This document shows, piece after piece, positions 1 through 64,000 of a stretch of DNA of 64,000 nucleotides. The DNA lies in the IMG/VR virus record IMGVR_UViG_3300026382_000002, positions 64,001 to 128,000 of that record; one strand, given 5' to 3'. Origin of the DNA: a virus. How positions within the stretch are numbered: the first letter of the stretch is position 1; each line of letters opens with the position of its first letter. A model generated the notes under the pieces. That model had not been told where the DNA came from, made no database searches, and saw only the letters and a list, made by a program, of their open reading frames with translations. The position numbers and the translations under genes are program-made.

Positions 1-819
1 ACTTTTTAATTGGGCAATATGATTTGTTGCGCCTTGGTGTCTTGCCATTAAATCATATTCTTTATAAGTATCTTTTACAGTGGCACCTCTATTTTCTGGA
101 GTGGCCTCCACTTTAGGCTGTTGTTGTTTTTGTTGGCTTCTAATTACCTGACTTACTCTATTGGCTCTATTCTCGTCTACCATATCGCTTTTTCTTAGCA
201 AAATACCTTTTTTTCTCTTTTTGGCTGCAATCTTAAATAACAACCCTGCTTCTTCGTAGCTTGCTTCTTTTTTTATACCTTTTATTCCATCAGCCACTCC
301 ATATGCACCTAACCCCCCAGCTGCTAAAGCGCCAAGCCCATATAGAATACCAGCTTTTTTATTTTTTTTGGCAAATTGTGCAAGCTCTTCATTGCTTCTT
401 CTAACACTATCTGCAGCAGTGTATGATTGTATTATATCAGATAAAAGTTCTTTTTTAGTATTTGTTAAGTCTTTAATTTTGTTGTTAACCTTGTTTCGGG
501 AAAACATCTGTTTTATTTTATTTAGAATACCTTTGTTTGACATTTCTAAATCTGAAATTCTTTGACTAAGTTCACCATGAAGCGCTTTATGATTTTGAGC
601 TCTATCTAAAAAGGCGTCAATAGTCTTTTTATTTTCATCAATAGCTCTTCCGGTTTCTTTTACGGTTTTTATTTTATCGTAAGCTTTTTTTCCGGCATAT
701 GCACCTAGTCCTAATCCTGCTGCACCTCCAGCCAACTCTGCTCCGGCTACAGCTTTATTTCCAGTGTTATCTCCACTTGCAATCTTATACAATTCTTCAA
801 GAGTGGTTAGTCCCATCAT
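1..819 (-). CDS. Probable internal virion protein with capsid-targeting-like peptides (C-terminus outside window)
   Basis: Open for 273 codons with no stop, so the gene continues beyond the left edge. It starts at ATGATG (positions 819 or 816) after an AAAGGATTA site; 816 has the better spacing. The N-terminus MGLTTLEELYKIASGD matches the LxxLYKIA peptide seen on many proteins here. Two Gly/Ala-rich helices with small-residue spacing lie near residues 20-40 and 155-175, and a basic coiled-coil segment lies between them. Further copies of the motif (IKKEAS, LLFKIAA) follow near residues 180-195, then a Gln-rich stretch. Family unknown. The combination suggests a protease-processed head-internal protein; this is inference. 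Confidence 0.6.
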   Translation of the reverse strand, partial: MMGLTTLEELYKIASGDNTGNKAVAGAELAGGAAGLGLGAYAGKKAYDKIKTVKETGRAIDENKKTIDAFLDRAQNHKALHGELSQRISDLEMSNKGILNKIKQMFSRNKVNNKIKDLTNTKKELLSDIIQSYTAADSVRRSNEELAQFAKKNKKAGILYGLGALAAGGLGAYGVADGIKGIKKEASYEEAGLLFKIAAKKRKKGILLRKSDMVDENRANRVSQVIRSQQKQQQPKVEATPENRGATVKDTYKEYDLMARHQGATNHIAQLKS

Positions 820-843
820 TAATCCTTTTTTTAATTTTTTTTA

Positions 844-1590
844 TTATATAAAAAAATTTTTTATTTGTCCATTAATTGTATCAATTTTATGGTTTAAGTA
901 CGCACAAGATTGTGCGTTTTTGATAAGATAATTTAATAAATATGGAGTATCTTTAAAAAAATTAACAACTTCTGGAGAATCTACTAATTCTTCTAATTCT
1001 TTTAAGGTTTTATTTTTTAAATATTTTGTAACCTTTATATAGTGTTCAAGTTGCCTAGTTTCATACATATCCAAAATTACAGGAAACGATAAAAACATCG
1101 GAGGAAGCTCCCAGCTTTCCCAGGTTAGACAGGCTTTAATATATCTTAATACATTACCAGTAAAAGGAAAATTATCTGCTCCCCAAATACCCATAATATT
1201 CATACATGCCCACGCTATCTCTTCTGCCGTGTAAGGTTCAAGTGTTTGTGCGGTAATTTCGTAATTGTTAAAACATTCAACCATAGGGTTAAACGCCCAT
1301 ACGTTTGTAAAAACTTCATCTGTTTTTAAAATTGAGGTCATTGCTTTTAATCTTTCAGCGTTATACTGAGAATATGGAGATATTATGTCGTTTATAGTTT
1401 CAAGCTCCACTTTAAACGCTTCTTTCCCCATCATATTTAATAAGGTAAAATATAATATAAGGGATTCGACTTGGTCATTTGAAAAAATAAGTTCATATTC
1501 TTCTTTTGTAAATTTTTTCTTTAATATATAATCCTTCAGATTATCCACCTGATGTGCAAAATCAAAAAGTTGTTTGGTTGCTTTATACAT
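844..1590 (-). CDS. Hypothetical protein, 248 aa, alpha-helical
   Basis: Not recognised. A mostly helical protein with many aromatic residues (WESWELPPMF, WGADNFPF) and no signal peptide or membrane segment. The start has an AAGGAATAAAAA site. It sits between a candidate internal virion protein and a 178-residue unknown gene, all in the same direction, so it probably belongs to virion assembly. A soluble assembly chaperone is as likely as a structural part. Confidence 0.55.
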   Translation of the reverse strand: MYKATKQLFDFAHQVDNLKDYILKKKFTKEEYELIFSNDQVESLILYFTLLNMMGKEAFKVELETINDIISPYSQYNAERLKAMTSILKTDEVFTNVWAFNPMVECFNNYEITAQTLEPYTAEEIAWACMNIMGIWGADNFPFTGNVLRYIKACLTWESWELPPMFLSFPVILDMYETRQLEHYIKVTKYLKNKTLKELEELVDSPEVVNFFKDTPYLLNYLIKNAQSCAYLNHKIDTINGQIKNFFI

Positions 1591-1601
1591 TTTTTATTCC
1601 T

Positions 1602-2138
1602 TCATATTGTAAATGAGTAGAAAATATTATCCCCGTTATAATCTGTTTTAATAATGCCCGTTCCCATAATGAATCTAACCGGCACATAGGTGTTTGCTGG
1701 GAATTCAAACACTTGTTCATCCTGAACTATATTATTACCAACTATTGCTATAGATTTATCTTTTGTAACTGTAAACTTAATGTTAATAGATTCCGGCACC
1801 ATAATAAAACCGCTATAATCTGTGTTGTCGTGGTCTAAATATAAAAAACCATCATTGTCAATTTTGGGCATTTCAATGTTTGTCCCAATAATGGTGTTGC
1901 ATCGATTTAATAGGTCAGTATATTTTTTTTCTTGCATATAAATTTCAGGATTAAAATTTAATGCCACTTTAAGCAATCCTTTTCTTACATCTAACACTTC
2001 ATAAAAATCAAATACAATAAACTCTTCATTAAAAAGTTTTACTATTGATGAAAAGCTATCTTCCCTATTTGAAGTAATGCAATTATTAAAAGGAGAAGAA
2101 ACTCCTTTCTTGGGCGATATAATTGTTATATTAGACAT
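1602..2138 (-). CDS. Hypothetical protein, 178 aa, beta-rich
   Basis: Not recognised. Beta-strand-like throughout, acidic in the middle and ending in IFYSFTI. A GAGGTATAGT site precedes the ATG. It directly follows the 345-residue multi-site protein, with essentially no gap, so the two are probably co-translated. Virion-associated role inferred from position only. Confidence 0.55.
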   Translation of the reverse strand: MSNITIISPKKGVSSPFNNCITSNREDSFSSIVKLFNEEFIVFDFYEVLDVRKGLLKVALNFNPEIYMQEKKYTDLLNRCNTIIGTNIEMPKIDNDGFLYLDHDNTDYSGFIMVPESINIKFTVTKDKSIAIVGNNIVQDEQVFEFPANTYVPVRFIMGTGIIKTDYNGDNIFYSFTI

Positions 2139-2139
2139 A

Positions 2140-3177
2140 CTATACCTCTACATACCCCATTAATAGTTCTGATATTATTTCTTGAGATTCCTTAGGTAAA
2201 TCTTGAAGAATAGCTATTACAGACTCTCCTGAATATTCCCCTTGTTCACTTGCCTCTTTCCTAAGGTCTTCGCCTATAATATTCATTCCATCTTGGCTTT
2301 CAAAAAATTCCACAAGGTCGTCTTTATAGAATTCAACACCTCCGATAGTAACTTTTTCCTCGCTCGCCGTTTTTTCAATCTCACCTGTATTTTTATCTAT
2401 AGTATTAAACACTATTTCAAATGGGTCTTCAACTTCAGAATATTTTACACCAGCTTCTTTATCTAAATTAAAAATTTCTAGACATATCCCTCTGTTTAAT
2501 CCTGTATCATAACTAACATCGCCGGCTTGCTTGTGCAGTTCCTTGACTTTATCCATTATTTTAGAATAACCATCATTTTGAGTTATAGCGTATCTTACTC
2601 CTAAAGCCATTGCTACCTTATGTAAATTGCACGCTGCCTCTTGACCGTACACAAAAGCCCATTGCGGTATCTCTTCGTCATCATATCCCATTTCTCTTGC
2701 TACTTTTACAAGATTGGTAGCAACCTCAACTTTATCGCTTAAATCCATTCTTTGTAAATTTGTAGCTATTACTGATGCAGATTTCTCAAGCATTTCTTTA
2801 TTCATTGCTGGAAATTTCATTTTACTTGGAAGTAGAAAATCTGCTTCGCTTGCCGTTTTAATAAACTCTTTTTCACCTTCAAGTAAAGTAGTTAGATTAT
2901 TGAGGCCATATTCTTCAAGAGCCGCTCTTACATTCTCTTTAACATCTTGGTCAACTTCGGAAGCCTGCTTATATATATAAAGAGCGCTTATTGCAGCGTC
3001 AGCGGGAGTATGGACTGGAAACTTCTTTTCGATAGGGTCTGCAAAAATATCTTCCGGCGCTTTGTCGTAATCAACATCAACGTTAGCTTGTTTTATTAGT
3101 TCCAACGGTTTAATTGGGGCATCGTATAACACCATTTGAAGAAAACTTAAATCTTTATCGTTTGTGATATCAAACAT
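2140..3177 (-). CDS. Multi-site protein, possible scaffold or internal core protein
   Basis: No family recognised. The 345-residue acidic helical protein contains seven copies of the pattern [LFI]xK-[QTSE]-[AS]: LIKQAN near residue 27, FIKTAS near 105, LEKSAS near 130, LHKQAG near 215, LDKEAG near 238, IEKTAS near 267 and LRKEAS near 310. The same signature ends the N-terminal peptide of many small proteins here, so these are candidate prohead protease sites. An acidic helical protein cut many times would fit a scaffold or core protein removed during head maturation. It has its own extended -10 promoter upstream. Function is inference. Confidence 0.55.
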   Translation of the reverse strand: MFDITNDKDLSFLQMVLYDAPIKPLELIKQANVDVDYDKAPEDIFADPIEKKFPVHTPADAAISALYIYKQASEVDQDVKENVRAALEEYGLNNLTTLLEGEKEFIKTASEADFLLPSKMKFPAMNKEMLEKSASVIATNLQRMDLSDKVEVATNLVKVAREMGYDDEEIPQWAFVYGQEAACNLHKVAMALGVRYAITQNDGYSKIMDKVKELHKQAGDVSYDTGLNRGICLEIFNLDKEAGVKYSEVEDPFEIVFNTIDKNTGEIEKTASEEKVTIGGVEFYKDDLVEFFESQDGMNIIGEDLRKEASEQGEYSGESVIAILQDLPKESQEIISELLMGYVEV

Positions 3178-3194
3178 TTTTTTCGTCCTTTTTT

Positions 3195-3215
3195 TTATTC
3201 AATTATAGCAAAATT
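3195..3215 (-). promoter_or_regulatory. Extended -10 promoter upstream of the multi-site protein
   Basis: On the minus strand the sequence reads TTTTGCTATAATTGAA, with TATAAT at 3202-3207, about 25 bases upstream of the ATG at 3177. The T-rich run and G before TATAAT resemble Campylobacterota housekeeping promoters. Confidence 0.55.
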
Positions 3216-3224
3216 GCGCCAAAA

Positions 3225-4526
3225 TCAATAGGAATCTAACGCATAACCATTTTCAGGAACTACAGCGTACTTATTAAAGTCTTTTATTGTGTCTGCATTT
3301 ATGTCTAATAAAAACGAATATTTGTCCTCTTCTATATTAAAAAACATATAATCATTCATAGTTAATATTTTAATATCTTCTTTAATTTCAATAGAATAAT
3401 CTCTAGACTCATACCCTTCTATTGTTTGCTGTAATAAAGTATCATTATCTACGCCAGCAAACCTATATTCTGTAGTAGGAATCAACGGAGGGGTTGCGTT
3501 AGGCATAACATCAGTTCCAAACAAGTTTTTTGGAGGACAATAAAACCCATCGTTAGAATTGTTAAAATGTTCCATATAGGCATTCCATTGAAAATAGAAA
3601 GCATTATGTCTTCCTATCCATGAACGCCCAAGATATTTAAATAATTCACTAAAGGTTTCAAACTTTTTATCTGTTTTTGTAGCTATTATTTTTCTGTCTC
3701 CATTTTGAGGGCAAAACAATTCTATTCTGTTTGGATTTTCATTAAATCTTTTTAAAACCATATTTTTCACTGAATCAAAATCTGTTGAGCCTTTAATAAA
3801 ATAATCTCCGTCTCTATCTAAAATATAATATTCAGTCTTCTTGGATTCGCTATATACACTTTTATCATAGTCCACTGTTATAGCTTCAATCATATAATCA
3901 TTTTCGCCCGGCTTTCTATAGAAATATAAATCAAAACTATATTTGACTGGAGGGTCATAACAGATTTTTCCCTTCATAATATAATAATCTTCGTTTTTAG
4001 ACAGCCCTTCTATGTTGGCTAAAATCCTCCAATCGTAAGTCCAACATTTTACAATCCCTGATTCTGAACCTTCTTTCTGGCACGGGCCTAATAAAAAATT
4101 AGTAAGCCCTTTAGCTGGATAACAAGCATAAATAGCTAAAGCACACGGAATGTCACTTTCCATAACTTTAGCTTTGCTGGTTTGATTAAAGTAATATGTA
4201 ATCCATCTGTTTTTATAATAAAATCTTATTTTTTTGGTTTTATATTTAGATAATCTTTTGTGGAAAGATTTATTATCTACTTTCTTGTATTGAATATTAT
4301 GAAAATTGTCATATTTCATCTCTTTTACAATTAATTCAAAAAAATATTCTGTAATCATAAGCTTTATGGCTGGTTGTTCAATTATGAATTGTTTATAGTT
4401 TAAATCAGGATTTTCTCCTCCCGTTACTTTATAATATGATTTATCTTTTTCATTGTCTTCAAGATTTTCAAAATAAACTTGTTCATAAAGTTTATGGTTT
4501 ACGTTGGATAAATACACTGTAGCCAT
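3225..4526 (-). CDS. Hypothetical probable virion protein, 433 aa
   Basis: Not recognised. Rich in Tyr, Phe and Asn with alternating beta-like segments, as is common for tail-fibre or baseplate proteins. No signal peptide or membrane helix. An ATAGGAGAACAA site precedes the ATG. It lies between the multi-site protein and a run of giant structural genes. A tail or adsorption role is inferred from composition and neighbours. Confidence 0.5.
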   Translation of the reverse strand: MATVYLSNVNHKLYEQVYFENLEDNEKDKSYYKVTGGENPDLNYKQFIIEQPAIKLMITEYFFELIVKEMKYDNFHNIQYKKVDNKSFHKRLSKYKTKKIRFYYKNRWITYYFNQTSKAKVMESDIPCALAIYACYPAKGLTNFLLGPCQKEGSESGIVKCWTYDWRILANIEGLSKNEDYYIMKGKICYDPPVKYSFDLYFYRKPGENDYMIEAITVDYDKSVYSESKKTEYYILDRDGDYFIKGSTDFDSVKNMVLKRFNENPNRIELFCPQNGDRKIIATKTDKKFETFSELFKYLGRSWIGRHNAFYFQWNAYMEHFNNSNDGFYCPPKNLFGTDVMPNATPPLIPTTEYRFAGVDNDTLLQQTIEGYESRDYSIEIKEDIKILTMNDYMFFNIEEDKYSFLLDINADTIKDFNKYAVVPENGYALDSY

Positions 4527-4534
4527 TTGTTCTC

Positions 4535-5320
4535 CTATTGCATTAAATTAAACATTGACAATTTGGCATTAAAATCTGGTAATGTTGCCGATGACGATAG
4601 GAGTTCTGCACCCATTGGTGATACTTTAACCTCATGCCCATTTATATTAAAAGAATACATATTTCTTGTATTGATTTGAAAATCAGTATATCTTCTGTGG
4701 GAATATTGAAAAAAAACGAGTGAAAACATATTGTATACATATCTTGTCATATCATCCATTAATACATCTATTGTTCCAACAGGAAAAGTATAAGCCCCTA
4801 TTGATAATTCAAATTCCATTTTAGGAGTGAACTCGGCACAAGACACAAGTGGTCTTGCTGTATAAAACGGAATATTAGTTTGCATATCTCCAAAAAATAA
4901 ACTGGTAAAACAACTTCTTCCACCTGTCCACACATATGTGCTTAATGCCAAAGTTGACATTACAAAAGAAGTATAATTAAAATCTATAGGCAGACCCTCA
5001 GTATATCCGGAAACAGGAGTGTCGGCTCCTCCACTCCCATATAATGGTCCATTGTGAATTCTAGCGTTATTCCACATACTTCTACCTAAAGTCCAAGTAT
5101 CAAATTTTGAAAAAGAAAAATCTGAACAATTGGTTTCTATTTTCAAATCTTTGGTGTTAGCATCATATGAGTAACTAGCAAAAATAACATCTTCTTCGGT
5201 TGACGGGTTGTCAAGATAATATTGCCCATTGTTCTTATTTAAAAATATAGTATGTGTTCCGTCTATCAATTGAAGTTCGCTATTCCCTATAATAAGTACA
5301 TTATTAATCACTTTGAACAT
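4535..5320 (-). CDS. Hypothetical probable virion protein, 261 aa
   Basis: Not recognised. Beta-rich, with Gly/Ser/Thr loops (NGPLYGSGGADTPVSGY) and a C-terminus containing NINGHEVKVSPMGAE. Its start overlaps the end of the 1123-residue upstream gene by 17 bases and uses an AAGGCAAGAGA site inside that gene, which suggests translational coupling and equal supply. Likely a small tail, baseplate or fibre part. Confidence 0.5.
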   Translation of the reverse strand: MFKVINNVLIIGNSELQLIDGTHTIFLNKNNGQYYLDNPSTEEDVIFASYSYDANTKDLKIETNCSDFSFSKFDTWTLGRSMWNNARIHNGPLYGSGGADTPVSGYTEGLPIDFNYTSFVMSTLALSTYVWTGGRSCFTSLFFGDMQTNIPFYTARPLVSCAEFTPKMEFELSIGAYTFPVGTIDVLMDDMTRYVYNMFSLVFFQYSHRRYTDFQINTRNMYSFNINGHEVKVSPMGAELLSSSATLPDFNAKLSMFNLMQ

Positions 5321-8300
5321 TCTCTTGCCTTATTTCTATATTTATTTTCTGCTCCATTTGTGTTTTCTTAAATAACTTTCCATCAATAGGTCTTCTAGCG
5401 GGATTGTTGTCCCACACATACGAATCCGCTGGTGTCCTTAAATCGTCAAGATATCTTTTCATTTCCTCTTTATATTCAGGGTGCGATGCCATAAATTCTT
5501 CCACTGTTTGATTGTCTATTTTTTGTGCTTTTTCTATACCTCCACTTACATTTCCTATCTGAGAATTCAACGACTCGAGAGATTCCTTACTTATATTTCC
5601 TCCAAAGTCATCCGCTGTTAAAGTAAACTTGTCAATCGTGTAGTTATCATCTTCGGGTTCGTCAACTAAACCTTGAATCATATCTATAAGCTCGTTATTG
5701 AATACACCCAAATCAGAAGCGTATCTGTTTGAAACAAACATAGACGTTTTCTCAGTTAAAGAACCTCCAAACAATCCTTTCTTAACTTCATATACATTAT
5801 TTCCTATCAATAATTTATCATCGCTCTCCAACGCATAATCAAACCCTGAATAATCAAGAAGTTTATAAGGAGCCTGACATAGCTGTGTTTCTTGTATTTT
5901 AGGTTTGGAAACTGTAGGATAGGAAGCTTCTAGTTTTCTAGTTTGTATATGAGGCATCACAACATCTTGTTTTTTAGGGATAGGTTTATTTTCTCCAGGA
6001 AGAGTATTATCCACATATCTGTAAACTATAGGGAAATTTATTTCCCACGTATTTTCTGTTGCGACAATATCATAAACTGAAATAGCCAATTCACTTGCTT
6101 CTCCCGCTTCAGGTATAAAAGTTTGGAGCCACACCGTTGAGTATTTATCTATATGTCCTCCAACATTTTTAATCCCTTGATTGAGTTTTATTGTAATAGG
6201 CACATTGCTTATTATTCCGCCTATGTTGTTTTTTACAACATTCACATGATAGGTAGTTAAGGCCAATATTGATTGTTTAATTGTTGTAGGGGTATTAAAT
6301 GAAAACGATTCGGGGCCATAAACCAATCCACCCACATTATAATTAGCAAATCTAAAATCTATTTCAATAGGGTTAGCACTTATATCTATATATGAATCGC
6401 AGCTGAAAGTTGTCCACCAATCATATCCGCCTATATTAGATTCTTGAAAATCCATGGTAAATAACGGGTAGATATTTTCTTTTATGTCACCATTAAACGT
6501 ACCTTCATATAATGGTGATTTCCATGGTAAAGTTCCTATCGGAACTATCTCTGGGTCGCCTATTGTGATTGTTTTTCCAATTATGATATCAACTGCTTTG
6601 TAATTCTCAATACCATATTTTATAAGAGAATTCGATATTCCACCAACGCCTTTTTCCGATATGATTTTTAACTGTTTACAGTTCTCAATTTTCCATAGAT
6701 TATCAACATAAACCCCAGACAACATTTTGCTATTTTTTATAGAGTAAATACCCACTTTGGAATACCTGTTTACTTTATTAACTTGAGAAACAGAGCTTAC
6801 ATCTAAAAAGACAAATATATCATCGTAATAAAACCCGTTGTCTTTATTAATGTTAAGATATTCGTTAGTAAAACTGTTAGAATTAAGACTTATCAATCTG
6901 TAAACGCCATATGGATATATGTTGTTTTGTTGACAATAAGAAGTAGCGTTTTTTATTCTATCGGATTTCATAAAATTGACTGCTTCTGTGAGCGTTTCAT
7001 CCGTCCATATGAAATCACCGGTTAGTTCTGTATATAAAATATATGCGTACTTTATATATTCTAGACTTAAAAAAACATAAATATAAGGAAGTATGTCAGA
7101 TATAAATTCAATTTTATCCGCCCAACTATATTTGCCCGCAATATTTCCATTGTTGTTATACATTGTTAGTTTGCTGATACTATTCTCAACAATAATAGAA
7201 TCGTCTATTAACTCTACAGAGGCATAGAACTTATTTTCTTCCAATAACCAATAATGAGGAATTGACATCCCATAAAATTTGCTATCTTCAAATAGCAGTA
7301 CATCATAATCCAATTTCTCAAAAGAAAACGGATAACTGTGCCATTCGCTTAAGAAGTCTACATCAAAATTATAATATGGGTATTCGCTTCTATCGAATTT
7401 AATTGCTTTGTCAAAGGATATTGTTCTATATACGCCTTCCTTTGTAGTTACAATATCCGGATGTGCTACAAATTTAACGAATAAAATATTATTATCTGTT
7501 ATATCTGTATAAATCTTTTCATTTTTAACAAACATTTCCAACAAAGGTGTCGCAAAACCTTCAATTAATTTTACAGGTTCAGGAGATATTATTTTGAAAT
7601 CAAATTCCTGTATTGTAGGTCCTATATTTTTCCATCCATTGAAAAACGCAAGCGGCCATATTTCACTTTTTATAAATACAAATGAAGTTTTAGTTTTTGA
7701 CACGTTCAACAAAGGAATAGGAGGACACTCTATGTCAACAATAGTGTAATTGTATCCTATGTCTTTATCGGTAGCAATTTTTGCTACTTTTATAGGACCG
7801 ACAAACATCCCGCCTACATAATCTAAAGTCTGGTTTAACGAATATTCTCCGTATATACTTTCTTCTATCACGAAGTCTAAAACCAAATTGAAATGTATCG
7901 CCTTGGACATGCCTTCAACTATAAACTCACTTGTCCATTCTATTTTAAATGGCACAAATACTCCGCCTATATTTTGATATTCGCCAGGTTCAAACTCAAC
8001 GGTATAATCAGGCGCCCAATTGATAGGTTCAACCTCTTTAAACACAATAACTTTATCTAGCGGGAATATGTTTAATAATTTAAACCCTTCAATTAAATTA
8101 AATTCCCAAATTTTAGGATTGAAATTAAAAAATTTATAATCGCTAATTCTGTAAATATTTATATGTTTAAACAGGTTTTTTTGAACATAAAAAGCGTCTT
8201 TTACTATTTTGTTTATTTCGCCTATTATGCCATCCCCTGTAAGTGAAGCATTAAATATGATTGTAGGTTTTTGATTGATTTGAAAAAAGACATTCATATC

Positions 8301-8675
8301 TTCTATATAGGAATCGATATATTGATAAACAATGTCTTGATGTATTCCAAACAACAATGGAGTATCATGAATATGCTCATACACATAAGGATTGTTTAAA
8401 TGTTGAAAAAATATGGGATAACTTAAAAATCCTTTTACTGTAGGTAGTATAACTCGATAATCAATATTTATTTTCAATAAATCAAAAATAGTGGATTCAA
8501 AAGTTTCAATTTCACCTATATTTTTTATTGTTTTTTCTATTGAAAAATCTATTTTAGGACTAATAGATTCTTTGATTGTTGTTTCGTTGAAATGAATATA
8601 TATTTCAGATGATAGAAAACCCCCGACATTTTCAAAATTTAGCTCTAGTTCAGTTAAAAAGTATATAAAACTCAT
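5304..8675 (-). CDS. Giant repeat protein with N[IV]GG motifs, probable tail or fibre component
   Basis: The 1123-residue beta-rich protein contains about eight to ten short motifs of the form N/x-[IV]-G-G followed by a hydrophobic strand: NVGGFLSS near the N-terminus, NIGGVFVPF, YVGGMFVGP, GVGGISNS, NIGGYDWW, NVGGLVYGP, NIGGIISN and NVGGHIDKY. This suggests tandem beta modules of irregular spacing. The last 250 residues lack the motif and are hydrophilic, with an acidic segment (DEPEDDNYT). The start forms a TAATG overlap with the previous gene. The next gene upstream carries the same motif. No catalytic residues seen. Confidence 0.55.
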   Translation of the reverse strand: MSFIYFLTELELNFENVGGFLSSEIYIHFNETTIKESISPKIDFSIEKTIKNIGEIETFESTIFDLLKINIDYRVILPTVKGFLSYPIFFQHLNNPYVYEHIHDTPLLFGIHQDIVYQYIDSYIEDMNVFFQINQKPTIIFNASLTGDGIIGEINKIVKDAFYVQKNLFKHINIYRISDYKFFNFNPKIWEFNLIEGFKLLNIFPLDKVIVFKEVEPINWAPDYTVEFEPGEYQNIGGVFVPFKIEWTSEFIVEGMSKAIHFNLVLDFVIEESIYGEYSLNQTLDYVGGMFVGPIKVAKIATDKDIGYNYTIVDIECPPIPLLNVSKTKTSFVFIKSEIWPLAFFNGWKNIGPTIQEFDFKIISPEPVKLIEGFATPLLEMFVKNEKIYTDITDNNILFVKFVAHPDIVTTKEGVYRTISFDKAIKFDRSEYPYYNFDVDFLSEWHSYPFSFEKLDYDVLLFEDSKFYGMSIPHYWLLEENKFYASVELIDDSIIVENSISKLTMYNNNGNIAGKYSWADKIEFISDILPYIYVFLSLEYIKYAYILYTELTGDFIWTDETLTEAVNFMKSDRIKNATSYCQQNNIYPYGVYRLISLNSNSFTNEYLNINKDNGFYYDDIFVFLDVSSVSQVNKVNRYSKVGIYSIKNSKMLSGVYVDNLWKIENCKQLKIISEKGVGGISNSLIKYGIENYKAVDIIIGKTITIGDPEIVPIGTLPWKSPLYEGTFNGDIKENIYPLFTMDFQESNIGGYDWWTTFSCDSYIDISANPIEIDFRFANYNVGGLVYGPESFSFNTPTTIKQSILALTTYHVNVVKNNIGGIISNVPITIKLNQGIKNVGGHIDKYSTVWLQTFIPEAGEASELAISVYDIVATENTWEINFPIVYRYVDNTLPGENKPIPKKQDVVMPHIQTRKLEASYPTVSKPKIQETQLCQAPYKLLDYSGFDYALESDDKLLIGNNVYEVKKGLFGGSLTEKTSMFVSNRYASDLGVFNNELIDMIQGLVDEPEDDNYTIDKFTLTADDFGGNISKESLESLNSQIGNVSGGIEKAQKIDNQTVEEFMASHPEYKEEMKRYLDDLRTPADSYVWDNNPARRPIDGKLFKKTQMEQKINIEIRQENVQSD

Positions 8676-10582
8676 TAAGCCACCTTAAATTCGCATAGTG
8701 AAAATATCATATTTTTTATATTTTCACGTCCTATAAACATATTAGCCTCTAAGGTTAACCCGTCAATATTAGGGCTTCCCTCAGTTGCAGATACGTGAAA
8801 TGGTATTTCCAATAATATTATATCATTTAGTTTTGAGAAATCTATATGTATTGAAATACTGAAAGTTTCAGTAACATTTATAATATTTACGTGTGTTTTG
8901 TTGTTTTGTAACGAAAATGGGATACCGCCCAATGTTATCCCGTTTATTTTAGTTTCTGAAATAACAAATGTTGTTAGGAATAGTATTCCACCTATGTTTT
9001 GCTCAAAAGTCTGATAACTAGTTAAAACTGTGTTTAATATGTTTAATTCTGAACTTGTATAAAAGTGTCTATGTAAATTTGTAACCAATCTGTTTCCGTT
9101 AAACGTGTCACACACATTAAGTGATTTGGCGCTGATTAAAAAATTAATTTTATAACTTTCCATTGTAATAATTGTTTTTTTATCAGGAAGCTTAAACAAA
9201 TTGATGTTTTTTTGAATATCTAATAAGTAAAAATTGAAATCCGTTTTTTGATTGTTTATTTTTACACATAAGGACAAATCGTCGGTAAATGGAAGAAAAC
9301 TGTTTACAACATACTTATCTGTGCTGCTGCTAATATGCATTTTTTTCACAAACAGAGAGCTGTCTTTAGTGTCCTTAAACAAATATGTTGATTTGGCTGT
9401 AGGCAAAACAAACAAATTATAGATTAAACCGTAAACTACACCGTAATTTCTTTTGCTTTTTCCACTTCGCCTAAATCCATATATCAATGATGTTATTTTA
9501 TAAGACACTAAAGTATGGTAATAAATATCGGTTTTCGTTTCTACAATATCGTTAAAGTGATAGTCTTCAAACTTCCAAGTGTAGTCTGCTTTTTTTTCGA
9601 ACCCAAATATATTGTTAATTTTGCTGTTATTCATTATAAGCACATCAACAAATTTAAACGGCTGGATATAATTTTTAAACTTGATGTTTTTAAATATTAA
9701 AGGAATAGATAATGACGCTTCGTAAAACTTATACTCTTTTATATCTCTTCTTATTTTAAAATACATTACATTGCTAATAAAGCCTCCGACCGGATTTTTT
9801 ATTGCTGTAAAATAAGACGGATAGCTTAAAAAGCCACCAATACAGATAGGCGTCACGGTTGTTATTTTTCCAATCGGACTATCAATACCCATTATGTTCA
9901 CTAGTTTTTCAGCCCTAAAACCACAAGAGTTACTTAGAATTCCTTTTAAAGTGATTCTGCTAGTAACATTTATTTTAATCTCTCCGTAAAACATTCCCCC
10001 AGTTGTGCTGTTAGCTTCAACGCTCATACTGCCGCTGGTTTCTATCCCCCCAACATTAAAATAAATAGGCCTTGCATTCGAATAACTATTAATTAACGAA
10101 ATAGAGGTGGGTTCTTCGGTTTTATTTACCTTATATATATACACACCTGTTAACCCTACTCTTACAAAAGTATTTGCAACATAATGGTGCATATATGAAA
10201 AAACCGTATAATTGCGTTTTATTTCAGAAGCATCAAATTTTATATACTTCTGTGAAGAAGCAGTGTACTTGCCTGTAAAATAAAAATTTGTATAGTTTAA
10301 TTTCAGATATGAACCATTTAAGGTTATGTTGTTTGACCTTATATATTTTTGATATCTTCCCTTGAGCGTAAAATAAGGTCTAAATTCACTATTTGAAGCG
10401 TCTAAAGTAAGTACAGGTATTTGATTATAATGACTCGCATTTAATTTAACAACATTAAACTGTGTAGTTAAATATTTTGAGTCGAAGGTAATATACGAAA
10501 CAGGGATTGTTTCGTATAGACTTTCAAAAACAATGTTGCCGTATGATTTCTTTTGATGTAGGCCGACAAGAAAAAAATTCAT
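8675..10582 (-). CDS. N[IV]GG-repeat protein, probable tail or fibre component
   Basis: The 635-residue beta-rich protein shares the motif of its larger downstream neighbour: NVGGIETSG, TTGGMFYGE, CIGGFLSYP, PVGGFISNV, NIGGILFLT and TLGGIPFS. The phrase GGFLSYP also has a close counterpart (FLSYPIFF) in that neighbour, supporting common ancestry. Its stop overlaps the next ATG as TAATG. No signal peptide. Adsorption-apparatus role is inferred from repeats, size and context. Confidence 0.5.
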   Translation of the reverse strand: MNFFLVGLHQKKSYGNIVFESLYETIPVSYITFDSKYLTTQFNVVKLNASHYNQIPVLTLDASNSEFRPYFTLKGRYQKYIRSNNITLNGSYLKLNYTNFYFTGKYTASSQKYIKFDASEIKRNYTVFSYMHHYVANTFVRVGLTGVYIYKVNKTEEPTSISLINSYSNARPIYFNVGGIETSGSMSVEANSTTGGMFYGEIKINVTSRITLKGILSNSCGFRAEKLVNIMGIDSPIGKITTVTPICIGGFLSYPSYFTAIKNPVGGFISNVMYFKIRRDIKEYKFYEASLSIPLIFKNIKFKNYIQPFKFVDVLIMNNSKINNIFGFEKKADYTWKFEDYHFNDIVETKTDIYYHTLVSYKITSLIYGFRRSGKSKRNYGVVYGLIYNLFVLPTAKSTYLFKDTKDSSLFVKKMHISSSTDKYVVNSFLPFTDDLSLCVKINNQKTDFNFYLLDIQKNINLFKLPDKKTIITMESYKINFLISAKSLNVCDTFNGNRLVTNLHRHFYTSSELNILNTVLTSYQTFEQNIGGILFLTTFVISETKINGITLGGIPFSLQNNKTHVNIINVTETFSISIHIDFSKLNDIILLEIPFHVSATEGSPNIDGLTLEANMFIGRENIKNMIFSLCEFKVA

Positions 10583-10585
10583 TCA

Positions 10586-11545
10586 TTAACTCGCAGCCAC
10601 ATCATCAAATGTTATTTCAAGCTGATAACTTGACACCTCTTCCGCCGCAAGTGCGTTTGAAGCTCCTATAGACAGTTCCAACCAAAAACCGAAATGCTCA
10701 CCTGGTCCTATATCGTGGGAAAGGGCTGTAGCCAAATAACCTCCGTTTGCTGGTATTGTATCAGCTAAGTAAGTGGATGTGAAATTGATTTTTTTTGTTG
10801 ACTCCGTATCACCGTCAGCAATATCTTTTACATATCCTCTAAACATAGGCCTTCTATAGACATCTACTATTAGAATAGGGTCGCCGGCAGCTATGTTTGC
10901 AGCATCATCAGCACTAACCATACAATAAGTATCTCCTGTGTTTAAAACACGGAGAATCGGTGTGTTTAAATAAGGTTTAGCATTACTCCAGTCAACATCA
11001 TTTTCATATGTATCTTCATCATCTGCCGTTGTCGCCACATCATTAGCTGCTATATCTTCGGCAATATCTTCATTAAACCATAGCTCATTATTATCTGCAT
11101 CAACACCGTCAATTGTTAACAATTGGTTTCCAACCTTAAATTTTCTTCCTACAAACTCATTTACATCTACTCCATCTGGAGTTGGGTCTGAATAAGTAAT
11201 ATGTGTTCCTGCAGAAGTTCCTGAGGTTACATCATTTGTAAAAGTGAAGCTATATGTCGGCTTAAGCGGCGCATAATATAGTTTAACTGTATCAGGGTAA
11301 TCCGCATCTTTGCTTACAGCAAGATAACTGTTTTTCATAATCCTGTCACTTGTTAGGTTTTTGATATATATTTTTGCTCTTTTAATTATCCCGTTTTCTC
11401 TTTGAGTAGCAGTGGTTTCATCGAATATGTTGTTTAAGTCTCCTGAAACTATTTCTGTGTCACTAATTATTCCGCCGTTATTTTCTGCATCATAGAAATT
11501 TACTTTCTCTGATTTGAAAAATTTTACATCTTCATATGTAATCAT
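10586..11545 (-). CDS. Probable virion structural protein, 319 aa
   Basis: Beta-rich protein with an N-terminal segment (NGGIISDTEIVSG, then IKRAKIYIKNLTSDR) of a type I associate with siphophage or myophage neck or tail-associated proteins, although I cannot name the family. The centre is Asp/Ala-rich (DIAANDVATTADDED). The C-terminus (DIGPGEHFGFWLELSI) resembles the end of a beta-sandwich. It is closely packed with both neighbours. Confidence 0.5.
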   Translation of the reverse strand: MITYEDVKFFKSEKVNFYDAENNGGIISDTEIVSGDLNNIFDETTATQRENGIIKRAKIYIKNLTSDRIMKNSYLAVSKDADYPDTVKLYYAPLKPTYSFTFTNDVTSGTSAGTHITYSDPTPDGVDVNEFVGRKFKVGNQLLTIDGVDADNNELWFNEDIAEDIAANDVATTADDEDTYENDVDWSNAKPYLNTPILRVLNTGDTYCMVSADDAANIAAGDPILIVDVYRRPMFRGYVKDIADGDTESTKKINFTSTYLADTIPANGGYLATALSHDIGPGEHFGFWLELSIGASNALAAEEVSSYQLEITFDDVAAS

Positions 11546-11548
11546 TTG

Positions 11549-12355
11549 TTATCCTTTGTTCTCTATTGTTATAGGTTGTTTCAAATAAACGCTCAAACCG
11601 ATTGTTGAAATTAATTCTTCTGTTGTTATAATTTTAACAAAATTTTTCCATATTGTTTCTCCAATGTTAACTAACAGCGTGTCAATTATTATTATCTCTC
11701 CACATTTCTGGATATCGCCTTTTACGTTTAACAAGTTATTGTCTGCTGTGAGCGATATTTCAAAGACTGTGCCACCCATATTTCTCAAAACGTAAACACC
11801 AAGATTGATGTTTTTTGGTTTAAAATCAGCAACCATTAAGAATGAGGCTGTATAAACGGATATGTTCATCAAAGAAAATGTGTTATATAAATTTTTATAT
11901 TCTGTGTCCTCAATGTATTGAGCCGTAGGAACGCATTCATTTGTTATTGTATTAAGGCCGTCATATCCTTTTATTACACTGGAGAAATCTACAATCATTA
12001 TCCTGTTGCAAGTGATAGGTTCCAAATGAGCAACTAAAGGAACAAGTACCGATGTAATAATATTGGGAATAATCTCCGGTTCAATAACGTACCATACATC
12101 CGAAACCCCTACTGGTTTTACAAACATTTCGGCATAATAAAAACTCCTGTTCCATAACAAATAAGTGGATTTTATTTCTGTTGTTCTGTCTTCTTCACTA
12201 TTCAGTCCCAAAAATCTTACATTGTTCGCTCCAAATTGAACATTCATAACTTTGTAAGTTGCAAAAACCATTTTTGTATTAGGCATATATAAATCCGACA
12301 TAACAATATCAGGAGGGTTTAATACTATTTCAACTGGTAGTACAAATTCCATCAT
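11549..12355 (-). CDS. Hypothetical virion-type protein related to the N[IV]GG repeat group
   Basis: The 268-residue beta-rich protein contains NMGGTVFEISLTADNN and, about 40 residues later, VNIGETIWKNF, which resemble the modules in the two large repeat proteins downstream. Its ATG overlaps the stop of the LamG-like gene as TAATG, implying coupled translation. No domain recognised. Confidence 0.45.
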   Translation of the reverse strand: MMEFVLPVEIVLNPPDIVMSDLYMPNTKMVFATYKVMNVQFGANNVRFLGLNSEEDRTTEIKSTYLLWNRSFYYAEMFVKPVGVSDVWYVIEPEIIPNIITSVLVPLVAHLEPITCNRIMIVDFSSVIKGYDGLNTITNECVPTAQYIEDTEYKNLYNTFSLMNISVYTASFLMVADFKPKNINLGVYVLRNMGGTVFEISLTADNNLLNVKGDIQKCGEIIIIDTLLVNIGETIWKNFVKIITTEELISTIGLSVYLKQPITIENKG

Positions 12356-13974
12356 TAGACGACTCCGAACGTTGGATATCCAAGCGAATTAAAAAGGTTT
12401 ATTTTATTAATCTCTTCTCTTGTTAGAGCTCTATTAATTAGGGCTATATCATACACCTCTTCTTTCGCATAATAATAATCATCTAAAATATCTTTATAAG
12501 TGTCTTGCCCTATCATAAACACTTTTATTGTTGTATCGTCTGATGCGCCTATTTTAAATTCACTTCCAATATCTACAGCGGTTGCTTTTGGTCTTTTTAA
12601 CCATAGATTATAAACCATAGCAAGAGTGTCAAGGCTTATAAATCCAGATTCTTTGAGTAGTTTTTTTACACACACAGCTTTAGCATCTATTGCACCTAAA
12701 GTAGATGTGTTCATTTCGAGATTTAAGCATACTTGCGTAAACGTTTGGTATGCTTTATATCCTCTTAATAAGATATCTTTTTCGTCAGGATTTAAATATG
12801 TTTCTTTAGGCCATATTTGTCTGCCGTTATAAAATATAAAACCTGCATAAGTGTCATCCTCTTCGTCAAGTATTTTAACGTTGGCGTTTACAAATGTTAT
12901 AGTGGAATAAGAGTTTAGTGGCACTTTAACTTCTGTGTTAATTACTTCATCATTATGTTTTCCGTTATAACATATCTCGCCGTCTTTATTTAAAAACACT
13001 GTTAAATGATGTGTTTGGTTGTTGTATGAATCAACTCCGTAAGCAGCTTCAAATATAATTGTTCCTTTAGGAGCATATTCGTGAATTGCAAAATTCTTAT
13101 GTATTGTGAATTCATCGTTCAATAAAACTCCAAAAGAGCTTAAATCGATATATCCGCTTTTATCTAAAGTGATATTATTATTAATACCAGTTATTGGGCT
13201 TCCTTTTTTTATTGTTGCATTTATTTGAGCCTCTCCTCCTGATGGAGCCAAGTTTTGTAAAGCAATACCGTGTTCAGTTTTGTTTACGTTATCCGCATTC
13301 CCGTAAAACACAACGTGGTTATCAAGTTGTAAAGTCTCATATTCAGCATCCTCTTCCTCTTTCATATCTGGTGCAAATATATTAACTGAATAACTTTGAG
13401 GTGAATAAGGCTCCCATTGTGTATGTATTGCCAGTTTAAGTATTTTATACGGCCCCATAGCAAACAACTCTGGAACTTTAGGGACTTGCTTAAAACCTTT
13501 AAACCCTCTTTGGGCACCCGTTATAAATACTTTACCAACTCCTCCACACGTCTCTATTACATCACCGTTTAATAGTTCAATTTGATTGACGCCAAAAGGG
13601 CAATATGCAAAATAAAGCCAGTCCCCTTCTTCAGGAACCTCATTCCCTTCATAATAGTTGGCAAACTCAGAAGGGTCGGACGGATAATAAGACATTGTCT
13701 CAAAATCACTTTCAATCACATTGGCAAAGTGAGCCGATTTAATCATTTTAAAATTAATATCTCCCGCTTCATCTGTAAATCTTATAAAAAACGTTGTCTT
13801 TGTTGTTATTTTTTTGGAAACAATTTTATTGTTTTCCGGCTTAAAAGAATTCGTCAAAAAAAACACATTAAAATCGGATTGTTGCGACTTTAGCTCATTA
13901 GCATTAATTACAATAGAATCTATCTTCTTTCTTAAAGAAAAATCCAAATATACTTCCATAGGAATTGAAATCAT
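12355..13974 (-). CDS. LamG/concanavalin-like protein, probable fibre or adhesin
   Basis: The 539-residue protein ends in YDIALINRALTREEINKIN, the hallmark closing motif of LamG (Laminin_G_3) beta-jelly-roll domains (R-x-L-[ST]-x-E-E-I). Upstream segments (VVFYGNADNVN, KSGYIDLSSFG, YSTITFVNANVKIL) fit strands of the same fold, roughly residues 210-400. The N-terminal third is a separate beta-rich part. Phages use LamG-type domains in fibres and baseplates to bind carbohydrate. Specific ligand unknown. Confidence 0.6.
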   Translation of the reverse strand: MISIPMEVYLDFSLRKKIDSIVINANELKSQQSDFNVFFLTNSFKPENNKIVSKKITTKTTFFIRFTDEAGDINFKMIKSAHFANVIESDFETMSYYPSDPSEFANYYEGNEVPEEGDWLYFAYCPFGVNQIELLNGDVIETCGGVGKVFITGAQRGFKGFKQVPKVPELFAMGPYKILKLAIHTQWEPYSPQSYSVNIFAPDMKEEEDAEYETLQLDNHVVFYGNADNVNKTEHGIALQNLAPSGGEAQINATIKKGSPITGINNNITLDKSGYIDLSSFGVLLNDEFTIHKNFAIHEYAPKGTIIFEAAYGVDSYNNQTHHLTVFLNKDGEICYNGKHNDEVINTEVKVPLNSYSTITFVNANVKILDEEDDTYAGFIFYNGRQIWPKETYLNPDEKDILLRGYKAYQTFTQVCLNLEMNTSTLGAIDAKAVCVKKLLKESGFISLDTLAMVYNLWLKRPKATAVDIGSEFKIGASDDTTIKVFMIGQDTYKDILDDYYYAKEEVYDIALINRALTREEINKINLFNSLGYPTFGVV

Positions 13975-13976
13975 TT

Positions 13977-15086
13977 TTAATCCTTAGTATAGGTTATTAT
14001 TTTACTGTCTCCAAGAATCGCATTTATATCTTCCTCCTGATAATTGAGTGTATCAGCAGGTAGCAAAGGAACTGTAAACTTTTCATATTCTACCAAATTA
14101 TTATCCGGAGTGTTTAAAGAAAATTTCATCCCTTCTTTAAGGGACAGCGTAAATGAGTAAGTAGTCCACTGTTCTCTCAAATCCCATTCTTTATTCGTTG
14201 TAAGGCATACAGCCTTGTAATTGCCGTTATCGCTTCCTGTAAAATACAAGTAAGCGCCTTTTCTTGGTATAGCCAGATAGCTTGTCCCATTAAACAGCAA
14301 ATCGCATGAACTAGAAAAACAATTACTGTTACTTGAGCACCAGTATAAATGAAAATGATTCGAAAAAACATTCGACAAATCGACATTTAATTTGAAACTT
14401 ATTTCTGTGTTTCCTCCGGTTATTAACCCTTTATCGTGATTATACGAATAAACGATACCGCCTTCCGTTGAATATACATCAATTGTTCCGTCGGGGATTT
14501 CTATACCAATTGTTTTTAAGTCAAGTATTACTTGTTTATACAAGTCATATCTTGCATTGTTTTCAGTTGAAAAAATCCTAACATTTGTAACATTTGAAAC
14601 CTCAGATTCATCATTTATATTGGTTAGGTCAACAACTCTACCGTCAGACTTGAAACTGTTTTTATCTGGCAATATTATTTCCGAATTTTTCCATACCTGA
14701 GCAACATTGTATATTTTTGACGAGAAATAAAAAATACCGCTTCCCATATAAGCCACTGCCGCAACATATGTTTTGTAATCACCTATATCTATTGCGCATA
14801 ATAACGCTATATTTCCATCTTTGATTTCATTATTATTAAAAAAGTTTGAAACGTCTGTTTTTATTAATTCAATATACTCGTCGTCCCTTTGAATCAGTCC
14901 TCCTATCTCATAATTTCCCCCATACCACATTAGCCCATTTGCAAAACGCATTCCTTTAATATTTACATCTGGCTTAATTAAACCGTAAACATTACCTAGT
15001 TCGTCCTTTGCCTTTATTCTGACAAAACCCTTTTCTTCTGTAAAAACACATATATCAAACTCACATCCACAATTATTATAAGTCAC
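13977..15086 (-). CDS. Hypothetical virion-type protein
   Basis: Not recognised. Beta-rich, with several Cys residues (NNCGCEFDICVF near the N-terminus; CSSNSNCFSSSC near the middle). I place the start at GTG 15086, because AAGGGG precedes it inside the end of the upstream gene. A TTG at 15119 would add 11 residues. An internal segment (YFTGSDNGNYKAVCL, then a WTTYSFTLSLKEGMKFSL stretch) looks like a jelly-roll carbohydrate-binding or LamG-like fold. Low-certainty fibre component. Confidence 0.45.
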   Translation of the reverse strand: MTYNNCGCEFDICVFTEEKGFVRIKAKDELGNVYGLIKPDVNIKGMRFANGLMWYGGNYEIGGLIQRDDEYIELIKTDVSNFFNNNEIKDGNIALLCAIDIGDYKTYVAAVAYMGSGIFYFSSKIYNVAQVWKNSEIILPDKNSFKSDGRVVDLTNINDESEVSNVTNVRIFSTENNARYDLYKQVILDLKTIGIEIPDGTIDVYSTEGGIVYSYNHDKGLITGGNTEISFKLNVDLSNVFSNHFHLYWCSSNSNCFSSSCDLLFNGTSYLAIPRKGAYLYFTGSDNGNYKAVCLTTNKEWDLREQWTTYSFTLSLKEGMKFSLNTPDNNLVEYEKFTVPLLPADTLNYQEEDINAILGDSKIITYTKD

Positions 15087-15087
15087 T

Positions 15088-16872
15088 TTACCCCTTTTTG
15101 ATTCTGTAAACGGTAGCAAAAGTCAAATCACTTGTGTATAGCCTAAAAAGGATATTTTGCATACGGTTTACATCTTTTTTAAATTTAATAGTAATCCTAT
15201 ACACTATATTTTCAGAAATAAAAGTTTTGATTGCTCCTGGAGCAAATATTTTGTAAAAATATTCATTTTTATTTATAGGGATTTTAAATGTTCCTGGAGG
15301 GTATGTTTCTATAGGTAAATCCTCTATGGTAACTATCCCATCTTCATTTTCATGATATTTTCTTTTATATATTTCATACTGTGGGAAAGAGCCTAATTGG
15401 GATATATTGTTCTTTACTTCGCTACAAGCTTTGTCATATTTATAAACCTCTTTTGCGTAATCGTAGTTATGTAATCCTATTGGTATTGGAACAAATGTCT
15501 CAATGTTATCAAACGGACAAGAATGTTCCCTGTTATAAAACTCATTGAAATCATGCGTGTTTAATTCGGCTTTAGTGATAGCGTGGCGTACTATCCAATA
15601 ACATTTTTCAGCAATTGCAGGTGCAACGCTATTAAATATATAATCCAAGTCTATTTCCATATTCTCGACAAAAGATTCGAGAGAGGTAAAAAACACATAC
15701 TCGGTCCCGGAGCCGTTATCATACACTATCTTTTTTCTGTCTTGAAAATTTATAGTCCCGTCCCCTAAACTTATTGCAGTGACTATTGTTGAGGCCGTAA
15801 GCCTCTGATTATAATCTCTATTGTATATAGTGTACATAATATTACCGTTAGCCATTCCACTTGCAGTTATAGAAGGAAGCAGCATATTATACCTGTCTAC
15901 AATATCAAATATACCAAGTCCTATAATTTTTGTAGCAGTTATGTAGTCATATGAAATTGTTTTATATGTTGAAGTTTTTATAAATGAGCTTTCGCCAAAC
16001 CCTTTTTCTTCTTGCCAAGCCCTCCATCTTGTAACTATTTCATGTTTCACTTGAGATAAATAATACGATGAATTCTCTATGTAATTTGAATTAGCAAACA
16101 AATCTTGATTCATATACATTGTAGGTCTGTTGTTTTTCAATATTCCATAATCGCCCAACCCAAACATACCGTTTCCGTATAAAACAGTATTAATTAGATA
16201 ATGATGAAATTTTTCATCTGTTAGCTCTTCTTTGATAAAATTTATTTTATCACTAAACATTATTTCATAGAATGTTCCTTCAGGAACTTCTATTTGCCGA
16301 CTAAACAAATCAGGCTTATCTCCAGACAATGGATTTTGAACTTGATAAAACATTTGTCTATTATACAACCTGTTCGTAAATAAATTTAATTCATCGTCAG
16401 GAGATAATCCGAAAAAACTATTATAATAATCTTTTATAGATATAGTTCCCAAAGTAGACTTTGTGCATTTACCAACATTAAAAAACTTAAATTCAAATTC
16501 ATTAAAATCAAAATTTTTCAAAAAAAATAACTGTTGGTAAAAATATAATCCCTCAAGTCTTTTTAATACTGTTTTAAGTATAGGTTTTGTGTCGAAATAA
16601 CATTGAACATCTATAGATTCAACCAAATTATAATCTCTTACTATTACATCTCCATATTGTCTAGCTACATCAAACAATATAACTGTATTCATTCCTTGTA
16701 ATTCTAAAACTTGAGTAGACGTTTCATCTTCAGATACTAAATCATCTAATGTAATATAGAGTGACAATTCATTGTTAGTGGATGTTAAATTTAATAAATC
16801 GTTAGGAGTTAGCTTATGGGTTAATTCTTTGTCTGCATACACAGAAAAGAAAGGCAGAAAATTAGTAATCAT
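15088..16872 (-). CDS. Fibre/baseplate-type paralogue, 594 aa
   Basis: The N-terminus (FFSVYADKELTHKLTPND, then LSLYITLDD) aligns with the first 60 residues of several other genes here (YGFKLFKDPDLNYEL and LTFYLGG in the one ending at 19740). The long C-terminal region (aromatic, with RWRAWQEEKGFGES) is unrelated to them. This modular pattern, a conserved N-terminus and variable remainder, is usual for proteins docking on a common site in the virion. The end contains NIVYRITIKFKKD, matching the final strand of the shorter paralogues. Confidence 0.5.
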   Translation of the reverse strand: MITNFLPFFSVYADKELTHKLTPNDLLNLTSTNNELSLYITLDDLVSEDETSTQVLELQGMNTVILFDVARQYGDVIVRDYNLVESIDVQCYFDTKPILKTVLKRLEGLYFYQQLFFLKNFDFNEFEFKFFNVGKCTKSTLGTISIKDYYNSFFGLSPDDELNLFTNRLYNRQMFYQVQNPLSGDKPDLFSRQIEVPEGTFYEIMFSDKINFIKEELTDEKFHHYLINTVLYGNGMFGLGDYGILKNNRPTMYMNQDLFANSNYIENSSYYLSQVKHEIVTRWRAWQEEKGFGESSFIKTSTYKTISYDYITATKIIGLGIFDIVDRYNMLLPSITASGMANGNIMYTIYNRDYNQRLTASTIVTAISLGDGTINFQDRKKIVYDNGSGTEYVFFTSLESFVENMEIDLDYIFNSVAPAIAEKCYWIVRHAITKAELNTHDFNEFYNREHSCPFDNIETFVPIPIGLHNYDYAKEVYKYDKACSEVKNNISQLGSFPQYEIYKRKYHENEDGIVTIEDLPIETYPPGTFKIPINKNEYFYKIFAPGAIKTFISENIVYRITIKFKKDVNRMQNILFRLYTSDLTFATVYRIKKG

Positions 16873-16880
16873 ATTCGGCC

Positions 16881-18182
16881 TTAAACAGCATATACTTCAT
16901 CCCTGTATTTTATTTCATTATTTTCCACATACCATACTCTTTTAACCACACCCGTCATCCTTACTGGGTTCAATATTGCGGATACATAAATAGGTCTAGT
17001 AATATTGGAAATCTTAATTTTTTGCGGCTTATATAACGTTGTTATAGTTCCTTGTCTTAGAATAGAATTGTCACCCTCTAACTTAACATCAATTACCTCT
17101 GGGTTTAATATCCTATCTTTGTCTTTATAATTTATTAACTCAGATATATAATTAACGTCTATGAAACTGCCCCTGTTTTTATTTGGCGCAAAAGTAGGAG
17201 GACTGACGATTGCCGAAGAAGAGTTGTTGTGATAACTAACTGGAGTTTGTAAATACTGAATAGTTAAAGAATCGTCATTTTTTACATATTGTTCAACATA
17301 GTCAACCGCATTATAGACAAATTCCGAATAAAACCCATTTAGCATAGATTTGTATTTGTTTCCGTCTTTAATTAAAGTAACTTGCACAATTTCTCCAATA
17401 TTTATAGGAGAGGAATTTAATTTAAAAGTCTTTATTTCTCCTACAGGAGGCGATATCTCAATATATATTCCATAATCTTCATTATTCCAGTACATTTTAA
17501 ACATTTGATTTTCGAAAAGCACTACATCAGAATCATTATCTTTTAATATTTTGACTCTAAACGATATTGTCTGTTTTTTCTTATATTTTAAATTTTCTAT
17601 TTTAGCACTTATCTTGGTTAAATCGCACATTTCAGAACAAACGCCTCCAATGAATGGGGGTATTTCAGAGAACTCAATCCATGCATCACCAGTTATTGAA
17701 GAACCCCCCAATTTATTTTTGAAATTAGAAAATTTTATATATATCCCATTCTCAATATCATTTGCGTAATCCGTAATTGGATTTTTGGTAACTGTCCATT
17801 TATTTAACAAATCGTAATCTGTATAATGCGCATAAAACAATTCCTCAATAGCTAAACCGCTCATTTTTTCAATATTAAATTTATTGTCAACTTTATCTCC
17901 AGCAACTATAAAACTTTTTTTAACAGTAAAAGGGTCATAAGTAGCCCTGAAAAACCGACAATAATAAAAAGCATAATAACCACAATAAGTTTTCTCTCCA
18001 TTCCCTTCCACAACATACCACTGCACCCATGTTCCATCGCTCTGCTGAATGGGTTTGCTTGTTAAATATAGTGTAATGGTTCCGTCAGGGGGGACAGGAA
18101 TTGGATTGTTTACATCTACTGGGTATTTACCGTCTTCATCCCATGCAAAGTACCAACCCAAATCCTCAAAAGTAAATTTCAT
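16881..18182 (-). CDS. Fibre/baseplate-type paralogue, 433 aa
   Basis: Begins FEDLGWYFAWDEDGKYPVD followed by TITLYLTSKP, a version of the shared N-terminal module. The middle (residues about 120-300) has jelly-roll or LamG-like character (GIYIKFSNFK, GSSITGDAWIEFSE). Two cysteines close together (FIGGVCSEMCDL) may be structural. Part of the leftward operon starting at 19740. Function inferred from family pattern. Confidence 0.5.
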   Translation of the reverse strand: MKFTFEDLGWYFAWDEDGKYPVDVNNPIPVPPDGTITLYLTSKPIQQSDGTWVQWYVVEGNGEKTYCGYYAFYYCRFFRATYDPFTVKKSFIVAGDKVDNKFNIEKMSGLAIEELFYAHYTDYDLLNKWTVTKNPITDYANDIENGIYIKFSNFKNKLGGSSITGDAWIEFSEIPPFIGGVCSEMCDLTKISAKIENLKYKKKQTISFRVKILKDNDSDVVLFENQMFKMYWNNEDYGIYIEISPPVGEIKTFKLNSSPINIGEIVQVTLIKDGNKYKSMLNGFYSEFVYNAVDYVEQYVKNDDSLTIQYLQTPVSYHNNSSSAIVSPPTFAPNKNRGSFIDVNYISELINYKDKDRILNPEVIDVKLEGDNSILRQGTITTLYKPQKIKISNITRPIYVSAILNPVRMTGVVKRVWYVENNEIKYRDEVYAV

Positions 18183-18190
18183 TTTGTTTC

Positions 18191-18880
18191 CTATTCAACA
18201 GCGTATTCTATTACCTGAACCGCTGTATCAGGCATAGTAAAGAAATTTAATCCTCTTGACTGACCTGTAAAATCATATGCTAAATCAAATGTAATTGTAA
18301 TCTTCATCGCATTTTCAATACCAGAAACCAATTGTTTTAACGAATAGTTACCGTTTGTGTTTATTCCGTAAATATATTCGTTTTTATTTAAAGTCACTGA
18401 TGTAGTATTATAAGCATACACTTCTCGTGTCGCACCGGAATCTGCATTTCTGATTTTATATCTTACGTGATTGTCATATGCAAAAATAAAAGCAACCCTC
18501 ACAACCGTTCCATCATTTGTAGCAGCTGTTTCAGGCGAATAATAATCCGAAATTCTTTCCGGAGCTACCACTGCAGCATTGTAAGCCCCATATGTTCCTT
18601 TGCGGTCCCAAACTATACTTTTTACACCGTCCCAGTTTCTTTGTCCTGTTTCATCTATCGGCTCTAAAAAGAAAGTAGGAGGACCTTGAACTACTTTAAG
18701 CTGTTTTCTTGTTCTTACACCTTCTACAAGGTAATCCCTCATCCCAAGATATAAAACCGCCTTTCCTGTTGTAGGGTCAATCCTGATTTGACTATCAGGG
18801 GTAATTTCGTAATGAAGATTAGGGTCATGGTAATATCTAAAACCCAGTTCGTATAAGTTAATAGTTCCACTAACTGCCAT
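18191..18880 (-). CDS. Short paralogue of the fibre/baseplate family, 229 aa
   Basis: Closest relative in the window is the 281-residue gene upstream. They share LGFRYYHDPNLHYE against YGFKLFKDPDLNYE at the start, VLYLG against LTFYLG near residue 50, and a C-terminal block (ENAMKITITFDLAYDFTG against ANAIRFDITFYIPPNYTG). The two look like a tandem duplication. No enzymatic motif. Probably two related subunits of a tail structure. Confidence 0.55.
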   Translation of the reverse strand: MAVSGTINLYELGFRYYHDPNLHYEITPDSQIRIDPTTGKAVLYLGMRDYLVEGVRTRKQLKVVQGPPTFFLEPIDETGQRNWDGVKSIVWDRKGTYGAYNAAVVAPERISDYYSPETAATNDGTVVRVAFIFAYDNHVRYKIRNADSGATREVYAYNTTSVTLNKNEYIYGINTNGNYSLKQLVSGIENAMKITITFDLAYDFTGQSRGLNFFTMPDTAVQVIEYAVE

Positions 18881-18894
18881 TTTTAATCCTTATT

Positions 18895-19740
18895 TTATAA
18901 TTGTGTTTTTTCTACTAAAACGTTTTTAAGGTCAAGTATTTTGAAATAAAATTGTAAATCCTGAGTTGTTCCGGTATAGTTAGGCGGAATGTAAAAAGTA
19001 ATATCAAATCTTATTGCATTCGCAGTACCGGTGCTCATAGATATAAGTCTAGGAACAATGTCATTTGCTTGAATTTCATCGTTATCATCATTAGGGTAAG
19101 TATATGCCCAGAAGTCTTTTATATACCATCCATGAGGGATTCTGTCTCCATTGCTCCAAAGCATAAATCTATCAGGATGTGGGTCATCGTCCCCATAAAC
19201 ATCTCTTCTTGTCATTATAATTTCTTTAGTAGGGTCGTCCGGGTCTCTTCTGGCAGCTCTAAAATATCCTGCTTCTTCGTTTGTAGATGTTGACCATCCA
19301 AATTTATATTCACCTACGTTAAAATTACACCAAAATACATCGTCGCCTTCTTCTGATAGCTTGTAATCACTGCTGCTATTATAATAGAAATTTCCTACTG
19401 GATTTTGAGGGTTGATTTCAAACAAGTCTTCTTCATCTGGAGCTGTTACTTTTACTTCTTTTACAAAATCAATAAAAGGTACATATTTAGTATTTCCTTG
19501 CCCATCATCTTCAGGTTTAACAAGCGTCCATAGAAGTGTATCGCCTTCAGCTAAAGTAATTTTTGTTCTTGTGTACTTTTGTGTTGCAGGGTCATAATCA
19601 TCCCATCCACCCAGATAAAATGTCAACACCTGCTCTTGTTGGTTAACCGAGTTTAGAGAAACTTTCAAGTCTCCAGCTACCAATTCATAGTTTAAATCAG
19701 GGTCTTTAAAGAGTTTAAAGCCATAGTCTTGTAAAGCCAT
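18895..19740 (-). CDS. Short paralogue of the fibre/baseplate family, 281 aa
   Basis: First gene of the leftward virion operon, downstream of a TATAAT at 19772-19777. It carries the canonical N-terminal module YGFKLFKDPDLNYEL plus LTFYLGG, and a C-terminal block ending in FYIPPNYTG and LQFYFKILD. Compared with the adjacent 229-residue paralogue it has an acidic insert near residues 100-150 (EEGDDVFWCNFNVGEY). Probable minor tail or baseplate protein. Confidence 0.55.
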   Translation of the reverse strand: MALQDYGFKLFKDPDLNYELVAGDLKVSLNSVNQQEQVLTFYLGGWDDYDPATQKYTRTKITLAEGDTLLWTLVKPEDDGQGNTKYVPFIDFVKEVKVTAPDEEDLFEINPQNPVGNFYYNSSSDYKLSEEGDDVFWCNFNVGEYKFGWSTSTNEEAGYFRAARRDPDDPTKEIIMTRRDVYGDDDPHPDRFMLWSNGDRIPHGWYIKDFWAYTYPNDDNDEIQANDIVPRLISMSTGTANAIRFDITFYIPPNYTGTTQDLQFYFKILDLKNVLVEKTQL

Positions 19741-19764
19741 TAGTTTTCCTTTCTGTTAAATTAA

Positions 19765-19805
19765 CTAGCATATTATATCATAAAAATTTCGTTATAATTA
19801 AACAA
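19765..19805. promoter_or_regulatory. Divergent promoter pair between leftward virion genes and rightward operon
   Basis: The 78-base gap holds TATAAT on the minus strand (19772-19777, context TATGATATAATATG) and TATAAT on the plus strand (19793-19798, context TTTCGTTATAATTA). The two hexamers are 15 bases apart, so polymerases would compete or a regulator could switch between directions. No clear -35 boxes. Confidence 0.6.
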
Positions 19806-19818
19806 AAAAAGGTTTTAA

Positions 19819-20004
19819 ATGGAACTGTTGAAGAAGGTAGCTTCCACAAGAAGAAAAAGACCACACGGTATTATGTACTATCATAACAGAAGAAAAGAGC
19901 TTGGACTGCCGTCAAGAAAAATGACAACAATGGAGTATTTAAAATACAAAAAGGTATTCAAAAAAGCCAGACGTAACTATAATCATGTAAGAGGGTACAA
20001 CTAA
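19819..20004 (+). CDS. Very basic 61-aa protein with capsid-targeting-like N-terminus
   Basis: Begins MELLKKVASTRRKRPHG: the LLKKVAS peptide matches the N-terminal tags on several leftward genes, followed here by a strongly Arg/Lys-rich body with no acidic cluster. A small basic DNA-binding protein delivered into the head is plausible (inference). An AAAAAAAGGTTTTAA site precedes the ATG, and it is the first gene of the rightward operon. Confidence 0.55.
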   Translation: MELLKKVASTRRKRPHGIMYYHNRRKELGLPSRKMTTMEYLKYKKVFKKARRNYNHVRGYN

Positions 20005-20005
20005 T

Positions 20006-21610
20006 ATGGAACTTAACTGGGGGTTTTTTAAAGATGCATGGCTAATAGACCCGGCTCCGACAAACATTCCCATAACTTTCGAAGAGCACCCCACAGGTTT
20101 TGTTATCAATCCTCAAACTTTAACACTATATTTCGGAGCGAATCCGACATATGTATGGGGTGAAGGAAAGCTATACCATGAAACTATTTTTGCCAACTTA
20201 GGTTTTGTAATTGTACCGTTTTTTTACGATAGACCTGGTTATGAATTTATAAAAAAATTCAGCGTCACAGTCAATGAAGATGCCGACTGGCTTGGAAAAC
20301 CTTCAACCATATATAAGGTTGGTAGAGTTAATCTTAAAAAAATGATTAAATCATATATTAAAAAATTTTACGGCGTTGGGGATTTAGCCGACAAAATTAC
20401 ATTTAAACGTGGTGACCCTTCCACAGATTTAATTAAAGCTGACGACGACGCCATTAAAGCACTTTATACACCTAAATTAACACCCATATTTTCGTCAACT
20501 GACGATTTGGTTTCAAAAACAAATGTTGTATGGTTCTCTACTATGCACAACAGAGGCGATTCTATATATGAGGCTGTTTCAAAAAGTTATTGGAATGTAG
20601 AAACACCGTTTGATAAAATTTATTTTCAACAGGGTATATACGAAAATGTTCTGGCCTTAAAAAATGCAAGACTTGATATAACTAATCAAATGTCAGCTGC
20701 GTGTGACGACTCTAGCGGATTTACGATATGTTTTAAGTTACCAGCAGGCTTTAAAGAAGGAACTCTCATTGATTATGGACACACAGATAACAGTGGTTTT
20801 AGAATCGATGTCCTTGCGGCAGGTATTGATGTATATATAAACGGCATTAAATATCACGCTGCACACAATTTAAGTTTTAAGCAAGCAAATGCTGTATGGG
20901 TTTATGTGAAATATGGAGATGGGATATATGTTCATATAAACAAAGAATTAATTTATTTAAGAGATTTGAATTTATCTGGTGTCAATAAAACAGATAATGC
21001 ACCGGCGTATATATCAGGCCTATCTCTAACAAATCGATATGTGGATACAGGAAACGTCGAAGAACTTGGAATATTTAAGGGAGAGGTTGATACCGATGTA
21101 ATGTTATCATATTTGTCTTTTGACCCTATAGTTCCAAACAATAAAACAATCACAACTACCAACAACGATATTCCTGTAATAGTTAACGATTTAACATTTT
21201 CAGTTCCGGCTGCGGTTATGATACCAAACACGTATGTTTCTTCTACACAAAAGTCTAAGACAATTCCTTTTGAGAAATTTTATATAGGGGATACAAATTC
21301 AAATATTGAAGAAGGAAAATATGAGAGCGAACCCAATTTAGATGGAGTTAAAATATACATACCTGAAAATTTTAACTTTTATAATGCTTTAGGACATCCT
21401 GATGCAGGACTCGATGATACGACCACTAATTGTTTTATGATTAAAAAACTTTCATCTGACTCTCATATTCCGTTAAAGATATATATGGAATTTCAGATTC
21501 CAAAATGGTGGACTAAAGATATGACTTTAAATATGCAGCTCAAACTTTTACCTGTCGATAAAATGATATGGTATCATTACAAAAAATTCAAAACTGGAGA
21601 ATGGTTATGA
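20006..21610 (+). CDS. Fibre/baseplate-type paralogue with LamG-like centre, 534 aa
   Basis: The N-terminus (WGFFKDAWLIDP then LTLYFGANPTY) is a divergent copy of the shared module. Residues about 190-380 look like a LamG or concanavalin-like sandwich (ALKNARLDITNQMSAA, GFTICFKLPAGF, DVYINGIKYHAA). The C-terminal segment IPLKIYMEFQIPKWWTKDM matches the final block of the shorter leftward paralogues. It is the only member transcribed rightward. The stop overlaps the next start as ATGA. Confidence 0.5.
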   Translation: MELNWGFFKDAWLIDPAPTNIPITFEEHPTGFVINPQTLTLYFGANPTYVWGEGKLYHETIFANLGFVIVPFFYDRPGYEFIKKFSVTVNEDADWLGKPSTIYKVGRVNLKKMIKSYIKKFYGVGDLADKITFKRGDPSTDLIKADDDAIKALYTPKLTPIFSSTDDLVSKTNVVWFSTMHNRGDSIYEAVSKSYWNVETPFDKIYFQQGIYENVLALKNARLDITNQMSAACDDSSGFTICFKLPAGFKEGTLIDYGHTDNSGFRIDVLAAGIDVYINGIKYHAAHNLSFKQANAVWVYVKYGDGIYVHINKELIYLRDLNLSGVNKTDNAPAYISGLSLTNRYVDTGNVEELGIFKGEVDTDVMLSYLSFDPIVPNNKTITTTNNDIPVIVNDLTFSVPAAVMIPNTYVSSTQKSKTIPFEKFYIGDTNSNIEEGKYESEPNLDGVKIYIPENFNFYNALGHPDAGLDDTTTNCFMIKKLSSDSHIPLKIYMEFQIPKWWTKDMTLNMQLKLLPVDKMIWYHYKKFKTGEWL

Positions 21611-21789
21611 CCGAAAAGGTAATCATTATTGGAATGGGTCTAATTTTATTTGGATTATATCTGCTTATGATACAACACGAATTTTTCTCTAAAACAGTCT
21701 TAGGGTATATCGGTCTATTTTTTACAATTGTTGGCTGTATTAATATTGCTGAATTATTATACAATTTAATTGTATTTGTTATAAAATAA
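21607..21789 (+). CDS. Small membrane protein, 60 aa
   Basis: Two hydrophobic helices (VIIIGMGLILFGLYLLMI and a C-terminal segment around LFFTIVGCINIAELLYNL). The start is the ATG in the ATGA overlap, with GGAG upstream. The ATG at 21568 would lie far inside the previous gene. A holin-like or ejection-related role is possible but not supported beyond size and topology. Confidence 0.55.
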   Translation: MTEKVIIIGMGLILFGLYLLMIQHEFFSKTVLGYIGLFFTIVGCINIAELLYNLIVFVIK

Positions 21790-21808
21790 TTTCAAGTAAA
21801 GGATTGTA

Positions 21809-22468
21809 ATGGGCAAATTTAAACAAGAACACGTTTCATATGGAGACGAAAAATTATATAAACAGTTACAAAAAGCAGACGAAACCGCTGAAAAATACTT
21901 CAATTTAAAAAACAAAGAGAAATGGTTAAATAGAGCTAGAAAGGCAGCAAGACCTTTAGCTTACGGAACAACAGCTATAGGGGCATTGGCTACAATAGGG
22001 TATTTAGTTAATGACAATAACGAGGAATTTAAAGGAAGTGATGAGCAGTGGAATAAATTAATGGAGAAGACAAGTAGTTTCAAAGACGAGACATCATATC
22101 GTGTAGCAGCTGCAATGATGAAACTAAATAGAGGTGAACCTCTGTCTAAAGCAGATAAAGCTGCATTACAAATAGCTAAACCATTTAAATCTTATGATGA
22201 ATACTTAAAAGCGTTAAACGATTATTGGAAACAAAAACGGTATGCAAGACAAGCTGATGGGACAGATTTTGTATCTTTGAATGAAAATAGGGTTAAATAT
22301 AATTATCATACAATGAAAGACAATATTCCTGGTTTAAAACAAAAGGTTAAAAACCATAAACAGCACTTAAGGAACTCTGCGCTTATTGCAACACCTGGAA
22401 TTGTAAGTATAGGCGCTGTAAGATATCTAACTAACAGAGAAGAAAACAACAAAAAAAAGAAAGAATAA
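21809..22468 (+). CDS. Basic helical protein with two glycine/alanine-rich helices, possible internal virion protein
   Basis: The 219-residue Lys-rich protein has hydrophobic small-residue segments near residues 55-70 (YGTTAIGALATIGYLV) and near 190-205 (ALIATPGIVSIGAVRYL), with a hydrophilic helical middle. The same layout is found in the leftward candidates with K-x-[AS] peptides. The N-terminus (EKLYKQLQKADETAEK) has only a weak match to that peptide. Last gene of the rightward operon. Confidence 0.5.
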   Translation: MGKFKQEHVSYGDEKLYKQLQKADETAEKYFNLKNKEKWLNRARKAARPLAYGTTAIGALATIGYLVNDNNEEFKGSDEQWNKLMEKTSSFKDETSYRVAAAMMKLNRGEPLSKADKAALQIAKPFKSYDEYLKALNDYWKQKRYARQADGTDFVSLNENRVKYNYHTMKDNIPGLKQKVKNHKQHLRNSALIATPGIVSIGAVRYLTNREENNKKKKE

Positions 22469-22490
22469 TAAAGGCGTTAACTTTATTATT
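22464..22490. terminator. Terminator-like hairpin between convergent genes
   Basis: A 10-bp inverted repeat AATAATAAAG / CTTTATTATT with a 7-base loop sits immediately after the rightward operon, facing the leftward genes. The stem is AT-only apart from the inner pairs, so it would be weak. It could serve both directions. Confidence 0.45.
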
Positions 22491-22534
22491 CAAACAGACT
22501 CTGGCTTTCAGCGAACTGTACCCCTTCTCTTCTT

Positions 22535-22720
22535 TTAGCTTAAAATTTTGTGCTCAAATCTAGGTTTTGAAAATACCCTATTAGGCTCAACTTCTTCTAT
22601 AATAAGTTCAGGTTTAGATATGCAACAGTCTTTTTTATCCCTCTTACCTATTATACACTCAAACATTCGCGTCACTTCTTCATAGGAAACTGGTTTAGCT
22701 GTTATTTTAATTTTCCTCAT
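22535..22720 (-). CDS. Hypothetical protein, 61 aa
   Basis: Not recognised. Short basic protein with a CC pair (KKDCCISKPE). AGGGAGAAATGTTAAA precedes the ATG, so its ribosome site lies in the end of the preceding small gene. Last gene of the leftward cluster. Confidence 0.45.
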   Translation of the reverse strand: MRKIKITAKPVSYEEVTRMFECIIGKRDKKDCCISKPELIIEEVEPNRVFSKPRFEHKILS

Positions 22721-22721
22721 T

Positions 22722-22883
22722 TTAACATTTCTCCCTATCTTTATTTTTAATGTTTTTGTTGGAGTTTCTTTTCTTATATTCTTTTTCAGTCCATTCTTTT
22801 AATCCCGGATTAAAATCCAAAGGATAAAAAGCTGGAAAACCTATCAAATGTAAGGCTTTTTCTTTTGTTTGTTTTTTTTTCAT
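22722..22883 (-). CDS. Hypothetical protein, 53 aa
   Basis: Short Lys-rich reading frame beginning MKKKQTKEKALHLIGFPAF and ending DREKC. It starts in an ATGA overlap with the stop of the 395-residue gene and stops two bases before the next ATG. The tight packing on both sides supports it as a real gene. Function unknown. Confidence 0.5.
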   Translation of the reverse strand: MKKKQTKEKALHLIGFPAFYPLDFNPGLKEWTEKEYKKRNSNKNIKNKDREKC

Positions 22884-24067
22884 TTTAACAACCTTTTTAA
22901 CGCTCTTGGTGCAGCTTTTTTCACTCTTTCCATTAAGGAGAGTTTTTTGGAAATTGATGGTTTATTACTTGTTGGTATATTTTTACTCTGGTTAGGCGTT
23001 TCGTCTTTAAAATCTAACCCGTACATCTTACGTGATGTTTCATAAAGCGATTTCTTTTCATTGATAATATTTTTTATCTGGTCTGGTTCGAAAATTCTCT
23101 CTGGAACTTTGCTTGCCGGAGATGTTTTTATAACATTAATTGTTCTCTTCCCGATATCAAACTTTTCTCTGTTACGCATCACATCTCTATCTATTTTTTT
23201 TGCATCCCCTGCTCTCTTGCCAGTCATATAGGGGTCTCTACCCAAAACTCTTTTTAAGTAGTTCCTTTCATCTGTAACATCTCTTAACGCAAGCAAACCA
23301 GCTGAATTTATTCCGTATACATCTTTCAGCTTATCTCTATAAGGGATTTTTGATATTGCATCAGCCTCATTTAATAAAACCTTTGGAGATACATGTAACC
23401 CAACCGTAGAATGCAAATCAGGTCTTTTCCCCTCTAGGTATTCTTTAAAAATATGTAAAGCTCGTTTTTCAGATTCAGGGTGAAGACTGTATTTTGCAGA
23501 CAATTGCATCGCTTCAGCATTGTTTATATGTTTACCTTTTAATTCTTTTTGCATTTTTTCATACACCGGCCTATGCGCTTCGTAAAAATCCATCATTTCC
23601 AATTTATTTTTAGCAAGTGGAGATTTCGAGACCGGAGCCATCATCTGAGTAATTACATTTGGAGTTTTGTTTCCATAAAGAGCTTCGTTAGCTTCATGAA
23701 AATGGAAAATAGCATTATTTAACGCTTCGTATTTATTTTTAATATCTGATGGGTGTCTCGCAATTACCACTTTTTTCTCAGGGTCTGTATATGCGCTACC
23801 AAAATTGTTAGGATGATACCCATATTTTGCAGCAATTTCATTTGCTGTTAAAACACCGGGAATTTTTTTATTATTTGTATAATAAACTGTTCGATACCCG
23901 TTTTTATCAATTATGTTGTTAGCCCCTTTGTGAATACCGTCGACATACCTATCGACAGGCCTTATTATTTCCCTTTGTTTCAATTGGTTTAATGCCTCCT
24001 GAGACAATCTGCCGGCCTGCATTTCTTTAGTTATTCTATCCGCTGACAATTTAAGTAATGCGTTCAT
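22880..24067 (-). CDS. Hypothetical 395-aa protein with capsid-targeting-like N-terminus
   Basis: Begins MNALLKLSADRITKEM, a variant of the MKALxLLKxA peptide, followed by a basic hydrophilic protein of unknown family. The segment NAIFHFHEANEALYG contains HEANE, which looks like half a zinc-protease site, but no following His or Glu partner is clear. The C-terminus is Lys-rich (SLMERVKKAAPRALKRL). It overlaps the GapR-like gene by ATGA. Could be a head-internal protein or a processed enzyme. Confidence 0.5.
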   Translation of the reverse strand: MNALLKLSADRITKEMQAGRLSQEALNQLKQREIIRPVDRYVDGIHKGANNIIDKNGYRTVYYTNNKKIPGVLTANEIAAKYGYHPNNFGSAYTDPEKKVVIARHPSDIKNKYEALNNAIFHFHEANEALYGNKTPNVITQMMAPVSKSPLAKNKLEMMDFYEAHRPVYEKMQKELKGKHINNAEAMQLSAKYSLHPESEKRALHIFKEYLEGKRPDLHSTVGLHVSPKVLLNEADAISKIPYRDKLKDVYGINSAGLLALRDVTDERNYLKRVLGRDPYMTGKRAGDAKKIDRDVMRNREKFDIGKRTINVIKTSPASKVPERIFEPDQIKNIINEKKSLYETSRKMYGLDFKDETPNQSKNIPTSNKPSISKKLSLMERVKKAAPRALKRLLK

Positions 24068-24339
24068 TTTAAAGGCTCCACAACTTCTTCTACTGCATCC
24101 ATATACAATGTAAGTTCTTCTTCTTTTGATGGGGCTTTTTTTATATCTCTCAATCTTTTAATCGCTTTTCTTAACAACTCTACACTTAAACCCTGGTCTT
24201 TAACGTTTTTAAATATTTCTTTTTTTTGTTCTTTTAACGATTCTATTCTCTCATCTATGAGTTGAACCTCGTATGCAGCTCTTCTTAAAATCTCTTTTGC
24301 TTCATCTGCTGGTATTACTTGTTTGGTTTTTTTTGCCAT
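24064..24339 (-). CDS. GapR-like (DUF2312) DNA-binding protein
   Basis: Residues 25-85 fit the GapR/DUF2312 pattern: a coiled-coil opening IDERIESLKEQKKEIFKNV, then a glycine turn and LLRKAIKRLRDIKKAP, then acidic EEELTLYMDAVEEV. Known GapR proteins bind AT-rich overtwisted DNA as dimers or tetramers, and short versions are common in phages. At 91 residues the length is normal. Role in DNA organisation or replication is inferred from the family. Confidence 0.7.
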   Translation of the reverse strand: MAKKTKQVIPADEAKEILRRAAYEVQLIDERIESLKEQKKEIFKNVKDQGLSVELLRKAIKRLRDIKKAPSKEEELTLYMDAVEEVVEPLK

Positions 24340-24359
24340 ACTATATCCTTTGTCTTTTT

Positions 24360-24908
24360 TTATCTTAAACTACGCTGTAAAGCGTCCCTTACTCTATCCC
24401 ACTCTTTATTTTTTACTTCAAACATTGTATCCAATTTCACCTCTTTAACACCATCTCTATACCACTCTTGCATAAGTCGATGCACTCTATCAGTCATACT
24501 TCCACCTTTAATGTTGAATTTGTCAAAGTTTACAGCCAAATCCAAAGGTATTCCATAAAGTTCTTCAATTACATCATACTTCTTATCAAGTTTGGTGTTA
24601 GCTAACCCTGGATGCATAAAGTCCGAATTGTATATTTTCATAAATTCTTCTTCATTATCAATATTCTCAAGTAGTTTTTTTGCAAACTCTCTTTCACCTG
24701 CTACATAAGCTGATTTTGTTCCAATATCATCTTGCCAAGGAATATGTTGAGAATATGTTTTTTTCAAATGGTCGAAAAAGTCTGCTTCTTTTATCTTTGG
24801 CTTCGTAACCACTGACTTTGTCGCATTCATAGGTTTAAACTTGTTTAATAAACCTTTTTTTAAAGCATATCCACCTATGCCTAAAGTAGCAAGTCCAGCA
24901 CCAACCAT
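24360..24908 (-). CDS. Main part of a basic protein split from its N-terminal peptide by an in-frame UGA
   Basis: Starts MVGAGLATLGIGGYALKKG, a Gly-rich helix then Lys, just like the part that follows the K-x-[AS] peptide in neighbouring proteins. The frame continues upstream without other stops through one UGA codon into a 33-codon segment beginning MKALNLLLKTALPIN. No ribosome site is evident before the ATG at 24908. The rest is a soluble helical and acidic protein of unknown function. It may be a nonsense-disrupted gene or depend on readthrough. Confidence 0.55.
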   Translation of the reverse strand: MVGAGLATLGIGGYALKKGLLNKFKPMNATKSVVTKPKIKEADFFDHLKKTYSQHIPWQDDIGTKSAYVAGEREFAKKLLENIDNEEEFMKIYNSDFMHPGLANTKLDKKYDVIEELYGIPLDLAVNFDKFNIKGGSMTDRVHRLMQEWYRDGVKEVKLDTMFEVKNKEWDRVRDALQRSLR

Positions 24909-24911
24909 AGG

Positions 24912-25013
24912 TCAATAGTTATGCTTTGACTGTTGGTCAGTAGAATCTGTTCTGGAGTTCTGAATATTATTTATTGGCAATGCTGTTTTTAGTAAAAGAT
25001 TTAGTGCTTTCAT
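24912..25013 (-). CDS. N-terminal targeting-like peptide ORF, in frame with the next gene across UGA
   Basis: The 33-codon frame begins MKALNLLLKTALPINN, matching the shared tag exactly at MKAL, and ends at UGA. After that stop, CCT and the ATG of the downstream protein continue in the same frame. Its position, only nine bases from the neighbouring gene, and its tag strongly suggest it was, or is, the true start of a 217-codon gene. An AGGTTTACC site precedes the ATG. Confidence 0.5.
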   Translation of the reverse strand: MKALNLLLKTALPINNIQNSRTDSTDQQSKHNY

Positions 25014-25022
25014 TGGTAAACC

Positions 25023-25571
25023 TTATATACAACCATGTTCTTTTAGCAATCTATCAGCCCTGGCTACCAGGTCTTGATATCCGTGCTGTGCCGCTCTTAT
25101 TTTTGCAGCCTTAAGAAGTTTACAACTTACTTTACCTGTATTAGGATTAACTATAGGAAATTTTCTATCCTCTGGTCTAAGAAAAGCTTTTTTACCAAAT
25201 TTTTCATACAGTTTCTCTCTTGTGGAAGTTTTGTGAATTTTCTGTTTTAATGTTTTTCCAAATTTTAACGATTTTGGTGAATAAGGGTTTTGCTGACTTG
25301 CAGATTTGTTTAATTCAGGATTTTTCATATCTTCTAATTTTTTAATTAATCCTATTGTATAAGCTGCACCAGTTGCTCCAAGAACTGGCCCTGCTACACG
25401 GTGAGCAATTCTTGCCGTTTTGTAATCTTTATTTTTTAGCGCCCTTTCTTCAAGATAAGTAAGAGCCGGCCAAGCTCCAAACCCTCCAAGCATTATACCC
25501 ATAGTAGCTATATCAGACGGTTTCCTCTTTTTTTCTTTTTCTGCTATTTTATATAATAAACTCACAATCAT
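25023..25571 (-). CDS. Basic protein with capsid-targeting-like N-terminus and Gly/Ala-rich helices
   Basis: Begins MIVSLLYKIAEKEKKRKPS, the LLYKIA form of the shared tag. A Gly-rich hydrophobic segment follows (ATMGIMLGGFGAWPALTYL, residues 21-40) and a second lies at residues 58-76 (VAGPVLGATGAAYTIGL). The C-terminal half is strongly basic and contains QNPYSPKSLKFG. A processed, DNA- or membrane-binding internal virion protein is inferred. Confidence 0.55.
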   Translation of the reverse strand: MIVSLLYKIAEKEKKRKPSDIATMGIMLGGFGAWPALTYLEERALKNKDYKTARIAHRVAGPVLGATGAAYTIGLIKKLEDMKNPELNKSASQQNPYSPKSLKFGKTLKQKIHKTSTREKLYEKFGKKAFLRPEDRKFPIVNPNTGKVSCKLLKAAKIRAAQHGYQDLVARADRLLKEHGCI

Positions 25572-25712
25572 TCCTTATTTATTGTCTTCTAGTATAGTTT
25601 GAAATTAATCTATCCTATCTGGATATAATTCTTAACAGTCTTTTATTATTGATTATTTTATCCAAAATACTTGTTCTTGTCCAGTTAAATCAATTACTTT
25701 TACCAACTTTTT

Positions 25713-26807
25713 TCAAGAACATTTATTAACAGCCTTTGTCTTTTGAATTTCTTTTATTTTTTCTTCATCGTATTGGTTTACAATCATATCACAAAGCCCA
25801 CAACTCCAACATTCAAACTTGCAGTTTTTAGTTTTTTTTAGAAAAACGTCCAATAGTTTGGGTTGTTCAATTAAATATTCAAAATTAGAACCCTCGACAC
25901 CAACTCTTTCTTTTCCTGAGACATAATCTTCAACTATTCTCATAGACCCTTCAAATAGAGGCAAATCGGCTCTGCCATGCAATTTTATTATATCAACATA
26001 TTCTAAAAATCTATCATACTCTGACTTTAACGGAATAAAATTGGAAGTTCTAAGTCTGTCGCTCTCATATTGAAACCATAGAGAGCATGATTTAGAAGAT
26101 ATTAAATTATTAAAATATCCCTCGTTTTTGCTCTCTTCACTTTTCGCATTCCATATATAATGTTCATCCATTATAGGACATCTGCCTTTACAGGTTTCAT
26201 TTGCCAACAATGACACCTTTAACTCTCTTCCAAATTGTTTTTTAAAATTAGCTTTCATTTTCTTAATTTTCTTAAGGGTATCCTCGTCCCTCATCACATT
26301 TCTGTCTACATTAGTAATATCATATCCGGCTTCGCCCTGTTGCCATAAATCCTGCGCAAAGTATCTCCTTTGCAAAACAGTGTCTTTAAATTGTATTTCA
26401 GGATATTTAGCCTTATATTCACCCAATAGCATCCAGTGAGTAAACGGAACTTGTATCATATCTACACCCATAGCAATAAGCCTACTTAACAAATGCTCGA
26501 ATTCTTTCATTCTCCAAGAATCCGGACTTACAAAAACATTATTAAAAGTAGGGCATACCGATATACCGTATTTCTGTTTTATTAGCAGCGCTTTTCTTAC
26601 AACGTACTTATTTTTACTGTAAGCACTACCGCCCATAGCATCGCTATCGAATATATCGGTCTGATATGTGAAATATATATCATGTATCCAGTCTTTATAT
26701 TTTGCCACAAATGGTTCAAATACTTCTTTGAAGTATTCATCATCGTTAGCTGCACTGGGAAAAGGGATTTCAAATATTTTTTTGGGTTTTAAATCTTTGT
26801 TTGCCAT
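25713..26807 (-). CDS. U32-peptidase-like Fe-S protein, possible RNA-modifying enzyme
   Basis: The 364-residue protein has a TIM-barrel-like run (LLSRLIAMGVDMIQVPFTH, residues 105-123; DITNVDRNVMRDEDTLKKIK near 180) followed by LLANETCKGRCPIMDEHY near 225. The pattern N-x-x-C-x3-C-P-x4-H is close to the Fe-S region of U32-family proteins. Further cysteines lie at KSCS and at CKFECWSCGLC near the C-terminus. Family members TrhP and RlhA hydroxylate tRNA and rRNA, so the nearby tRNA cluster is suggestive. A radical-SAM-independent Fe-S enzyme of other function is possible. Confidence 0.55.
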   Translation of the reverse strand: MANKDLKPKKIFEIPFPSAANDDEYFKEVFEPFVAKYKDWIHDIYFTYQTDIFDSDAMGGSAYSKNKYVVRKALLIKQKYGISVCPTFNNVFVSPDSWRMKEFEHLLSRLIAMGVDMIQVPFTHWMLLGEYKAKYPEIQFKDTVLQRRYFAQDLWQQGEAGYDITNVDRNVMRDEDTLKKIKKMKANFKKQFGRELKVSLLANETCKGRCPIMDEHYIWNAKSEESKNEGYFNNLISSKSCSLWFQYESDRLRTSNFIPLKSEYDRFLEYVDIIKLHGRADLPLFEGSMRIVEDYVSGKERVGVEGSNFEYLIEQPKLLDVFLKKTKNCKFECWSCGLCDMIVNQYDEEKIKEIQKTKAVNKCS

Positions 26808-27118
26808 TTGTTATTACTCCTTGTTTTATTCTTCCAGATTATTATTACTTTTACCTCCGGAATTCCTTTATTGGTAGCAATTTCAGCATTTATCGTTTCA
26901 ATTAGTCTATCTATTTCTAATTCTTTTGCGTGAGAAAGAAACATTTTTCTTACATTATCTACAATAACGGAATTATGTTCAAAAACGTTTAATTTATGGT
27001 TAATTTTTATCATTCTAATCCGCTTTATTTCTATTACTTTTTCGTAATTTTCTCTTATTATTGATAACTCGCTTGGAACACTATTTGCAAATTCCACGTT
27101 CACTATTATTTCACTCAT
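26789..27118 (-). CDS. Hypothetical protein, 109 aa
   Basis: Not recognised. Alternating alpha/beta pattern (SEIIVNVEFAN, then a basic IEIKRIRMIKINHKL, then VKVIIIWKNKTR). Its end overlaps the start of the U32-like gene by 19 bases and contains that gene's AAGGAG site, so the two are translationally linked and may act together. Confidence 0.5.
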   Translation of the reverse strand: MSEIIVNVEFANSVPSELSIIRENYEKVIEIKRIRMIKINHKLNVFEHNSVIVDNVRKMFLSHAKELEIDRLIETINAEIATNKGIPEVKVIIIWKNKTRSNNKWQTKI

Positions 27119-27159
27119 CTATTACCTTTAAACTATACTATATATTGTAATGTTTGCTT

Positions 27160-27200
27160 TTAAAGAAGTATATCAAATTTATACGTAATTCCGTATATTT
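27160..27200 (-). promoter_or_regulatory. Promoter upstream of the U32-like operon
   Basis: Minus strand reads AAATTTGATATACTTC, with TATACT at 27168-27173, about 50 bases before the 109-residue gene. The surrounding sequence is strongly AT-rich. No convincing -35. Confidence 0.4.
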
Positions 27201-27227
27201 TTATTTATTTTCAATAAAAAAGCTCAC

Positions 27228-27317
27228 CTAAAAAAAAGAAGGGAGAAGAAGGAGAAATAAAATGGAAAAACTCAATGTGTTTTATAACGGGCGGACAGGC
27301 GTACATCCAAGCGGATG
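27228..27317 (-). ncRNA. Candidate small RNA with CU-rich tail
   Basis: Downstream of TTGACA (27347-27352) and TAATAAT (27324-27330) the minus strand gives a roughly 90-base transcript. It begins with a GC-rich hairpin (GCATCC GCTT GGATGT) and ends with CTCCTTCTTCTCCCTTC and eight T. There is no open frame of note on this strand. The tail is complementary to AGGAG ribosome sites. Transcription is predicted only; it could also simply be the 3' trailer of the tRNA transcript. Confidence 0.35.
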
Positions 27318-27323
27318 CAATAT

Positions 27324-27352
27324 ATTATTACATAAAATTAAAACAATGTCAA
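27324..27352 (-). promoter_or_regulatory. Consensus-like promoter between tRNA cluster and candidate small RNA
   Basis: Minus strand TTGACATTGT then TAATAAT with 16-17 bases between. The first ten bases are identical to the promoter at 28156-28184 ahead of the tRNAs, suggesting the same class of strong housekeeping promoter. Confidence 0.5.
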
Positions 27353-27407
27353 CTTGTTTTACAAAAGAAAAAACTCAATACAGTTGGGGAAAGGATAGAG
27401 GAAAGGA

Positions 27408-27480
27408 CCCACGGGTAGGACTCGAACCTACGAAATGCGTGAAAAGGACGCATCCACTTAACCAGCTCTGGCACCGTGGG
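27408..27480 (-). tRNA. tRNA with unusual anticodon loop (possibly Lys UUU)
   Basis: Seven-pair acceptor CCCACGG/CCGTGGG and a good T arm (GTAGG TTCGAGT CCTAC). The anticodon stem is TGCGT/ACGCA with loop CCTTTTC, which places UUU at 34-36 but gives C33 instead of the near-universal U33 and U37 instead of a purine. The D stem is only CCA/TGG. No encoded CCA. It may be decayed or have a non-standard role. Confidence 0.55.
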
Positions 27481-27539
27481 AAAGCGGGAGCCAGCGAATC
27501 CGCAACCCCCGCAGACACTACACAACCACATCATCAGGC

Positions 27540-27613
27540 CCGTCGAGACGGGAGTTGAACCCGCAACCTGCCGATTAAAAATCGGATGCTCTACCTTTTT
27601 GAGCTACTCGACG
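27540..27613 (-). tRNA. tRNA-Lys(UUU)
   Basis: Acceptor CGTCGAG/CTCGACG with G73, D stem GCTC/GAGC, T arm GCGGG TTCAACT CCCGT, anticodon loop TTTTTAA reading UUU. The outer anticodon-stem pair is mismatched. CCA is not encoded. Confidence 0.8.
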
Positions 27614-27620
27614 GATATGG

Positions 27621-27704
27621 TGGAGCGAGGTAGACTCGAACTACCATTCCCGTTAGGGACACGGATTTACAGTCCGCTGCCTTACCAATTCGGCGCATCG
27701 CTCC
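27621..27704 (-). tRNA. tRNA-Tyr(GUA)
   Basis: Acceptor GGAGCGA/TCGCTCC with A73, anticodon loop CTGTAAA on a GCGGA/TCCGT stem (outer pair G-T), long class II variable arm, and T loop TTCGAGT. All features fit bacterial tRNA-Tyr. Confidence 0.85.
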
Positions 27705-27705
27705 A

Positions 27706-27781
27706 TGGCTGGGCGGGCAGGACTCGAACCTACGAATGCCAGAGTCAAAGTCTGGTGCCTTACCAACTTGGCGACCGCCCA
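27706..27781 (-). tRNA. tRNA-Gln(UUG)
   Basis: Acceptor TGGGCGG/CCGCCCA, G73 and an encoded CCA; anticodon stem CCAGA/TCTGG with loop CTTTGAC reading UUG; T arm GTAGG TTCGAGT CCTGC. Confidence 0.85.
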
Positions 27782-27786
27782 ATAAA

Positions 27787-27877
27787 TGGCAGAGGGTGTG
27801 GGATTCGAACCCACGGAACGTTCATCACGTCCAACGGTTTTCAAGACCGTCGCCTTCAACCACTCGGCCAACCCTCT
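27787..27877 (-). tRNA. tRNA-Ser(UGA)
   Basis: Acceptor AGAGGGT/ACCCTCT, G73 and encoded CCA; anticodon stem ACGGT/ACCGT with loop CTTGAAA reading UGA; long variable arm and a Ser-type D arm (GCCGAGTGGTTGAAGGC). Confidence 0.85.
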
Positions 27878-27884
27878 ATTTCGG

Positions 27885-28002
27885 TAACGGCGGGAAGAAT
27901 CGAACTCCCCTGTTCTTGATAAGCCCAAATTCAATAGCGCTTTTACCTAGGATATTGCACGCCTTCGAACTTACCAATACTCCATTACCAACCAGGGCCG
28001 TC
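27885..28002 (-). tRNA. Oversized tRNA-like element, identity unresolved
   Basis: Has an acceptor-like pairing GACGGCC/CGCCGTT (one mismatch), A73 and a T arm (GGGAG TTCGATT CTTCC), but spans about 118 bases. I cannot place a normal anticodon arm. The extra central sequence contains a TATTG/CAATA stem enclosing a second TTCGAA, and an AAGC/GCTT stem with loop containing TTGAA. It is either a degenerate or insertion-bearing tRNA or a tRNA mimic. Confidence 0.4.
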
Positions 28003-28006
28003 ATAA

Positions 28007-28094
28007 TGGCGGTAGAGGTAGGATTCGAACCTACGGAGGCGTTACCCTCGACCGGTTAGCAACCGGCTGCCTTCAACCACTCGACCACTCTACC
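28007..28094 (-). tRNA. tRNA-Ser(GCU)
   Basis: Acceptor GGTAGAG/CTCTACC, G73 and encoded CCA; anticodon stem GCCGG/CCGGT (outer pair G-T) with loop TTGCTAA reading GCU; long variable arm; T loop TTCGAAT. It is the first gene after the strong cluster promoter. The D arm closely matches the other Ser tRNA. Confidence 0.85.
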
Positions 28095-28155
28095 GTACCT
28101 CTCCAAAAGGAGAGTTATGGAAAGAAAATTATTGCTATTGACTTTCAGCAAAGAA

Positions 28156-28184
28156 ATTATACGATATTACGCACACAATGTCAA
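28156..28184 (-). promoter_or_regulatory. Perfect sigma-70 promoter for the tRNA cluster
   Basis: Minus strand has TTGACA (28179-28184), exactly 17 bases, and TATAAT (28156-28161), about 60 bases before the first tRNA. It is the only perfect two-box promoter noticed in the window. The surrounding 150 bases contain no gene. Confidence 0.75.
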
Positions 28185-28245
28185 TAGAGAGAGTTTCTTT
28201 TATTGCTTCTAGTACGAAATGAAAGCAATATAAAAAATTTAATCT

Positions 28246-28278
28246 AAAAAAAAGAGAGAAGTTATTCGACCCCTCTCC
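28246..28278 (-). terminator. Intrinsic terminator of the giant RNA
   Basis: Minus strand GGAGAG, a 14-base loop, CTCTC(T) and eight T, ending in TTAG. A strong intrinsic terminator form that fixes the 3' end of the RNA. Confidence 0.7.
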
Positions 28279-29310
28279 TTTTTTATTTTTTCACAGGCAG
28301 AAAGATAAACCCACCTTGATGGATTTATTTTTCTGCCCCAACTTGACTTACATAGGTGCGCTACTCCTATGCAGTATCAAGCTGAGACGCCCTGGTTCTT
28401 TTCTTATTTTACATCGGAAGAACTTAGGGTCATAAGAATCCGATGAGCAGACTATTTCATTCAGAGGCCGTCTGTTAGGGCTCTGGAATTTTATGCATTC
28501 CTACAATCAGTTCTCTAAGGTGGAACTGATAAGTCCCCCGGCTTTATTCCCGGCGTCAACCCTGTTCCCTTTGAGCCTGCTAAGGCAGGCACCGGACCTG
28601 TTACCAGTCCTGGGCAAGCATCTAGGAAGACATCTGTTTATCCTTTGTAGGTCGGGTGTCACCGCACAAAGGCAGATACCTTCCGCAACCCGCATTTTAT
28701 CGTCTCGGGTCTGACTATCCTGTGTGCGTGAGGCTCGCTTAATGGTCCACAGGCAGACCATAGCGCAGAAAAGCCTCTTACAAAATTCACTTAATGAACT
28801 TTATAAGAAGCTTTTATTGCTTACACAGGAAACCCTGTGCAAGGGACTGATTACTAGTCAGCCCAAGGCGCATTGCGGCTACCATAGAGTTGCCTCTATG
28901 GCGTGCGCCAAACCCCTCTTGGTCGCTCTTAGAGATGAGAACTTACTCCCCGCGACTCTACGAGAACCGTAGTTACTAGCTACGGCGTCTCATCTCCTCA
29001 GGTGCCCCCGCAATCCGTCTTACGACGGCGGAAACGATTGCTAGGCACCCTCTTTCATCACCTGACTCCCTCCAGGTTTCCGCTGTGTGCAGGCTTTCAC
29101 AGCCCTTCCTGCACCTCTCCGCTCTGCACCTGTTAACGAGCTAGTGCGGAGCCTGCCCGACTGGTCTCTCCCAGTTGTCGTTGGATAAGGAGCCCGCTGT
29201 CGCTCTCCTTATCCCTCCGTGCTCATTACGAGACTCGGCCGCTTACCATTACTGGCGCATAGACACCTCACGTACGGATGGGGTCAGTTTAGAGACATGA
29301 CCCAGGTCTT
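28246..29310 (-). ncRNA. Giant structured RNA, GOLLD/ROOL-like
   Basis: A region of about 1.06 kb with roughly balanced base composition inside AT-rich DNA and no credible protein gene. On the minus strand it starts after GATATAAT and ends at a hairpin plus T8. It is packed with hairpins: GGATAAGGAG/CTCCTTATCC (29183-29214), CCATAGAG-GCAA-CTCTATGG and CCGTC-GTAA-GACGG with GNRA loops, CACAGG-GTTT-CCTGTG, GCCTGC-CTTA-GCAGGC, CATAGG/CCTATG and a 3' hairpin at 28296-28337. Size, ornate folding and position next to phage tRNAs match the GOLLD and ROOL giant RNAs, which assemble into RNA multimers. I cannot tell whether it belongs to one of those families or is a new one. Confidence 0.75.
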
Positions 29311-29311
29311 T

Positions 29312-29335
29312 TTGGAATTATATCAAAAGCATCTG
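29312..29335 (-). promoter_or_regulatory. Promoter of the giant RNA
   Basis: Minus strand CTTTTGATATAATTCC, with TATAAT at 29317-29322, directly downstream of the Csx3-like stop codon. Predicted start near 29310. No good -35; extended -10 style. Confidence 0.6.
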
Positions 29336-29339
29336 ACAA

Positions 29340-29591
29340 TTAATGCCAGATTACTTTTACGTATTTGTTTTCTTTTGGGTCAAACATAGATACTGATTTT
29401 GTAATATGTGCCAACTCATGACCAAGTGCTAATGCCATCGGCACAGTTAACCTCCCATTAATTTTCACTTCTTTACCATATAACTTCTCTTTATTATTTC
29501 TAACCCAACTAATTGCTTGCTCTACAAGTTCTTCGTTAGTTTTCCCCTGTGGTAATTCTGTATAAAGAATGTTGTCTTCTAATCTAAACAT
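29340..29591 (-). CDS. Csx3-like ring nuclease, candidate anti-type III CRISPR protein
   Basis: The 83-residue protein aligns by eye with Csx3: a GxxVxINGR strand near residue 45 (Csx3: GVVISGR), a helix ending in ALGHELAH (Csx3: FLAHKYHH), then MFDPKEN (Csx3: VYDPRLG) and a final KVIWH (Csx3: VVQSH). The conserved His and Asp positions are kept, while the residue after DP is Lys rather than Arg. Csx3 degrades cyclic tetra-adenylate, the alarm signal of type III CRISPR systems. In a phage this would switch off that defence. HELAH also resembles an HExxH protease site, but length and flanks favour Csx3. It sits under a TTATATATA promoter with a hairpin leader. Confidence 0.65.
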   Translation of the reverse strand: MFRLEDNILYTELPQGKTNEELVEQAISWVRNNKEKLYGKEVKINGRLTVPMALALGHELAHITKSVSMFDPKENKYVKVIWH

Positions 29592-29625
29592 CTCGTACTC
29601 CTTTTTAATTTTTTTGTTTCCTCTA

Positions 29626-29647
29626 AGAACCCACCGCGGTGGGCTCT
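29626..29647 (-). promoter_or_regulatory. Leader hairpin of the Csx3-like gene
   Basis: Near-perfect palindrome AGAGCCCACC/GGTGGGTTCT in the 5' leader, followed by TAGAGGAA and the AAAAAGGAGTACGAG ribosome site. The same position and flanks hold a related hairpin before the 204-residue gene. Confidence 0.55.
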
Positions 29648-29673
29648 ATAAAGAAAACTGAAGTTCTCTTTCT

Positions 29674-29689
29674 GCTTATATATAACACC
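29674..29689 (-). promoter_or_regulatory. TTATATATAA promoter of the Csx3-like gene
   Basis: Minus strand GGTGTTATATATAAGC, nearly identical to the element at 30571-30583 (GTGTTATATATAAG). Both lie upstream of structured leaders. Probably a -10-like element; polymerase specificity unknown. Confidence 0.5.
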
Positions 29690-29724
29690 ATTTTGCGATT
29701 TTTTTCGTGGTGATATATATAAGC
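29674..29724. repeat. Inverted repeat carrying a promoter motif on both arms
   Basis: Arms GCTTATATATAACACC (29674-29689) and GGTGATATATATAAGC (29709-29724) are complementary apart from one mismatch, separated by 19 T-rich bases. Each arm carries a TATATATAAGC element, pointing in opposite directions. Could be an operator, a two-way promoter or a cruciform. Confidence 0.6.
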
Positions 29725-29751
29725 AAAAAAGAGCAGTTTTTAGTCTTGCTC
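29725..29751 (-). terminator. Terminator after the 204-aa gene
   Basis: Minus strand GAGCA, an 11-base loop, TGCTC and six T. It insulates the 204-residue gene from the Csx3-like gene, so the two have separate transcripts. Confidence 0.6.
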
Positions 29752-29780
29752 GGGACTATTAGAGATTTATATGCAACAGG

Positions 29781-30395
29781 TCAATCCTTTAGGACTTTCC
29801 ATCCATCTGGCCAACGCCAGATATAGTAGGTCACACTGCTCACAGTCCCAGGACTTGGGTGCGTATGGAACACCCATGGTTTTCCTGAATATTTTAGATT
29901 GAATTCACAATCTTCTGGGTGGTTTCTTGTGCCGCAATTCCAGCTCACTGTACACATTCCACCCTCTGATTTACATTCAATATGCGGGTCCCAACCTCCT
30001 GTAACTAAGAGGTCAGGTTCTACGCTCTCTTGCTCGCATGGGTACTTAATGGGTTCAGACGTACCATCATTGTTGTCTTTCACCCATTCTTGGTGTATTT
30101 TTTTTGATACCCACGCAATGTCTATGGTGTCTTGTCCTGCTACAGACATGAAACCATAGAAATTATAATTTTTTCCTAAAAACTCTTGAAAATTTGGCGT
30201 ATAGTTGTGGATATTCCATTTACCATTTTCCACGTCCATTTTTACTTTTTCATACCATCTTAGCGCTTCTTCAGCGCTATTGGCTCTTTTATAAAACACC
30301 ATATAGTCATACAAACCACCACTCCTAGATGTTACCTCTAGGATAGCTATATATAATTTTCCGTTTGTTCTTGAATTAGTAGTTTCTAATAACAT
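29781..30395 (-). CDS. Hypothetical accessory protein, 204 aa
   Basis: Not recognised. The first half is alpha/beta (TNGKLYIAILEVTSR, EEALRWYEKVKMDVENG). The second half has clustered Cys and His (CKSEGGMC, WNCGTRNHPEDC) and ends PWVFHTHPSPGTVSS and a Trp-rich tail. HTHP recalls a JAMM metal site, but the usual Ser-x-x-Asp does not follow. The gene looks less AT-rich than its neighbours, hinting at separate acquisition. Own promoter, structured leader and terminator beside a Csx3-like gene make a counter-defence role plausible. Confidence 0.5.
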   Translation of the reverse strand: MLLETTNSRTNGKLYIAILEVTSRSGGLYDYMVFYKRANSAEEALRWYEKVKMDVENGKWNIHNYTPNFQEFLGKNYNFYGFMSVAGQDTIDIAWVSKKIHQEWVKDNNDGTSEPIKYPCEQESVEPDLLVTGGWDPHIECKSEGGMCTVSWNCGTRNHPEDCEFNLKYSGKPWVFHTHPSPGTVSSVTYYIWRWPDGWKVLKD

Positions 30396-30424
30396 CTCGC
30401 ACTCCTTTTTTTAATTTTTTTATT

Positions 30425-30565
30425 CCTCTAAGAACCCACCTTGATGGACTCTATAGAGGAAGCTCCGTTGGGCATCAGGGTGGAGCAACCCTGCCTGTGG
30501 CTCTACCTCCTTAGAGGGCTATTGATTTACCCCTTTCGGGCACCACAGGTCGCAATAGTCCTCAT
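30425..30565 (-). promoter_or_regulatory. Structured mRNA leader with predicted pseudoknot
   Basis: On the minus strand CTATTG (30553-30558) pairs with CAATAG (30519-30524) and encloses CCTGTGG (30543-30549) and a CCC-GAAA-GGG hairpin (30531-30540). CCTGTGG then pairs outside with CCACAGG (30494-30500), giving an H-type pseudoknot. A CTCTA/TAGAG hairpin lies between. Two more follow: CAGGGT/ACCCTG and a CCTCTA/TAGAGG-capped hairpin at 30425-30460. It could be a metabolite- or protein-sensing leader or a stability element for the 204-residue gene. Confidence 0.6.
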
Positions 30566-30570
30566 TCTAC

Positions 30571-30583
30571 TTATATATAACAC
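30571..30583 (-). promoter_or_regulatory. TTATATATAA promoter of the 204-aa gene
   Basis: Minus strand GTGTTATATATAA followed by GTAGAATGAGG, just before the pseudoknot leader. Same core as 29674-29689. Confidence 0.5.
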
Positions 30584-30674
30584 TAATTACGCTATTTTTC
30601 CACATTTCAAAGCAATATTGTAAAAAACAATACAGTAGATGACTTGAGAAGTTCCACAGAAGAAAAAGATGAGA

Positions 30675-31235
30675 CTATCTATTTTTAATAGCTAACACTT
30701 CTATCATTATTCCAACAACCATTAGCACATTTCTTGCCATTACGGCAAAAACTATATCTTGTGTAAACCAACCAAGCACTGCGCCAGTAGCCAAACCAAA
30801 CAAATTAACCCACGTCTGCGTTTGAGTAAGACTATTTTTTATTTTTTCAATTCGCATAGGCGAAAAACGGCTAAGATACAAACTTTCCATCTTAGCTGAC
30901 TGAGCTCGCAGTAACGCAAAATATGGACCATCAGCTAATAGTTCAAATAATAATAGCCACCTAACATCAATTTCTGCTAATATACTAGTAACAATTACAA
31001 AAAATATATCAAACACTATTAGCATCTTTAATAATTGCACTACCATAAATTGCGTTCTTAACCATTTTTGAGAAAGACCTACAACTGCTACCCATATACC
31101 TATCACACCAAATATTACTGTATCCAAAAGATTGTAATATGTTTTAAATATAGGACCAGATATTGTCCAAGCAAATACCATAATAAGTCCGGCATAGAAT
31201 CTAAGCTTAAATGTGCGTTTTGTGATATTTTCCAT
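30675..31235 (-). CDS. Integral membrane protein, 186 aa
   Basis: About five hydrophobic helices: residues 13-30 (FYAGLIMVFAWTISGPIF), 37-53, 66-86, 91-105 and the C-terminal 145-180. A charged loop (RAQSAKMESLYLSRFSPMRIEKIK) separates the last two. The look is that of half of an MFS-like transporter, but no family signature was found. It is the third gene with a TTATATATA promoter in this island. Superinfection exclusion or anti-defence is possible; unproven. Confidence 0.55.
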   Translation of the reverse strand: MENITKRTFKLRFYAGLIMVFAWTISGPIFKTYYNLLDTVIFGVIGIWVAVVGLSQKWLRTQFMVVQLLKMLIVFDIFFVIVTSILAEIDVRWLLLFELLADGPYFALLRAQSAKMESLYLSRFSPMRIEKIKNSLTQTQTWVNLFGLATGAVLGWFTQDIVFAVMARNVLMVVGIMIEVLAIKNR

Positions 31236-31257
31236 AATATCCCTTTTAAAAAAATCT

Positions 31258-31273
31258 GGCCTATATATAACAA
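31258..31273 (-). promoter_or_regulatory. TTATATATAG promoter of the membrane protein
   Basis: Minus strand TTTTGTTATATATAGGCC, about 25-35 bases before the start at 31235, whose ribosome site is AAAGGGATATT. Confidence 0.45.
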
Positions 31274-31327
31274 AATTTATTTTGGATTTTCGTTTTTGTG
31301 ATTAATGAGACAGAACTATCCCATAGT

Positions 31328-31663
31328 TTATTTTCTTAGTTTTTTTCTCCATTCTTTCACTTTATCATATTGCACGTTTTTATTTTCCAGTTTACCGAGA
31401 AGTTCAAGAAAATTAGCAAACTCTTCTTTGGTGCACTTCTGTCTGGAGGATTTTTTGTATGAATTATGAAACATAGAATGACAACTACTACACAAACAAA
31501 TTCCATTTTCAACATCAAATCTCTCATCAGGAAAATACGATGCACTATTCATATGGTGCACCTGCCTTTCTTTTATAGAACCACAAACCTGACAAACCTT
31601 ATCCCTGCGAATTACTTTAATTCTCCATACCCTATATTCTCTTGTATTTCTCCAATTAGCCAC
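31328..31663 (-). CDS. HNH endonuclease
   Basis: The 111-residue protein has the full HNH zinc-finger nuclease layout: CQVCG near residue 24, the catalytic HHMNSA near 42, N-G-I-CLCSSCHSMFHN near 65-78, and a Lys-rich C-terminus. Such stand-alone HNH proteins in phages may help packaging or be homing-type nucleases. No adjacent terminase or intron is seen, so a homing or accessory role is as likely as packaging. An AAAGGAAGACAG site precedes the ATG. Confidence 0.8.
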   Translation of the reverse strand: MANWRNTREYRVWRIKVIRRDKVCQVCGSIKERQVHHMNSASYFPDERFDVENGICLCSSCHSMFHNSYKKSSRQKCTKEEFANFLELLGKLENKNVQYDKVKEWRKKLRK

Positions 31664-31684
31664 TCTGTCTTCCTTTAAAAATTT

Positions 31685-32215
31685 TTAAGTAGATTTTTTC
31701 CAAAATTTCATTATCTCTATAACGTTGGCAAAGAATACATCTTTATCTTTGTCTTTTATGAATCTTTGAATTTCATTTATTAACGTTTCCACAACGTCAT
31801 TAAGATTATTAGCTTTATTACTTACATCAAATAACTCGGATTTCATTTCACGAAAAGAAGCGTTGTATTCTCTGATAGTTTGCTTATGTTTTTTATTTTC
31901 CTCTGAAAGTTTTTCTATTTCAGATTTTAATTGTTCATTCTCTTCAATTAAAGCTTCTATTTTACTTTTCAGCTCAGAAACATCCTCTTCTGTTTCTTGA
32001 GGTTTTTTTACAGACTTGATTGCATCGAGATAAACTTGATTGTCTTTTTTACATTTCTTTAACTCTTCCTCAAGTTCTTTTATTTTTTCTTTACACTTCT
32101 TGTCATCGCCGCATTCGTTCAAATATTTTTTTTCTACTATAGACAACCTAGCTTCTAACACTTCTTTCTCTGATTTACATTTTTCGTACAATTCCTCATA
32201 ATTTATTTTAGCCAT
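31685..32215 (-). CDS. Coiled-coil protein, 176 aa
   Basis: Almost entirely Lys/Glu-rich heptad-like sequence (ESEKEVLEARL-type repeats through residue 130), with two Cys near residues 35-42 and again at KKCK. Then a short globular end (DVFFANVIEIMKFWKK). No catalytic features. Could be a structural spacer, tail or scaffold coiled coil, or a host-interaction factor. Confidence 0.55.
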   Translation of the reverse strand: MAKINYEELYEKCKSEKEVLEARLSIVEKKYLNECGDDKKCKEKIKELEEELKKCKKDNQVYLDAIKSVKKPQETEEDVSELKSKIEALIEENEQLKSEIEKLSEENKKHKQTIREYNASFREMKSELFDVSNKANNLNDVVETLINEIQRFIKDKDKDVFFANVIEIMKFWKKST

Positions 32216-32223
32216 CTACTGCC

Positions 32224-32418
32224 TTAATGAAATATTACATATGTTATTATTAGTATTGCCCAGGTTACTAATGTAAAAAATAAAGTTAAAATAGGTAGCG
32301 GAGGACCCCATCCACCGCTTTCGCAATCTTTAAACACCATACAAAGAACTGGCATAGCCAATAAACCTAGAAATATAAGAACACCCCCGAGGGTGAAATG
32401 AATTGTAAACTCCATCAC
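32224..32418 (-). CDS. Small membrane protein, 64 aa
   Basis: Two hydrophobic segments (FTLGGVLIFLGLLAMPVLCM and PILTLFFTLVTWAILIITYV) joined by CESGGWGPP. The size and topology fit a class II holin, but no endolysin gene is seen nearby, so the role is open. Confidence 0.55.
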   Translation of the reverse strand: MMEFTIHFTLGGVLIFLGLLAMPVLCMVFKDCESGGWGPPLPILTLFFTLVTWAILIITYVIFH

Positions 32419-32434
32419 AGATGCCTTTAAACGA

Positions 32435-32767
32435 TTAATTTTTTTGCGAGTTTAAAATTTTCTCAACTGCTTTCTTATTTTTTTCATAAGAAGCATCGCT
32501 CCAGCCGGCAAAAGGATTATACGCATTTTGCTTTTTTGCATGTTTTGCAGCGGCATGTGCAGCTCTATTTCTTTGTATTTCCATTACATATAGAGCAGTC
32601 GGGTCACTAATGCCAGATATTTGTCCTAACAATGGATGATGTATTCTATACTCTCTTCCCGCTTTAATTTTTTTATCCATAGAATCGGCATCAGCAGCAT
32701 ATATTACAGAATCATATTTATGTCCAGCATCAGTAATAGCAAACCCTATTTTTTCTAAGGCTTTCAT
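32435..32767 (-). CDS. Small basic protein with MKAL-type N-terminus
   Basis: Begins MKALEKIGFAITDAG, a divergent member of the tagged set, and continues as a basic Ala/His-rich protein (RNRAAHAAAKHAKKQNAY). It lacks the glycine-zipper helix of the others. Packaging into the head is inferred only from the tag. Confidence 0.5.
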   Translation of the reverse strand: MKALEKIGFAITDAGHKYDSVIYAADADSMDKKIKAGREYRIHHPLLGQISGISDPTALYVMEIQRNRAAHAAAKHAKKQNAYNPFAGWSDASYEKNKKAVEKILNSQKN

Positions 32768-32783
32768 TTTATATCCTTTTTAA

Positions 32784-33059
32784 TTATATTTTTTTAACAT
32801 TTTGCCAGAAGAATCTTTTAGCTTCAGCAAAACATTCGCTATCCTCATCAAGAATAACTTCAGATATTATTATACAAAAATCATCGATATTCTCCAAAGC
32901 ATTATTTATGTTTGGCAATTGTTGATAATTATCCGGATACTTTACAACCGGACATCCATTATAGAGCGCCAACGCTTTATAAGCACATTCTGGATTTTTA
33001 ATATAAATTTGCATAAGTTCGTCAATAATAATTCCTTTTTGATTTAAAAGTTTGTTCAT
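32784..33059 (-). CDS. Hypothetical protein, 91 aa
   Basis: Not recognised. Acidic helical protein (NINNALENIDDFCIIISEVILDED) with three scattered Cys. An AGGAGGTAAGAG site precedes the ATG, the closest match to the full anti-ribosomal consensus in this stretch. It follows the large fibre gene closely and may be its chaperone (inference). Confidence 0.45.
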   Translation of the reverse strand: MNKLLNQKGIIIDELMQIYIKNPECAYKALALYNGCPVVKYPDNYQQLPNINNALENIDDFCIIISEVILDEDSECFAEAKRFFWQNVKKI

Positions 33060-33069
33060 CTCTTACCTC

Positions 33070-34923
33070 CTATTTTACCCATAACATTTTAATATATTTT
33101 CTTACATTTTCGAAATTATTACCACCCGTCATTTTAACAGTTAATTCACGCTGGTAATCGTTATATTCTTTTGTTGAATAAAAATCAGCCTTTTCTAAAG
33201 TGTTGTCAGTATACACTACTTCGTTATCTATAATCAGTTCAGAAAAACATTTATCTGTAATAATAGACTGGCCTAATACAAAATTGTTTTTAGAACTGTA
33301 TATCTCTACTTTAAATTCACCACAGTTATTAGCAAAATCTACATAACTAAACTTAACTTGTTTATACTTTAATTGTGGGTAAAACAATACCTCGGAAGCG
33401 TTAAGTGCGCCAAAACTAACCCCATAGTCATCTATAATAAGATGTTCAGGAAGGACTCCGTCTTTAACCAATGCTTTTACATAATCAGTATCTAACTGCA
33501 TCCCATCCATTATCAACATCCATCCACCGTTATCCATATCACAATAAACGGAAACTTTTTTATCTCCTACTCTAAACATATACATTCCGTTTCCTGTGGC
33601 TCCGGCATACACATACCCATCAGGAGGGTTTAGATATTCTTCAGCATTTTCAGGAATCCATCCATCGCTAAATTGTTTTACCCCATTAATCTCTACAATG
33701 GTTACAGGCTCAGGTTTAAAGTCGGCTGGAGTTGTGTCGTCTGGCGGTGTTATATCGACAATTCCTTCAACCTCCTTATATAACCTCATAAAACCTGCCC
33801 AAGGCATTTGTTTAAATAAAATATAGCTCATTATCTCATCCATTGTCTGAGCACGAGAATTAGATGTATACACCATAAACCACTTCTTGTAGTGGTCATA
33901 AATATATGCGGCTATACCTGTTAATTTATAGTCCGGATTTGCTTTTTTCTGTTTTATTTGGTCTGCTACAGATGCAAAATTGAAACCGTCTAAACTATAT
34001 ATAATATTGCTATATTTTAAATATTCTTGCCTCAAAGATAAATAATGTTTTATTTTCTTTCTATCCGGCAAATATTCCTGAATTCCCCATTCTAATAAAT
34101 ATCTTTTATATTGAGGAATAAACGGCTCCTGGTATCTGTCCCATATTATATCTTTGGGATTTTCTGGGAAAAGTAAATATCTTGGATTGTCTTCTATTAA
34201 AGAATAAATTTTCAGATATCTTTTTGCAGTAGGATTGGAAAATATATAATCTAAGTCGAGTTTGAACTTAAAATGTATAGCATATTCTTTTCCTGATTTT
34301 ATTATAGGCATTACCGCAAGCTGATATCTATACTCAGGTTTAGGTCTATATCCTACAATATAATATCCGGGAGGTATAACAATTTTATCGTTCATAGGTA
34401 ATATAAGAGCATTGGCTTCATCGGGCCATGTTTTGCCTTTTGGAAGCAGTATAACATAATACCTATAATATTCATCTAAAAAAAAATTATTATAAAACCA
34501 CAGGTTTGCGGTAATGAGATTTGTTGTTTTTTTTGTAGCTGTTTCATCGTTGTACCAATCAAATACTTTGCTTGGGTTTGTTGGTATTAAATCCCCATAC
34601 CAGGGAACCATATTTTGGTTTCTGCTTACCCACATTGTCTCAAATCCGCTTTTTGTTCTATTTCCATTCTCATCAACTATATCCCAAAAAAATGTTTTAT
34701 TCGTAATTAAATGCGCCCTAAACGTTCCAAAATTAGGTAAATATATATCATTTCCACCAAGATATATATCAACCCATCCGTCTGGGGTCATTTGGTCAAA
34801 TAAATTGTCTGAGGCTAATTTCATTGATAAATCAGGGTCTTTGTAAAAAGCAAAATTGCCTATATCAAAAATATTTTTATAACCCAATTTCTGTCTCACT
34901 TTCATGAAAGATTTTGTATTCAA
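33070..34923 (-). CDS. Fibre-type protein with shared N-terminal module and fibrinogen-like C-terminus
   Basis: The N-terminal part (IGNFAFYKDPDLSMKLAS then DIYLGGND) belongs to the family found at 15-21.6 kb. The C-terminal 200 residues contain KKVSVYCDMDNGGWMLIM, the fibrinogen-related signature (vyCDMxxxGGW), and later paired Cys (NNCGEF, TDKCFSEL). Fibrinogen-like domains bind sugars, so this is a good receptor-binding candidate. The start is uncertain: TTG at 34923 or ATG at 34905, neither with a strong ribosome site. Confidence 0.6.
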   Translation of the reverse strand: MNTKSFMKVRQKLGYKNIFDIGNFAFYKDPDLSMKLASDNLFDQMTPDGWVDIYLGGNDIYLPNFGTFRAHLITNKTFFWDIVDENGNRTKSGFETMWVSRNQNMVPWYGDLIPTNPSKVFDWYNDETATKKTTNLITANLWFYNNFFLDEYYRYYVILLPKGKTWPDEANALILPMNDKIVIPPGYYIVGYRPKPEYRYQLAVMPIIKSGKEYAIHFKFKLDLDYIFSNPTAKRYLKIYSLIEDNPRYLLFPENPKDIIWDRYQEPFIPQYKRYLLEWGIQEYLPDRKKIKHYLSLRQEYLKYSNIIYSLDGFNFASVADQIKQKKANPDYKLTGIAAYIYDHYKKWFMVYTSNSRAQTMDEIMSYILFKQMPWAGFMRLYKEVEGIVDITPPDDTTPADFKPEPVTIVEINGVKQFSDGWIPENAEEYLNPPDGYVYAGATGNGMYMFRVGDKKVSVYCDMDNGGWMLIMDGMQLDTDYVKALVKDGVLPEHLIIDDYGVSFGALNASEVLFYPQLKYKQVKFSYVDFANNCGEFKVEIYSSKNNFVLGQSIITDKCFSELIIDNEVVYTDNTLEKADFYSTKEYNDYQRELTVKMTGGNNFENVRKYIKMLWVK

Positions 34924-35152
34924 TATCTACACCTATATCCTTCAGATAAATCAATGCACTTAATACATCATCTATTTTTCTTGTAACATCAAATTGTTCA
35001 GTTATTTTTATCTCTTTGCCTATCAAATTTTCTATATACTCTTTCCAAAAAATATTGTATTTTATCGGAAGAAACTTTATTCCGTCTTGTTCTATAATTG
35101 TTGATTCAAAAACCACCACCCCTTTTTCACGTATCGTTACACCATAATACAT
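34877..35152 (-). CDS. Hypothetical protein, 91 aa
   Basis: Not recognised. Small alpha/beta protein (YYGVTIREKGVVVFESTII at the N-terminus). Overlaps the start of the fibre gene by up to 47 bases and precedes it, so it may be an assembly partner. No motif. Confidence 0.45.
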   Translation of the reverse strand: MYYGVTIREKGVVVFESTIIEQDGIKFLPIKYNIFWKEYIENLIGKEIKITEQFDVTRKIDDVLSALIYLKDIGVDIEYKIFHESETEIGL

Positions 35153-35166
35153 AACTAACTCCTGTT

Positions 35167-37119
35167 TTAATATGGCATCATAATCCTTAATAGATTATCA
35201 TCCAGGTCTTTTGGCCCTACCATCATATTTGGAAACCCTGGAGAGACTGAGAAATTTATTCTCCCACCCTCGTTCCACATTACATTATTTATGTTACTTG
35301 ATACTCTTATCGCCCTAACTGTTCTCAATAATGTCGACATTCCGTTTGATAGCGGCTTTTTAGTTTCAATATAGGAAACTTTTTCTATAGCCCCATTTTT
35401 ATATTCGCTAATATAGTAATCCCTAAAATACAAATTACTTTTTGAATCATCCATTGCAACAGCCATTTTTCTATGGTCTAGCATATGCCATCCGTCTGGA
35501 ATATCCTCTTCATACATTAATATTGATTTCTTTTTTGACGGTATCAGTTTATATATTTTAATTTTGTATTTAGGTGGATGATAAGTATTTACTAAATAGT
35601 TATTTTCTTTATTTGCTAATCCGTTAACATCGACCCATCCCCATACAAATATTTCATCGTCACCTCTTATTTCCACATCACACACAACGTTTAGAGAATC
35701 CTGCGGAAGAAGTTCAAATTCTATTACTGACAAACATCCAGCTGGTCCAAGAGAATAGTATACAGCATCCTCTGAAAAGTTTTTCGTTTTAGAAACTTTT
35801 ATCTTTCTTATCGGAAAAGGAAACTCTTTCTCTATAACATTCGCAGTTAAAACCTGTACAACAGTTGAATAAAACGAATCAAAATCAACTTTCGTTAAAT
35901 CGGCATAGGGATTAAATGTTTGCCACTCTCCAGATTTGGAATCCTTATATCTTTTTATATAGTCCTGCTTGTAGACTTTAAAATATAACACACCCCACAG
36001 ATAAGGGTCGCTGAATATTTCTCTCAATGCTTTTAAAGAAGAAACAGTGTCGCCCATTCCGTATACTATGCCAGATATAGTTTTTATTACACTCTTAGAT
36101 ATATCTTCTGCTTCTTTAAAAAAAGCATCATAATCTATTTTTTCATTTCCATAATAATCTCTCACAAAATCTGTATGTAAGTTATGAGCTTTATAATAAG
36201 ATACTATGTAATCAACTAGTGAGCTCAGTATTTTAGGATTACAATTTTGGGAAAGAGAACTAAAGTAATCTGTAGCTTCAGTAGAGAAGTTTTTTCTATT
36301 TAACACAGCTGTTAGTTTTTTAAAATTTTCAAGGCAGGCAGTTATGTCATACTCCACATTTAATGAATCTCCATTTGATGACATGCCTTGAGAATCGGAG
36401 AGTGCTTTTAATTGTGATGTTTTTATCTTTTTGTTGTCTGTTCCACTATATGAGGCAATAGTTACATTCCCTAAGGTCTCTTCCTTACAGGCAACCGTTT
36501 TTTCTCTGGAATAAGCTCCCAACGCTTCAAAAACTCTTTTTCTGTCTTTGCAAGATAAGCAATTTAAAAAAGATGTTTTTTGAAAAAGCGTTATACGTTG
36601 TTTAAACATTTTATCGGCTAATGTATCAAATCTTATCCAAGAAGTATTGTTTATTTTCTTAATAGATTTTTGAGTAGGTAAAATCCCTCTTACTTTAAAC
36701 CATGCTGTATCATTTTCAATAGGCTTGTCTAAGATAAAAACAATTAGATTTGTTAAATCAAAATACAAGTTTCCGTACAACACTGTATTCTCATCTAACA
36801 CTTCAAAAACTGAATATGGAGTAAATGCACCTGAGAACTCAAACGTGTGGTAATAAATCAGTTTATATACATATGTATGGTTTGGTGAGAGAATTTTTAA
36901 TACAGAACCGCCCGTAAACATTTGAAAGATATATATGGAGTTGTTATACACTTTTATTGCTATTATTACATCATCAGGGTCGTGTGCCCATTCTTTTATA
37001 TCTGCTAGGGCAGAGAGAGACAAATTTGCATCGCCGTCTACATTGTAAAAATTATCTATAGCTTCTTGAACACCGTTTTCAGGCGGCAAGACCTGTTTGG
37101 TTATTTTTTTCCAAATCAA
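35167..37119 (-). CDS. Hypothetical large virion-type protein, 650 aa, TTG start
   Basis: Not recognised. Mixed alpha/beta, with a CLSCKDRKR cluster and a further Cys near residues 190-215, perhaps a metal site, and a beta-rich C-terminal half. Initiates at TTG in a TTGA overlap with the preceding stop, with AAGG eight bases upstream, so its output is probably coupled to the 302-residue protein. Likely tail or adsorption complex. Confidence 0.5.
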   Translation of the reverse strand: MIWKKITKQVLPPENGVQEAIDNFYNVDGDANLSLSALADIKEWAHDPDDVIIAIKVYNNSIYIFQMFTGGSVLKILSPNHTYVYKLIYYHTFEFSGAFTPYSVFEVLDENTVLYGNLYFDLTNLIVFILDKPIENDTAWFKVRGILPTQKSIKKINNTSWIRFDTLADKMFKQRITLFQKTSFLNCLSCKDRKRVFEALGAYSREKTVACKEETLGNVTIASYSGTDNKKIKTSQLKALSDSQGMSSNGDSLNVEYDITACLENFKKLTAVLNRKNFSTEATDYFSSLSQNCNPKILSSLVDYIVSYYKAHNLHTDFVRDYYGNEKIDYDAFFKEAEDISKSVIKTISGIVYGMGDTVSSLKALREIFSDPYLWGVLYFKVYKQDYIKRYKDSKSGEWQTFNPYADLTKVDFDSFYSTVVQVLTANVIEKEFPFPIRKIKVSKTKNFSEDAVYYSLGPAGCLSVIEFELLPQDSLNVVCDVEIRGDDEIFVWGWVDVNGLANKENNYLVNTYHPPKYKIKIYKLIPSKKKSILMYEEDIPDGWHMLDHRKMAVAMDDSKSNLYFRDYYISEYKNGAIEKVSYIETKKPLSNGMSTLLRTVRAIRVSSNINNVMWNEGGRINFSVSPGFPNMMVGPKDLDDNLLRIMMPY

Positions 37120-38024
37120 GTGCTTACCTTATATTTGTTAGCTAGTAGACCTACTTTATTAGCATATTCATTCAATTCACTTAAAGGCCTATTAAAAAAG
37201 TATCTGTCTACAAGCTTACCGTTAATCAACTTCTCAAAAGCATTGTTGCCATGCCCATATATAAAACCTATTTTCTTACCTTGTTTTCCAAATTCATAAG
37301 ATTCTTTTAATGGCTTTTTCACAAATTTTTCATTAGATATTTGTTGTAACTTATTGTGCATACCCCATACTTTTTGCAAAGCTTTATTTTCAGGTTTTTT
37401 AATCTTAGCCGCTAAAAGCCTTTTTGTTCCGTTAACAACAGGCATTAGTGGTTCTATAGCACCTAAAGCAGCGTTGCCTGCTATTTCACCAATTACCCCT
37501 TCTTTAGAATTATTTTTTAAAGCTCTTGATAATGTTTTTTTATCTATATGTCTTAGCTCTTCAGCAGCCCCTTTTGCAAATCTTCCTATTCCATTATTAA
37601 GATGAACCTGTTTTAATTCTCCTAACGCTTCATCCGGAAGATTTTTTATCTTTGACAACAATTCATTTATCCTTGGCCCTAACACTATCCGCAGCGCTTT
37701 ATTTTGCAATATCTTTTCTACTGTTTTTCTATCTAAATTTCCAGTAGACATCCTATGAAGTAAAGCTTTGGTTTTCAATTTCATATTAGGCAACTCTTTT
37801 ACAACATCTCTAGCTTCATCTACCAATATCCCTTTTTCTGGAACAAAAGCATTACCAAGGCCATCAAGAAATTTACTTTTATTAACACCTAACAATTGTC
37901 GAACAAATTCTCTTCCCCCTTTTTCATTCAGCAATTGTTTTTCTGCTGCAAGATTTTGAGCAGCGTGTCCTGCCACGGTGGTCAATAAATTTTCAAGAAA
38001 AGCGGTTTTTTTTAAAGACATCAC
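37116..38024 (-). CDS. Basic helical protein, possible internal virion protein
   Basis: Begins MSLKKTAFLENLLTTVAGHA; LKKTAF resembles the shared K-x-[AS] peptide. The rest is Lys- and Ala-rich helical (GRFAKGAAEELRHIDKK, GEIAGNAALGAIEPLMPVV near residues 180-200), with no catalytic motif. The overall composition is like the other putative processed proteins. Confidence 0.5.
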   Translation of the reverse strand: MMSLKKTAFLENLLTTVAGHAAQNLAAEKQLLNEKGGREFVRQLLGVNKSKFLDGLGNAFVPEKGILVDEARDVVKELPNMKLKTKALLHRMSTGNLDRKTVEKILQNKALRIVLGPRINELLSKIKNLPDEALGELKQVHLNNGIGRFAKGAAEELRHIDKKTLSRALKNNSKEGVIGEIAGNAALGAIEPLMPVVNGTKRLLAAKIKKPENKALQKVWGMHNKLQQISNEKFVKKPLKESYEFGKQGKKIGFIYGHGNNAFEKLINGKLVDRYFFNRPLSELNEYANKVGLLANKYKVST

Positions 38025-38032
38025 ATCCCCTA

Positions 38033-38347
38033 TTATGTAGACGCTAAAACTTCAGCTAATGCTTTTTGTACTCGTTCTTCTTTCTCTCTTTTTTTTCTAT
38101 CATAAAAATCATATCCTGTTTTGGCCGCCATTGTTCCTAAGAATCCTGCCCCGATGCCTGCTAGACCATGAATAAATTTATTTTTTAGTCCTCTGCTTTT
38201 ATAAGCAGAAACCATTCCTAAAGCCGCTGCAGGAATTGTCCCTCTTTGAACCATTGTGTAATAACCATCAGTTAAATCATCTTTAATAGTTTCTTTGTCG
38301 TCTCCGTCTATATCCACAGATACTTTTATCAATTCTAAGGCTTTCAT
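38033..38347 (-). CDS. Small internal virion protein candidate with MKAL tag
   Basis: Begins MKALELIKVSVDIDGDDKE, a clear member of the tagged set. An acidic linker follows, then a small-residue hydrophobic helix (GLAGIGAGFLGTMAAKTGY, residues 64-82) and a charged tail. Tag, linker and glycine-zipper helix repeat the plan seen in its neighbours. Own promoter upstream. Confidence 0.6.
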   Translation of the reverse strand: MKALELIKVSVDIDGDDKETIKDDLTDGYYTMVQRGTIPAAALGMVSAYKSRGLKNKFIHGLAGIGAGFLGTMAAKTGYDFYDRKKREKEERVQKALAEVLAST

Positions 38348-38365
38348 TGTGCATCCTATAAATGT

Positions 38366-38390
38366 TTTTGTTTATTCTACCAAAAATATG
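38366..38390 (-). promoter_or_regulatory. Promoter between the 1616-aa gene and the small tagged gene
   Basis: Minus strand TATTTTTGGTAGAATAAAC, with TAGAAT at 38374-38379 after a T-run and GG, about 30 bases before the ATG at 38347. Confidence 0.45.
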
Positions 38391-38409
38391 GAAAAAGGTG
38401 AAGAAAAAA

Positions 38410-41400
38410 TTAGTTGTTGGAGTTTAAGTCTTTATAAGTTAGATAAGCGGCAGCGCCTCCAAGAGCCGTTCCAGCCAGACCACCTTTAATAGCTCCTTTC
38501 ATTGGAATTGATTTTAATTCTTTTTCAATTTCAGGAACTTTTCTATGAACTTGATGTAATAATTTAAAATCAACGTGTTTATATTTATTTACCACGTCAC
38601 TGTTTCTTAATTCTTCTTTAGCTTTCATGAAATCGTTTAATGCCTGTTCTATTTTTGAGTATTCATTTTTATCCTTAGGGGCTCTAATGTTTTCAATTTC
38701 TTCCATCACTTTTCTATATTCAGATTCATTGCCTGATTCTTTGTGTTTAGCAAGTTCTTTGTATAGCTTTTGTAATTCTGTTAGCTGTTTTTCTCTTGGT
38801 AAATATTTTTCTTCTGCATCATATATTTTATTTTGTAAAGTTTTATATTGTTTTAATATAGGCTCCCTTTTATTTAAGTCTTGTTTAGACATTGTGTTTT
38901 TACCTGCTTTAAATTTTTTTAGACTTTCCCTTAATGAATCCACTATTTGCGGTGTATCGTATTCAGCCTTAAAATCTTTAAAATGTTTATACCCTTCCCC
39001 ATCTTTTACATACATATTCGATGTTTGTTTTATGTTTTCAAATGCAGGATACAGTTTTGCCTTTTTTATTTTTCCTGCTTTATGCCCTAAAAAACTTCCA
39101 ACACCCGCACCTGTTCCAACTAGACCAGCATATATCATAGCATCGGTTTTTTTATAGTCATCATCACTGCTTTGTTTTTTTAACAACATATTAGTAGTTG
39201 ATATTTCGTTTTTCTTTCTAATATTATGGTTGTTACCAAAACTATATCCCGCTACAGCTCCAAATCCAGCTCCTATAAACATATCTTTTGCTTTTTTTGT
39301 ATTAAATGCGCTTGTATCCACATCTAAAGCTCTTTTGATTTTATCGTAAGACGCTTTTCTTTTATGTGTATATTTTGCACTCTCTTCTGCTGCAGCATTA
39401 ACTGCATTTTCCAAGTCTGTAAACATACCTGCATTTTTTATACTCTCTATCTTAGCAATAGGATTAACAAAATCGTTATCAATTGTTCTGTCTGCAAAAT
39501 CTTTTATAACCTTAGTTTTAAATCTATTCCCAAGTAAACCTAAAGCCCCTCCGGCTATTATTCCTGTTCCTACATAAGGCGAAATATTATAATGTTCTTT
39601 ATTTCTAGGGTCTCCGTCTTTATGAATTTTACTTAATTTATCATAGGCTTTATCAGCCATATATGCAAGAGTTGCACCAGCGGCAGCTCCAGCTAGAGAT
39701 TTACCAACTATTTTACCCTCAGCGGGTTTAATATATTCCCCTAATGATTTTTGTGCGTCAAGATGCGCTTTGTATAGTTCACCCTCTTTAAAAGATTTAT
39801 TTAACTTTTTCTTTATCTGTATATTTCTGTCTATAATTTTTTGTTCAAGCTCTTTTTTTGCCTGTTTTATTTCGTGTAAGTTTTTAGGGAGTTCCTTATG
39901 TACGTTTTTTTTACCTCTGCTTTTTATATACGAAGCAGCTTCCATTACCGGTCTAATTATAAGGGACTTAAAAGGACCTTCAGGCTGAGGGTCTTTTACC
40001 ATAAATTTATCAATCTGTTTTTCATATTCTCTTAGCTTTTGAGCTTCCGGAGATTTTCTTATATTATGCATAACTTCATTATAATGAGAGTTTATTGCAT
40101 TCTCTATTTTTTTAACAGCAGGCATATCCTTAATTTTTGAAAAAGTTTTATCTTTTTTTAATCTATCAAATATCTCTTTTGCTTCAACAGGGTCACTATC
40201 TTTTAGTAATTCAAATTTACCCAAAAGAGCTCTTGCTTTCTCTACTTCTTTTTCGTTATCAAGTTTACCAAAAATACCGCCTGTAATTCCGCCAGCCAAA
40301 GCCCCTAAGGCCATACCTCCATTACTATGATTATCATCAGAAGCTGTTTTTCCTAAATGCTTTTGTCTTTTTTTCTTATACTGTTTATAATCAGCATATG
40401 CAGCAGGCGAAACTAGTCCCAATCCAACAGCTACTGTACCAGGAGCTCCCCAGTCAGAAATAATATCGTTATATTTTTTACCTACTTCACTTATTTTCTC
40501 AGTTTCATTAAAATCTTTAGTTCCAAGTTCTTTTGTGCCTTTATCTATAACTTTATCCAGTGTCTTATTAATAGGAACAGCTAATTCATCAGCTACTTTA
40601 TCAGGGTCAATACTTTTTGTTTTCATAGCATCCCCCATTATATGTTTACCCGTTTCAGCGTAATCATGCAGAAGACCTTTATCAAAAGTCTTTAGTCTTT
40701 TCTCTAGATTCTCAAGCCCCAATTCTTGTTTAGTTTTTTTTACCTGTCTATTTCTATCTGCTGCCCAAGGATTTCTTGCATACTCTGTAACCGTATCATT
40801 TCCAATTACTTTTTTTAATTTGTTTTTCGTTAAACCTCTTTTCAGCATTTCGTGATTTATTTTACCCTCATCGTAGGCCATCCTGTTAACCATTCCAAGA
40901 GACGGAGAAAGTAAATAATCGGATGCCGCATCACTTAAATATGTTTTAGTGTTTACTTTTGTTATATCATCGTTTAGTAAACCTCTGGCAAAATGTTGAG
41001 CCGCATCCAATCCTGTATATTTTTCAGCTAAATTTGTTTTTGAAATCATAGGCTTGCCTATATTCCAGGCAGCTAATGCAGGCTCTACCATTCCCACTAA
41101 TCCTGCTGCAGGCAACCTGCCTTTTTCCTCAAGCTTTTTGGCCTCCTCGACGGGTAATGTTTTCTTTTTCAAGTGCAATACATCATCTACATCTTTACCT
41201 AAAAAATCATATACTTTTCCAATTGTAGAACCTTTTTCCCTTTCTCTACCTAAATACCCAAACGCTTTATTGTAGGTATCAGTTAAAAACCCGGTCTTTC
41301 TTGGAGGCGAATATTTATCTGGATTTTTACCATTCAATGTTTTACTTAATTGATGCATAACCGTATCTTTGTATGCTTCACTTATTTTGTCCCAATCTTT

Positions 41401-43260
41401 TTTACTCAATGTTTTCTTAGCTCTATCTAGCCCTTCTTGTAAAATAGCATTTTGTTTTGCTGCGTTTGTTGCAAAAAACATATGAGCCAATCCCGAATGC
41501 GGAGCAACATCCAGAGCTTTTGCATAATCTCCATTGGACAAGGCATTTAAGAACAATTTATCTTCAGGTCCCAAGTTGTTTAACTTCACCCCTTTTTCTT
41601 TTAATTTCTTACCTAATTCCCTAGCTTCATTCTTCATTACATTAGCGTCTGGGTTTAACACCCCTTCTATGAAACCGTCCCCGAGATGCGAAAGAACGCT
41701 TTTAGAAACTTTTCCCTCATTTCCTTCCATTAAGTTTCTGCTAAATTTCTTATACACCCCACCTGAATGCAATTGTCCTTTTATGTATAAATTTTGTAAA
41801 ACATGTGCTATTGCAGGAGAGGCGACAGATTCTGCGCTTGATTGTTTAACCAATCTTTTTTTATTGACATAGTCTTGAGCTGTTATCATTGTATCAACCG
41901 GAGAAGCGGTTATCCCGTTACCAACAATACCTGCGGATAACAGAGTCGAACCTATGGCAGCCACTTTAGCGTCTTTGTCATACTTAAACTTTTCAGCTTT
42001 TCTAATAGCTTCTTCTTTCCCTTTCTCAATAGATTCTAAAAATTCATTTCTTTTTTTTGAACTCAATACATCTTCATCTTTCATATCTTTAAATATGTCT
42101 TTTTCTTTTTTCAATTTATCTAGTGATTCTATATTTTTACCACCTTTAATTGCGCTCCCTATACTCTTAAACATAGGTCTTAGAACAGGCCTATACATTC
42201 CTCCTAACATTGCAGCTCCACCTGCTACCTCTATTATTTTTGCTGCAGTGTTTATTTTATCATTTGTTTCAGGGTCTTTTATAAGTCCCGGGTTATATGG
42301 ATTTATTTTTTTTGACGCAAGCTGATAGGCACCAACTAGAGCCAATGGAACTGAACCCCACTTAAGTGTAGAGGAATGTGTCTTAAAGAAATTTGCCGGA
42401 TTCATACCTATTTGAGAAGCAAATATACGAGCTTTATCAGCGCTTTCTTGCAATTTTACATTTATATTATTCAACTCTTTTCTAAGTTTCACCGCATCAT
42501 AACCTTTAGCGCTTTCTAATTTTTCATATATTTTTTCTTTCTCTTTTTGTAAAGCGTTCACATCTGCTAAATGTTTTTTATACATAGATTCTTTTTTACT
42601 ATAACTTTCATTTAGCTTATCGCCCAATTTATCTGCTCCTATTCCGGCTATATACATTGCAGCTGCAGTTGCAGGAACAAAAGAGCTTTTATTTTCAGCT
42701 GTATATTGTTTGAGAGTGTCCATTTCTTTGTCTGTTATATCACCATCAGAGCTTTGTTTAATTAGATTTTTTAAATATTCTTTTTGTTTTTTTTGTTGAT
42801 ATGCGTAGCTTAAACCTGAACCTAGTATTGAAGCAACCCCTACCCCTATGGCTGCATTTCTTTTTTTTGTAGCATCTCTTATAATATTGTCTATTTTCTG
42901 TAATTCTTGTTGTCTTGCTATTTCTGCCTCTGCTTTTAGCGCATCCAGAAACTCAGGCTTAGTTTTGCCTGGTAAAAACTTTGTGGCATAATTGTATTTA
43001 CCAGCTTCTTTTAAATAATGTTTTTTTTCATCTTCATTCGAAGCCATTATAGCTTTATCTAACGCTTTCAATTTTTTATTTTCAAAATATGTTTTATCAC
43101 TTGTATGTTCGATTTTTCTTCTTATAGATGGATACATTTCTGTTTTTAGATGATTCACTCCAGCTACAGCACCAGAGGCAAGCGCTAAAACTGCGAAGGG
43201 CGAAGAAACTTCGGTTGGAGAAATAGGTGGTTTATTATTCTCTTTTCTTTCTTTAGCCAT
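38410..43260 (-). CDS. Giant multi-site protein, candidate precursor of internal or ejected virion proteins
   Basis: About 1616 residues, Lys-rich and helical, with no recognised enzyme domain. Four spaced copies of the processing-like signature occur: LIKQSSDGD near residue 167, LVKQSSAES near 470, LGKTASDDN near 968 and LLKKQSSDDD near 1359. Each lies next to small-residue hydrophobic helices (GVGVASILGSGLSYAY, ALGALAGGITGGIFG, IGAGFGAVAGYSFG, AGLVGTGAGVGSFLG; also GGLAGTALGGAAAYL near the end). Cutting would release about five parts, each with a glycine-zipper helix. ATG 43260 has AAGG at good spacing; GTG 43266 does not. Role in genome ejection or membrane passage is inference. Confidence 0.55.
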   Translation of the reverse strand: MAKERKENNKPPISPTEVSSPFAVLALASGAVAGVNHLKTEMYPSIRRKIEHTSDKTYFENKKLKALDKAIMASNEDEKKHYLKEAGKYNYATKFLPGKTKPEFLDALKAEAEIARQQELQKIDNIIRDATKKRNAAIGVGVASILGSGLSYAYQQKKQKEYLKNLIKQSSDGDITDKEMDTLKQYTAENKSSFVPATAAAMYIAGIGADKLGDKLNESYSKKESMYKKHLADVNALQKEKEKIYEKLESAKGYDAVKLRKELNNINVKLQESADKARIFASQIGMNPANFFKTHSSTLKWGSVPLALVGAYQLASKKINPYNPGLIKDPETNDKINTAAKIIEVAGGAAMLGGMYRPVLRPMFKSIGSAIKGGKNIESLDKLKKEKDIFKDMKDEDVLSSKKRNEFLESIEKGKEEAIRKAEKFKYDKDAKVAAIGSTLLSAGIVGNGITASPVDTMITAQDYVNKKRLVKQSSAESVASPAIAHVLQNLYIKGQLHSGGVYKKFSRNLMEGNEGKVSKSVLSHLGDGFIEGVLNPDANVMKNEARELGKKLKEKGVKLNNLGPEDKLFLNALSNGDYAKALDVAPHSGLAHMFFATNAAKQNAILQEGLDRAKKTLSKKDWDKISEAYKDTVMHQLSKTLNGKNPDKYSPPRKTGFLTDTYNKAFGYLGREREKGSTIGKVYDFLGKDVDDVLHLKKKTLPVEEAKKLEEKGRLPAAGLVGMVEPALAAWNIGKPMISKTNLAEKYTGLDAAQHFARGLLNDDITKVNTKTYLSDAASDYLLSPSLGMVNRMAYDEGKINHEMLKRGLTKNKLKKVIGNDTVTEYARNPWAADRNRQVKKTKQELGLENLEKRLKTFDKGLLHDYAETGKHIMGDAMKTKSIDPDKVADELAVPINKTLDKVIDKGTKELGTKDFNETEKISEVGKKYNDIISDWGAPGTVAVGLGLVSPAAYADYKQYKKKRQKHLGKTASDDNHSNGGMALGALAGGITGGIFGKLDNEKEVEKARALLGKFELLKDSDPVEAKEIFDRLKKDKTFSKIKDMPAVKKIENAINSHYNEVMHNIRKSPEAQKLREYEKQIDKFMVKDPQPEGPFKSLIIRPVMEAASYIKSRGKKNVHKELPKNLHEIKQAKKELEQKIIDRNIQIKKKLNKSFKEGELYKAHLDAQKSLGEYIKPAEGKIVGKSLAGAAAGATLAYMADKAYDKLSKIHKDGDPRNKEHYNISPYVGTGIIAGGALGLLGNRFKTKVIKDFADRTIDNDFVNPIAKIESIKNAGMFTDLENAVNAAAEESAKYTHKRKASYDKIKRALDVDTSAFNTKKAKDMFIGAGFGAVAGYSFGNNHNIRKKNEISTTNMLLKKQSSDDDYKKTDAMIYAGLVGTGAGVGSFLGHKAGKIKKAKLYPAFENIKQTSNMYVKDGEGYKHFKDFKAEYDTPQIVDSLRESLKKFKAGKNTMSKQDLNKREPILKQYKTLQNKIYDAEEKYLPREKQLTELQKLYKELAKHKESGNESEYRKVMEEIENIRAPKDKNEYSKIEQALNDFMKAKEELRNSDVVNKYKHVDFKLLHQVHRKVPEIEKELKSIPMKGAIKGGLAGTALGGAAAYLTYKDLNSNN

Positions 43261-43277
43261 AATCACAAACCTTTTTT

Positions 43278-43345
43278 ATGTAATTATAGCTAAAAAAAGA
43301 GAGGAATCGAGGAATTATTGTTTATTTATAGAAGTTCTCTCTCTC
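43278..43345 (-). promoter_or_regulatory. Overlapping terminator and promoter before the giant multi-site gene
   Basis: Minus strand AGAGAG, a long loop and CTCTCT followed by seven T form a terminator for the upstream small genes. The same T-run leads directly into AGCTATAATTAC (TATAAT at 43283-43288). One tract thus serves as terminator tail and promoter upstream element. About 145 bases here hold no gene. Confidence 0.5.
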
Positions 43346-43411
43346 GTTTTAATGTGTAGTCCATCTGTCTTTTTTATACCTTTAGCACCTATCTTACATC
43401 TTTTCTATTTT

Positions 43412-43630
43412 TTATCTTGAGGCTACATAACCAGTGGCACCAAGACCTAACCCAAGACCTCCCCATCTTACACCATTCAATACTCTTTGCATTGAAAATT
43501 CAGGTTTAGCAGGCCCTGTGTTTCTGTTTTTTCTAATAAAATCTTCGACTTCAGAAGCAGTAACCCTACCTCCTCTTACTACTCTAGGCATAGCTGCCGA
43601 TTCTTTGTATAGTAAACTTAATGCTTTCAT
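43412..43630 (-). CDS. Small internal virion protein candidate with MKAL tag
   Basis: Begins MKALSLLYKESAAMPRVV: tag with KES in place of KxA. A basic linker follows, then a C-terminal Gly-rich helix (GGLGLGLGATGYVAS). Tag, linker and zipper helix repeat those of the 119-residue neighbour, with which it is nearly contiguous. Confidence 0.6.
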   Translation of the reverse strand: MKALSLLYKESAAMPRVVRGGRVTASEVEDFIRKNRNTGPAKPEFSMQRVLNGVRWGGLGLGLGATGYVASR

Positions 43631-43631
43631 G

Positions 43632-43991
43632 TTACCCCTTTAATAATGATTTTCCAAGACCAAATGCATTACTCAGAAAGCTTCCACTTCCTGATATTAC
43701 TTTACCAACTCTTCCCATTCCATTAAGAACGCCATGCAACGAGGTTGCATTCTGTACTTTGCCAAGCCCTGAATTAATCTTGTTTGCCATTTGCAGTTGT
43801 CCTGCATCAGTAATTTTACCACTATTTATCGCATTGGTCAATTTATTGTGTAAGAATTTACTTCCATAATGTGTACCAGCCACCATTGTTCCTAATGCTG
43901 CGCCAGATAATACTCCGTTTTTAATTGCAGAGCCTGGACCTTGTTGCTCTTCATATATATCTGCAATTTTAAGCAATTTTAACGCTTTCAT
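43632..43991 (-). CDS. Small internal virion protein candidate with MKAL tag
   Basis: Begins MKALKLLKIADIYEEQ, the clearest form of the tag. The remainder is Gly/Ala/Asn-rich with low charge (NGVLSGAALGTMVAGTHYG near residues 25-43, then GRVGKVISGSGSFLSNAFG), suggesting a membrane-active or pore-like segment. Unknown family. Confidence 0.6.
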   Translation of the reverse strand: MKALKLLKIADIYEEQQGPGSAIKNGVLSGAALGTMVAGTHYGSKFLHNKLTNAINSGKITDAGQLQMANKINSGLGKVQNATSLHGVLNGMGRVGKVISGSGSFLSNAFGLGKSLLKG

Positions 43992-44000
43992 TTACACTCC

Positions 44001-44447
44001 TTATATATCTTCCATTACTGGATGTGGATTTATATCATCTAAAGTTTTTTTTGCACCATACACTCCTATTGTTGTCCCCAAAATCCCCAAAGCACCATAT
44101 CTTCTTGCTTTAACTATTGGTTTATACTCATCTTTTAGCACTGTTTTTAAAGCGGAACCATCAAACGCTTTATACTTTTTCGCTAAATCTTTTAATTTTT
44201 CACTCATTTCTCCTGTTTCTTTGTAAGAAACTATATCCTTTAATCTTTGCTTATATTCTCTGGCTTTTTTTGAATATTCCTTAGTAGAATCTCTTGTCTG
44301 TTTATATTTTTTTGCTCCGTATAGTCCCGAGGCAGCACCTCCGGAAAACATCAAAAAATCTCTTTCCAAATGCTTATTGTTATCCGTATTTGTATCATTC
44401 ATAGAATCATCCATGGGTAGATATTGTTGAGAAATTTTATAAAGCAT
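44001..44447 (-). CDS. Internal virion protein candidate with LYKIS tag
   Basis: I place the start at 44447, giving MLYKISQQYLPMDDS, because GAGG lies nine bases upstream and the resulting N-terminus fits the tag. The longer frame from 44477 has no such site. A Gly-rich segment (FLMFSGGAASGLYGAKK) follows near residue 35 and another near 125 (ALGILGTTIGVYGAKK). Basic and helical between them. It overlaps the next upstream gene by about ten bases. Confidence 0.55.
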   Translation of the reverse strand: MLYKISQQYLPMDDSMNDTNTDNNKHLERDFLMFSGGAASGLYGAKKYKQTRDSTKEYSKKAREYKQRLKDIVSYKETGEMSEKLKDLAKKYKAFDGSALKTVLKDEYKPIVKARRYGALGILGTTIGVYGAKKTLDDINPHPVMEDI

Positions 44448-44682
44448 CTTTTTGGTCCTCACATATTTTTTTTGCAACCCTTATTGCTCTTTCATAGGTT
44501 TCAGTCTCTTGCACTAATTCAGTCAATGATTCTTTGTGGTGGACTATTATAACATAATACTTATTTTTAATAATTTTTTTCTTTGTGTAGACACTAAACA
44601 TATTACCATTTCTTGTTGAAGAACATATGCAACGAGGAAAGATATTTAATATACTTCTAATGCATCGTATTACTTCTTTCAT
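44437..44682 (-). CDS. Hypothetical protein, up to 81 aa
   Basis: Not recognised. Basic N-terminal half with four Cys (CIRSILNIFPRCICSS) and a beta-alpha C-terminal half (KYYVIIVHHKES then ERAIRVAKKICEDQ) resembling other small early genes further right. Marks the boundary between the virion-type and small-gene regions. Promoter TATAAT lies about 20 bases upstream. Confidence 0.45.
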   Translation of the reverse strand: MKEVIRCIRSILNIFPRCICSSTRNGNMFSVYTKKKIIKNKYYVIIVHHKESLTELVQETETYERAIRVAKKICEDQKDAL

Positions 44683-44697
44683 TTTTAAACCTTTTTC

Positions 44698-44742
44698 ATT
44701 AATTATATTAAAAACATAACCTAAAAAAAAAGAGGGGGAGGA
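44698..44742 (-). promoter_or_regulatory. Terminator then promoter at the boundary of the two gene regions
   Basis: Minus strand: an AGAGG/CCTCT stem spanning the end of the 45-kb gene, then nine T and AGG, and after that GTTTTTAATATAATTAATG with TATAAT at 44702-44707. Same terminator-then-promoter order as at 43.3 kb. Confidence 0.5.
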
Positions 44743-45087
44743 CTAACATTTTGCCTTTTCCTCTTCCCATATCTCCTTTGTTTCTTGTGGAATACGCATT
44801 GCGTCTTTTATTACTTGGGCAGGCGTATACTCTGGATACCCTATATACTTTTTAAACGGATACAAGGCAGCTGAGTATATAATTAACCCCGCACTCAAAA
44901 TACACGCTATTATTGCCACCACTACAACCTCAATTGCTATCAATATACAACACCCTTTTCTCCCTATAATCTTACCAAATTTACTCATAACACATTCCTT
45001 TTTTATATAAATATTTGCATTCACCCTTGCCTTGTTGCCATTTTTTTCAACATTTACTTCAACATTGACTTTTTTGTTTCTCTTCAT
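44743..45087 (-). CDS. Small membrane protein
   Basis: Start taken at 45087 (MKRNKKVNVEVNVEKNG), with AAGGA six bases upstream. An internal ATG at 44988 (MSKFGKIIGRKG) also has a good AGGAATG site and could give an 81-residue form. One strong hydrophobic helix (CCILIAIEVVVVAIIACIL with its continuation), then a cytoplasmic- or periplasm-type tail containing YPEYTPAQVIKDAMRIP. Unknown role. Confidence 0.5.
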   Translation of the reverse strand: MKRNKKVNVEVNVEKNGNKARVNANIYIKKECVMSKFGKIIGRKGCCILIAIEVVVVAIIACILSAGLIIYSAALYPFKKYIGYPEYTPAQVIKDAMRIPQETKEIWEEEKAKC

Positions 45088-45316
45088 AAGGGTCCTTTCC
45101 TTGTTTTGTAACAATATATTTATAATCCCAGTGAGCCTTATCTTCCCCGTAATACACTCTTTCTCCTTTGAAATCCCAATCATAATCATATCTCAGAGTA
45201 TATATTATAGCAGAAAGCCTACTTATGTAATTTTGTAAACACCAGTTTCTTGTAACTGCCCCTCTTTTTTTTAATTCTTCTACCACCTTTTTCATTTGAG
45301 ATTCATTTGTTGCCAT
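45059..45316 (-). CDS. Hypothetical protein with possible winged-helix fold, 85 aa
   Basis: Residues 5-55 (MKKVVEELKKRGAVTRNWCL, SRLSAIIYTLRYDYDWDF) resemble the small phage helix-turn-helix proteins that begin with a helix, then G-x-[VI]-[TS]-x-x-[CD]-x-x-x and R-L-[SA]-x-x-I-x-x-L. In that family the fold is a winged helix-turn-helix regulator. Short, basic, and followed by a membrane protein. Moderate support only. Confidence 0.5.
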   Translation of the reverse strand: MATNESQMKKVVEELKKRGAVTRNWCLQNYISRLSAIIYTLRYDYDWDFKGERVYYGEDKAHWDYKYIVTKQGKDPYEEKQKSQC

Positions 45317-45364
45317 TTTATCTCCTCCCTTTACTTTATTAAAGTATGCTTTACATAGAGCTTC

Positions 45365-45625
45365 TCATTCGTTTTTCTTACTCTCTTTGTATATTTCTTC
45401 GTCTATCGCATTAACAACTTCCTCTATTTCTATAAGATATCTATAAAGTCCGAGCGTTGAAGCTATTGTTATAAGAGATATTGTTACAACCCAATAACAT
45501 ACAATATCTTCATCATCTGTAAAAAAGACAGAGATGAAACTTATAAGACTTGCCCACCAAAAAATTCCATACTTACAATCCAAGTCCCATATTTTTTTAA
45601 TTATTTTCGTCAACAAAATCTTCAT
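45365..45625 (-). CDS. Small membrane protein, 86 aa
   Basis: Two hydrophobic helices (FWWASLISFISVFF and YWVVTISLITIASTLGLY) and an acidic C-terminus (IEIEEVVNAIDEEIYKE). Start probably ATG 45625 inside the end of the preceding gene; an upstream ATG at 45658 would add 11 residues. Unknown function. Confidence 0.45.
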   Translation of the reverse strand: MKILLTKIIKKIWDLDCKYGIFWWASLISFISVFFTDDEDIVCYWVVTISLITIASTLGLYRYLIEIEEVVNAIDEEIYKESKKNE

Positions 45626-45836
45626 CCGTGATGTATTCTTTGTAGCCACTGTTAACATAAATAAAGTGATACGCAGAGGTTAAATCCATTGCCATAAACT
45701 TCATTGCCCCATTTACATACACCTTATAAATCTTCACAGTTGTTGTTTTTCTTTGAGTTGGATTTTGAACTCCAAGCTCCATTTCAGAGCACACTTCTTC
45801 AATAGCATAGTCAGGATTATGTTTAAAAACTAACAT
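45597..45836 (-). CDS. Hypothetical protein, 79 aa
   Basis: Not recognised. Alpha/beta, with EVCSEMELG near residue 14 and an acidic end (ITDEDFVDENN). Overlaps its upstream neighbour by seven bases and its downstream neighbour by about 30. Confidence 0.45.
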   Translation of the reverse strand: MLVFKHNPDYAIEEVCSEMELGVQNPTQRKTTTVKIYKVYVNGAMKFMAMDLTSAYHFIYVNSGYKEYITDEDFVDENN

Positions 45837-46102
45837 TGTTCACCTTTTGCTTCTCTTATTAATTCTCTATTAAAAATAATTGCTTTCTCTATGTCTAATA
45901 TCCTTTGAGTTATTTTTGAATACTCATCGGACGTTCTGTCATCATTAAAAATTTTAACCTGTTTTTCCACCAATTCTTTTTTTAATTGTTCTGCTTTTTT
46001 AAGTTTAAACTCTAAAGCGTCCAAATATTTCATGTTTACAAACTCTTTAGCTGAACACCCATAATAATAGAATGAATCTTTAATATTTTTATTTATTTCC
46101 AT
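45830..46102 (-). CDS. Hypothetical protein, 90 aa, helical
   Basis: Not recognised. A long helix or coiled coil (KYLDALEFKLKKAEQLKKE through residue 85) ending in a Cys. The 14-base overlap with the preceding 55-residue gene supports co-translation. Confidence 0.45.
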   Translation of the reverse strand: MEINKNIKDSFYYYGCSAKEFVNMKYLDALEFKLKKAEQLKKELVEKQVKIFNDDRTSDEYSKITQRILDIEKAIIFNRELIREAKGEQC

Positions 46103-46256
46103 TCACTCCCTTTATCCACCATTTTGCATATTTTTTTGCATCTTTTCCTGTTATACCTATTTCATCCATCAACAACACTTTAACCTTCATCAAATTTTTA
46201 ACGTTTGAAGCCTTTTCCTTTAAAAAAGAAATTATCTCTACAGGAATATCATTCAT
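46089..46256 (-). CDS. Hypothetical protein, 55 aa
   Basis: Short frame beginning MNDIPVEIISFLKEKAS and containing DAKKYAKWWIKGVNG. Its ATG overlaps the stop of the MazG-like gene (ATGA) and its end overlaps the next start, filling the gap exactly, which argues for a real gene. Helical; function unknown. Confidence 0.5.
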   Translation of the reverse strand: MNDIPVEIISFLKEKASNVKNLMKVKVLLMDEIGITGKDAKKYAKWWIKGVNGNK

Positions 46257-46834
46257 TGTTTCTCTTTGTGCTCATCTGCTTTAAGTACACATTTACTATA
46301 TTCAGGCTCGTATGTTTTTACATTTTCGTCTTTTTGAAATTTACCATCAACTATCTTTCCGGTCCTGCTATTTATGTGTCTAGCCATTTCATATAATACA
46401 CATTTTGGACAATACCCCATTTTCATTATAGCACCTACACCAAGTTCACATATGTCAGCGAACGCATCAATAATGCTTTCAGGAGTTATCTCTTTTTGCT
46501 CGAGTCCAAACTCCACCGCAGTATCTTTTACAAACTCAACAAATTTGTTTTTAAGCTTTTCTCTTTTGCTTTTTGGTACATCATAACCAAGTGCCTCAAA
46601 CAATTCCTCTACAACATTTACCGATTCATTAGACCATTGATAAGGTTGCTTGTCAAGCATTCTGTCTTTTTGAAACTTCACCATCAATCTTAATGGGTCG
46701 TTATGCAGTTCTTTCAGCATTGCTTGCAAAACCAAAGCTTCTTCTCTCATCTCATCGTCTATTGTTTTATCTTTTTTCAACCCTTCAAGCTCTTCTATGA
46801 ATTCCTTAATTTTTTCTTTATTTTTCTCTCTCAT
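46253..46834 (-). CDS. MazG-like all-alpha NTP pyrophosphohydrolase
   Basis: Residues 65-170 carry the fold's metal-binding features: VVEELFEALG near 73 (ExxE) and DAFADICELG near 127 (D/E partner pair). They are followed by the nucleotide-end signature ARHINSRTGKIVDGKFQKD (N-x-x-x-G-x-x-x-G-K). Such phage enzymes hydrolyse (d)NTPs or alarmone-related nucleotides to monophosphates. The N-terminal 60 residues are an extra helical part. Confident on fold, less on substrate. Confidence 0.65.
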   Translation of the reverse strand: MREKNKEKIKEFIEELEGLKKDKTIDDEMREEALVLQAMLKELHNDPLRLMVKFQKDRMLDKQPYQWSNESVNVVEELFEALGYDVPKSKREKLKNKFVEFVKDTAVEFGLEQKEITPESIIDAFADICELGVGAIMKMGYCPKCVLYEMARHINSRTGKIVDGKFQKDENVKTYEPEYSKCVLKADEHKEKQ

Positions 46835-46941
46835 TTTTGCTCCTTTATTTTTTCTTTAAATATTATATAAAAAACAGCCATTATTGGTAGAATAACAGAT
46901 AAATAAGCAATAATATTGGCCACGCTATCCATTGCTTTCAT
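46831..46941 (-). CDS. Tiny membrane protein, 36 aa
   Basis: ATG 46941 after AAAGGTTTTTCA gives MKAMDSVANIIAYLSVILP and one hydrophobic helix, then a KEKIKEQK tail. Stop overlaps the next ATG. The longer version from 47016 would run against another small frame in the same DNA. Confidence 0.4.
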   Translation of the reverse strand: MKAMDSVANIIAYLSVILPIMAVFYIIFKEKIKEQK

Positions 46942-47080
46942 TGAAAAACCTTTTCTCTCTGCGTTCAGTCTCATTGCAAATATTAAAACTCTCGACGAGC
47001 CTATTGCAACCCACAACTCTTGTATACACCATACATTTAACTCTTTTATTTTCGTTTTTAGTCAAAACTCTATTTTGCAT
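46925..47080 (-). CDS. Small protein resembling an NrdD tail segment, 51 aa
   Basis: ATG 47080 has AAAGG six bases upstream. The segment VYTRVVGCNRLVESFN, then ERREKRFF, resembles the short R-[VI]-x-G-x-x-R-x-V-x-x-[WF]-N stretch near the end of anaerobic ribonucleotide reductases and small relatives of it. The pattern is short and the match is by eye. Alternatively an unrelated basic protein. Confidence 0.35.
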   Translation of the reverse strand: MQNRVLTKNENKRVKCMVYTRVVGCNRLVESFNICNETERREKRFFNESNG

Positions 47081-47189
47081 AATAAGCCTTTCTTCTGTAT
47101 TAATTTTACACAAACACCCCTCTCTCAGAGATAACTATTTTCTATAGTTATCCATATGATTGCACTTAATATTGTAGGGGAAATGTAAG

Positions 47190-47226
47190 GCTATTGTATC
47201 TAAATATACACTTTAATTTCAAGAGT
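47190..47226 (-). promoter_or_regulatory. Promoter for the MazG-like operon
   Basis: Minus strand TTGAAA (47217-47222), 18 bases, TACAAT (47193-47198). The 145-base gap also has a GATAACTA-type hairpin near 47130-47155. No gene in this gap. Confidence 0.45.
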
Positions 47227-47258
47227 GCAAAAACCATTAAAAGCATAAAAGAATAGAT

Positions 47259-47486
47259 TTAATGTTTTTTATTTTTTTTAAGATATTTATCAAGCGCTTT
47301 CTCACTGCAAAATTCTTTTATAACAAGAGAGGAATCTCTCTCAGTTAAGAACCTGTATACATCCTCTCTGTTTTTAAATATTTTAAAATTAATTCCACGA
47401 TAATTGTAAACACACATCCCGTTGGTTAAGAATTCTATTGTTTCATCTGGTTTTACATAATCTGTATCAAACACTTCTACTTTCAT
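47259..47486 (-). CDS. Hypothetical protein, 75 aa
   Basis: Not recognised. Alpha/beta with a C-terminal basic helix (EKALDKYLKKNKKH). ATGA overlap with the YopX gene upstream suggests co-expression. Confidence 0.45.
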   Translation of the reverse strand: MKVEVFDTDYVKPDETIEFLTNGMCVYNYRGINFKIFKNREDVYRFLTERDSSLVIKEFCSEKALDKYLKKNKKH

Positions 47487-48100
47487 TCCTTATCCTTTTT
47501 ATTCGCTATTTCTCCCAATGTTTCATATGTTACGGTTGCTGCTTTTATCTTTTTGTTTCTGTTTTTCTTTTTTTCTTCAATAGTTTTTTTAATATATTCT
47601 TGAGCCGATTCAACCGCTTCTTCTAAAAAATTTATCGCTGCATCCATTCCATTTAATTTTACAAGTTCGGGATTCTCATAAACATTCCCAACCAAATAAC
47701 ATTCAACATCACCATGCAACGGTTGAGAATCATACACCGTATTCTCTTTAAAATCCTGAAAATTTTCGTAAACTTTAACCCTGTATGAGGCGCAACCTTC
47801 ATCGTATTCAATTACGCCTCTTATCACTTCTTGCTCTTTAGAAGGCATTTTAGGTAAAACCAAATCTACAATATCAAACTCAAATAGCGGTTTACCATCC
47901 TTGGACAAAAAACCTATCTCTTGTCCAACAGTAAGAGGGTCCACCTCAAATCTTTTCTCAAGCCCTGGAAAATTATTCTCCTGCAGCCAAATTATATCTG
48001 TGTTAACAATAAACCAACCGTCTTCAGTTATTAAGAGAAATCCATAAACCCAACCTTGCTCTTTATTGTAGCCTCTATATTCTCTTATTTCACCTTTCAT
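47483..48100 (-). CDS. YopX family protein
   Basis: The 205-residue protein shows the YopX pattern: VGQEIGFLSKDGKPLFEFDIV near residues 58-78 (family: xGLxDxxGxxIyEGDIV), GVIEYDEGCASYRV near 92, and CYLVGNVYENPELV near 132 (family: iGNIyENPEL). The C-terminal 60 residues are an extra helical, Lys-rich tail. YopX proteins are common in phages of Gram-positive and other hosts; role unknown. Confidence 0.8.
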   Translation of the reverse strand: MKGEIREYRGYNKEQGWVYGFLLITEDGWFIVNTDIIWLQENNFPGLEKRFEVDPLTVGQEIGFLSKDGKPLFEFDIVDLVLPKMPSKEQEVIRGVIEYDEGCASYRVKVYENFQDFKENTVYDSQPLHGDVECYLVGNVYENPELVKLNGMDAAINFLEEAVESAQEYIKKTIEEKKKNRNKKIKAATVTYETLGEIANKKDKE

Positions 48101-48111
48101 TTTTCACTCCT

Positions 48112-48906
48112 TTAAAATTTAAGTCGTCTATATGCTTTGACAACCCATTCATCATTTAAGTGCGGATACGGCTCCCAACTGTACTCATTATCAATTAGAT
48201 TTGGAGTAACATTCCTCTCCCCTGCATCATCATAAAAGAAACTGTTATCTACTGCATCGTAAAACCTGACAGTTCTTGAAAACGGAATATTGTTGTCACA
48301 GATAAATACAGGCTGTCCATCCCATAATTTATTTTTTTCATTATACGGGACATCTTCCCATTTATATTTCTTTCTTGCATCGGAAAGAGTTACCTCATCG
48401 CCTATTTCATAGGATTCACCCAGGGTAAATGTTTTATTGTATTCTTTTTTTGCTTTTTCCTTATCAAATATAAATAATACCTTAAACGTATCTTCAGACA
48501 AGAATTCAACAATCATAAAATCATTTTTTTTAATTTCTCTTCCCTTTTCTTTTTTGACCCTAAAATTGCTAACATTCCATCCGTGTTTTGAAAGGTCTTC
48601 AAAAAAAGTTGTATTAGGGTCTGTAGGAACTGCAGAGAATACCATTTCAATAGGCTGCCATTTATCTTCATTGTATACCTCTATTTTCTTTTTATCGGCA
48701 ATGGCCTTTCTTAATTCTGCAAACTCATCATTAATTACATATTCGGCATCCGAACTCCACAACGGGTCGCTTTGTAAATGCCATTTCGACATATAATAAG
48801 GATAATACCCATCTGGCATTTTACACCAAATCCTTGCTTCTTCAGACTGGTCTCTCCACCATTCCATTGCTCTCCAGTGTCTTTTTAATGCTTTTCTTGA
48901 AATCAC
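48112..48906 (-). CDS. Hypothetical protein, 264 aa
   Basis: Not recognised. N-terminus rich in Trp and Tyr (LKRHWRAMEWWRDQSEEARI), with similar Trp/Pro phrases at the end (NEYSWEPYPHLNDEW). Between them is a beta-rich domain. It abuts an unknown 115-residue gene by ATGA-type overlap. Confidence 0.45.
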   Translation of the reverse strand: MISRKALKRHWRAMEWWRDQSEEARIWCKMPDGYYPYYMSKWHLQSDPLWSSDAEYVINDEFAELRKAIADKKKIEVYNEDKWQPIEMVFSAVPTDPNTTFFEDLSKHGWNVSNFRVKKEKGREIKKNDFMIVEFLSEDTFKVLFIFDKEKAKKEYNKTFTLGESYEIGDEVTLSDARKKYKWEDVPYNEKNKLWDGQPVFICDNNIPFSRTVRFYDAVDNSFFYDDAGERNVTPNLIDNEYSWEPYPHLNDEWVVKAYRRLKF

Positions 48907-49250
48907 TTGTCCTCCTTGCTTATAACTTTATACATTGTTTTCACTTCTTTAATAAACCTTTCCTCATCAAAAAAGATATCCCCTTCATCCAAGTCAACAT
49001 CAAAGCAATGTTTTATATTCAGTGTAAGGGTAGCTACTTTTTTGTTTTCTTTATATACATTGGCTTTAGTAATTAAATTGTCAAATAATACGCTGTGACC
49101 GTAATCCTGGCATCTTAGATAGCGGTTGTTAATTCTCATTCTTACCACATACTCTTCTCCGTTGTATTCAAACTTTAATTCAACACTTAATTTGTCTATA
49201 GGAAACCAGACATATTTTTCAGGCGTTCCTACCTGAATGCAATGTGGCAT
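48903..49250 (-). CDS. Hypothetical protein, 115 aa
   Basis: Not recognised. Beta-rich small protein (KLSVELKFEYNGEEYVVRM), acidic near residue 90 (DVDLDEGDIFFDEE). Overlaps genes on both sides, so it is part of a tight translational chain. Confidence 0.45.
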   Translation of the reverse strand: MPHCIQVGTPEKYVWFPIDKLSVELKFEYNGEEYVVRMRINNRYLRCQDYGHSVLFDNLITKANVYKENKKVATLTLNIKHCFDVDLDEGDIFFDEERFIKEVKTMYKVISKEDK

Positions 49251-49452
49251 ATTTCACCTCCTCGTTTATAATTAGATTTCTTTTATGTTTTTTACACATT
49301 TTTATCAACTGCTGCAAAGCAAAAGCTTTATCCCCTTCTACATTTCCGACTACAACCCTTGCAAAATATTCCGCTCCGCCTTCAGTTAAGATTTTATCCG
49401 GTATGCTTAGATTAACACCGTTTTTATTGCCGCTTATTTTAAATGGTTTCAT
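49219..49452 (-). CDS. Hypothetical protein, 77 aa
   Basis: Start at ATG 49452 is supported by GAGGAGAGATA directly upstream. The longer frame to 49488 is not. Content: MKPFKISGNKNGVNLSIPDK followed by a helical part with a CKKHKR patch. Unknown. Confidence 0.45.
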   Translation of the reverse strand: MKPFKISGNKNGVNLSIPDKILTEGGAEYFARVVVGNVEGDKAFALQQLIKMCKKHKRNLIINEEVKYATLHSGRNA

Positions 49453-49498
49453 TATCTCTCCTCTCAAATCTGTTATACCAATTCGCAAGTCTATCTAA

Positions 49499-49840
49499 TT
49501 AATTTTCTTCTTTTTTATCAATTTTCAGAGTACCTTCATCTTTAATCCACATGCTATCTTTCTCACATTTACATGGGACTAAAGTTGGCGTCGCTGTAAA
49601 AGTGCTATTAGATATTAAATATACACGATTATGGAAACATTTATAGGACATACCATAGTCTTCTGCTGTAGAGATTCTTCCAGAAGATGTGCTTTTAAAA
49701 TAAAATACAGTTTTACTTCTGACATTACATTCAAAGTTAGTAACTTTTTCATATTTAAAATATTTTTTTTCTATTTTAAATAATTCTTTGCTCCATAAAT
49801 TTAAAGATAAAAATATAAGAAAAAGAATTTTAGCTTTCAT
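49499..49840 (-). CDS. Secreted or periplasmic small protein
   Basis: N-terminal signal peptide (MKAKILFLIFLSLNLWSKE: basic start, hydrophobic core, small residue before a likely cut near SKE). The mature part is about 95 residues with five Cys (NFECNV, SYKCFH, LVPCKCEKD), probably disulfide-linked. Acts outside the cytoplasm of an infected cell, perhaps modifying the envelope. No family recognised. Confidence 0.55.
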   Translation of the reverse strand: MKAKILFLIFLSLNLWSKELFKIEKKYFKYEKVTNFECNVRSKTVFYFKSTSSGRISTAEDYGMSYKCFHNRVYLISNSTFTATPTLVPCKCEKDSMWIKDEGTLKIDKKEEN

Positions 49841-49896
49841 TTTTACTCCTTTAGTATTGTTTAATTCTTAATTTAACCTAGATGTTAGGTTCATTT

Positions 49897-50049
49897 TCAT
49901 TTTTTATTATCCAAAAATCTTAATAAATCTTCCAACATAGCCTTAAGCAAGAGATGGTCTCTCTTGCATTCTTCCTTAGTGCACTTATCTTTTAATACTT
50001 CTTCAATGTGTTTAATAGCTTCTTTCACATCTTGGATAGAGTATTGCAT
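49897..50049 (-). CDS. Hypothetical protein, 50 aa
   Basis: Small helical frame beginning MQYSIQDVKEAIKHIEEVL with CTKEEC in the middle and a Leu-rich end. AAGGAG five bases before the ATG supports it. Fills part of the 335-base gap left by longer genes. Confidence 0.5.
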   Translation of the reverse strand: MQYSIQDVKEAIKHIEEVLKDKCTKEECKRDHLLLKAMLEDLLRFLDNKK

Positions 50050-50059
50050 CGCCACTCCT

Positions 50060-50179
50060 TTAATTAATATTTACAGAGCAGTTTTTAAAACAATACATCG
50101 CACCAATTCTTGTGTCATCTTTTACTATTCTTTTTTTGATTTTGATTTGAATTTTTTTTGTAGTTTTTTCTGTTTTCAT
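50060..50179 (-). CDS. Hypothetical basic protein, 39 aa
   Basis: Frame MKTEKTTKKIQIKIKKRIV, ending with two Cys (MYCFKNCSV). The ribosome site AAAGGAGAATAAA is good and lies in the end of the 95-residue gene. Very basic; function unknown. Confidence 0.45.
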   Translation of the reverse strand: MKTEKTTKKIQIKIKKRIVKDDTRIGAMYCFKNCSVNIN

Positions 50180-50463
50180 TTTATTCTCCTTTCAAATTTG
50201 TTACAACCAAAATTTTTATTATTTAAAATATCTAATGTGCACTTGAATTTCGCACCTTGGAATATCCTGCATTCTCCATCTTTATATTTAGAGCAGTTTT
50301 TACAAACTCTACTTTCTAAATCGTCATAGATTTTGTCTATAAAAGCATCCACAACACTACCCTTGTAAGGTAGTTTTAAAATTTTATCAAAACAATATTC
50401 AAACATTTCTTCAAAAACTCCGCCTTCTTTCCAAAATTCTTTTTTAGCTTCTTTTCTAGTCAT
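50176..50463 (-). CDS. Cysteine-containing small protein, possible zinc site
   Basis: The C-terminal half has CKNCSKYKDGECRIFQG, then CTLD and FGCNKF, a regular Cys spacing that could hold a metal or Fe-S cluster. The N-terminal half is helical. Similar small Cys-rich proteins are frequent in phages; role unknown. Confidence 0.45.
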   Translation of the reverse strand: MTRKEAKKEFWKEGGVFEEMFEYCFDKILKLPYKGSVVDAFIDKIYDDLESRVCKNCSKYKDGECRIFQGAKFKCTLDILNNKNFGCNKFERRIK

Positions 50464-50785
50464 TTTTCTCCCTTTGTTTTTTTAAACATTGTATATCTAC
50501 TATAAATCCACCGAGCAACTCTTCCTTGTGCTTTAACAGTGTTTCACATTCCTCTTCTGTTAAATCATGCACATCTACCCCGTCAGCAGAACCTATAGCA
50601 TTATAGGCCATCCCTTCTCTTCCTGTGTATTTTCTAACAAACTCTTCAACATCATCAAAAAGCCCTTCTATACCTGCCCACATTTCATTAATTTTCTCTT
50701 CTTCATCGAAGTCTTCATCATCTCTGTATATTTCAATATATTCATACTCTAGGCCTTCTTTATCAAACTTTACTTCAAATATCAT
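50456..50785 (-). CDS. Hypothetical acidic protein, 109 aa
   Basis: Not recognised. Strongly acidic (YEYIEIYRDDEDFDEEEKI near residues 13-31). Seven-base overlap with the Cys-containing downstream gene. Acidic phage proteins of this type sometimes mimic DNA, but nothing here proves that. Confidence 0.45.
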   Translation of the reverse strand: MIFEVKFDKEGLEYEYIEIYRDDEDFDEEEKINEMWAGIEGLFDDVEEFVRKYTGREGMAYNAIGSADGVDVHDLTEEECETLLKHKEELLGGFIVDIQCLKKQREKND

Positions 50786-50786
50786 T

Positions 50787-51011
50787 TTACACCTCCTCTA
50801 TTGTTTCTTCTAAAAATTTTAAAATTTCCTTTTTTGTTGCAAAAACTTTTTTTTCTGGAACTTGTCCAACATCTTTAACCCAATAAGTTATCTGTATTCT
50901 TCCATCCCAATTTATATCAGCAACTATGTTAAGAACTTTGGTCTTACGAATTTTGTCCCTATAAATCACATAACATTCTGCATTTATATCCAATTTTGTC
51001 TCTATTTTCAT
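50787..51011 (-). CDS. Hypothetical protein, 74 aa
   Basis: Start at ATG 51011 chosen because AAGGAG lies six bases upstream. Beta-rich (KLDINAECYVIYRDKIRKTK), then a helix at the C-terminus. Possible small beta-barrel; unrecognised. Confidence 0.45.
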   Translation of the reverse strand: MKIETKLDINAECYVIYRDKIRKTKVLNIVADINWDGRIQITYWVKDVGQVPEKKVFATKKEILKFLEETIEEV

Positions 51012-51012
51012 T

Positions 51013-51315
51013 TCATTCTCCTTCCAAATCAAATTTTCCTGAATTTAGGATGTCGCAAATAGGGACTTCAAATTTAATTTCGTCCCAGAACAATGTTTGA
51101 TTGCCTTTTGAATAGAAAGCCACACCGTTTAAATCATAATAACCATAACCGCTATAAGTATCGTTAAATTCGACTTCCATTAAATCAAAATCTTTTTCAG
51201 GAGTAACATTCCAGTTATCTACATCAGAGGCTTTTAATAACTCTATAACAGTACCCCACCCAAATTCAAAATCCCAAACTCTGTCTCCCGTTTTTATTCC
51301 ATCAAAATAAGCCAT
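51013..51315 (-). CDS. Hypothetical protein, 100 aa, beta-barrel-like
   Basis: The N-terminus IKTGDRVWDFEFGWGTVIEL has the GDxVxxxxxGxGxV pattern of small SH3-like barrels found in phage proteins. Acidic overall. Its last codons contain the ribosome site of the next gene. Unknown role. Confidence 0.45.
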   Translation of the reverse strand: MAYFDGIKTGDRVWDFEFGWGTVIELLKASDVDNWNVTPEKDFDLMEVEFNDTYSGYGYYDLNGVAFYSKGNQTLFWDEIKFEVPICDILNSGKFDLEGE

Positions 51316-51384
51316 TTTGTTTCCTTTCCCATATCTTTCGCATTATAATATATTTTACACTTATTTAAAAGGAATTCGCCCTTT

Positions 51385-51795
51385 TTATTCCCGCATTTTA
51401 TCTAACAACATCTCAAGCATTTCTTTTTGATTGTTTTCATCTTCAAGTCCTTTATATGAAAATTGGTTAAACACATCATCATCATAATAAGAATCCTGAT
51501 AGTCGCAACAGATTGGCACTTCATAATTTTTTATTGCCCTAATTATTTCATCTGAATTATCATAGTTATCTTTAGCGTAGTCAATTAGAACGTTTTTCAT
51601 CTTTTGAGCGCCGAGTTTCAAACAGCTAAACATAAAATCATTAAACTCTATCGGCTCTGACGCCCACTCTCTTGTATATTCTACTATTTGATGAGGTTCA
51701 AGCTCAAAATCCTCCATTTTGTCAAACAAATGTTCCCAAGCTGAAGAATTACCGCCAAATGCTTCGCATAGAAAATCAAAATATTTATTATCCAT
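51385..51795 (-). CDS. Hypothetical protein, 136 aa
   Basis: Not recognised. Helical and acidic; Cys at EAFG-adjacent LCEA, SCLK and ICCDY. No motif. The start is preceded by AAGGAATAAAA. Confidence 0.45.
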   Translation of the reverse strand: MDNKYFDFLCEAFGGNSSAWEHLFDKMEDFELEPHQIVEYTREWASEPIEFNDFMFSCLKLGAQKMKNVLIDYAKDNYDNSDEIIRAIKNYEVPICCDYQDSYYDDDVFNQFSYKGLEDENNQKEMLEMLLDKMRE

Positions 51796-51854
51796 TTTTA
51801 TTCCTTAATATTGAATTTTGTTGTATTTTTGAATTGTTTTGTTTTTATAGTCTT

Positions 51855-52388
51855 TCACCCTATTTCAACACACATATTTTTAAGGTCTACATTCATTGCA
51901 ACCTCAAATATATCTTCATCGGAAAGCTCATCGATAGGTGTTGCCTCTTTTTCGCTTTTTTCATATAACTCAACAACATATGAATCAAGCTCATCGGCAA
52001 AATAATAATCATTCCCCTCATCGACATAAAGGCTTTTATATTCTACATCCGCTGTCGAATATTCAGTTTCTACAACCAAAGCTTTACCTTTTGCTTTCAG
52101 GTCGCTATTTATTCTATGTAGCAACTCTATTCGAACTTCAATCATTTCTCTTATTAAGACATCAATATCAACCGCTTTTCCTTTTACCTCAAACCTGTCG
52201 ATTAACACTTTCATCATCTTTTCAACCAAGTCTTCATACCTGTCCCAGTCTCCAAGAATCTGTAAAGCAAGGTCATAAAATCCGCCCGCACCTTTTACAT
52301 CTTTATATGCTTCATCGTTGCGTTTATGACACGCCCACCTAGCCTTTTCGGCTATATAACCCATCACTGTCAGACTTTTTAATCTCAT
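51855..52388 (-). CDS. Hypothetical protein, 177 aa
   Basis: Not recognised. Helical N-terminal half (RWACHKRNDEAYKDVKGAGG) and an acidic C-terminal half. ATGA overlap with the 309-residue gene. No transmembrane segment. Confidence 0.45.
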   Translation of the reverse strand: MRLKSLTVMGYIAEKARWACHKRNDEAYKDVKGAGGFYDLALQILGDWDRYEDLVEKMMKVLIDRFEVKGKAVDIDVLIREMIEVRIELLHRINSDLKAKGKALVVETEYSTADVEYKSLYVDEGNDYYFADELDSYVVELYEKSEKEATPIDELSDEDIFEVAMNVDLKNMCVEIG

Positions 52389-53314
52389 ACTGTCTCCTTT
52401 GAAAGCTTATATATTTTTTCAATAACTTTTTTACCTTTGCCTCTCCAATGTGCATCTATCCACTTTGGCTTATTAACGCCTTCTTTTGCATACCATTGAT
52501 TTCTCCAATGCCCCCTTACCAGCCAAGTTGATTCTCTATGAGTAACAACATCTCCGGTAGAATTTACAGAAGGGGCTTTTTTCTGAGTTACCTTTACATA
52601 GTTCATTGTATGCTTAGGAATATTATTTTTTCTGGAAGGCGTTCCTTTAACAATCTTTTTTGTCACAGTTTTCTTATATTCTTCCGATTCCCTCGCCATA
52701 GTAATATACATAAAAGCGGAAAGAATTTGATATACCTCTGTTTTTTGATAGTCATTAAGTTTAGAATCATTTAAAGATTCTTCTACAGTGTTATGTTTTA
52801 CGTCAATCTGCACTTCCGTAAAGTGTTTTTTGATTACTTCTTCCAAATTAGGGTTATTGTATTCTTGCGGAAGTCCTAATATTTTTAACGTTATTCTATC
52901 ATTGTCTGATAAAAACAATACATCCAGCACTTCTTCATGCTTTATTCTTAACAACCCAACCGAAAATGGAAGTTTAATCTGGGCTGGATTTAATTTTCCA
53001 ATTGTCTTTTCGGAAAACTCACTTTTCCAGTCGTCTGCTGTTGCGTCAATAAACACCAACCCATTTTCAATAATTAAATATGCTATTACTATTTTTGAAA
53101 ACATTGAGGCTGCGTAAATATGTAATCCGTCATCCTCTACTCCCATTACGCTTCCCGGAGGAAAATCTTTTCTTATTATAGCCTCAATTTTTTTCAATAG
53201 GTTTTTTCTTATTTGCTCAATTACCTCTTTATTGTCATAATTTTCAAAGAGTTTTTTTACTTCAGGCAATAAATGTAAATATTGCTTAAAGTATTTAAAA
53301 ATCGGATGCCTCAT
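52385..53314 (-). CDS. Phage protein with RGHWRxQWY motif, 309 aa
   Basis: The final 35 residues (WLVRGHWRNQWYAKE, then PKWIDAHWRGKGK) match a C-terminal motif I recognise from proteins of unknown function in phages and plasmids (RGHWRxQxY...WIxPHxRG). The preceding 250 residues are alpha/beta with no catalytic signature. Likely nucleic-acid related from the basic aromatic tail; this is inference. Confidence 0.5.
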   Translation of the reverse strand: MRHPIFKYFKQYLHLLPEVKKLFENYDNKEVIEQIRKNLLKKIEAIIRKDFPPGSVMGVEDDGLHIYAASMFSKIVIAYLIIENGLVFIDATADDWKSEFSEKTIGKLNPAQIKLPFSVGLLRIKHEEVLDVLFLSDNDRITLKILGLPQEYNNPNLEEVIKKHFTEVQIDVKHNTVEESLNDSKLNDYQKTEVYQILSAFMYITMARESEEYKKTVTKKIVKGTPSRKNNIPKHTMNYVKVTQKKAPSVNSTGDVVTHRESTWLVRGHWRNQWYAKEGVNKPKWIDAHWRGKGKKVIEKIYKLSKETV

Positions 53315-53323
53315 ATAACCTCC

Positions 53324-53578
53324 TTAATAAAATATAAACAAATCGACATCCAGATATTTCTCAAGCACCTGTTGTATTGTAGACAAGGAGCTTTCGTTCG
53401 GTTTATCGTCATCATCATAATATTCGGGATTGGCATATTTTTCCAACTGCTCACGTGTAAAGAATATGCCTGTGCCCTCTTCCGTAGACGCAAACTCATA
53501 ACCTTTAAGAAAATCATATCCGTCATTGCTAAGAATAATTTTTACATATCTTCCACTTGGATTCATTTCAAAACTCAT
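53324..53578 (-). CDS. Hypothetical protein, 84 aa
   Basis: Not recognised. Small alpha/beta (RYVKIILSNDGYDFLKG then EQLEKYANPEYYDDDDKP). ATGA overlap with the zinc-ribbon gene upstream. Another frame of similar length in the same DNA lacks a ribosome site. Confidence 0.45.
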   Translation of the reverse strand: MSFEMNPSGRYVKIILSNDGYDFLKGYEFASTEEGTGIFFTREQLEKYANPEYYDDDDKPNESSLSTIQQVLEKYLDVDLFIFY

Positions 53579-54207
53579 TTTAGCTCCTTTAAGATTTCTT
53601 CAATTTCATTTAATGCATTTGGAACAGTTTTCAATGTTGCGTTTTCCACTATCTCATTAACTGTATCATATATAACTTTGGGAACTGTTCTCCCTAAAAT
53701 TACACCGGTATCGTTTCTTACAATACTTCTAATTTTATAGTCAAATTCTTTTTCATCAATAAATATGTCATATGCAGAAAAAGGTGTATTCGTATCCCAC
53801 GTTTCACGTTCCATATTTCTGCGGATTTCACATCTTTTATTTTTTTTATCGTAGCCTATAGTAGCACTATGATATTTATATTCAAGATAATATTCATCAA
53901 ATGCATCGCTGCCCAGCATATCCGTGAGTGTAACTTTTGAATAATCAAACCATGTTCTCCCGAGTTTATCTTTTAATATCTTTTTAGATATTACATAAAA
54001 GTCTTTGTTAATCACTTTACTTTTAGAATGAAGTCTTATATGGTTATCTACAGTATGATAATCATTGCCTATTGTTTGACCAATGATTGTATGTATTTTA
54101 CTATGTCTTTCCCCACACTTTGGACAATATACATAATAGTCATCAGAACCAAATTCTACCTCTGCTCCACAAATACATTTTTTTGTTGCCGGTATATCAA
54201 ATCTCAT
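53575..54207 (-). CDS. Zinc-ribbon protein, 210 aa
   Basis: The N-terminal zinc ribbon CICGAEVEFGSDDYYVYCPK has paired Cys (CxC and CPKCG, residues about 12-34). The remainder is unknown and ends in an amphipathic helix (ALNEIEEILKELK). Probably nucleic-acid binding or a regulator; exact role unknown. Confidence 0.55.
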   Translation of the reverse strand: MRFDIPATKKCICGAEVEFGSDDYYVYCPKCGERHSKIHTIIGQTIGNDYHTVDNHIRLHSKSKVINKDFYVISKKILKDKLGRTWFDYSKVTLTDMLGSDAFDEYYLEYKYHSATIGYDKKNKRCEIRRNMERETWDTNTPFSAYDIFIDEKEFDYKIRSIVRNDTGVILGRTVPKVIYDTVNEIVENATLKTVPNALNEIEEILKELK

Positions 54208-54240
54208 TGCTTTTTCCTTTAAATTTATTTTAGCTAACCA

Positions 54241-54651
54241 TTACAGTTGAACAACAGCAGGATTGTCTTCCGTGTATTTAACTTCTTCTTTCAAAACAAC
54301 TTCATACCTGTCATATTTTGGTTTTATATGTTTAATGTAGTAATCGTAAGCCTTTTCGCAGGCCTCTTCTAAAGTATCTCCCAGAAAAGAATCTTTTTTA
54401 TCCCAAAATAACATAGAACGGTCTCCATTAACAAAATAAATTCTCCATTTGCCTTCGTTTACGTGGGGTTCATCTCTTTTTAGGAATTTTAATTTTGCCC
54501 AGGCTTTCCCGTCAGGGTTAACAAAACGAATAGGCACTGCAAGTTTCTTTTCCTGTTTTGTTCCTCCTGAAAAAACATCATATTTATTGTTTTTAATATA
54601 CCTAACTTCAAACCCTATCCCTTCTTGTGTTAATTTCTCCATTGCATTCAT
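54241..54651 (-). CDS. Hypothetical protein, 136 aa
   Basis: Not recognised. Basic beta-rich protein (AKLKFLKRDEPHVNEGKW), then LEEACEKAYDYYIKHIK. Start has AAAGGAGAGTAA. No motif. Confidence 0.45.
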   Translation of the reverse strand: MNAMEKLTQEGIGFEVRYIKNNKYDVFSGGTKQEKKLAVPIRFVNPDGKAWAKLKFLKRDEPHVNEGKWRIYFVNGDRSMLFWDKKDSFLGDTLEEACEKAYDYYIKHIKPKYDRYEVVLKEEVKYTEDNPAVVQL

Positions 54652-54661
54652 TTACTCTCCT

Positions 54662-55273
54662 TTATTTTACAACAATTCTTTTTCCTATAACATCTCCAAC
54701 AAATTTTACATTTGCACCTTTTTTACCGATAAACAACCCTTTTTTATCTTTTGGGAACAACAGTATTACATTGTCTTTTTCTTCCACTTCAAAATCATCT
54801 GTGCTTATAACGCTTTTTTCAAGCAAGAACTTATATATAGCAGCTATTTGCTCTTTTCTGCTTTCATATATTTCCGTATACTCTGAGTTGCGAATATACG
54901 GATACGATTTCCCAGCACGTGTATACATTCCGTCACAGAAATGGAACGGAGTATTCTTTGCTAAAACACCCCATTTTCTTCTAGGATGAATCACAGCGTT
55001 TTCTCTGATGTGCTCTGGAGCATGGTCTACTAACCTTGATTCGTGAAAGTAGGTAGCATAAAAAAGAGTGTAATACTCATGCTCTCTAATTTTTTTCAAC
55101 CTTTCTTTCATATTGTCAGCTTCTTTTCTCCACATATCTGCTTTTTCCATAAAAAATTCATCTTTATTTCTCAACCCTTCTTCAATTTCATCTATCCACT
55201 TTACAAGCTCATTTGGATTGTATGTAGGTTTGAATCCTCTGTATGTTAGTTCTTTAATACTTTTTACTTTCAT
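54662..55273 (-). CDS. KH-domain RNA-binding protein
   Basis: The C-terminal 40 residues include LFPKDKKGLFIGKKGANVKF and then GDVIGKRIVV: the I-G-x-x-G loop of a KH fold with its flanking strand and helix. The N-terminal part is helical and contains a His/Arg-rich region. Start at 55273, with AAGGAGAACAA upstream. A single KH domain binds 3-4 bases of single-stranded RNA. Suggests a phage regulator of mRNA or tRNA, or of the RNAs described here (inference). Confidence 0.65.
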   Translation of the reverse strand: MKVKSIKELTYRGFKPTYNPNELVKWIDEIEEGLRNKDEFFMEKADMWRKEADNMKERLKKIREHEYYTLFYATYFHESRLVDHAPEHIRENAVIHPRRKWGVLAKNTPFHFCDGMYTRAGKSYPYIRNSEYTEIYESRKEQIAAIYKFLLEKSVISTDDFEVEEKDNVILLFPKDKKGLFIGKKGANVKFVGDVIGKRIVVK

Positions 55274-55292
55274 TTGTTCTCCTTGTTCTATT

Positions 55293-56219
55293 TTATTTTT
55301 TATTAAGTGCATTTTCTAAGTCTTCATATATTCGTTCTAACTTTTCAACCACCTCTCGATATTTTTCACTTATTTTTTCAGGGGTATAAAACCTGCCCAT
55401 AGATTTATCCCTAGTCGCCCATGCATATCTTTCTTTGACTCCCTCAATTCTTTCATTAACATAGTAAAAGAATCTTTCTTTATGAGAGGCAACTATTCTT
55501 CCGTTTCTCAGGACTTCATATACGTTTATATGCGCCTTATTTATGAACTTTTCTCCTTTAATACCTAGATATTTTTCTTCTCCCTGAAGGAACGTTGTGA
55601 ACTCTTTTACCACACCTATGGCGTTTTCGCACGCACTGGAACTCCCACAGAATTCCTTAAGCCCAAAAATCACATCTTTGTTTACTTTATACAATTCGCT
55701 AATAGCATATGCTAAATTGTACAATGCCCTCTCTATTGCATCTGTTTGCTCATTCGATTCCAATGTAAGAATATTTATGTAGTCTTCTATTGTAGATTTT
55801 GAAACAAACCCGTATTTAATAACTGCATCTTTATATAAAAGCAATAACTCTCTTACCTCTCTCGCTTCTCTTTCTAATTTATCTATTGGCGTTTTCCAAT
55901 GGTTATTAACAGGATACAACTTTTCAAACTTTTCAAGCAGCCTGTCTAATTTCTCTGCGAAATATTTTCTTTTATATTTATCCAATATAAAATAAAACAA
56001 TCTTTCAGTTCTAGGCAGTCTGCTAAACTCCCATAACTTTGTTGCCTCTACTCTTTCCTGTATTAGTTTTCTTGCTTCAAGCCCTTTCTTTATTTTCCCT
56101 TGTCTTAATTTGGCTATTGTTGTTTTATGCACATCAAATCTTTCAGCCAGTTCCTCGTCTGACATTCCACCGTCAGATAACATTAATATTTCTGCTACTT
56201 CAGCTATTGATAGTTTCAT
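55293..56219 (-). CDS. Helix-turn-helix DNA-binding protein, 308 aa
   Basis: Residues 5-45 form a typical HTH: AEILMLSDGGMSDEELAERF then DVHKTTIAKLRQGKIKKG. The rest is a long helical protein with no catalytic signature (ERLFYFILDKYKRKYFAEK and a charged C-terminus). Possibly a transcription regulator or a terminase-small-like DNA binder; the length favours a regulator with its own effector domain. Confidence 0.6.
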   Translation of the reverse strand: MKLSIAEVAEILMLSDGGMSDEELAERFDVHKTTIAKLRQGKIKKGLEARKLIQERVEATKLWEFSRLPRTERLFYFILDKYKRKYFAEKLDRLLEKFEKLYPVNNHWKTPIDKLEREAREVRELLLLYKDAVIKYGFVSKSTIEDYINILTLESNEQTDAIERALYNLAYAISELYKVNKDVIFGLKEFCGSSSACENAIGVVKEFTTFLQGEEKYLGIKGEKFINKAHINVYEVLRNGRIVASHKERFFYYVNERIEGVKERYAWATRDKSMGRFYTPEKISEKYREVVEKLERIYEDLENALNKK

Positions 56220-56234
56220 TTGCTCTCCTTTTAT

Positions 56235-56411
56235 TTAGTATTCCTCGTATTGTACAGCTCTTAATCTAACCTCTTCTTCACTTACCTGAACCCATAAAGA
56301 GTTTTCACATCTCTCAACTTTTATATACACCCGTCCGTTATCTTCTTCGGCTTCAATGCAATTCATCTCATACCAAAGAATTGCTTTTTTAATAATTGAT
56401 TCATTAAGCAT
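56235..56411 (-). CDS. Hypothetical protein, 58 aa (paralogue of the gene ending at 62008)
   Basis: Start at ATG 56411 after AAAAGGGG; the earlier ATG lies in the promoter. IIKKAILWYEMNCIEAEED, then GRVYIKV, matches IEKAVRWFNIRGISAYEDE and GKVFVQV in the later gene. So the two are duplicates about 5.5 kb apart. Small alpha-beta fold; role unknown. Confidence 0.5.
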   Translation of the reverse strand: MLNESIIKKAILWYEMNCIEAEEDNGRVYIKVERCENSLWVQVSEEEVRLRAVQYEEY

Positions 56412-56449
56412 AAAAACCCCTTTTAAAATTTTGCTAGAACAAAACAGTT

Positions 56450-56466
56450 CCATTTATATATAACTT
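56450..56466 (-). promoter_or_regulatory. TTATATATAA promoter of the 58-aa gene
   Basis: Minus strand AAGTTATATATAAATGG, 40-50 bases before the gene. The same core occurs three times near 29.7-31.3 kb, far away in another region. Confidence 0.45.
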
Positions 56467-56513
56467 AAATATTTTTAAATTCCTACTAAACAAAAAAAAA
56501 GAAAGAAAACCGT

Positions 56514-57329
56514 TTAAATAAGCACGGCTGAGAGATATATCTCTATATTATCGCTATACAGCTTTAAAACATCATCTTCAATATAATGTTTCCAACTGCT
56601 CCCTAATATATCTGCTACTTTAGCGATGTACTTACTTCTAAACTGTTTATTGCCTATAACACACAGCTCTCCGGATGTATCGATTTCATAAAGGTTAATA
56701 TCTTTTCCTTTGTTTTTATCCACATTTAGCTTTTTGTGGGTGTCCATATAGCCTTCAACTAAGTTAGACGAAATCAAACATTCGTTATCAACCTTGACTG
56801 CAAACGTATTCTTACACAGCAAGATATCTTTTCTATCAAACTCTAAAGCCGCTTCGCCTACCAAAGAAAATCCTATTTCATCAGGTAGTCCGGTATCGGT
56901 ATTTATTCTAATCAATATAGTTAAATCACTGGCCTCGGCATAGTCTTTAAACAGCCTTACTCCCTGAAACTCCAGACCGAAATTGCTATTGTGTTTATGC
57001 GTAAACGGCATTAATGTTTTTATAAGTTTCATTTGCTCTTCCGTAGGATTAACCGCACCGTTTAATTTTTTGTTTTTGCAGGAAATCTTTGAGCTGCTGT
57101 ATTTGATAAACCAGTCCTTTGGAGAAAAGTTTTTTATTTTAGATTCTATGCTTCGCAGCTCGTCTATATTATAATTTACCTCCCCTATTGTTTCATCAAC
57201 ATCGTACGGCTCCATTTCGTTTCGAATATATTCTTTAACATCTCCGCCATAATCTTCTATAACTTTTATAGCATCTTTTTCGGTAAGCTCATATTCCTCA
57301 ACTACAGTTTTTACTATTTCCACTTTCAT
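56514..57329 (-). CDS. Hypothetical protein, 271 aa
   Basis: Not recognised. Mixed alpha/beta and acidic; a segment (NRIDTDTGLPDEIGFSLV-like, residues 150-165) has no match I know. The first 30 residues overlap the end of the four-HTH regulator gene, so both are made together. No metal or nucleotide motif. Confidence 0.45.
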   Translation of the reverse strand: MKVEIVKTVVEEYELTEKDAIKVIEDYGGDVKEYIRNEMEPYDVDETIGEVNYNIDELRSIESKIKNFSPKDWFIKYSSSKISCKNKKLNGAVNPTEEQMKLIKTLMPFTHKHNSNFGLEFQGVRLFKDYAEASDLTILIRINTDTGLPDEIGFSLVGEAALEFDRKDILLCKNTFAVKVDNECLISSNLVEGYMDTHKKLNVDKNKGKDINLYEIDTSGELCVIGNKQFRSKYIAKVADILGSSWKHYIEDDVLKLYSDNIEIYLSAVLI

Positions 57330-57951
57330 TGTTGCTCCTTAATATTTTTCTTCTTCTGATTCTGACATAGCTATCGTTACAGCCTACTAACGCAGCAATT
57401 TTTCTTGATGAGCCGGAGGGATATTTTCTTATCAGCTCATCCAGCTTCTGCGTATCTATCTTTCGATTTTTTTTTACATATTTCCGTAAACCGAAATATT
57501 CCACTAACTCTCTTAATTTTCTGCCCGACAGTCTTAATTCTTTTGAAATCTGCATAGTTGTCATTCCCTCTTCAAACATTGTTATTAGTTGGCGTTTAAT
57601 TCTGCCTGAATGCAGATTTCTTTTTTTAGTGTATGCTTTTTTATCAATCTTTTTCTCTCTGTATAATTTCTCTTTGAGCCTTGTAACAGTTGCTTCTGAC
57701 AACCCCAGTATATCTGCTATTATTTCCGTTGAGTATATTTTTTCTTTTATAGCTTTAAGGACCAGCTCCTTTCTTAGTTTGGCGAAATTAAGTTTATGTT
57801 TTGCAAGCGTGTATTGAGCTGTCCCATCGCTTACGTTAAAATAGTCTATAAACTGCTTTTTATTGGTTATTTTTGCATAATAGCAGAACTCTATTAAATA
57901 ATCCCTGCTTTCTCTTATTTTCTCAAAGGTTTCTTCTTTGGAATTGTCCAT
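57298..57951 (-). CDS. Protein with four tandem helix-turn-helix units, probable regulator
   Basis: Four HTH-like segments can be read in 217 residues: QFIDYFNVSDGTAQYTL near 37-53, IIADILGLSEATVTRLKEK near 75-93, TTMQISKELRLSGRKLREL near 130-148, and SRKIAALVGCNDSYVRIRR near 183-201. The protein is strongly basic. Such an array would read a long asymmetric DNA site, as in sigma-like or resolvase-related regulators. A transcription factor for the small-gene region is inferred. Confidence 0.6.
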   Translation of the reverse strand: MDNSKEETFEKIRESRDYLIEFCYYAKITNKKQFIDYFNVSDGTAQYTLAKHKLNFAKLRKELVLKAIKEKIYSTEIIADILGLSEATVTRLKEKLYREKKIDKKAYTKKRNLHSGRIKRQLITMFEEGMTTMQISKELRLSGRKLRELVEYFGLRKYVKKNRKIDTQKLDELIRKYPSGSSRKIAALVGCNDSYVRIRRRKILRSNNESGNSKNCS

Positions 57952-57971
57952 TTTTATCTCCTATCAACGGT

Positions 57972-58235
57972 TTATTTGTTAGACGTTATATCTTTGTATG
58001 CCTTAGCGTCAAGTATTTCGATATGTCTGCCGTCTTTAAGTCTTGCATAACAATGCTCTTTTATAATTTCAAATACATCTCCGCTGTCAGAAAACTGCTT
58101 TACTATCTCCGCCCATTTTTTGATAGCTGCTTCTTTAGTGAAATAAACTGCTTTAATTTCTACCTTTTCACAATCGCTTATCACTACGCTATGTGTGGGT
58201 ATCCCGTCTTTAGCCCCGTTTATTTTAATCTTCAT
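57972..58235 (-). CDS. Hypothetical protein, 87 aa
   Basis: Not recognised. Beta-alpha fold pattern (HSVVISDCEKVEIKAVYF, then AAIKKWAEIVKQF). Overlaps the previous small gene by 11 bases. Confidence 0.45.
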   Translation of the reverse strand: MKIKINGAKDGIPTHSVVISDCEKVEIKAVYFTKEAAIKKWAEIVKQFSDSGDVFEIIKEHCYARLKDGRHIEILDAKAYKDITSNK

Positions 58236-58431
58236 CTATTGTTCCTTTCTCGTTTATCTCTTTAATTCTCTTTTCAGCTTCTTCTTTTGTTTCTTTGTAT
58301 TCGAATTCAATCAGCTCTACATAGTCTCCGTTTTCATCGGCAAGGTAGATTTCCACACAATAAGGCGCCGAGGAATTTGACTCGGCAAACTCTTCGTTTA
58401 AATATGCCCTGACGGTGTATTTATCATTCAT
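58225..58431 (-). CDS. Hypothetical protein, 68 aa
   Basis: Small acidic alpha/beta protein (KYTVRAYLNEEFAES; KEEAEKRIKEIN). Overlaps neighbours on both sides. Resembles the 87-residue gene in layout but no clear homology. Confidence 0.45.
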   Translation of the reverse strand: MNDKYTVRAYLNEEFAESNSSAPYCVEIYLADENGDYVELIEFEYKETKEEAEKRIKEINEKGTIDED

Positions 58432-58924
58432 CTCTTACCTTTTTAGCTTTTAGTTCTTTTAATATTGTCTCCAATGTTTCAATAGCGTAATCCAAATTAG
58501 TTTGGCTATCATCTTTGTGATAACTTGTCTCAATTACCAGATGGTGCTCATCCCTAATTGTTACATCTGCCACAGTCCACGGATTTACATTTACTCTAGC
58601 TATAAACTTATCCCAGGGGCCGAGCACTACACTATAAGTGTCTTCGTTATCTCTTATACCCACTACGGCTTTAACCTTTCCGTAATAATTAAACAACGGT
58701 TTTGCTAGAGAACTATAATACCAAGCCCTTATTAAATCAAGGTGCTCGAGCTCAATTTCTACTTTTTTAATAAATGAAGAATATTTCACCCATTTCCCTG
58801 TATTCGGATTTAAAAATTTTTCTTCTATTTCTCCGCTCTCATAAACAATTCTTTTTTCTGTGGCAATTTTTTTGTTTTTATAGAAAAGCTCTATAGTTGT
58901 TTCGTTTTTTATATTTTTTTTCAT
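58424..58924 (-). CDS. Hypothetical protein, 166 aa
   Basis: Not recognised. Beta-rich centre (YSVVLGPWDKFIARVNVNPW) and a helical C-terminus (LDYAIETLETILKELKAKK). Eight-base overlap with the next gene. No motif. Confidence 0.45.
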   Translation of the reverse strand: MKKNIKNETTIELFYKNKKIATEKRIVYESGEIEEKFLNPNTGKWVKYSSFIKKVEIELEHLDLIRAWYYSSLAKPLFNYYGKVKAVVGIRDNEDTYSVVLGPWDKFIARVNVNPWTVADVTIRDEHHLVIETSYHKDDSQTNLDYAIETLETILKELKAKKVRDE

Positions 58925-58934
58925 ATAAACTCCT

Positions 58935-59612
58935 TTAACAACGTCTTTCTAAAAACGGATTTATTTTCTTAACAAAGCCTTTCCACGTAAGGTCACCGTT
59001 TATATAGTCCTCAACGGCTTCGCAGTCGTATCTAAATACAGGGAACACATTATTGTATAAATAATCATTGGCGGCCATTCTTCTTATTTTTTTCTCATCT
59101 GGCATTTTTATTTCTTTACATTCAAAGTCAATAAAGATTGAATCTACATCAGCGTCGTCACCACCATAAACACAAACGCTATATTCCATTCGAGGCTCTA
59201 GATAAATTCTGTTTTCATTTAATTTCATTTGTTTGATTTCGCTGTCAACCTTTCTTAAAAACTCCAACACGTTATACATACTGTCAAGCTTATTACCAGT
59301 TAACCCATAATCAGGCATGCCCACGTCTTTAACGCAATTAAATATATAACGATGCTCTTTTAGAATTTCATGATATTTCTCATAAGAATGCATTTTTCCA
59401 CAGTATTTCTCTTTTACAGCCTCTATTTCTTTTTCAAACTCCGCTCTGATTTTTGCAGCAGTTTCCTCTATTCCAGCTCTCATCTCATCAGGAGACACCA
59501 TCGTAGGATTAAAAGTGTCTTCCGTAAAAATCTCATCGTCTTTATGGGGAGTTGAAGGATACACCTCAACTATAAAATCTTTATATTTCACTAGATAGTT
59601 TGTTATTTTCAT
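58935..59612 (-). CDS. Hypothetical protein, 225 aa
   Basis: Not recognised. Acidic, with a charged coiled-coil-like segment (AGIEETAAKIRAEFEKEIEA, residues 45-64) and a beta-rich C-terminal part. First gene downstream of the plus-strand RNA, transcribed towards the left, with an AAAGGAG site. Confidence 0.45.
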   Translation of the reverse strand: MKITNYLVKYKDFIVEVYPSTPHKDDEIFTEDTFNPTMVSPDEMRAGIEETAAKIRAEFEKEIEAVKEKYCGKMHSYEKYHEILKEHRYIFNCVKDVGMPDYGLTGNKLDSMYNVLEFLRKVDSEIKQMKLNENRIYLEPRMEYSVCVYGGDDADVDSIFIDFECKEIKMPDEKKIRRMAANDYLYNNVFPVFRYDCEAVEDYINGDLTWKGFVKKINPFLERRC

Positions 59613-59656
59613 ATTTACTCCTTTTATTTTTTTTAATTATCTTTACTAATAAAATA

Positions 59657-59671
59657 TTTTTTTGCTATAAT
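59657..59671 (+). promoter_or_regulatory. Extended -10 promoter for a plus-strand RNA
   Basis: TTTTTTTGCTATAAT: T-run, G and perfect TATAAT (59666-59671). A strong match to the Campylobacterota type. It points against all surrounding genes. Confidence 0.6.
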
Positions 59672-59677
59672 AACACT

Positions 59678-59804
59678 GCCGGTATCAGTAGCCGCAGCGC
59701 AGAACTTTTTAGAAAGTCTCCTCTGTTCATTTAGCGCCTCTTTTGGAAAGGAGCAAGCCCTCAGCTTATGGGGGAGGTGCAAACCTGCTTGCTCCTTTCT
59801 TTTA
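59678..59804 (+). ncRNA. Plus-strand structured small RNA, about 127 nt
   Basis: Between two leftward genes, with its own promoter. The 3' part forms a 12-pair stem AAAGGAGCAAGC/GCTTGCTCCTTT (59747-59798) enclosing CCCTC/GGGGG and AGGT-GCAA-ACCT, a GNRA loop, and ends in CTTTT as an intrinsic terminator. The 5' part pairs GCGC...GCGC around an ACTTT-TTAG-AAAGT hairpin. No open frame. No known family recognised. Confidence 0.6.
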
Positions 59805-59809
59805 GATTG

Positions 59810-60907
59810 CTATATTGTAAACTTTATATCTTCAACAACATTTTCTTTTTGGTACACTTCATCAATATTTTCGATACAAGCCCTGATTATTTTTTCAGCT
59901 TTTTCAAGCCTGTATTCGAACAGTTCATTAGATTCCTCACGGGCTATCAATTTACTCACTTGCTCTAGCGGAAATGTAATTCCTTTTAGAACAAGATGTG
60001 CATCACCGAATTCATTCCATTTAATGTATGTTTTATATTTCTTTTCTACATACGCATCTAAAATCTCACTAATGTGCAGCACTTCTTTTTCTACATGGTC
60101 AGGTATTGTAAGAATTTTTGATTCAAATATAAATTTCTCCTGCCCGATAGTTTTAAACCAGATAGCCAAGACAGGCGTATCGCCAACAACTTGGTAAACA
60201 GGTTTTTCGTTAGTAGCTTTGTTTTGTTCCATAATATCTCCTTCTGGTTGTTTTGATTCGTTTAAAGTATTATCTTCTATCATTGTTGCGCTCCTTTTTT
60301 GATTATTTAAATACAACTCAACTTCATTATACAATTTATCATCACCGAATTTCTTCACAAGTTTCAGGATTTTCTGTTTATCCCCGTACGTCTCATAAGC
60401 CATCACTGTCGGGTCGTCTTCCTGAAAAGCCATTTTTAAATATTTTACATATCTTTTAGCCGCTTTTTCATCACCCTTTTGCAAATAATAATATACTTCA
60501 TCTACCTTGCTCTCGAAATGAACATTTTCTATCACTTCACCTTTTTCGCAGACAATAATTCCAGATTCCCTCGTTTCATCAGTATAATTATCTACAACCC
60601 TGCAGCTATATTTTTCTGATACTTTTCTCAACCCTTCAACCGGAGGTCCCCACGGAGTATCTCCTACCACAACTATTTCATTTTCATCAATACGCTTTAA
60701 CTCTTCCCTGGAGGTATCCCATTTAGCCCCTATCTCCTTATATATATCGTCTCCATCTTTTAATTCAAGAAGACGTGAGAATAGCCCTTTGTAATTTTTC
60801 CTATCATTAAACAGGTTTTTTATTTTTAATTTAACCCTCAATTCCCTGAATTTTTCTTCATCGTCCATTTTTTCAAACTTTATTGTATTGTGTGTCCAAT
60901 CTGGCAT
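59810..60907 (-). CDS. YubB/Api92-like ferredoxin-fold protein with C-terminal extension
   Basis: The N-terminus MPDWTHNTIKFE and later GDTPWGPPVEGLRKVSEKY, separated by a helical insert, match the DUF1281/YubB ferredoxin-like domain of Api92-type proteins (MPNWxxNxxxxxG ... W.PP...). The remaining 230 residues are two more parts: a helical one (TVMAYETYGDKQKILKLVK) and an alpha/beta one. The family is common on plasmids and phages; function unknown. Confidence 0.65.
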   Translation of the reverse strand: MPDWTHNTIKFEKMDDEEKFRELRVKLKIKNLFNDRKNYKGLFSRLLELKDGDDIYKEIGAKWDTSREELKRIDENEIVVVGDTPWGPPVEGLRKVSEKYSCRVVDNYTDETRESGIIVCEKGEVIENVHFESKVDEVYYYLQKGDEKAAKRYVKYLKMAFQEDDPTVMAYETYGDKQKILKLVKKFGDDKLYNEVELYLNNQKRSATMIEDNTLNESKQPEGDIMEQNKATNEKPVYQVVGDTPVLAIWFKTIGQEKFIFESKILTIPDHVEKEVLHISEILDAYVEKKYKTYIKWNEFGDAHLVLKGITFPLEQVSKLIAREESNELFEYRLEKAEKIIRACIENIDEVYQKENVVEDIKFTI

Positions 60908-60919
60908 TTTTGCTCCTTT

Positions 60920-61453
60920 TTAGTTTTTTACATTGCATTTGTTTCCAAATTTTACAGAGTTTATAATGTTTGCTATAAACTCTACAAGAAAGTACCTATT
61001 ATAAATACCGCATTTTTGATAATCTTCCGCCTGATACACATAGACCTCTTCATCCAATAGATTTACCTTCATATCCATTTCTACTTTATAATTGTCAACA
61101 CACATAATCATAGTTCCGGTAACAGTTTTATCCTGTTCACAATATTCCTCTTCCACGAAATCGTATAATTTAAAAAAGCTGTCATAATCCCTAATATCTA
61201 TTTCATAACTTAAAAATTCCTCAAGTATTTCAAGGGCTCTCAATTCCCTTTCGTTTCTAATTCTGTTACCGTCAACTGCTCTTTTTATTGTTTCAACCTG
61301 TTCATCCGTATAGTTTTCAAGCACATACCCAATTGCCCCGTTTGCATTTTTTACAACAACCTCACGGTTATCTTCATTTACTTCTATAACGGGCATCGGC
61401 ATACCGGAGATAAGCTCCAGCAGTCTTTCAAAACTTCTTTTCAATAAAATCAC
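60920..61453 (-). CDS. Hypothetical protein, 177 aa
   Basis: Not recognised. Starts ILLKRSFERLLELISGMPMP and has an acidic middle (EEFLSYEIDIRDYDSFFKL). No motif. Closely spaced to neighbours and preceded by AAAAGGAGCAAG. Confidence 0.45.
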   Translation of the reverse strand: MILLKRSFERLLELISGMPMPVIEVNEDNREVVVKNANGAIGYVLENYTDEQVETIKRAVDGNRIRNERELRALEILEEFLSYEIDIRDYDSFFKLYDFVEEEYCEQDKTVTGTMIMCVDNYKVEMDMKVNLLDEEVYVYQAEDYQKCGIYNRYFLVEFIANIINSVKFGNKCNVKN

Positions 61454-61464
61454 ACTTGCTCCTT

Positions 61465-61830
61465 TTAATAGTTGTCCATCCAGATTTTTAGCGTTTTCCT
61501 AATTATAGCCCTCTTAAAACCACCTAATGTTTTATATTTATTTTTATATATAACAGTTCTGTTGCAGGTTAGCATATCTATAATTTCGGCTCTGTCGTCA
61601 CTAACTGTTACTTTGCATCCGTTAACTATTTGATGTTTATGAATCAGATTTAATTGTTCCGGATGTTCTATTTTTTTATTTCTTTCGTTAAATTTATCGT
61701 TAATTAAACCTAAGAAAGCTTTCTTTACGACATCATAAGGCACTACGATTGTCCCGTTGTTACTTTTAAATGTGTTATTTCTTATCTCCGCCAGCGCCTT
61801 ATTTAGTTCATTTTTATTAATCGTCTTCAT
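61465..61830 (-). CDS. Hypothetical protein, 121 aa
   Basis: Three ATGs in a row follow GGAG; the third (61830) has ideal spacing. Basic alpha/beta (NELNKALAEIRNNTFKSNN; FKRAIIRKTLKIW at the end). The upstream gene's end overlaps it by 14 bases. Unknown. Confidence 0.45.
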   Translation of the reverse strand: MKTINKNELNKALAEIRNNTFKSNNGTIVVPYDVVKKAFLGLINDKFNERNKKIEHPEQLNLIHKHQIVNGCKVTVSDDRAEIIDMLTCNRTVIYKNKYKTLGGFKRAIIRKTLKIWMDNY

Positions 61831-62008
61831 CATCATCTCCATACATTTCATCAAACAATTCAGCTCTGTAATCTATCTCAGCCGCTGACACTTCAACGTT
61901 CTCAGTATCATCATATCCATTAACCTGAACAAATACTTTACCCTCGTCTTCGTATGCGCTTATACCTCTTATATTAAACCATCTCACTGCTTTTTCAATA
62001 TTACTCAT
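61817..62008 (-). CDS. Hypothetical protein, 63 aa (paralogue of the gene ending at 56411)
   Basis: IEKAVRWFNIRGISAYEDE and GKVFVQVNGYDDTENVEV match the earlier paralogue. The C-terminus is very acidic (DEMYGDDDEDD). The pair suggests a small family in this genome. Confidence 0.5.
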   Translation of the reverse strand: MSNIEKAVRWFNIRGISAYEDEGKVFVQVNGYDDTENVEVSAAEIDYRAELFDEMYGDDDEDD

Positions 62009-62034
62009 GGACTTCTCCTTTGTTTTTATTTACA

Positions 62035-62265
62035 TTAGACTTCTACAATAGTTGCAGCTTCTTGTTCTCCGTATTTATTTGTCCAGCTTACAAACAACTC
62101 GTCTTCTTCTATACCTCTAATATATTCATTAACCCAATATTTACCCTCAACGTTGTCTCTTACAATCTGTTTTAGCTCTTCTTTTGCAGCTTCTAAGTTG
62201 TTTCCATAGTTAATTACATCAACTACCATACCGTTTTCTGTTTTAATCAATAATACATTTTTCAT
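62035..62265 (-). CDS. Hypothetical protein, 76 aa
   Basis: Not recognised. Beta-alpha-beta (NVLLIKTENGMVVDVINYG; LEAAKEELKQIVRD). Good AAAGGAGAAATA site. Directly followed on the left by the paralogue gene. Confidence 0.45.
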   Translation of the reverse strand: MKNVLLIKTENGMVVDVINYGNNLEAAKEELKQIVRDNVEGKYWVNEYIRGIEEDELFVSWTNKYGEQEAATIVEV

Positions 62266-62289
62266 TTATTTCTCCTTTTATTTAAATTT

Positions 62290-62425
62290 TAATGATTTTA
62301 AGAAAAGTTTAAGAAAAGTGGTAAAAACAGTGTATCTCTATATACCCAAAAACGCACTTTTCTTAAGAGTTGCTTAAGGATTTTTGCATTATCTGCAATT
62401 TCGCTTAAGTTTCGTTTAAGATTCC
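62290..62425. repeat. Cluster of paired TTAAG motifs with inverted repeat
   Basis: Three pairs of TTAAG-type motifs, each pair about 11 bases (one helical turn) apart: TTAAGAAAAGTTTAAG (62294-62309), CTTAAGAGTTGCTTAAG (62358-62374) and CTTAAGTTTCGTTTAAG (62404-62420). AAGAAAAGTG and CACTTTTCTT also form an inverted repeat across 62305-62360. Lies just after a stop codon and mostly outside genes. Could be an operator or an origin-type iteron set. Confidence 0.5.
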
Positions 62426-62799
62426 TGTGTCCATTGAATAGGTTTTTGACCATAATCATCAAACGCATATTCATTGCAATGAGGAATTGTATAATGGCAT
62501 ATATATCTATCTGTTTCTTTGCCTTTTCTATTTTTAGGCACACAATAGAACTTAACGCTAATCAGCTTAACCATTTTTATAATAGATATAGAAGTCATTG
62601 GTATCATAAAAACTTCTCCGGTAATTGCGTCTTCCACATCTATAAGTCCAACAAAGTTTTTGTTATCATTAATATAATCTATATCAAGCGCAACCACTAT
62701 TTTACCGTTATTACATTCAATCTGCCAACAATCTATTTCTTTAATAATATTCGTATTTACAGGGTTTGAGCACGGCATTTTTAATGAAGTTTTACCCAT
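62416..62799 (-). CDS. Hypothetical protein, 127 aa
   Basis: Not recognised. N-terminus with MPCSNPVNTNIIKEIDCWQI, then a beta-rich segment (VALDIDYINDNKNFVGLIDV) and a basic part. Cys/His at the end (ICHYTIPHCNEY) might bind metal. Its stop lies in the TTAAG repeat cluster. Confidence 0.45.
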   Translation of the reverse strand: MGKTSLKMPCSNPVNTNIIKEIDCWQIECNNGKIVVALDIDYINDNKNFVGLIDVEDAITGEVFMIPMTSISIIKMVKLISVKFYCVPKNRKGKETDRYICHYTIPHCNEYAFDDYGQKPIQWTQES

Positions 62800-63001
62800 T
62801 GTATTCTCCTTTGCATTGTAGTGTTATTTTTTCAGCAGTGATTTTCATCTTTGATGAAGGCACCACTACCCTGGATAGCTCTTCCTCGCCTTTTTCTTTT
62901 ACCTTTTTCGCAGCTTCTTCACAAGTATCAGCTATTACATGTAAATCATAGCTGTACTCTATCTTTTTAACCACTTTAACGTTTATTACGTAAGTTTTCA
63001 T
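62792..63001 (-). CDS. Hypothetical protein, 69 aa
   Basis: Start chosen at ATG 63001 with AAAGGAATCCAA upstream; the frame up to 63088 overlaps another gene. MKTYVINVKVVKKIEYSYD, then CEEAAKKVKEKGEEE: a beta-alpha-beta pattern similar to phage proteins of about 70 residues with an ExA-helix. Unknown. Confidence 0.45.
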   Translation of the reverse strand: MKTYVINVKVVKKIEYSYDLHVIADTCEEAAKKVKEKGEEELSRVVVPSSKMKITAEKITLQCKGEYNG

Positions 63002-63011
63002 TTGGATTCCT

Positions 63012-63353
63012 TTACAAAATATCAAGACTGTCAAGCGCCTCGTATGCAGCTTCCAACAACCCGTCATTGCTAAGTTTAACCGTTTCATCCGTGCATATGG
63101 TTACAATGAACATCAGGTTTGCTTTAATCGCACATTCAATTTCTTCCAACGCATCCTTTTCAAGAGGCTTACCATCATATACGGCTTCCGAAACTTCAAT
63201 ATTTTTAATTTGAACACTCGTTTCCCAATCGTCCCTTATAAATCTTAAAGGACCTGAGAATATTACATTCATTCTAAAAGGTTTGTCTTTATAAAACTTA
63301 TCATCAAATACCGGTTGATGAATAAACATATCATTCAATTCTATATGTATCAT
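63012..63353 (-). CDS. Hypothetical protein, 113 aa
   Basis: Not recognised. Acidic alpha/beta (MIHIELNDMFIHQPVFDD; a helical end with LLEAAYEALDSLDIL). Packed between its neighbours in the same operon. Confidence 0.45.
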   Translation of the reverse strand: MIHIELNDMFIHQPVFDDKFYKDKPFRMNVIFSGPLRFIRDDWETSVQIKNIEVSEAVYDGKPLEKDALEEIECAIKANLMFIVTICTDETVKLSNDGLLEAAYEALDSLDIL

Positions 63354-63980
63354 TTACTCTCCTTTACTGCTTAATTTGTATGATTCTGCGACAGCTTGGC
63401 CTTTTTTGGCAACTATTTCAACACTGCTTACATAATTGCTATATTCCGTAATATTCTGATACATCTCCATAACTCTGTCGTAAGACACTTTGTTTAATTC
63501 TACATCTTTAACAATATATACCCCGTTTCTATATACACCCAGCAGTTTTCCGTTTTTATCTTCAAACGGTCCAAATGCAATATCCATTTCCCAATCTATG
63601 ATTTTTAATTCTTTTTTACGCAAAGAAGTGACGGATACGTTTATCTTTTTAGCGTATCTTTCAAGGTTTTGAGCGTCAATTTTAAATTTAAAATCAAATA
63701 TTCCGTCATATATCTCTTTAGGTTCGGCATTCCTTTTAACTTCCTGCAATTCCTCTACAATAGCCAATGGATATTTTCTAATGATAGACGGGTTGCTAAC
63801 TGCATTTAATTGTTTAAACGCACCTTCGTCATCAACAGCTATAAAACAGCCTGTATAGCCGCATACTTGAACCTCGTACTCATATTCATATATATCCATA
63901 ATTCTTTGACCCTCTTCAATGTAATGGTCATTTTCATCTGGGATACTCGATACCTTAACCAATAAGACGTCATCAGGCAT
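63354..63980 (-). CDS. Hypothetical protein, at least 208 aa; start probably beyond window
   Basis: The frame remains open from the ATG at 63980 to the window end, and no ribosome site lies before that ATG, so the real start may be outside. Alpha/beta, with YEYEYEVQVCGYTGCFIAVD near residue 30, a basic middle and no recognised motif. Confidence 0.45.
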   Translation of the reverse strand: MPDDVLLVKVSSIPDENDHYIEEGQRIMDIYEYEYEVQVCGYTGCFIAVDDEGAFKQLNAVSNPSIIRKYPLAIVEELQEVKRNAEPKEIYDGIFDFKFKIDAQNLERYAKKINVSVTSLRKKELKIIDWEMDIAFGPFEDKNGKLLGVYRNGVYIVKDVELNKVSYDRVMEMYQNITEYSNYVSSVEIVAKKGQAVAESYKLSSKGE

Positions 63981-64000
63981 TGCGTCAGGAGAATTTTCTC

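Follow-up and report, generated by a model that had tools for sequence, protein, structure and literature searches.

What kind of genetic element is a stretch of roughly 1 kb that lies beside the tRNA genes of an AT-rich phage, has a balanced base composition, and contains only short reading frames? The question is raised by positions 28246 to 29310 of a 64,000-nt window, comprising bases 64001–128000 of the 161,461-base virus record IMGVR_UViG_3300026382_000002 (GC content, 32%). A first-pass annotation, made from the letters of the window, read this stretch as a giant ornate RNA that is either a divergent GOLLD/ROOL-like RNA or a new class.

A predicted transcription unit upstream of six tRNAs

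The locus stands apart from its surroundings in composition. Its best 1-kb segment has a GC content of 0.505 (about 50%), versus 0.322 ± 0.026 (maximum, 0.395) for 1-kb segments of the 161-kb record outside the RNA/tRNA block, which agrees with the earlier description of balanced composition in AT-rich DNA; the bases at 28246–29310 are purine-rich (A,.27; C,.22; G,.285; T,.225). Composition, fold, and the comparison of two copies delimit a putative noncoding RNA of about 1,064 nt (28246–29310, minus strand), which bears out the coordinates first given to within a base or two and supplies the strand, which had not been named.

On the minus strand, the order in the direction of transcription is TGATATAAT, the RNA body, a terminator, a perfect sigma-70 promoter, and six tRNAs. 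The TGATATAAT element (29317–29325) is a perfect match to an extended −10 promoter, from which a transcription start near 29310 is predicted; it has no recognizable −35 and, for want of a good one, is missing from a consensus promoter scan, so that the promoter claimed by the first-pass annotation is present but weaker than implied. At the opposite end, the intrinsic terminator that had also been noted (28246–28283, minus strand) consists of a 15-bp hairpin at 28283–28248 and a T run to 28246. Judged by these signals, the locus is most likely an RNA gene of ~1.06 kb with its own promoter and terminator, and it is most likely read from the minus strand.

Downstream, and on the same strand as originally observed, lies the array of six tRNAs (27405–28094; Ser(GCT), Ser(TGA), Gln, Tyr, Lys, and Lys), with a separate and perfect promoter, TTGACA-17-TATAAT, at 28156–28184 (minus strand). 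Because a terminator and a perfect promoter intervene, the RNA and the tRNA array appear to be transcribed as two neighboring units. A position directly upstream of tRNAs on the same strand would also suit a tRNA operon with a long leader, or the relic of an intron or ribozyme, but the intervening terminator and promoter argue against this, as do the retention of the fold (see below) and the lack of a match to any intron or ribozyme model of Rfam in either copy, with a tool that finds introns elsewhere; we regard this explanation as very improbable and favor an RNA transcribed in its own right.

Within the array, between the two tRNA-Ser genes, is a tRNA-like element of 118 nt (27885–28002, minus strand) with an acceptor-like GACGGC/GCCGTT pairing, a T-arm loop of TTCGATT, and a long, odd middle. 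ARAGORN did not call this element, with or without introns, and its sequence is identical in the second phage described next.

A near-identical copy in another phage

A 15-base seed scan of IMG/VR led to L045, record G004 (IMGVR_UViG_3300026484_000402; 80,340 bases), which holds a second copy of the RNA at L045:6204–7265, with 97.7% identity over 1,064 nt. Homology starts at window position 29309, one base off the predicted transcription start, and the 631 nt beyond the RNA, with the tRNAs, are identical in the two phages. Matching proteins of G004 and the window phage are mostly 26 to 70% identical and differ in order; divergent, reordered proteins next to a near-identical RNA and tRNAs point to a cassette exchanged between phages, which suggests joint movement of RNA and tRNAs. 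The two phages also occur together, since the sample that gave G004 also yielded a 34-kb fragment with complete identity to the window's phage. Both G004 contig ends (the start of L066 and the end of L045) are identical to the window's phage record, suggesting assembly breaks at sequence common to co-occurring phages.

The copies part at the 5′ flank, which holds an 83-amino-acid (aa) open reading frame (ORF) in the window and ~180 nt of folded sequence, preceded by a promoter-like ATATATATGAAGCAG, in G004. All differences within the RNA fall in its first ~740 nt; its 3′ part, being identical, was either recently exchanged or joined by the assembler at shared sequence. An assembly artefact, or functionless DNA that is GC-rich by chance, might be suspected given that the G004 record stops within the tRNA block that both phages have and that the 3′ parts are identical, as at an assembly-graph junction. 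The RNA is nevertheless present in two assemblies with 22 ordered, structure-sparing differences, which makes an artefact or chance origin scarcely credible and a genuine, structured RNA the preferred reading.

Substitutions spare the fold and not the reading frames

The RNA bodies differ by 22 substitutions, 18 of them transitions. When the real changes (24, two of which lie just 5′ of the RNA body) were imposed on one minimum free energy (MFE) structure of the window copy, its energy was −426 kcal/mol, versus −406 ± 6.6 kcal/mol under random placement (P = 0.0007), a result that reflects the 5′ two thirds of the RNA because the copies differ only there; on the plus strand, the same test gave P = 0.03. 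Broken minus-strand pairs numbered 5 versus an expected 8.9 (P = 0.035). Covariation is minimal because the known copies are two and near-identical (~98% alike), and it comes down to one pair of a pseudoknot that was itself proposed by eye.

The inner ORFs have at most 84 codons. Between copies, all 8 codon changes in two of these ORFs, taken together, are nonsynonymous, with 0 synonymous (in part the same substitutions, because the two ORFs overlap on opposite strands), and a third contains a frameshifting indel in G004, all of which accords with the initial view that the locus lacks a protein gene. A long, noncoding sequence whose fold is kept under selection, here across two copies, has the makings of a giant structured phage RNA, and we conclude with high confidence that positions 28246–29310 specify a structured noncoding RNA.

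Predicted structure

The minus-strand MFE is −435 kcal/mol, versus −348 ± 9.9 kcal/mol in dinucleotide shuffles (z = −8.8); the excess stability is greater than on the plus strand (z = −7.1), and z is −10.8 for the longer relative. These z-scores alone are no proof of a functional fold, since part of the stability comes from the terminator and from a 20-bp, AT-rich hairpin (28771–28813, minus strand; two pair-preserving changes between copies); the comparison with the second copy is the stronger argument. At a probability of >0.7, 204 base pairs are common to both copies and include the GNRA loops GUAA and GCAA/GCGA, in line with the dense hairpins and GNRA loops that had been noticed at first.

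From 5′ to 3′ along the minus strand, several elements can be proposed. A candidate H-type pseudoknot at 29281–29309, recognized by eye, combines AGAC/GTCT with GGGTCA/TGACCC, and its pair 29302:29282 is G-C in the window and A-U, compensated, in G004. A middle domain (28881–29077) has helices with GNRA loops: GUAA at 29023–29020, and a tetraloop at 28893–28890 that is GCAA in the window and GCGA in G004, with GNRA kept. The same domain contains a heptaloop, CUAGUAA, at 28979–28973; a second CUAGUAA heptaloop (28851–28857) reads CUAGCAA in G004, keeping the palindromic CUAG, which makes it a candidate kissing loop, albeit in a hairpin outside the >0.7 core. A 3′ domain spans 28485–28684 and forms the basis of one covariance model (R2). 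The GNRA loops, the 5′ pseudoknot, and the two CUAG heptaloops, as modeled, are of the sort that can make the contacts of a compact RNA particle, but they could also have arisen by chance.

Family assignment and searches for further copies

The Rfam search of both copies covered all 4,227 families, at E ≤ 10 and with filters relaxed. Neither the GOLLD (RF02032) nor the ROOL (RF03087) model matched either copy at this threshold; the first-pass annotation had set E below 1e-5 on these models as the level for assignment. In a positive control that covered the ROOL model, the same tool found the ROOL of a Lactobacillus salivarius megaplasmid with 130.4 bits and an E value of 6.4e−28; a search restricted to GOLLD returned only chance scores elsewhere in the records. 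The tRNAs were the only convincing Rfam matches in the two copies, and those to sau-19, STnc400, and the L20 leader were dismissed, with scores far under the gathering thresholds.

A true GOLLD or ROOL so divergent as to lie past the reach of the Rfam models would share the size class, the tRNA-side position, the GNRA loops, and the pseudoknot; with no model match at E ≤ 10 in either copy and a working ROOL control, we judge such membership improbable. The original interpretation therefore divides: a giant ornate RNA beside phage tRNAs stands, the divergent GOLLD/ROOL member finds no support, and the new class fits. By these searches, the RNA is most likely an analogue of GOLLD and ROOL that forms a new giant phage RNA family, not a member of either one.

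At seed or BLAST sensitivity, the IMG/VR, GTDB, phage, and plasmid collections yielded no third copy, and the blastn search for homologues that had been recommended at the outset gave no match at distant sensitivity in the phage and plasmid collections. Five seed patterns run over IMG/VR viral contigs extended into the RNA in the G004 phage alone, and one seed scan of GTDB genome contigs gave 11 matches, none extending. Seed scans require exact matches of 15 to 17 bases and miss most diverged copies, such that the RNA is an orphan at seed sensitivity. Covariance models of two subdomains (R1 and R2) recovered only the two known copies among 24 related phage records. Several candidates were set aside: a 25-nt match in L039, L053, L057, and L058 did not extend; a match near tRNAs in L129 lies within a long open frame that resembles a ribonucleotide reductase; and structured intergenic regions of the relatives G011 and G017 resemble gene leaders or other RNA.

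Neighboring DNA and phage lineage

Upstream of the RNA, the 83-aa ORF (29340–29591, minus strand) ends in GHELAH...FDPKENKY, which is reminiscent of the CRISPR-linked protein Csx3, an identity for which Pfam, PDB, and Foldseek provided no confirmation. Ahead of this gene, positions 29669–29729 hold a 22-nt inverted repeat (91%) with two divergent TATATATAAGCA motifs. A TATATATA-type motif, followed by AAGCAG, AAGTAG, or GAAAGAG, recurs upstream of genes in the window phage (29684, 30579, and 31269, minus strand; the ORF lies between the first of these and the RNA) and in its relatives (L045, just upstream of the RNA; L106, near 1280, 2440, 3240, and 3880, minus strand), and it looks like a phage-specific promoter.

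The phage itself belongs to a poorly known lineage, given that most large proteins tested from the window and the rest of the record have no PHROG or Pfam match at 1e−3 and that its terminase shares no more than about 29% identity with those of deposited phages. A 585-aa protein at L015:3148–4905 (minus strand; record positions 43148–44905), a candidate fragment of an RNA polymerase beta-prime subunit, has sparse relatives at 26 to 77% identity.

The leader of the gene at 30395–29781 contains an exact repeat of TCCATCAAGGTGGGTT, a 16-nt sequence from the 3′ hairpin of the RNA, and the leader of the next gene has a related hairpin with the variant CCCACCGCGGTGGG (sites at 28308–28323, 29629–29642, and 30433–30448, minus strand). 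Such a repeat could be a shared binding site, as would befit a structured RNA that has protein partners or acts on transcripts, as a ribonucleoprotein scaffold, sponge, or regulator, and does not self-assemble; a precedent for a large monomer exists in raiA RNA (PMC12286853). One short shared hairpin is weak evidence for such a role, which we consider unlikely, if less so than membership in GOLLD or ROOL.

Proposed mode of action and comparison with known giant phage RNAs

The reading we prefer, on balance and with some reserve, is that of a structured noncoding RNA with its own promoter, located upstream of tRNAs, which works in the manner of GOLLD and ROOL and belongs to a new family. Transcribed from its promoter to its terminator, apart from the tRNA unit, this minus-strand RNA would, by analogy with GOLLD/ROOL and the RNAs of Kayvirus and ICP1, accumulate in quantity during infection. 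It would fold unaided into a compact particle through GNRA contacts, the 5′ pseudoknot, and self-complementary loops, and this particle may be a homo-oligomer. An analogue of GOLLD and ROOL is, in our estimate, somewhat probable; the homo-oligomer, likewise argued from analogy, is a tentative proposal. More doubtful still is the fullest version, in which the RNA represents a third class that assembles into an RNA-only phage particle, has no sequence relationship to GOLLD or ROOL, and is carried on a mobile RNA-plus-tRNA cassette with a swapped 5′ module. A third giant RNA, at the same genomic place but without sequence matches, would suggest that selection for such RNAs comes from the tRNA arrays of phages themselves, and it could be studied independently by cryo-EM and by deletion.

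GOLLD and ROOL are encoded close to tRNA islands and assemble into RNA-only cages, a homo-14-mer for GOLLD and a homo-octamer for ROOL (PMC12286853); their setting, in a phage and near tRNAs, is that of the RNA at 28246–29310. GOLLD resembles it as a giant structured phage RNA of over 800 nt, often near tRNA islands, and has a less conserved 5′ region (PMC12286853); here, the two phages have different modules on the 5′ flank of the RNA and an identical 3′ part, a pattern that recent exchange or an assembly join explains equally well. The RNA differs from GOLLD in not matching the Rfam model. ROOL, too, is large and structured, has pseudoknots, and occurs in phages near tRNAs (PMC12286853); its model, which scores 6e−28 on a known ROOL, has no match here, and the RNA is about 1.6 times longer than ROOL env-120 (659 nt). 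Phage ICP1 produces an unclassified noncoding RNA of ~800 nt that is its most abundant transcript (PMC7567579), although ICP1 has no tRNAs, and blastn of the phage collection gave no sequence match to this RNA. The lncRNA1 and lncRNA2 of Kayvirus vB_SauM-515A1 are abundant noncoding RNAs beside tRNA genes (PMC7698491); they differ in occupying regions of 525 to 570 nt and, in the same blastn comparison, gave no sequence match. Kayvirus lncRNA2, which accounts for 8.4% of counts, precedes the tRNAs (PMC7698491), and this position ahead of the tRNAs is that of the RNA described here.
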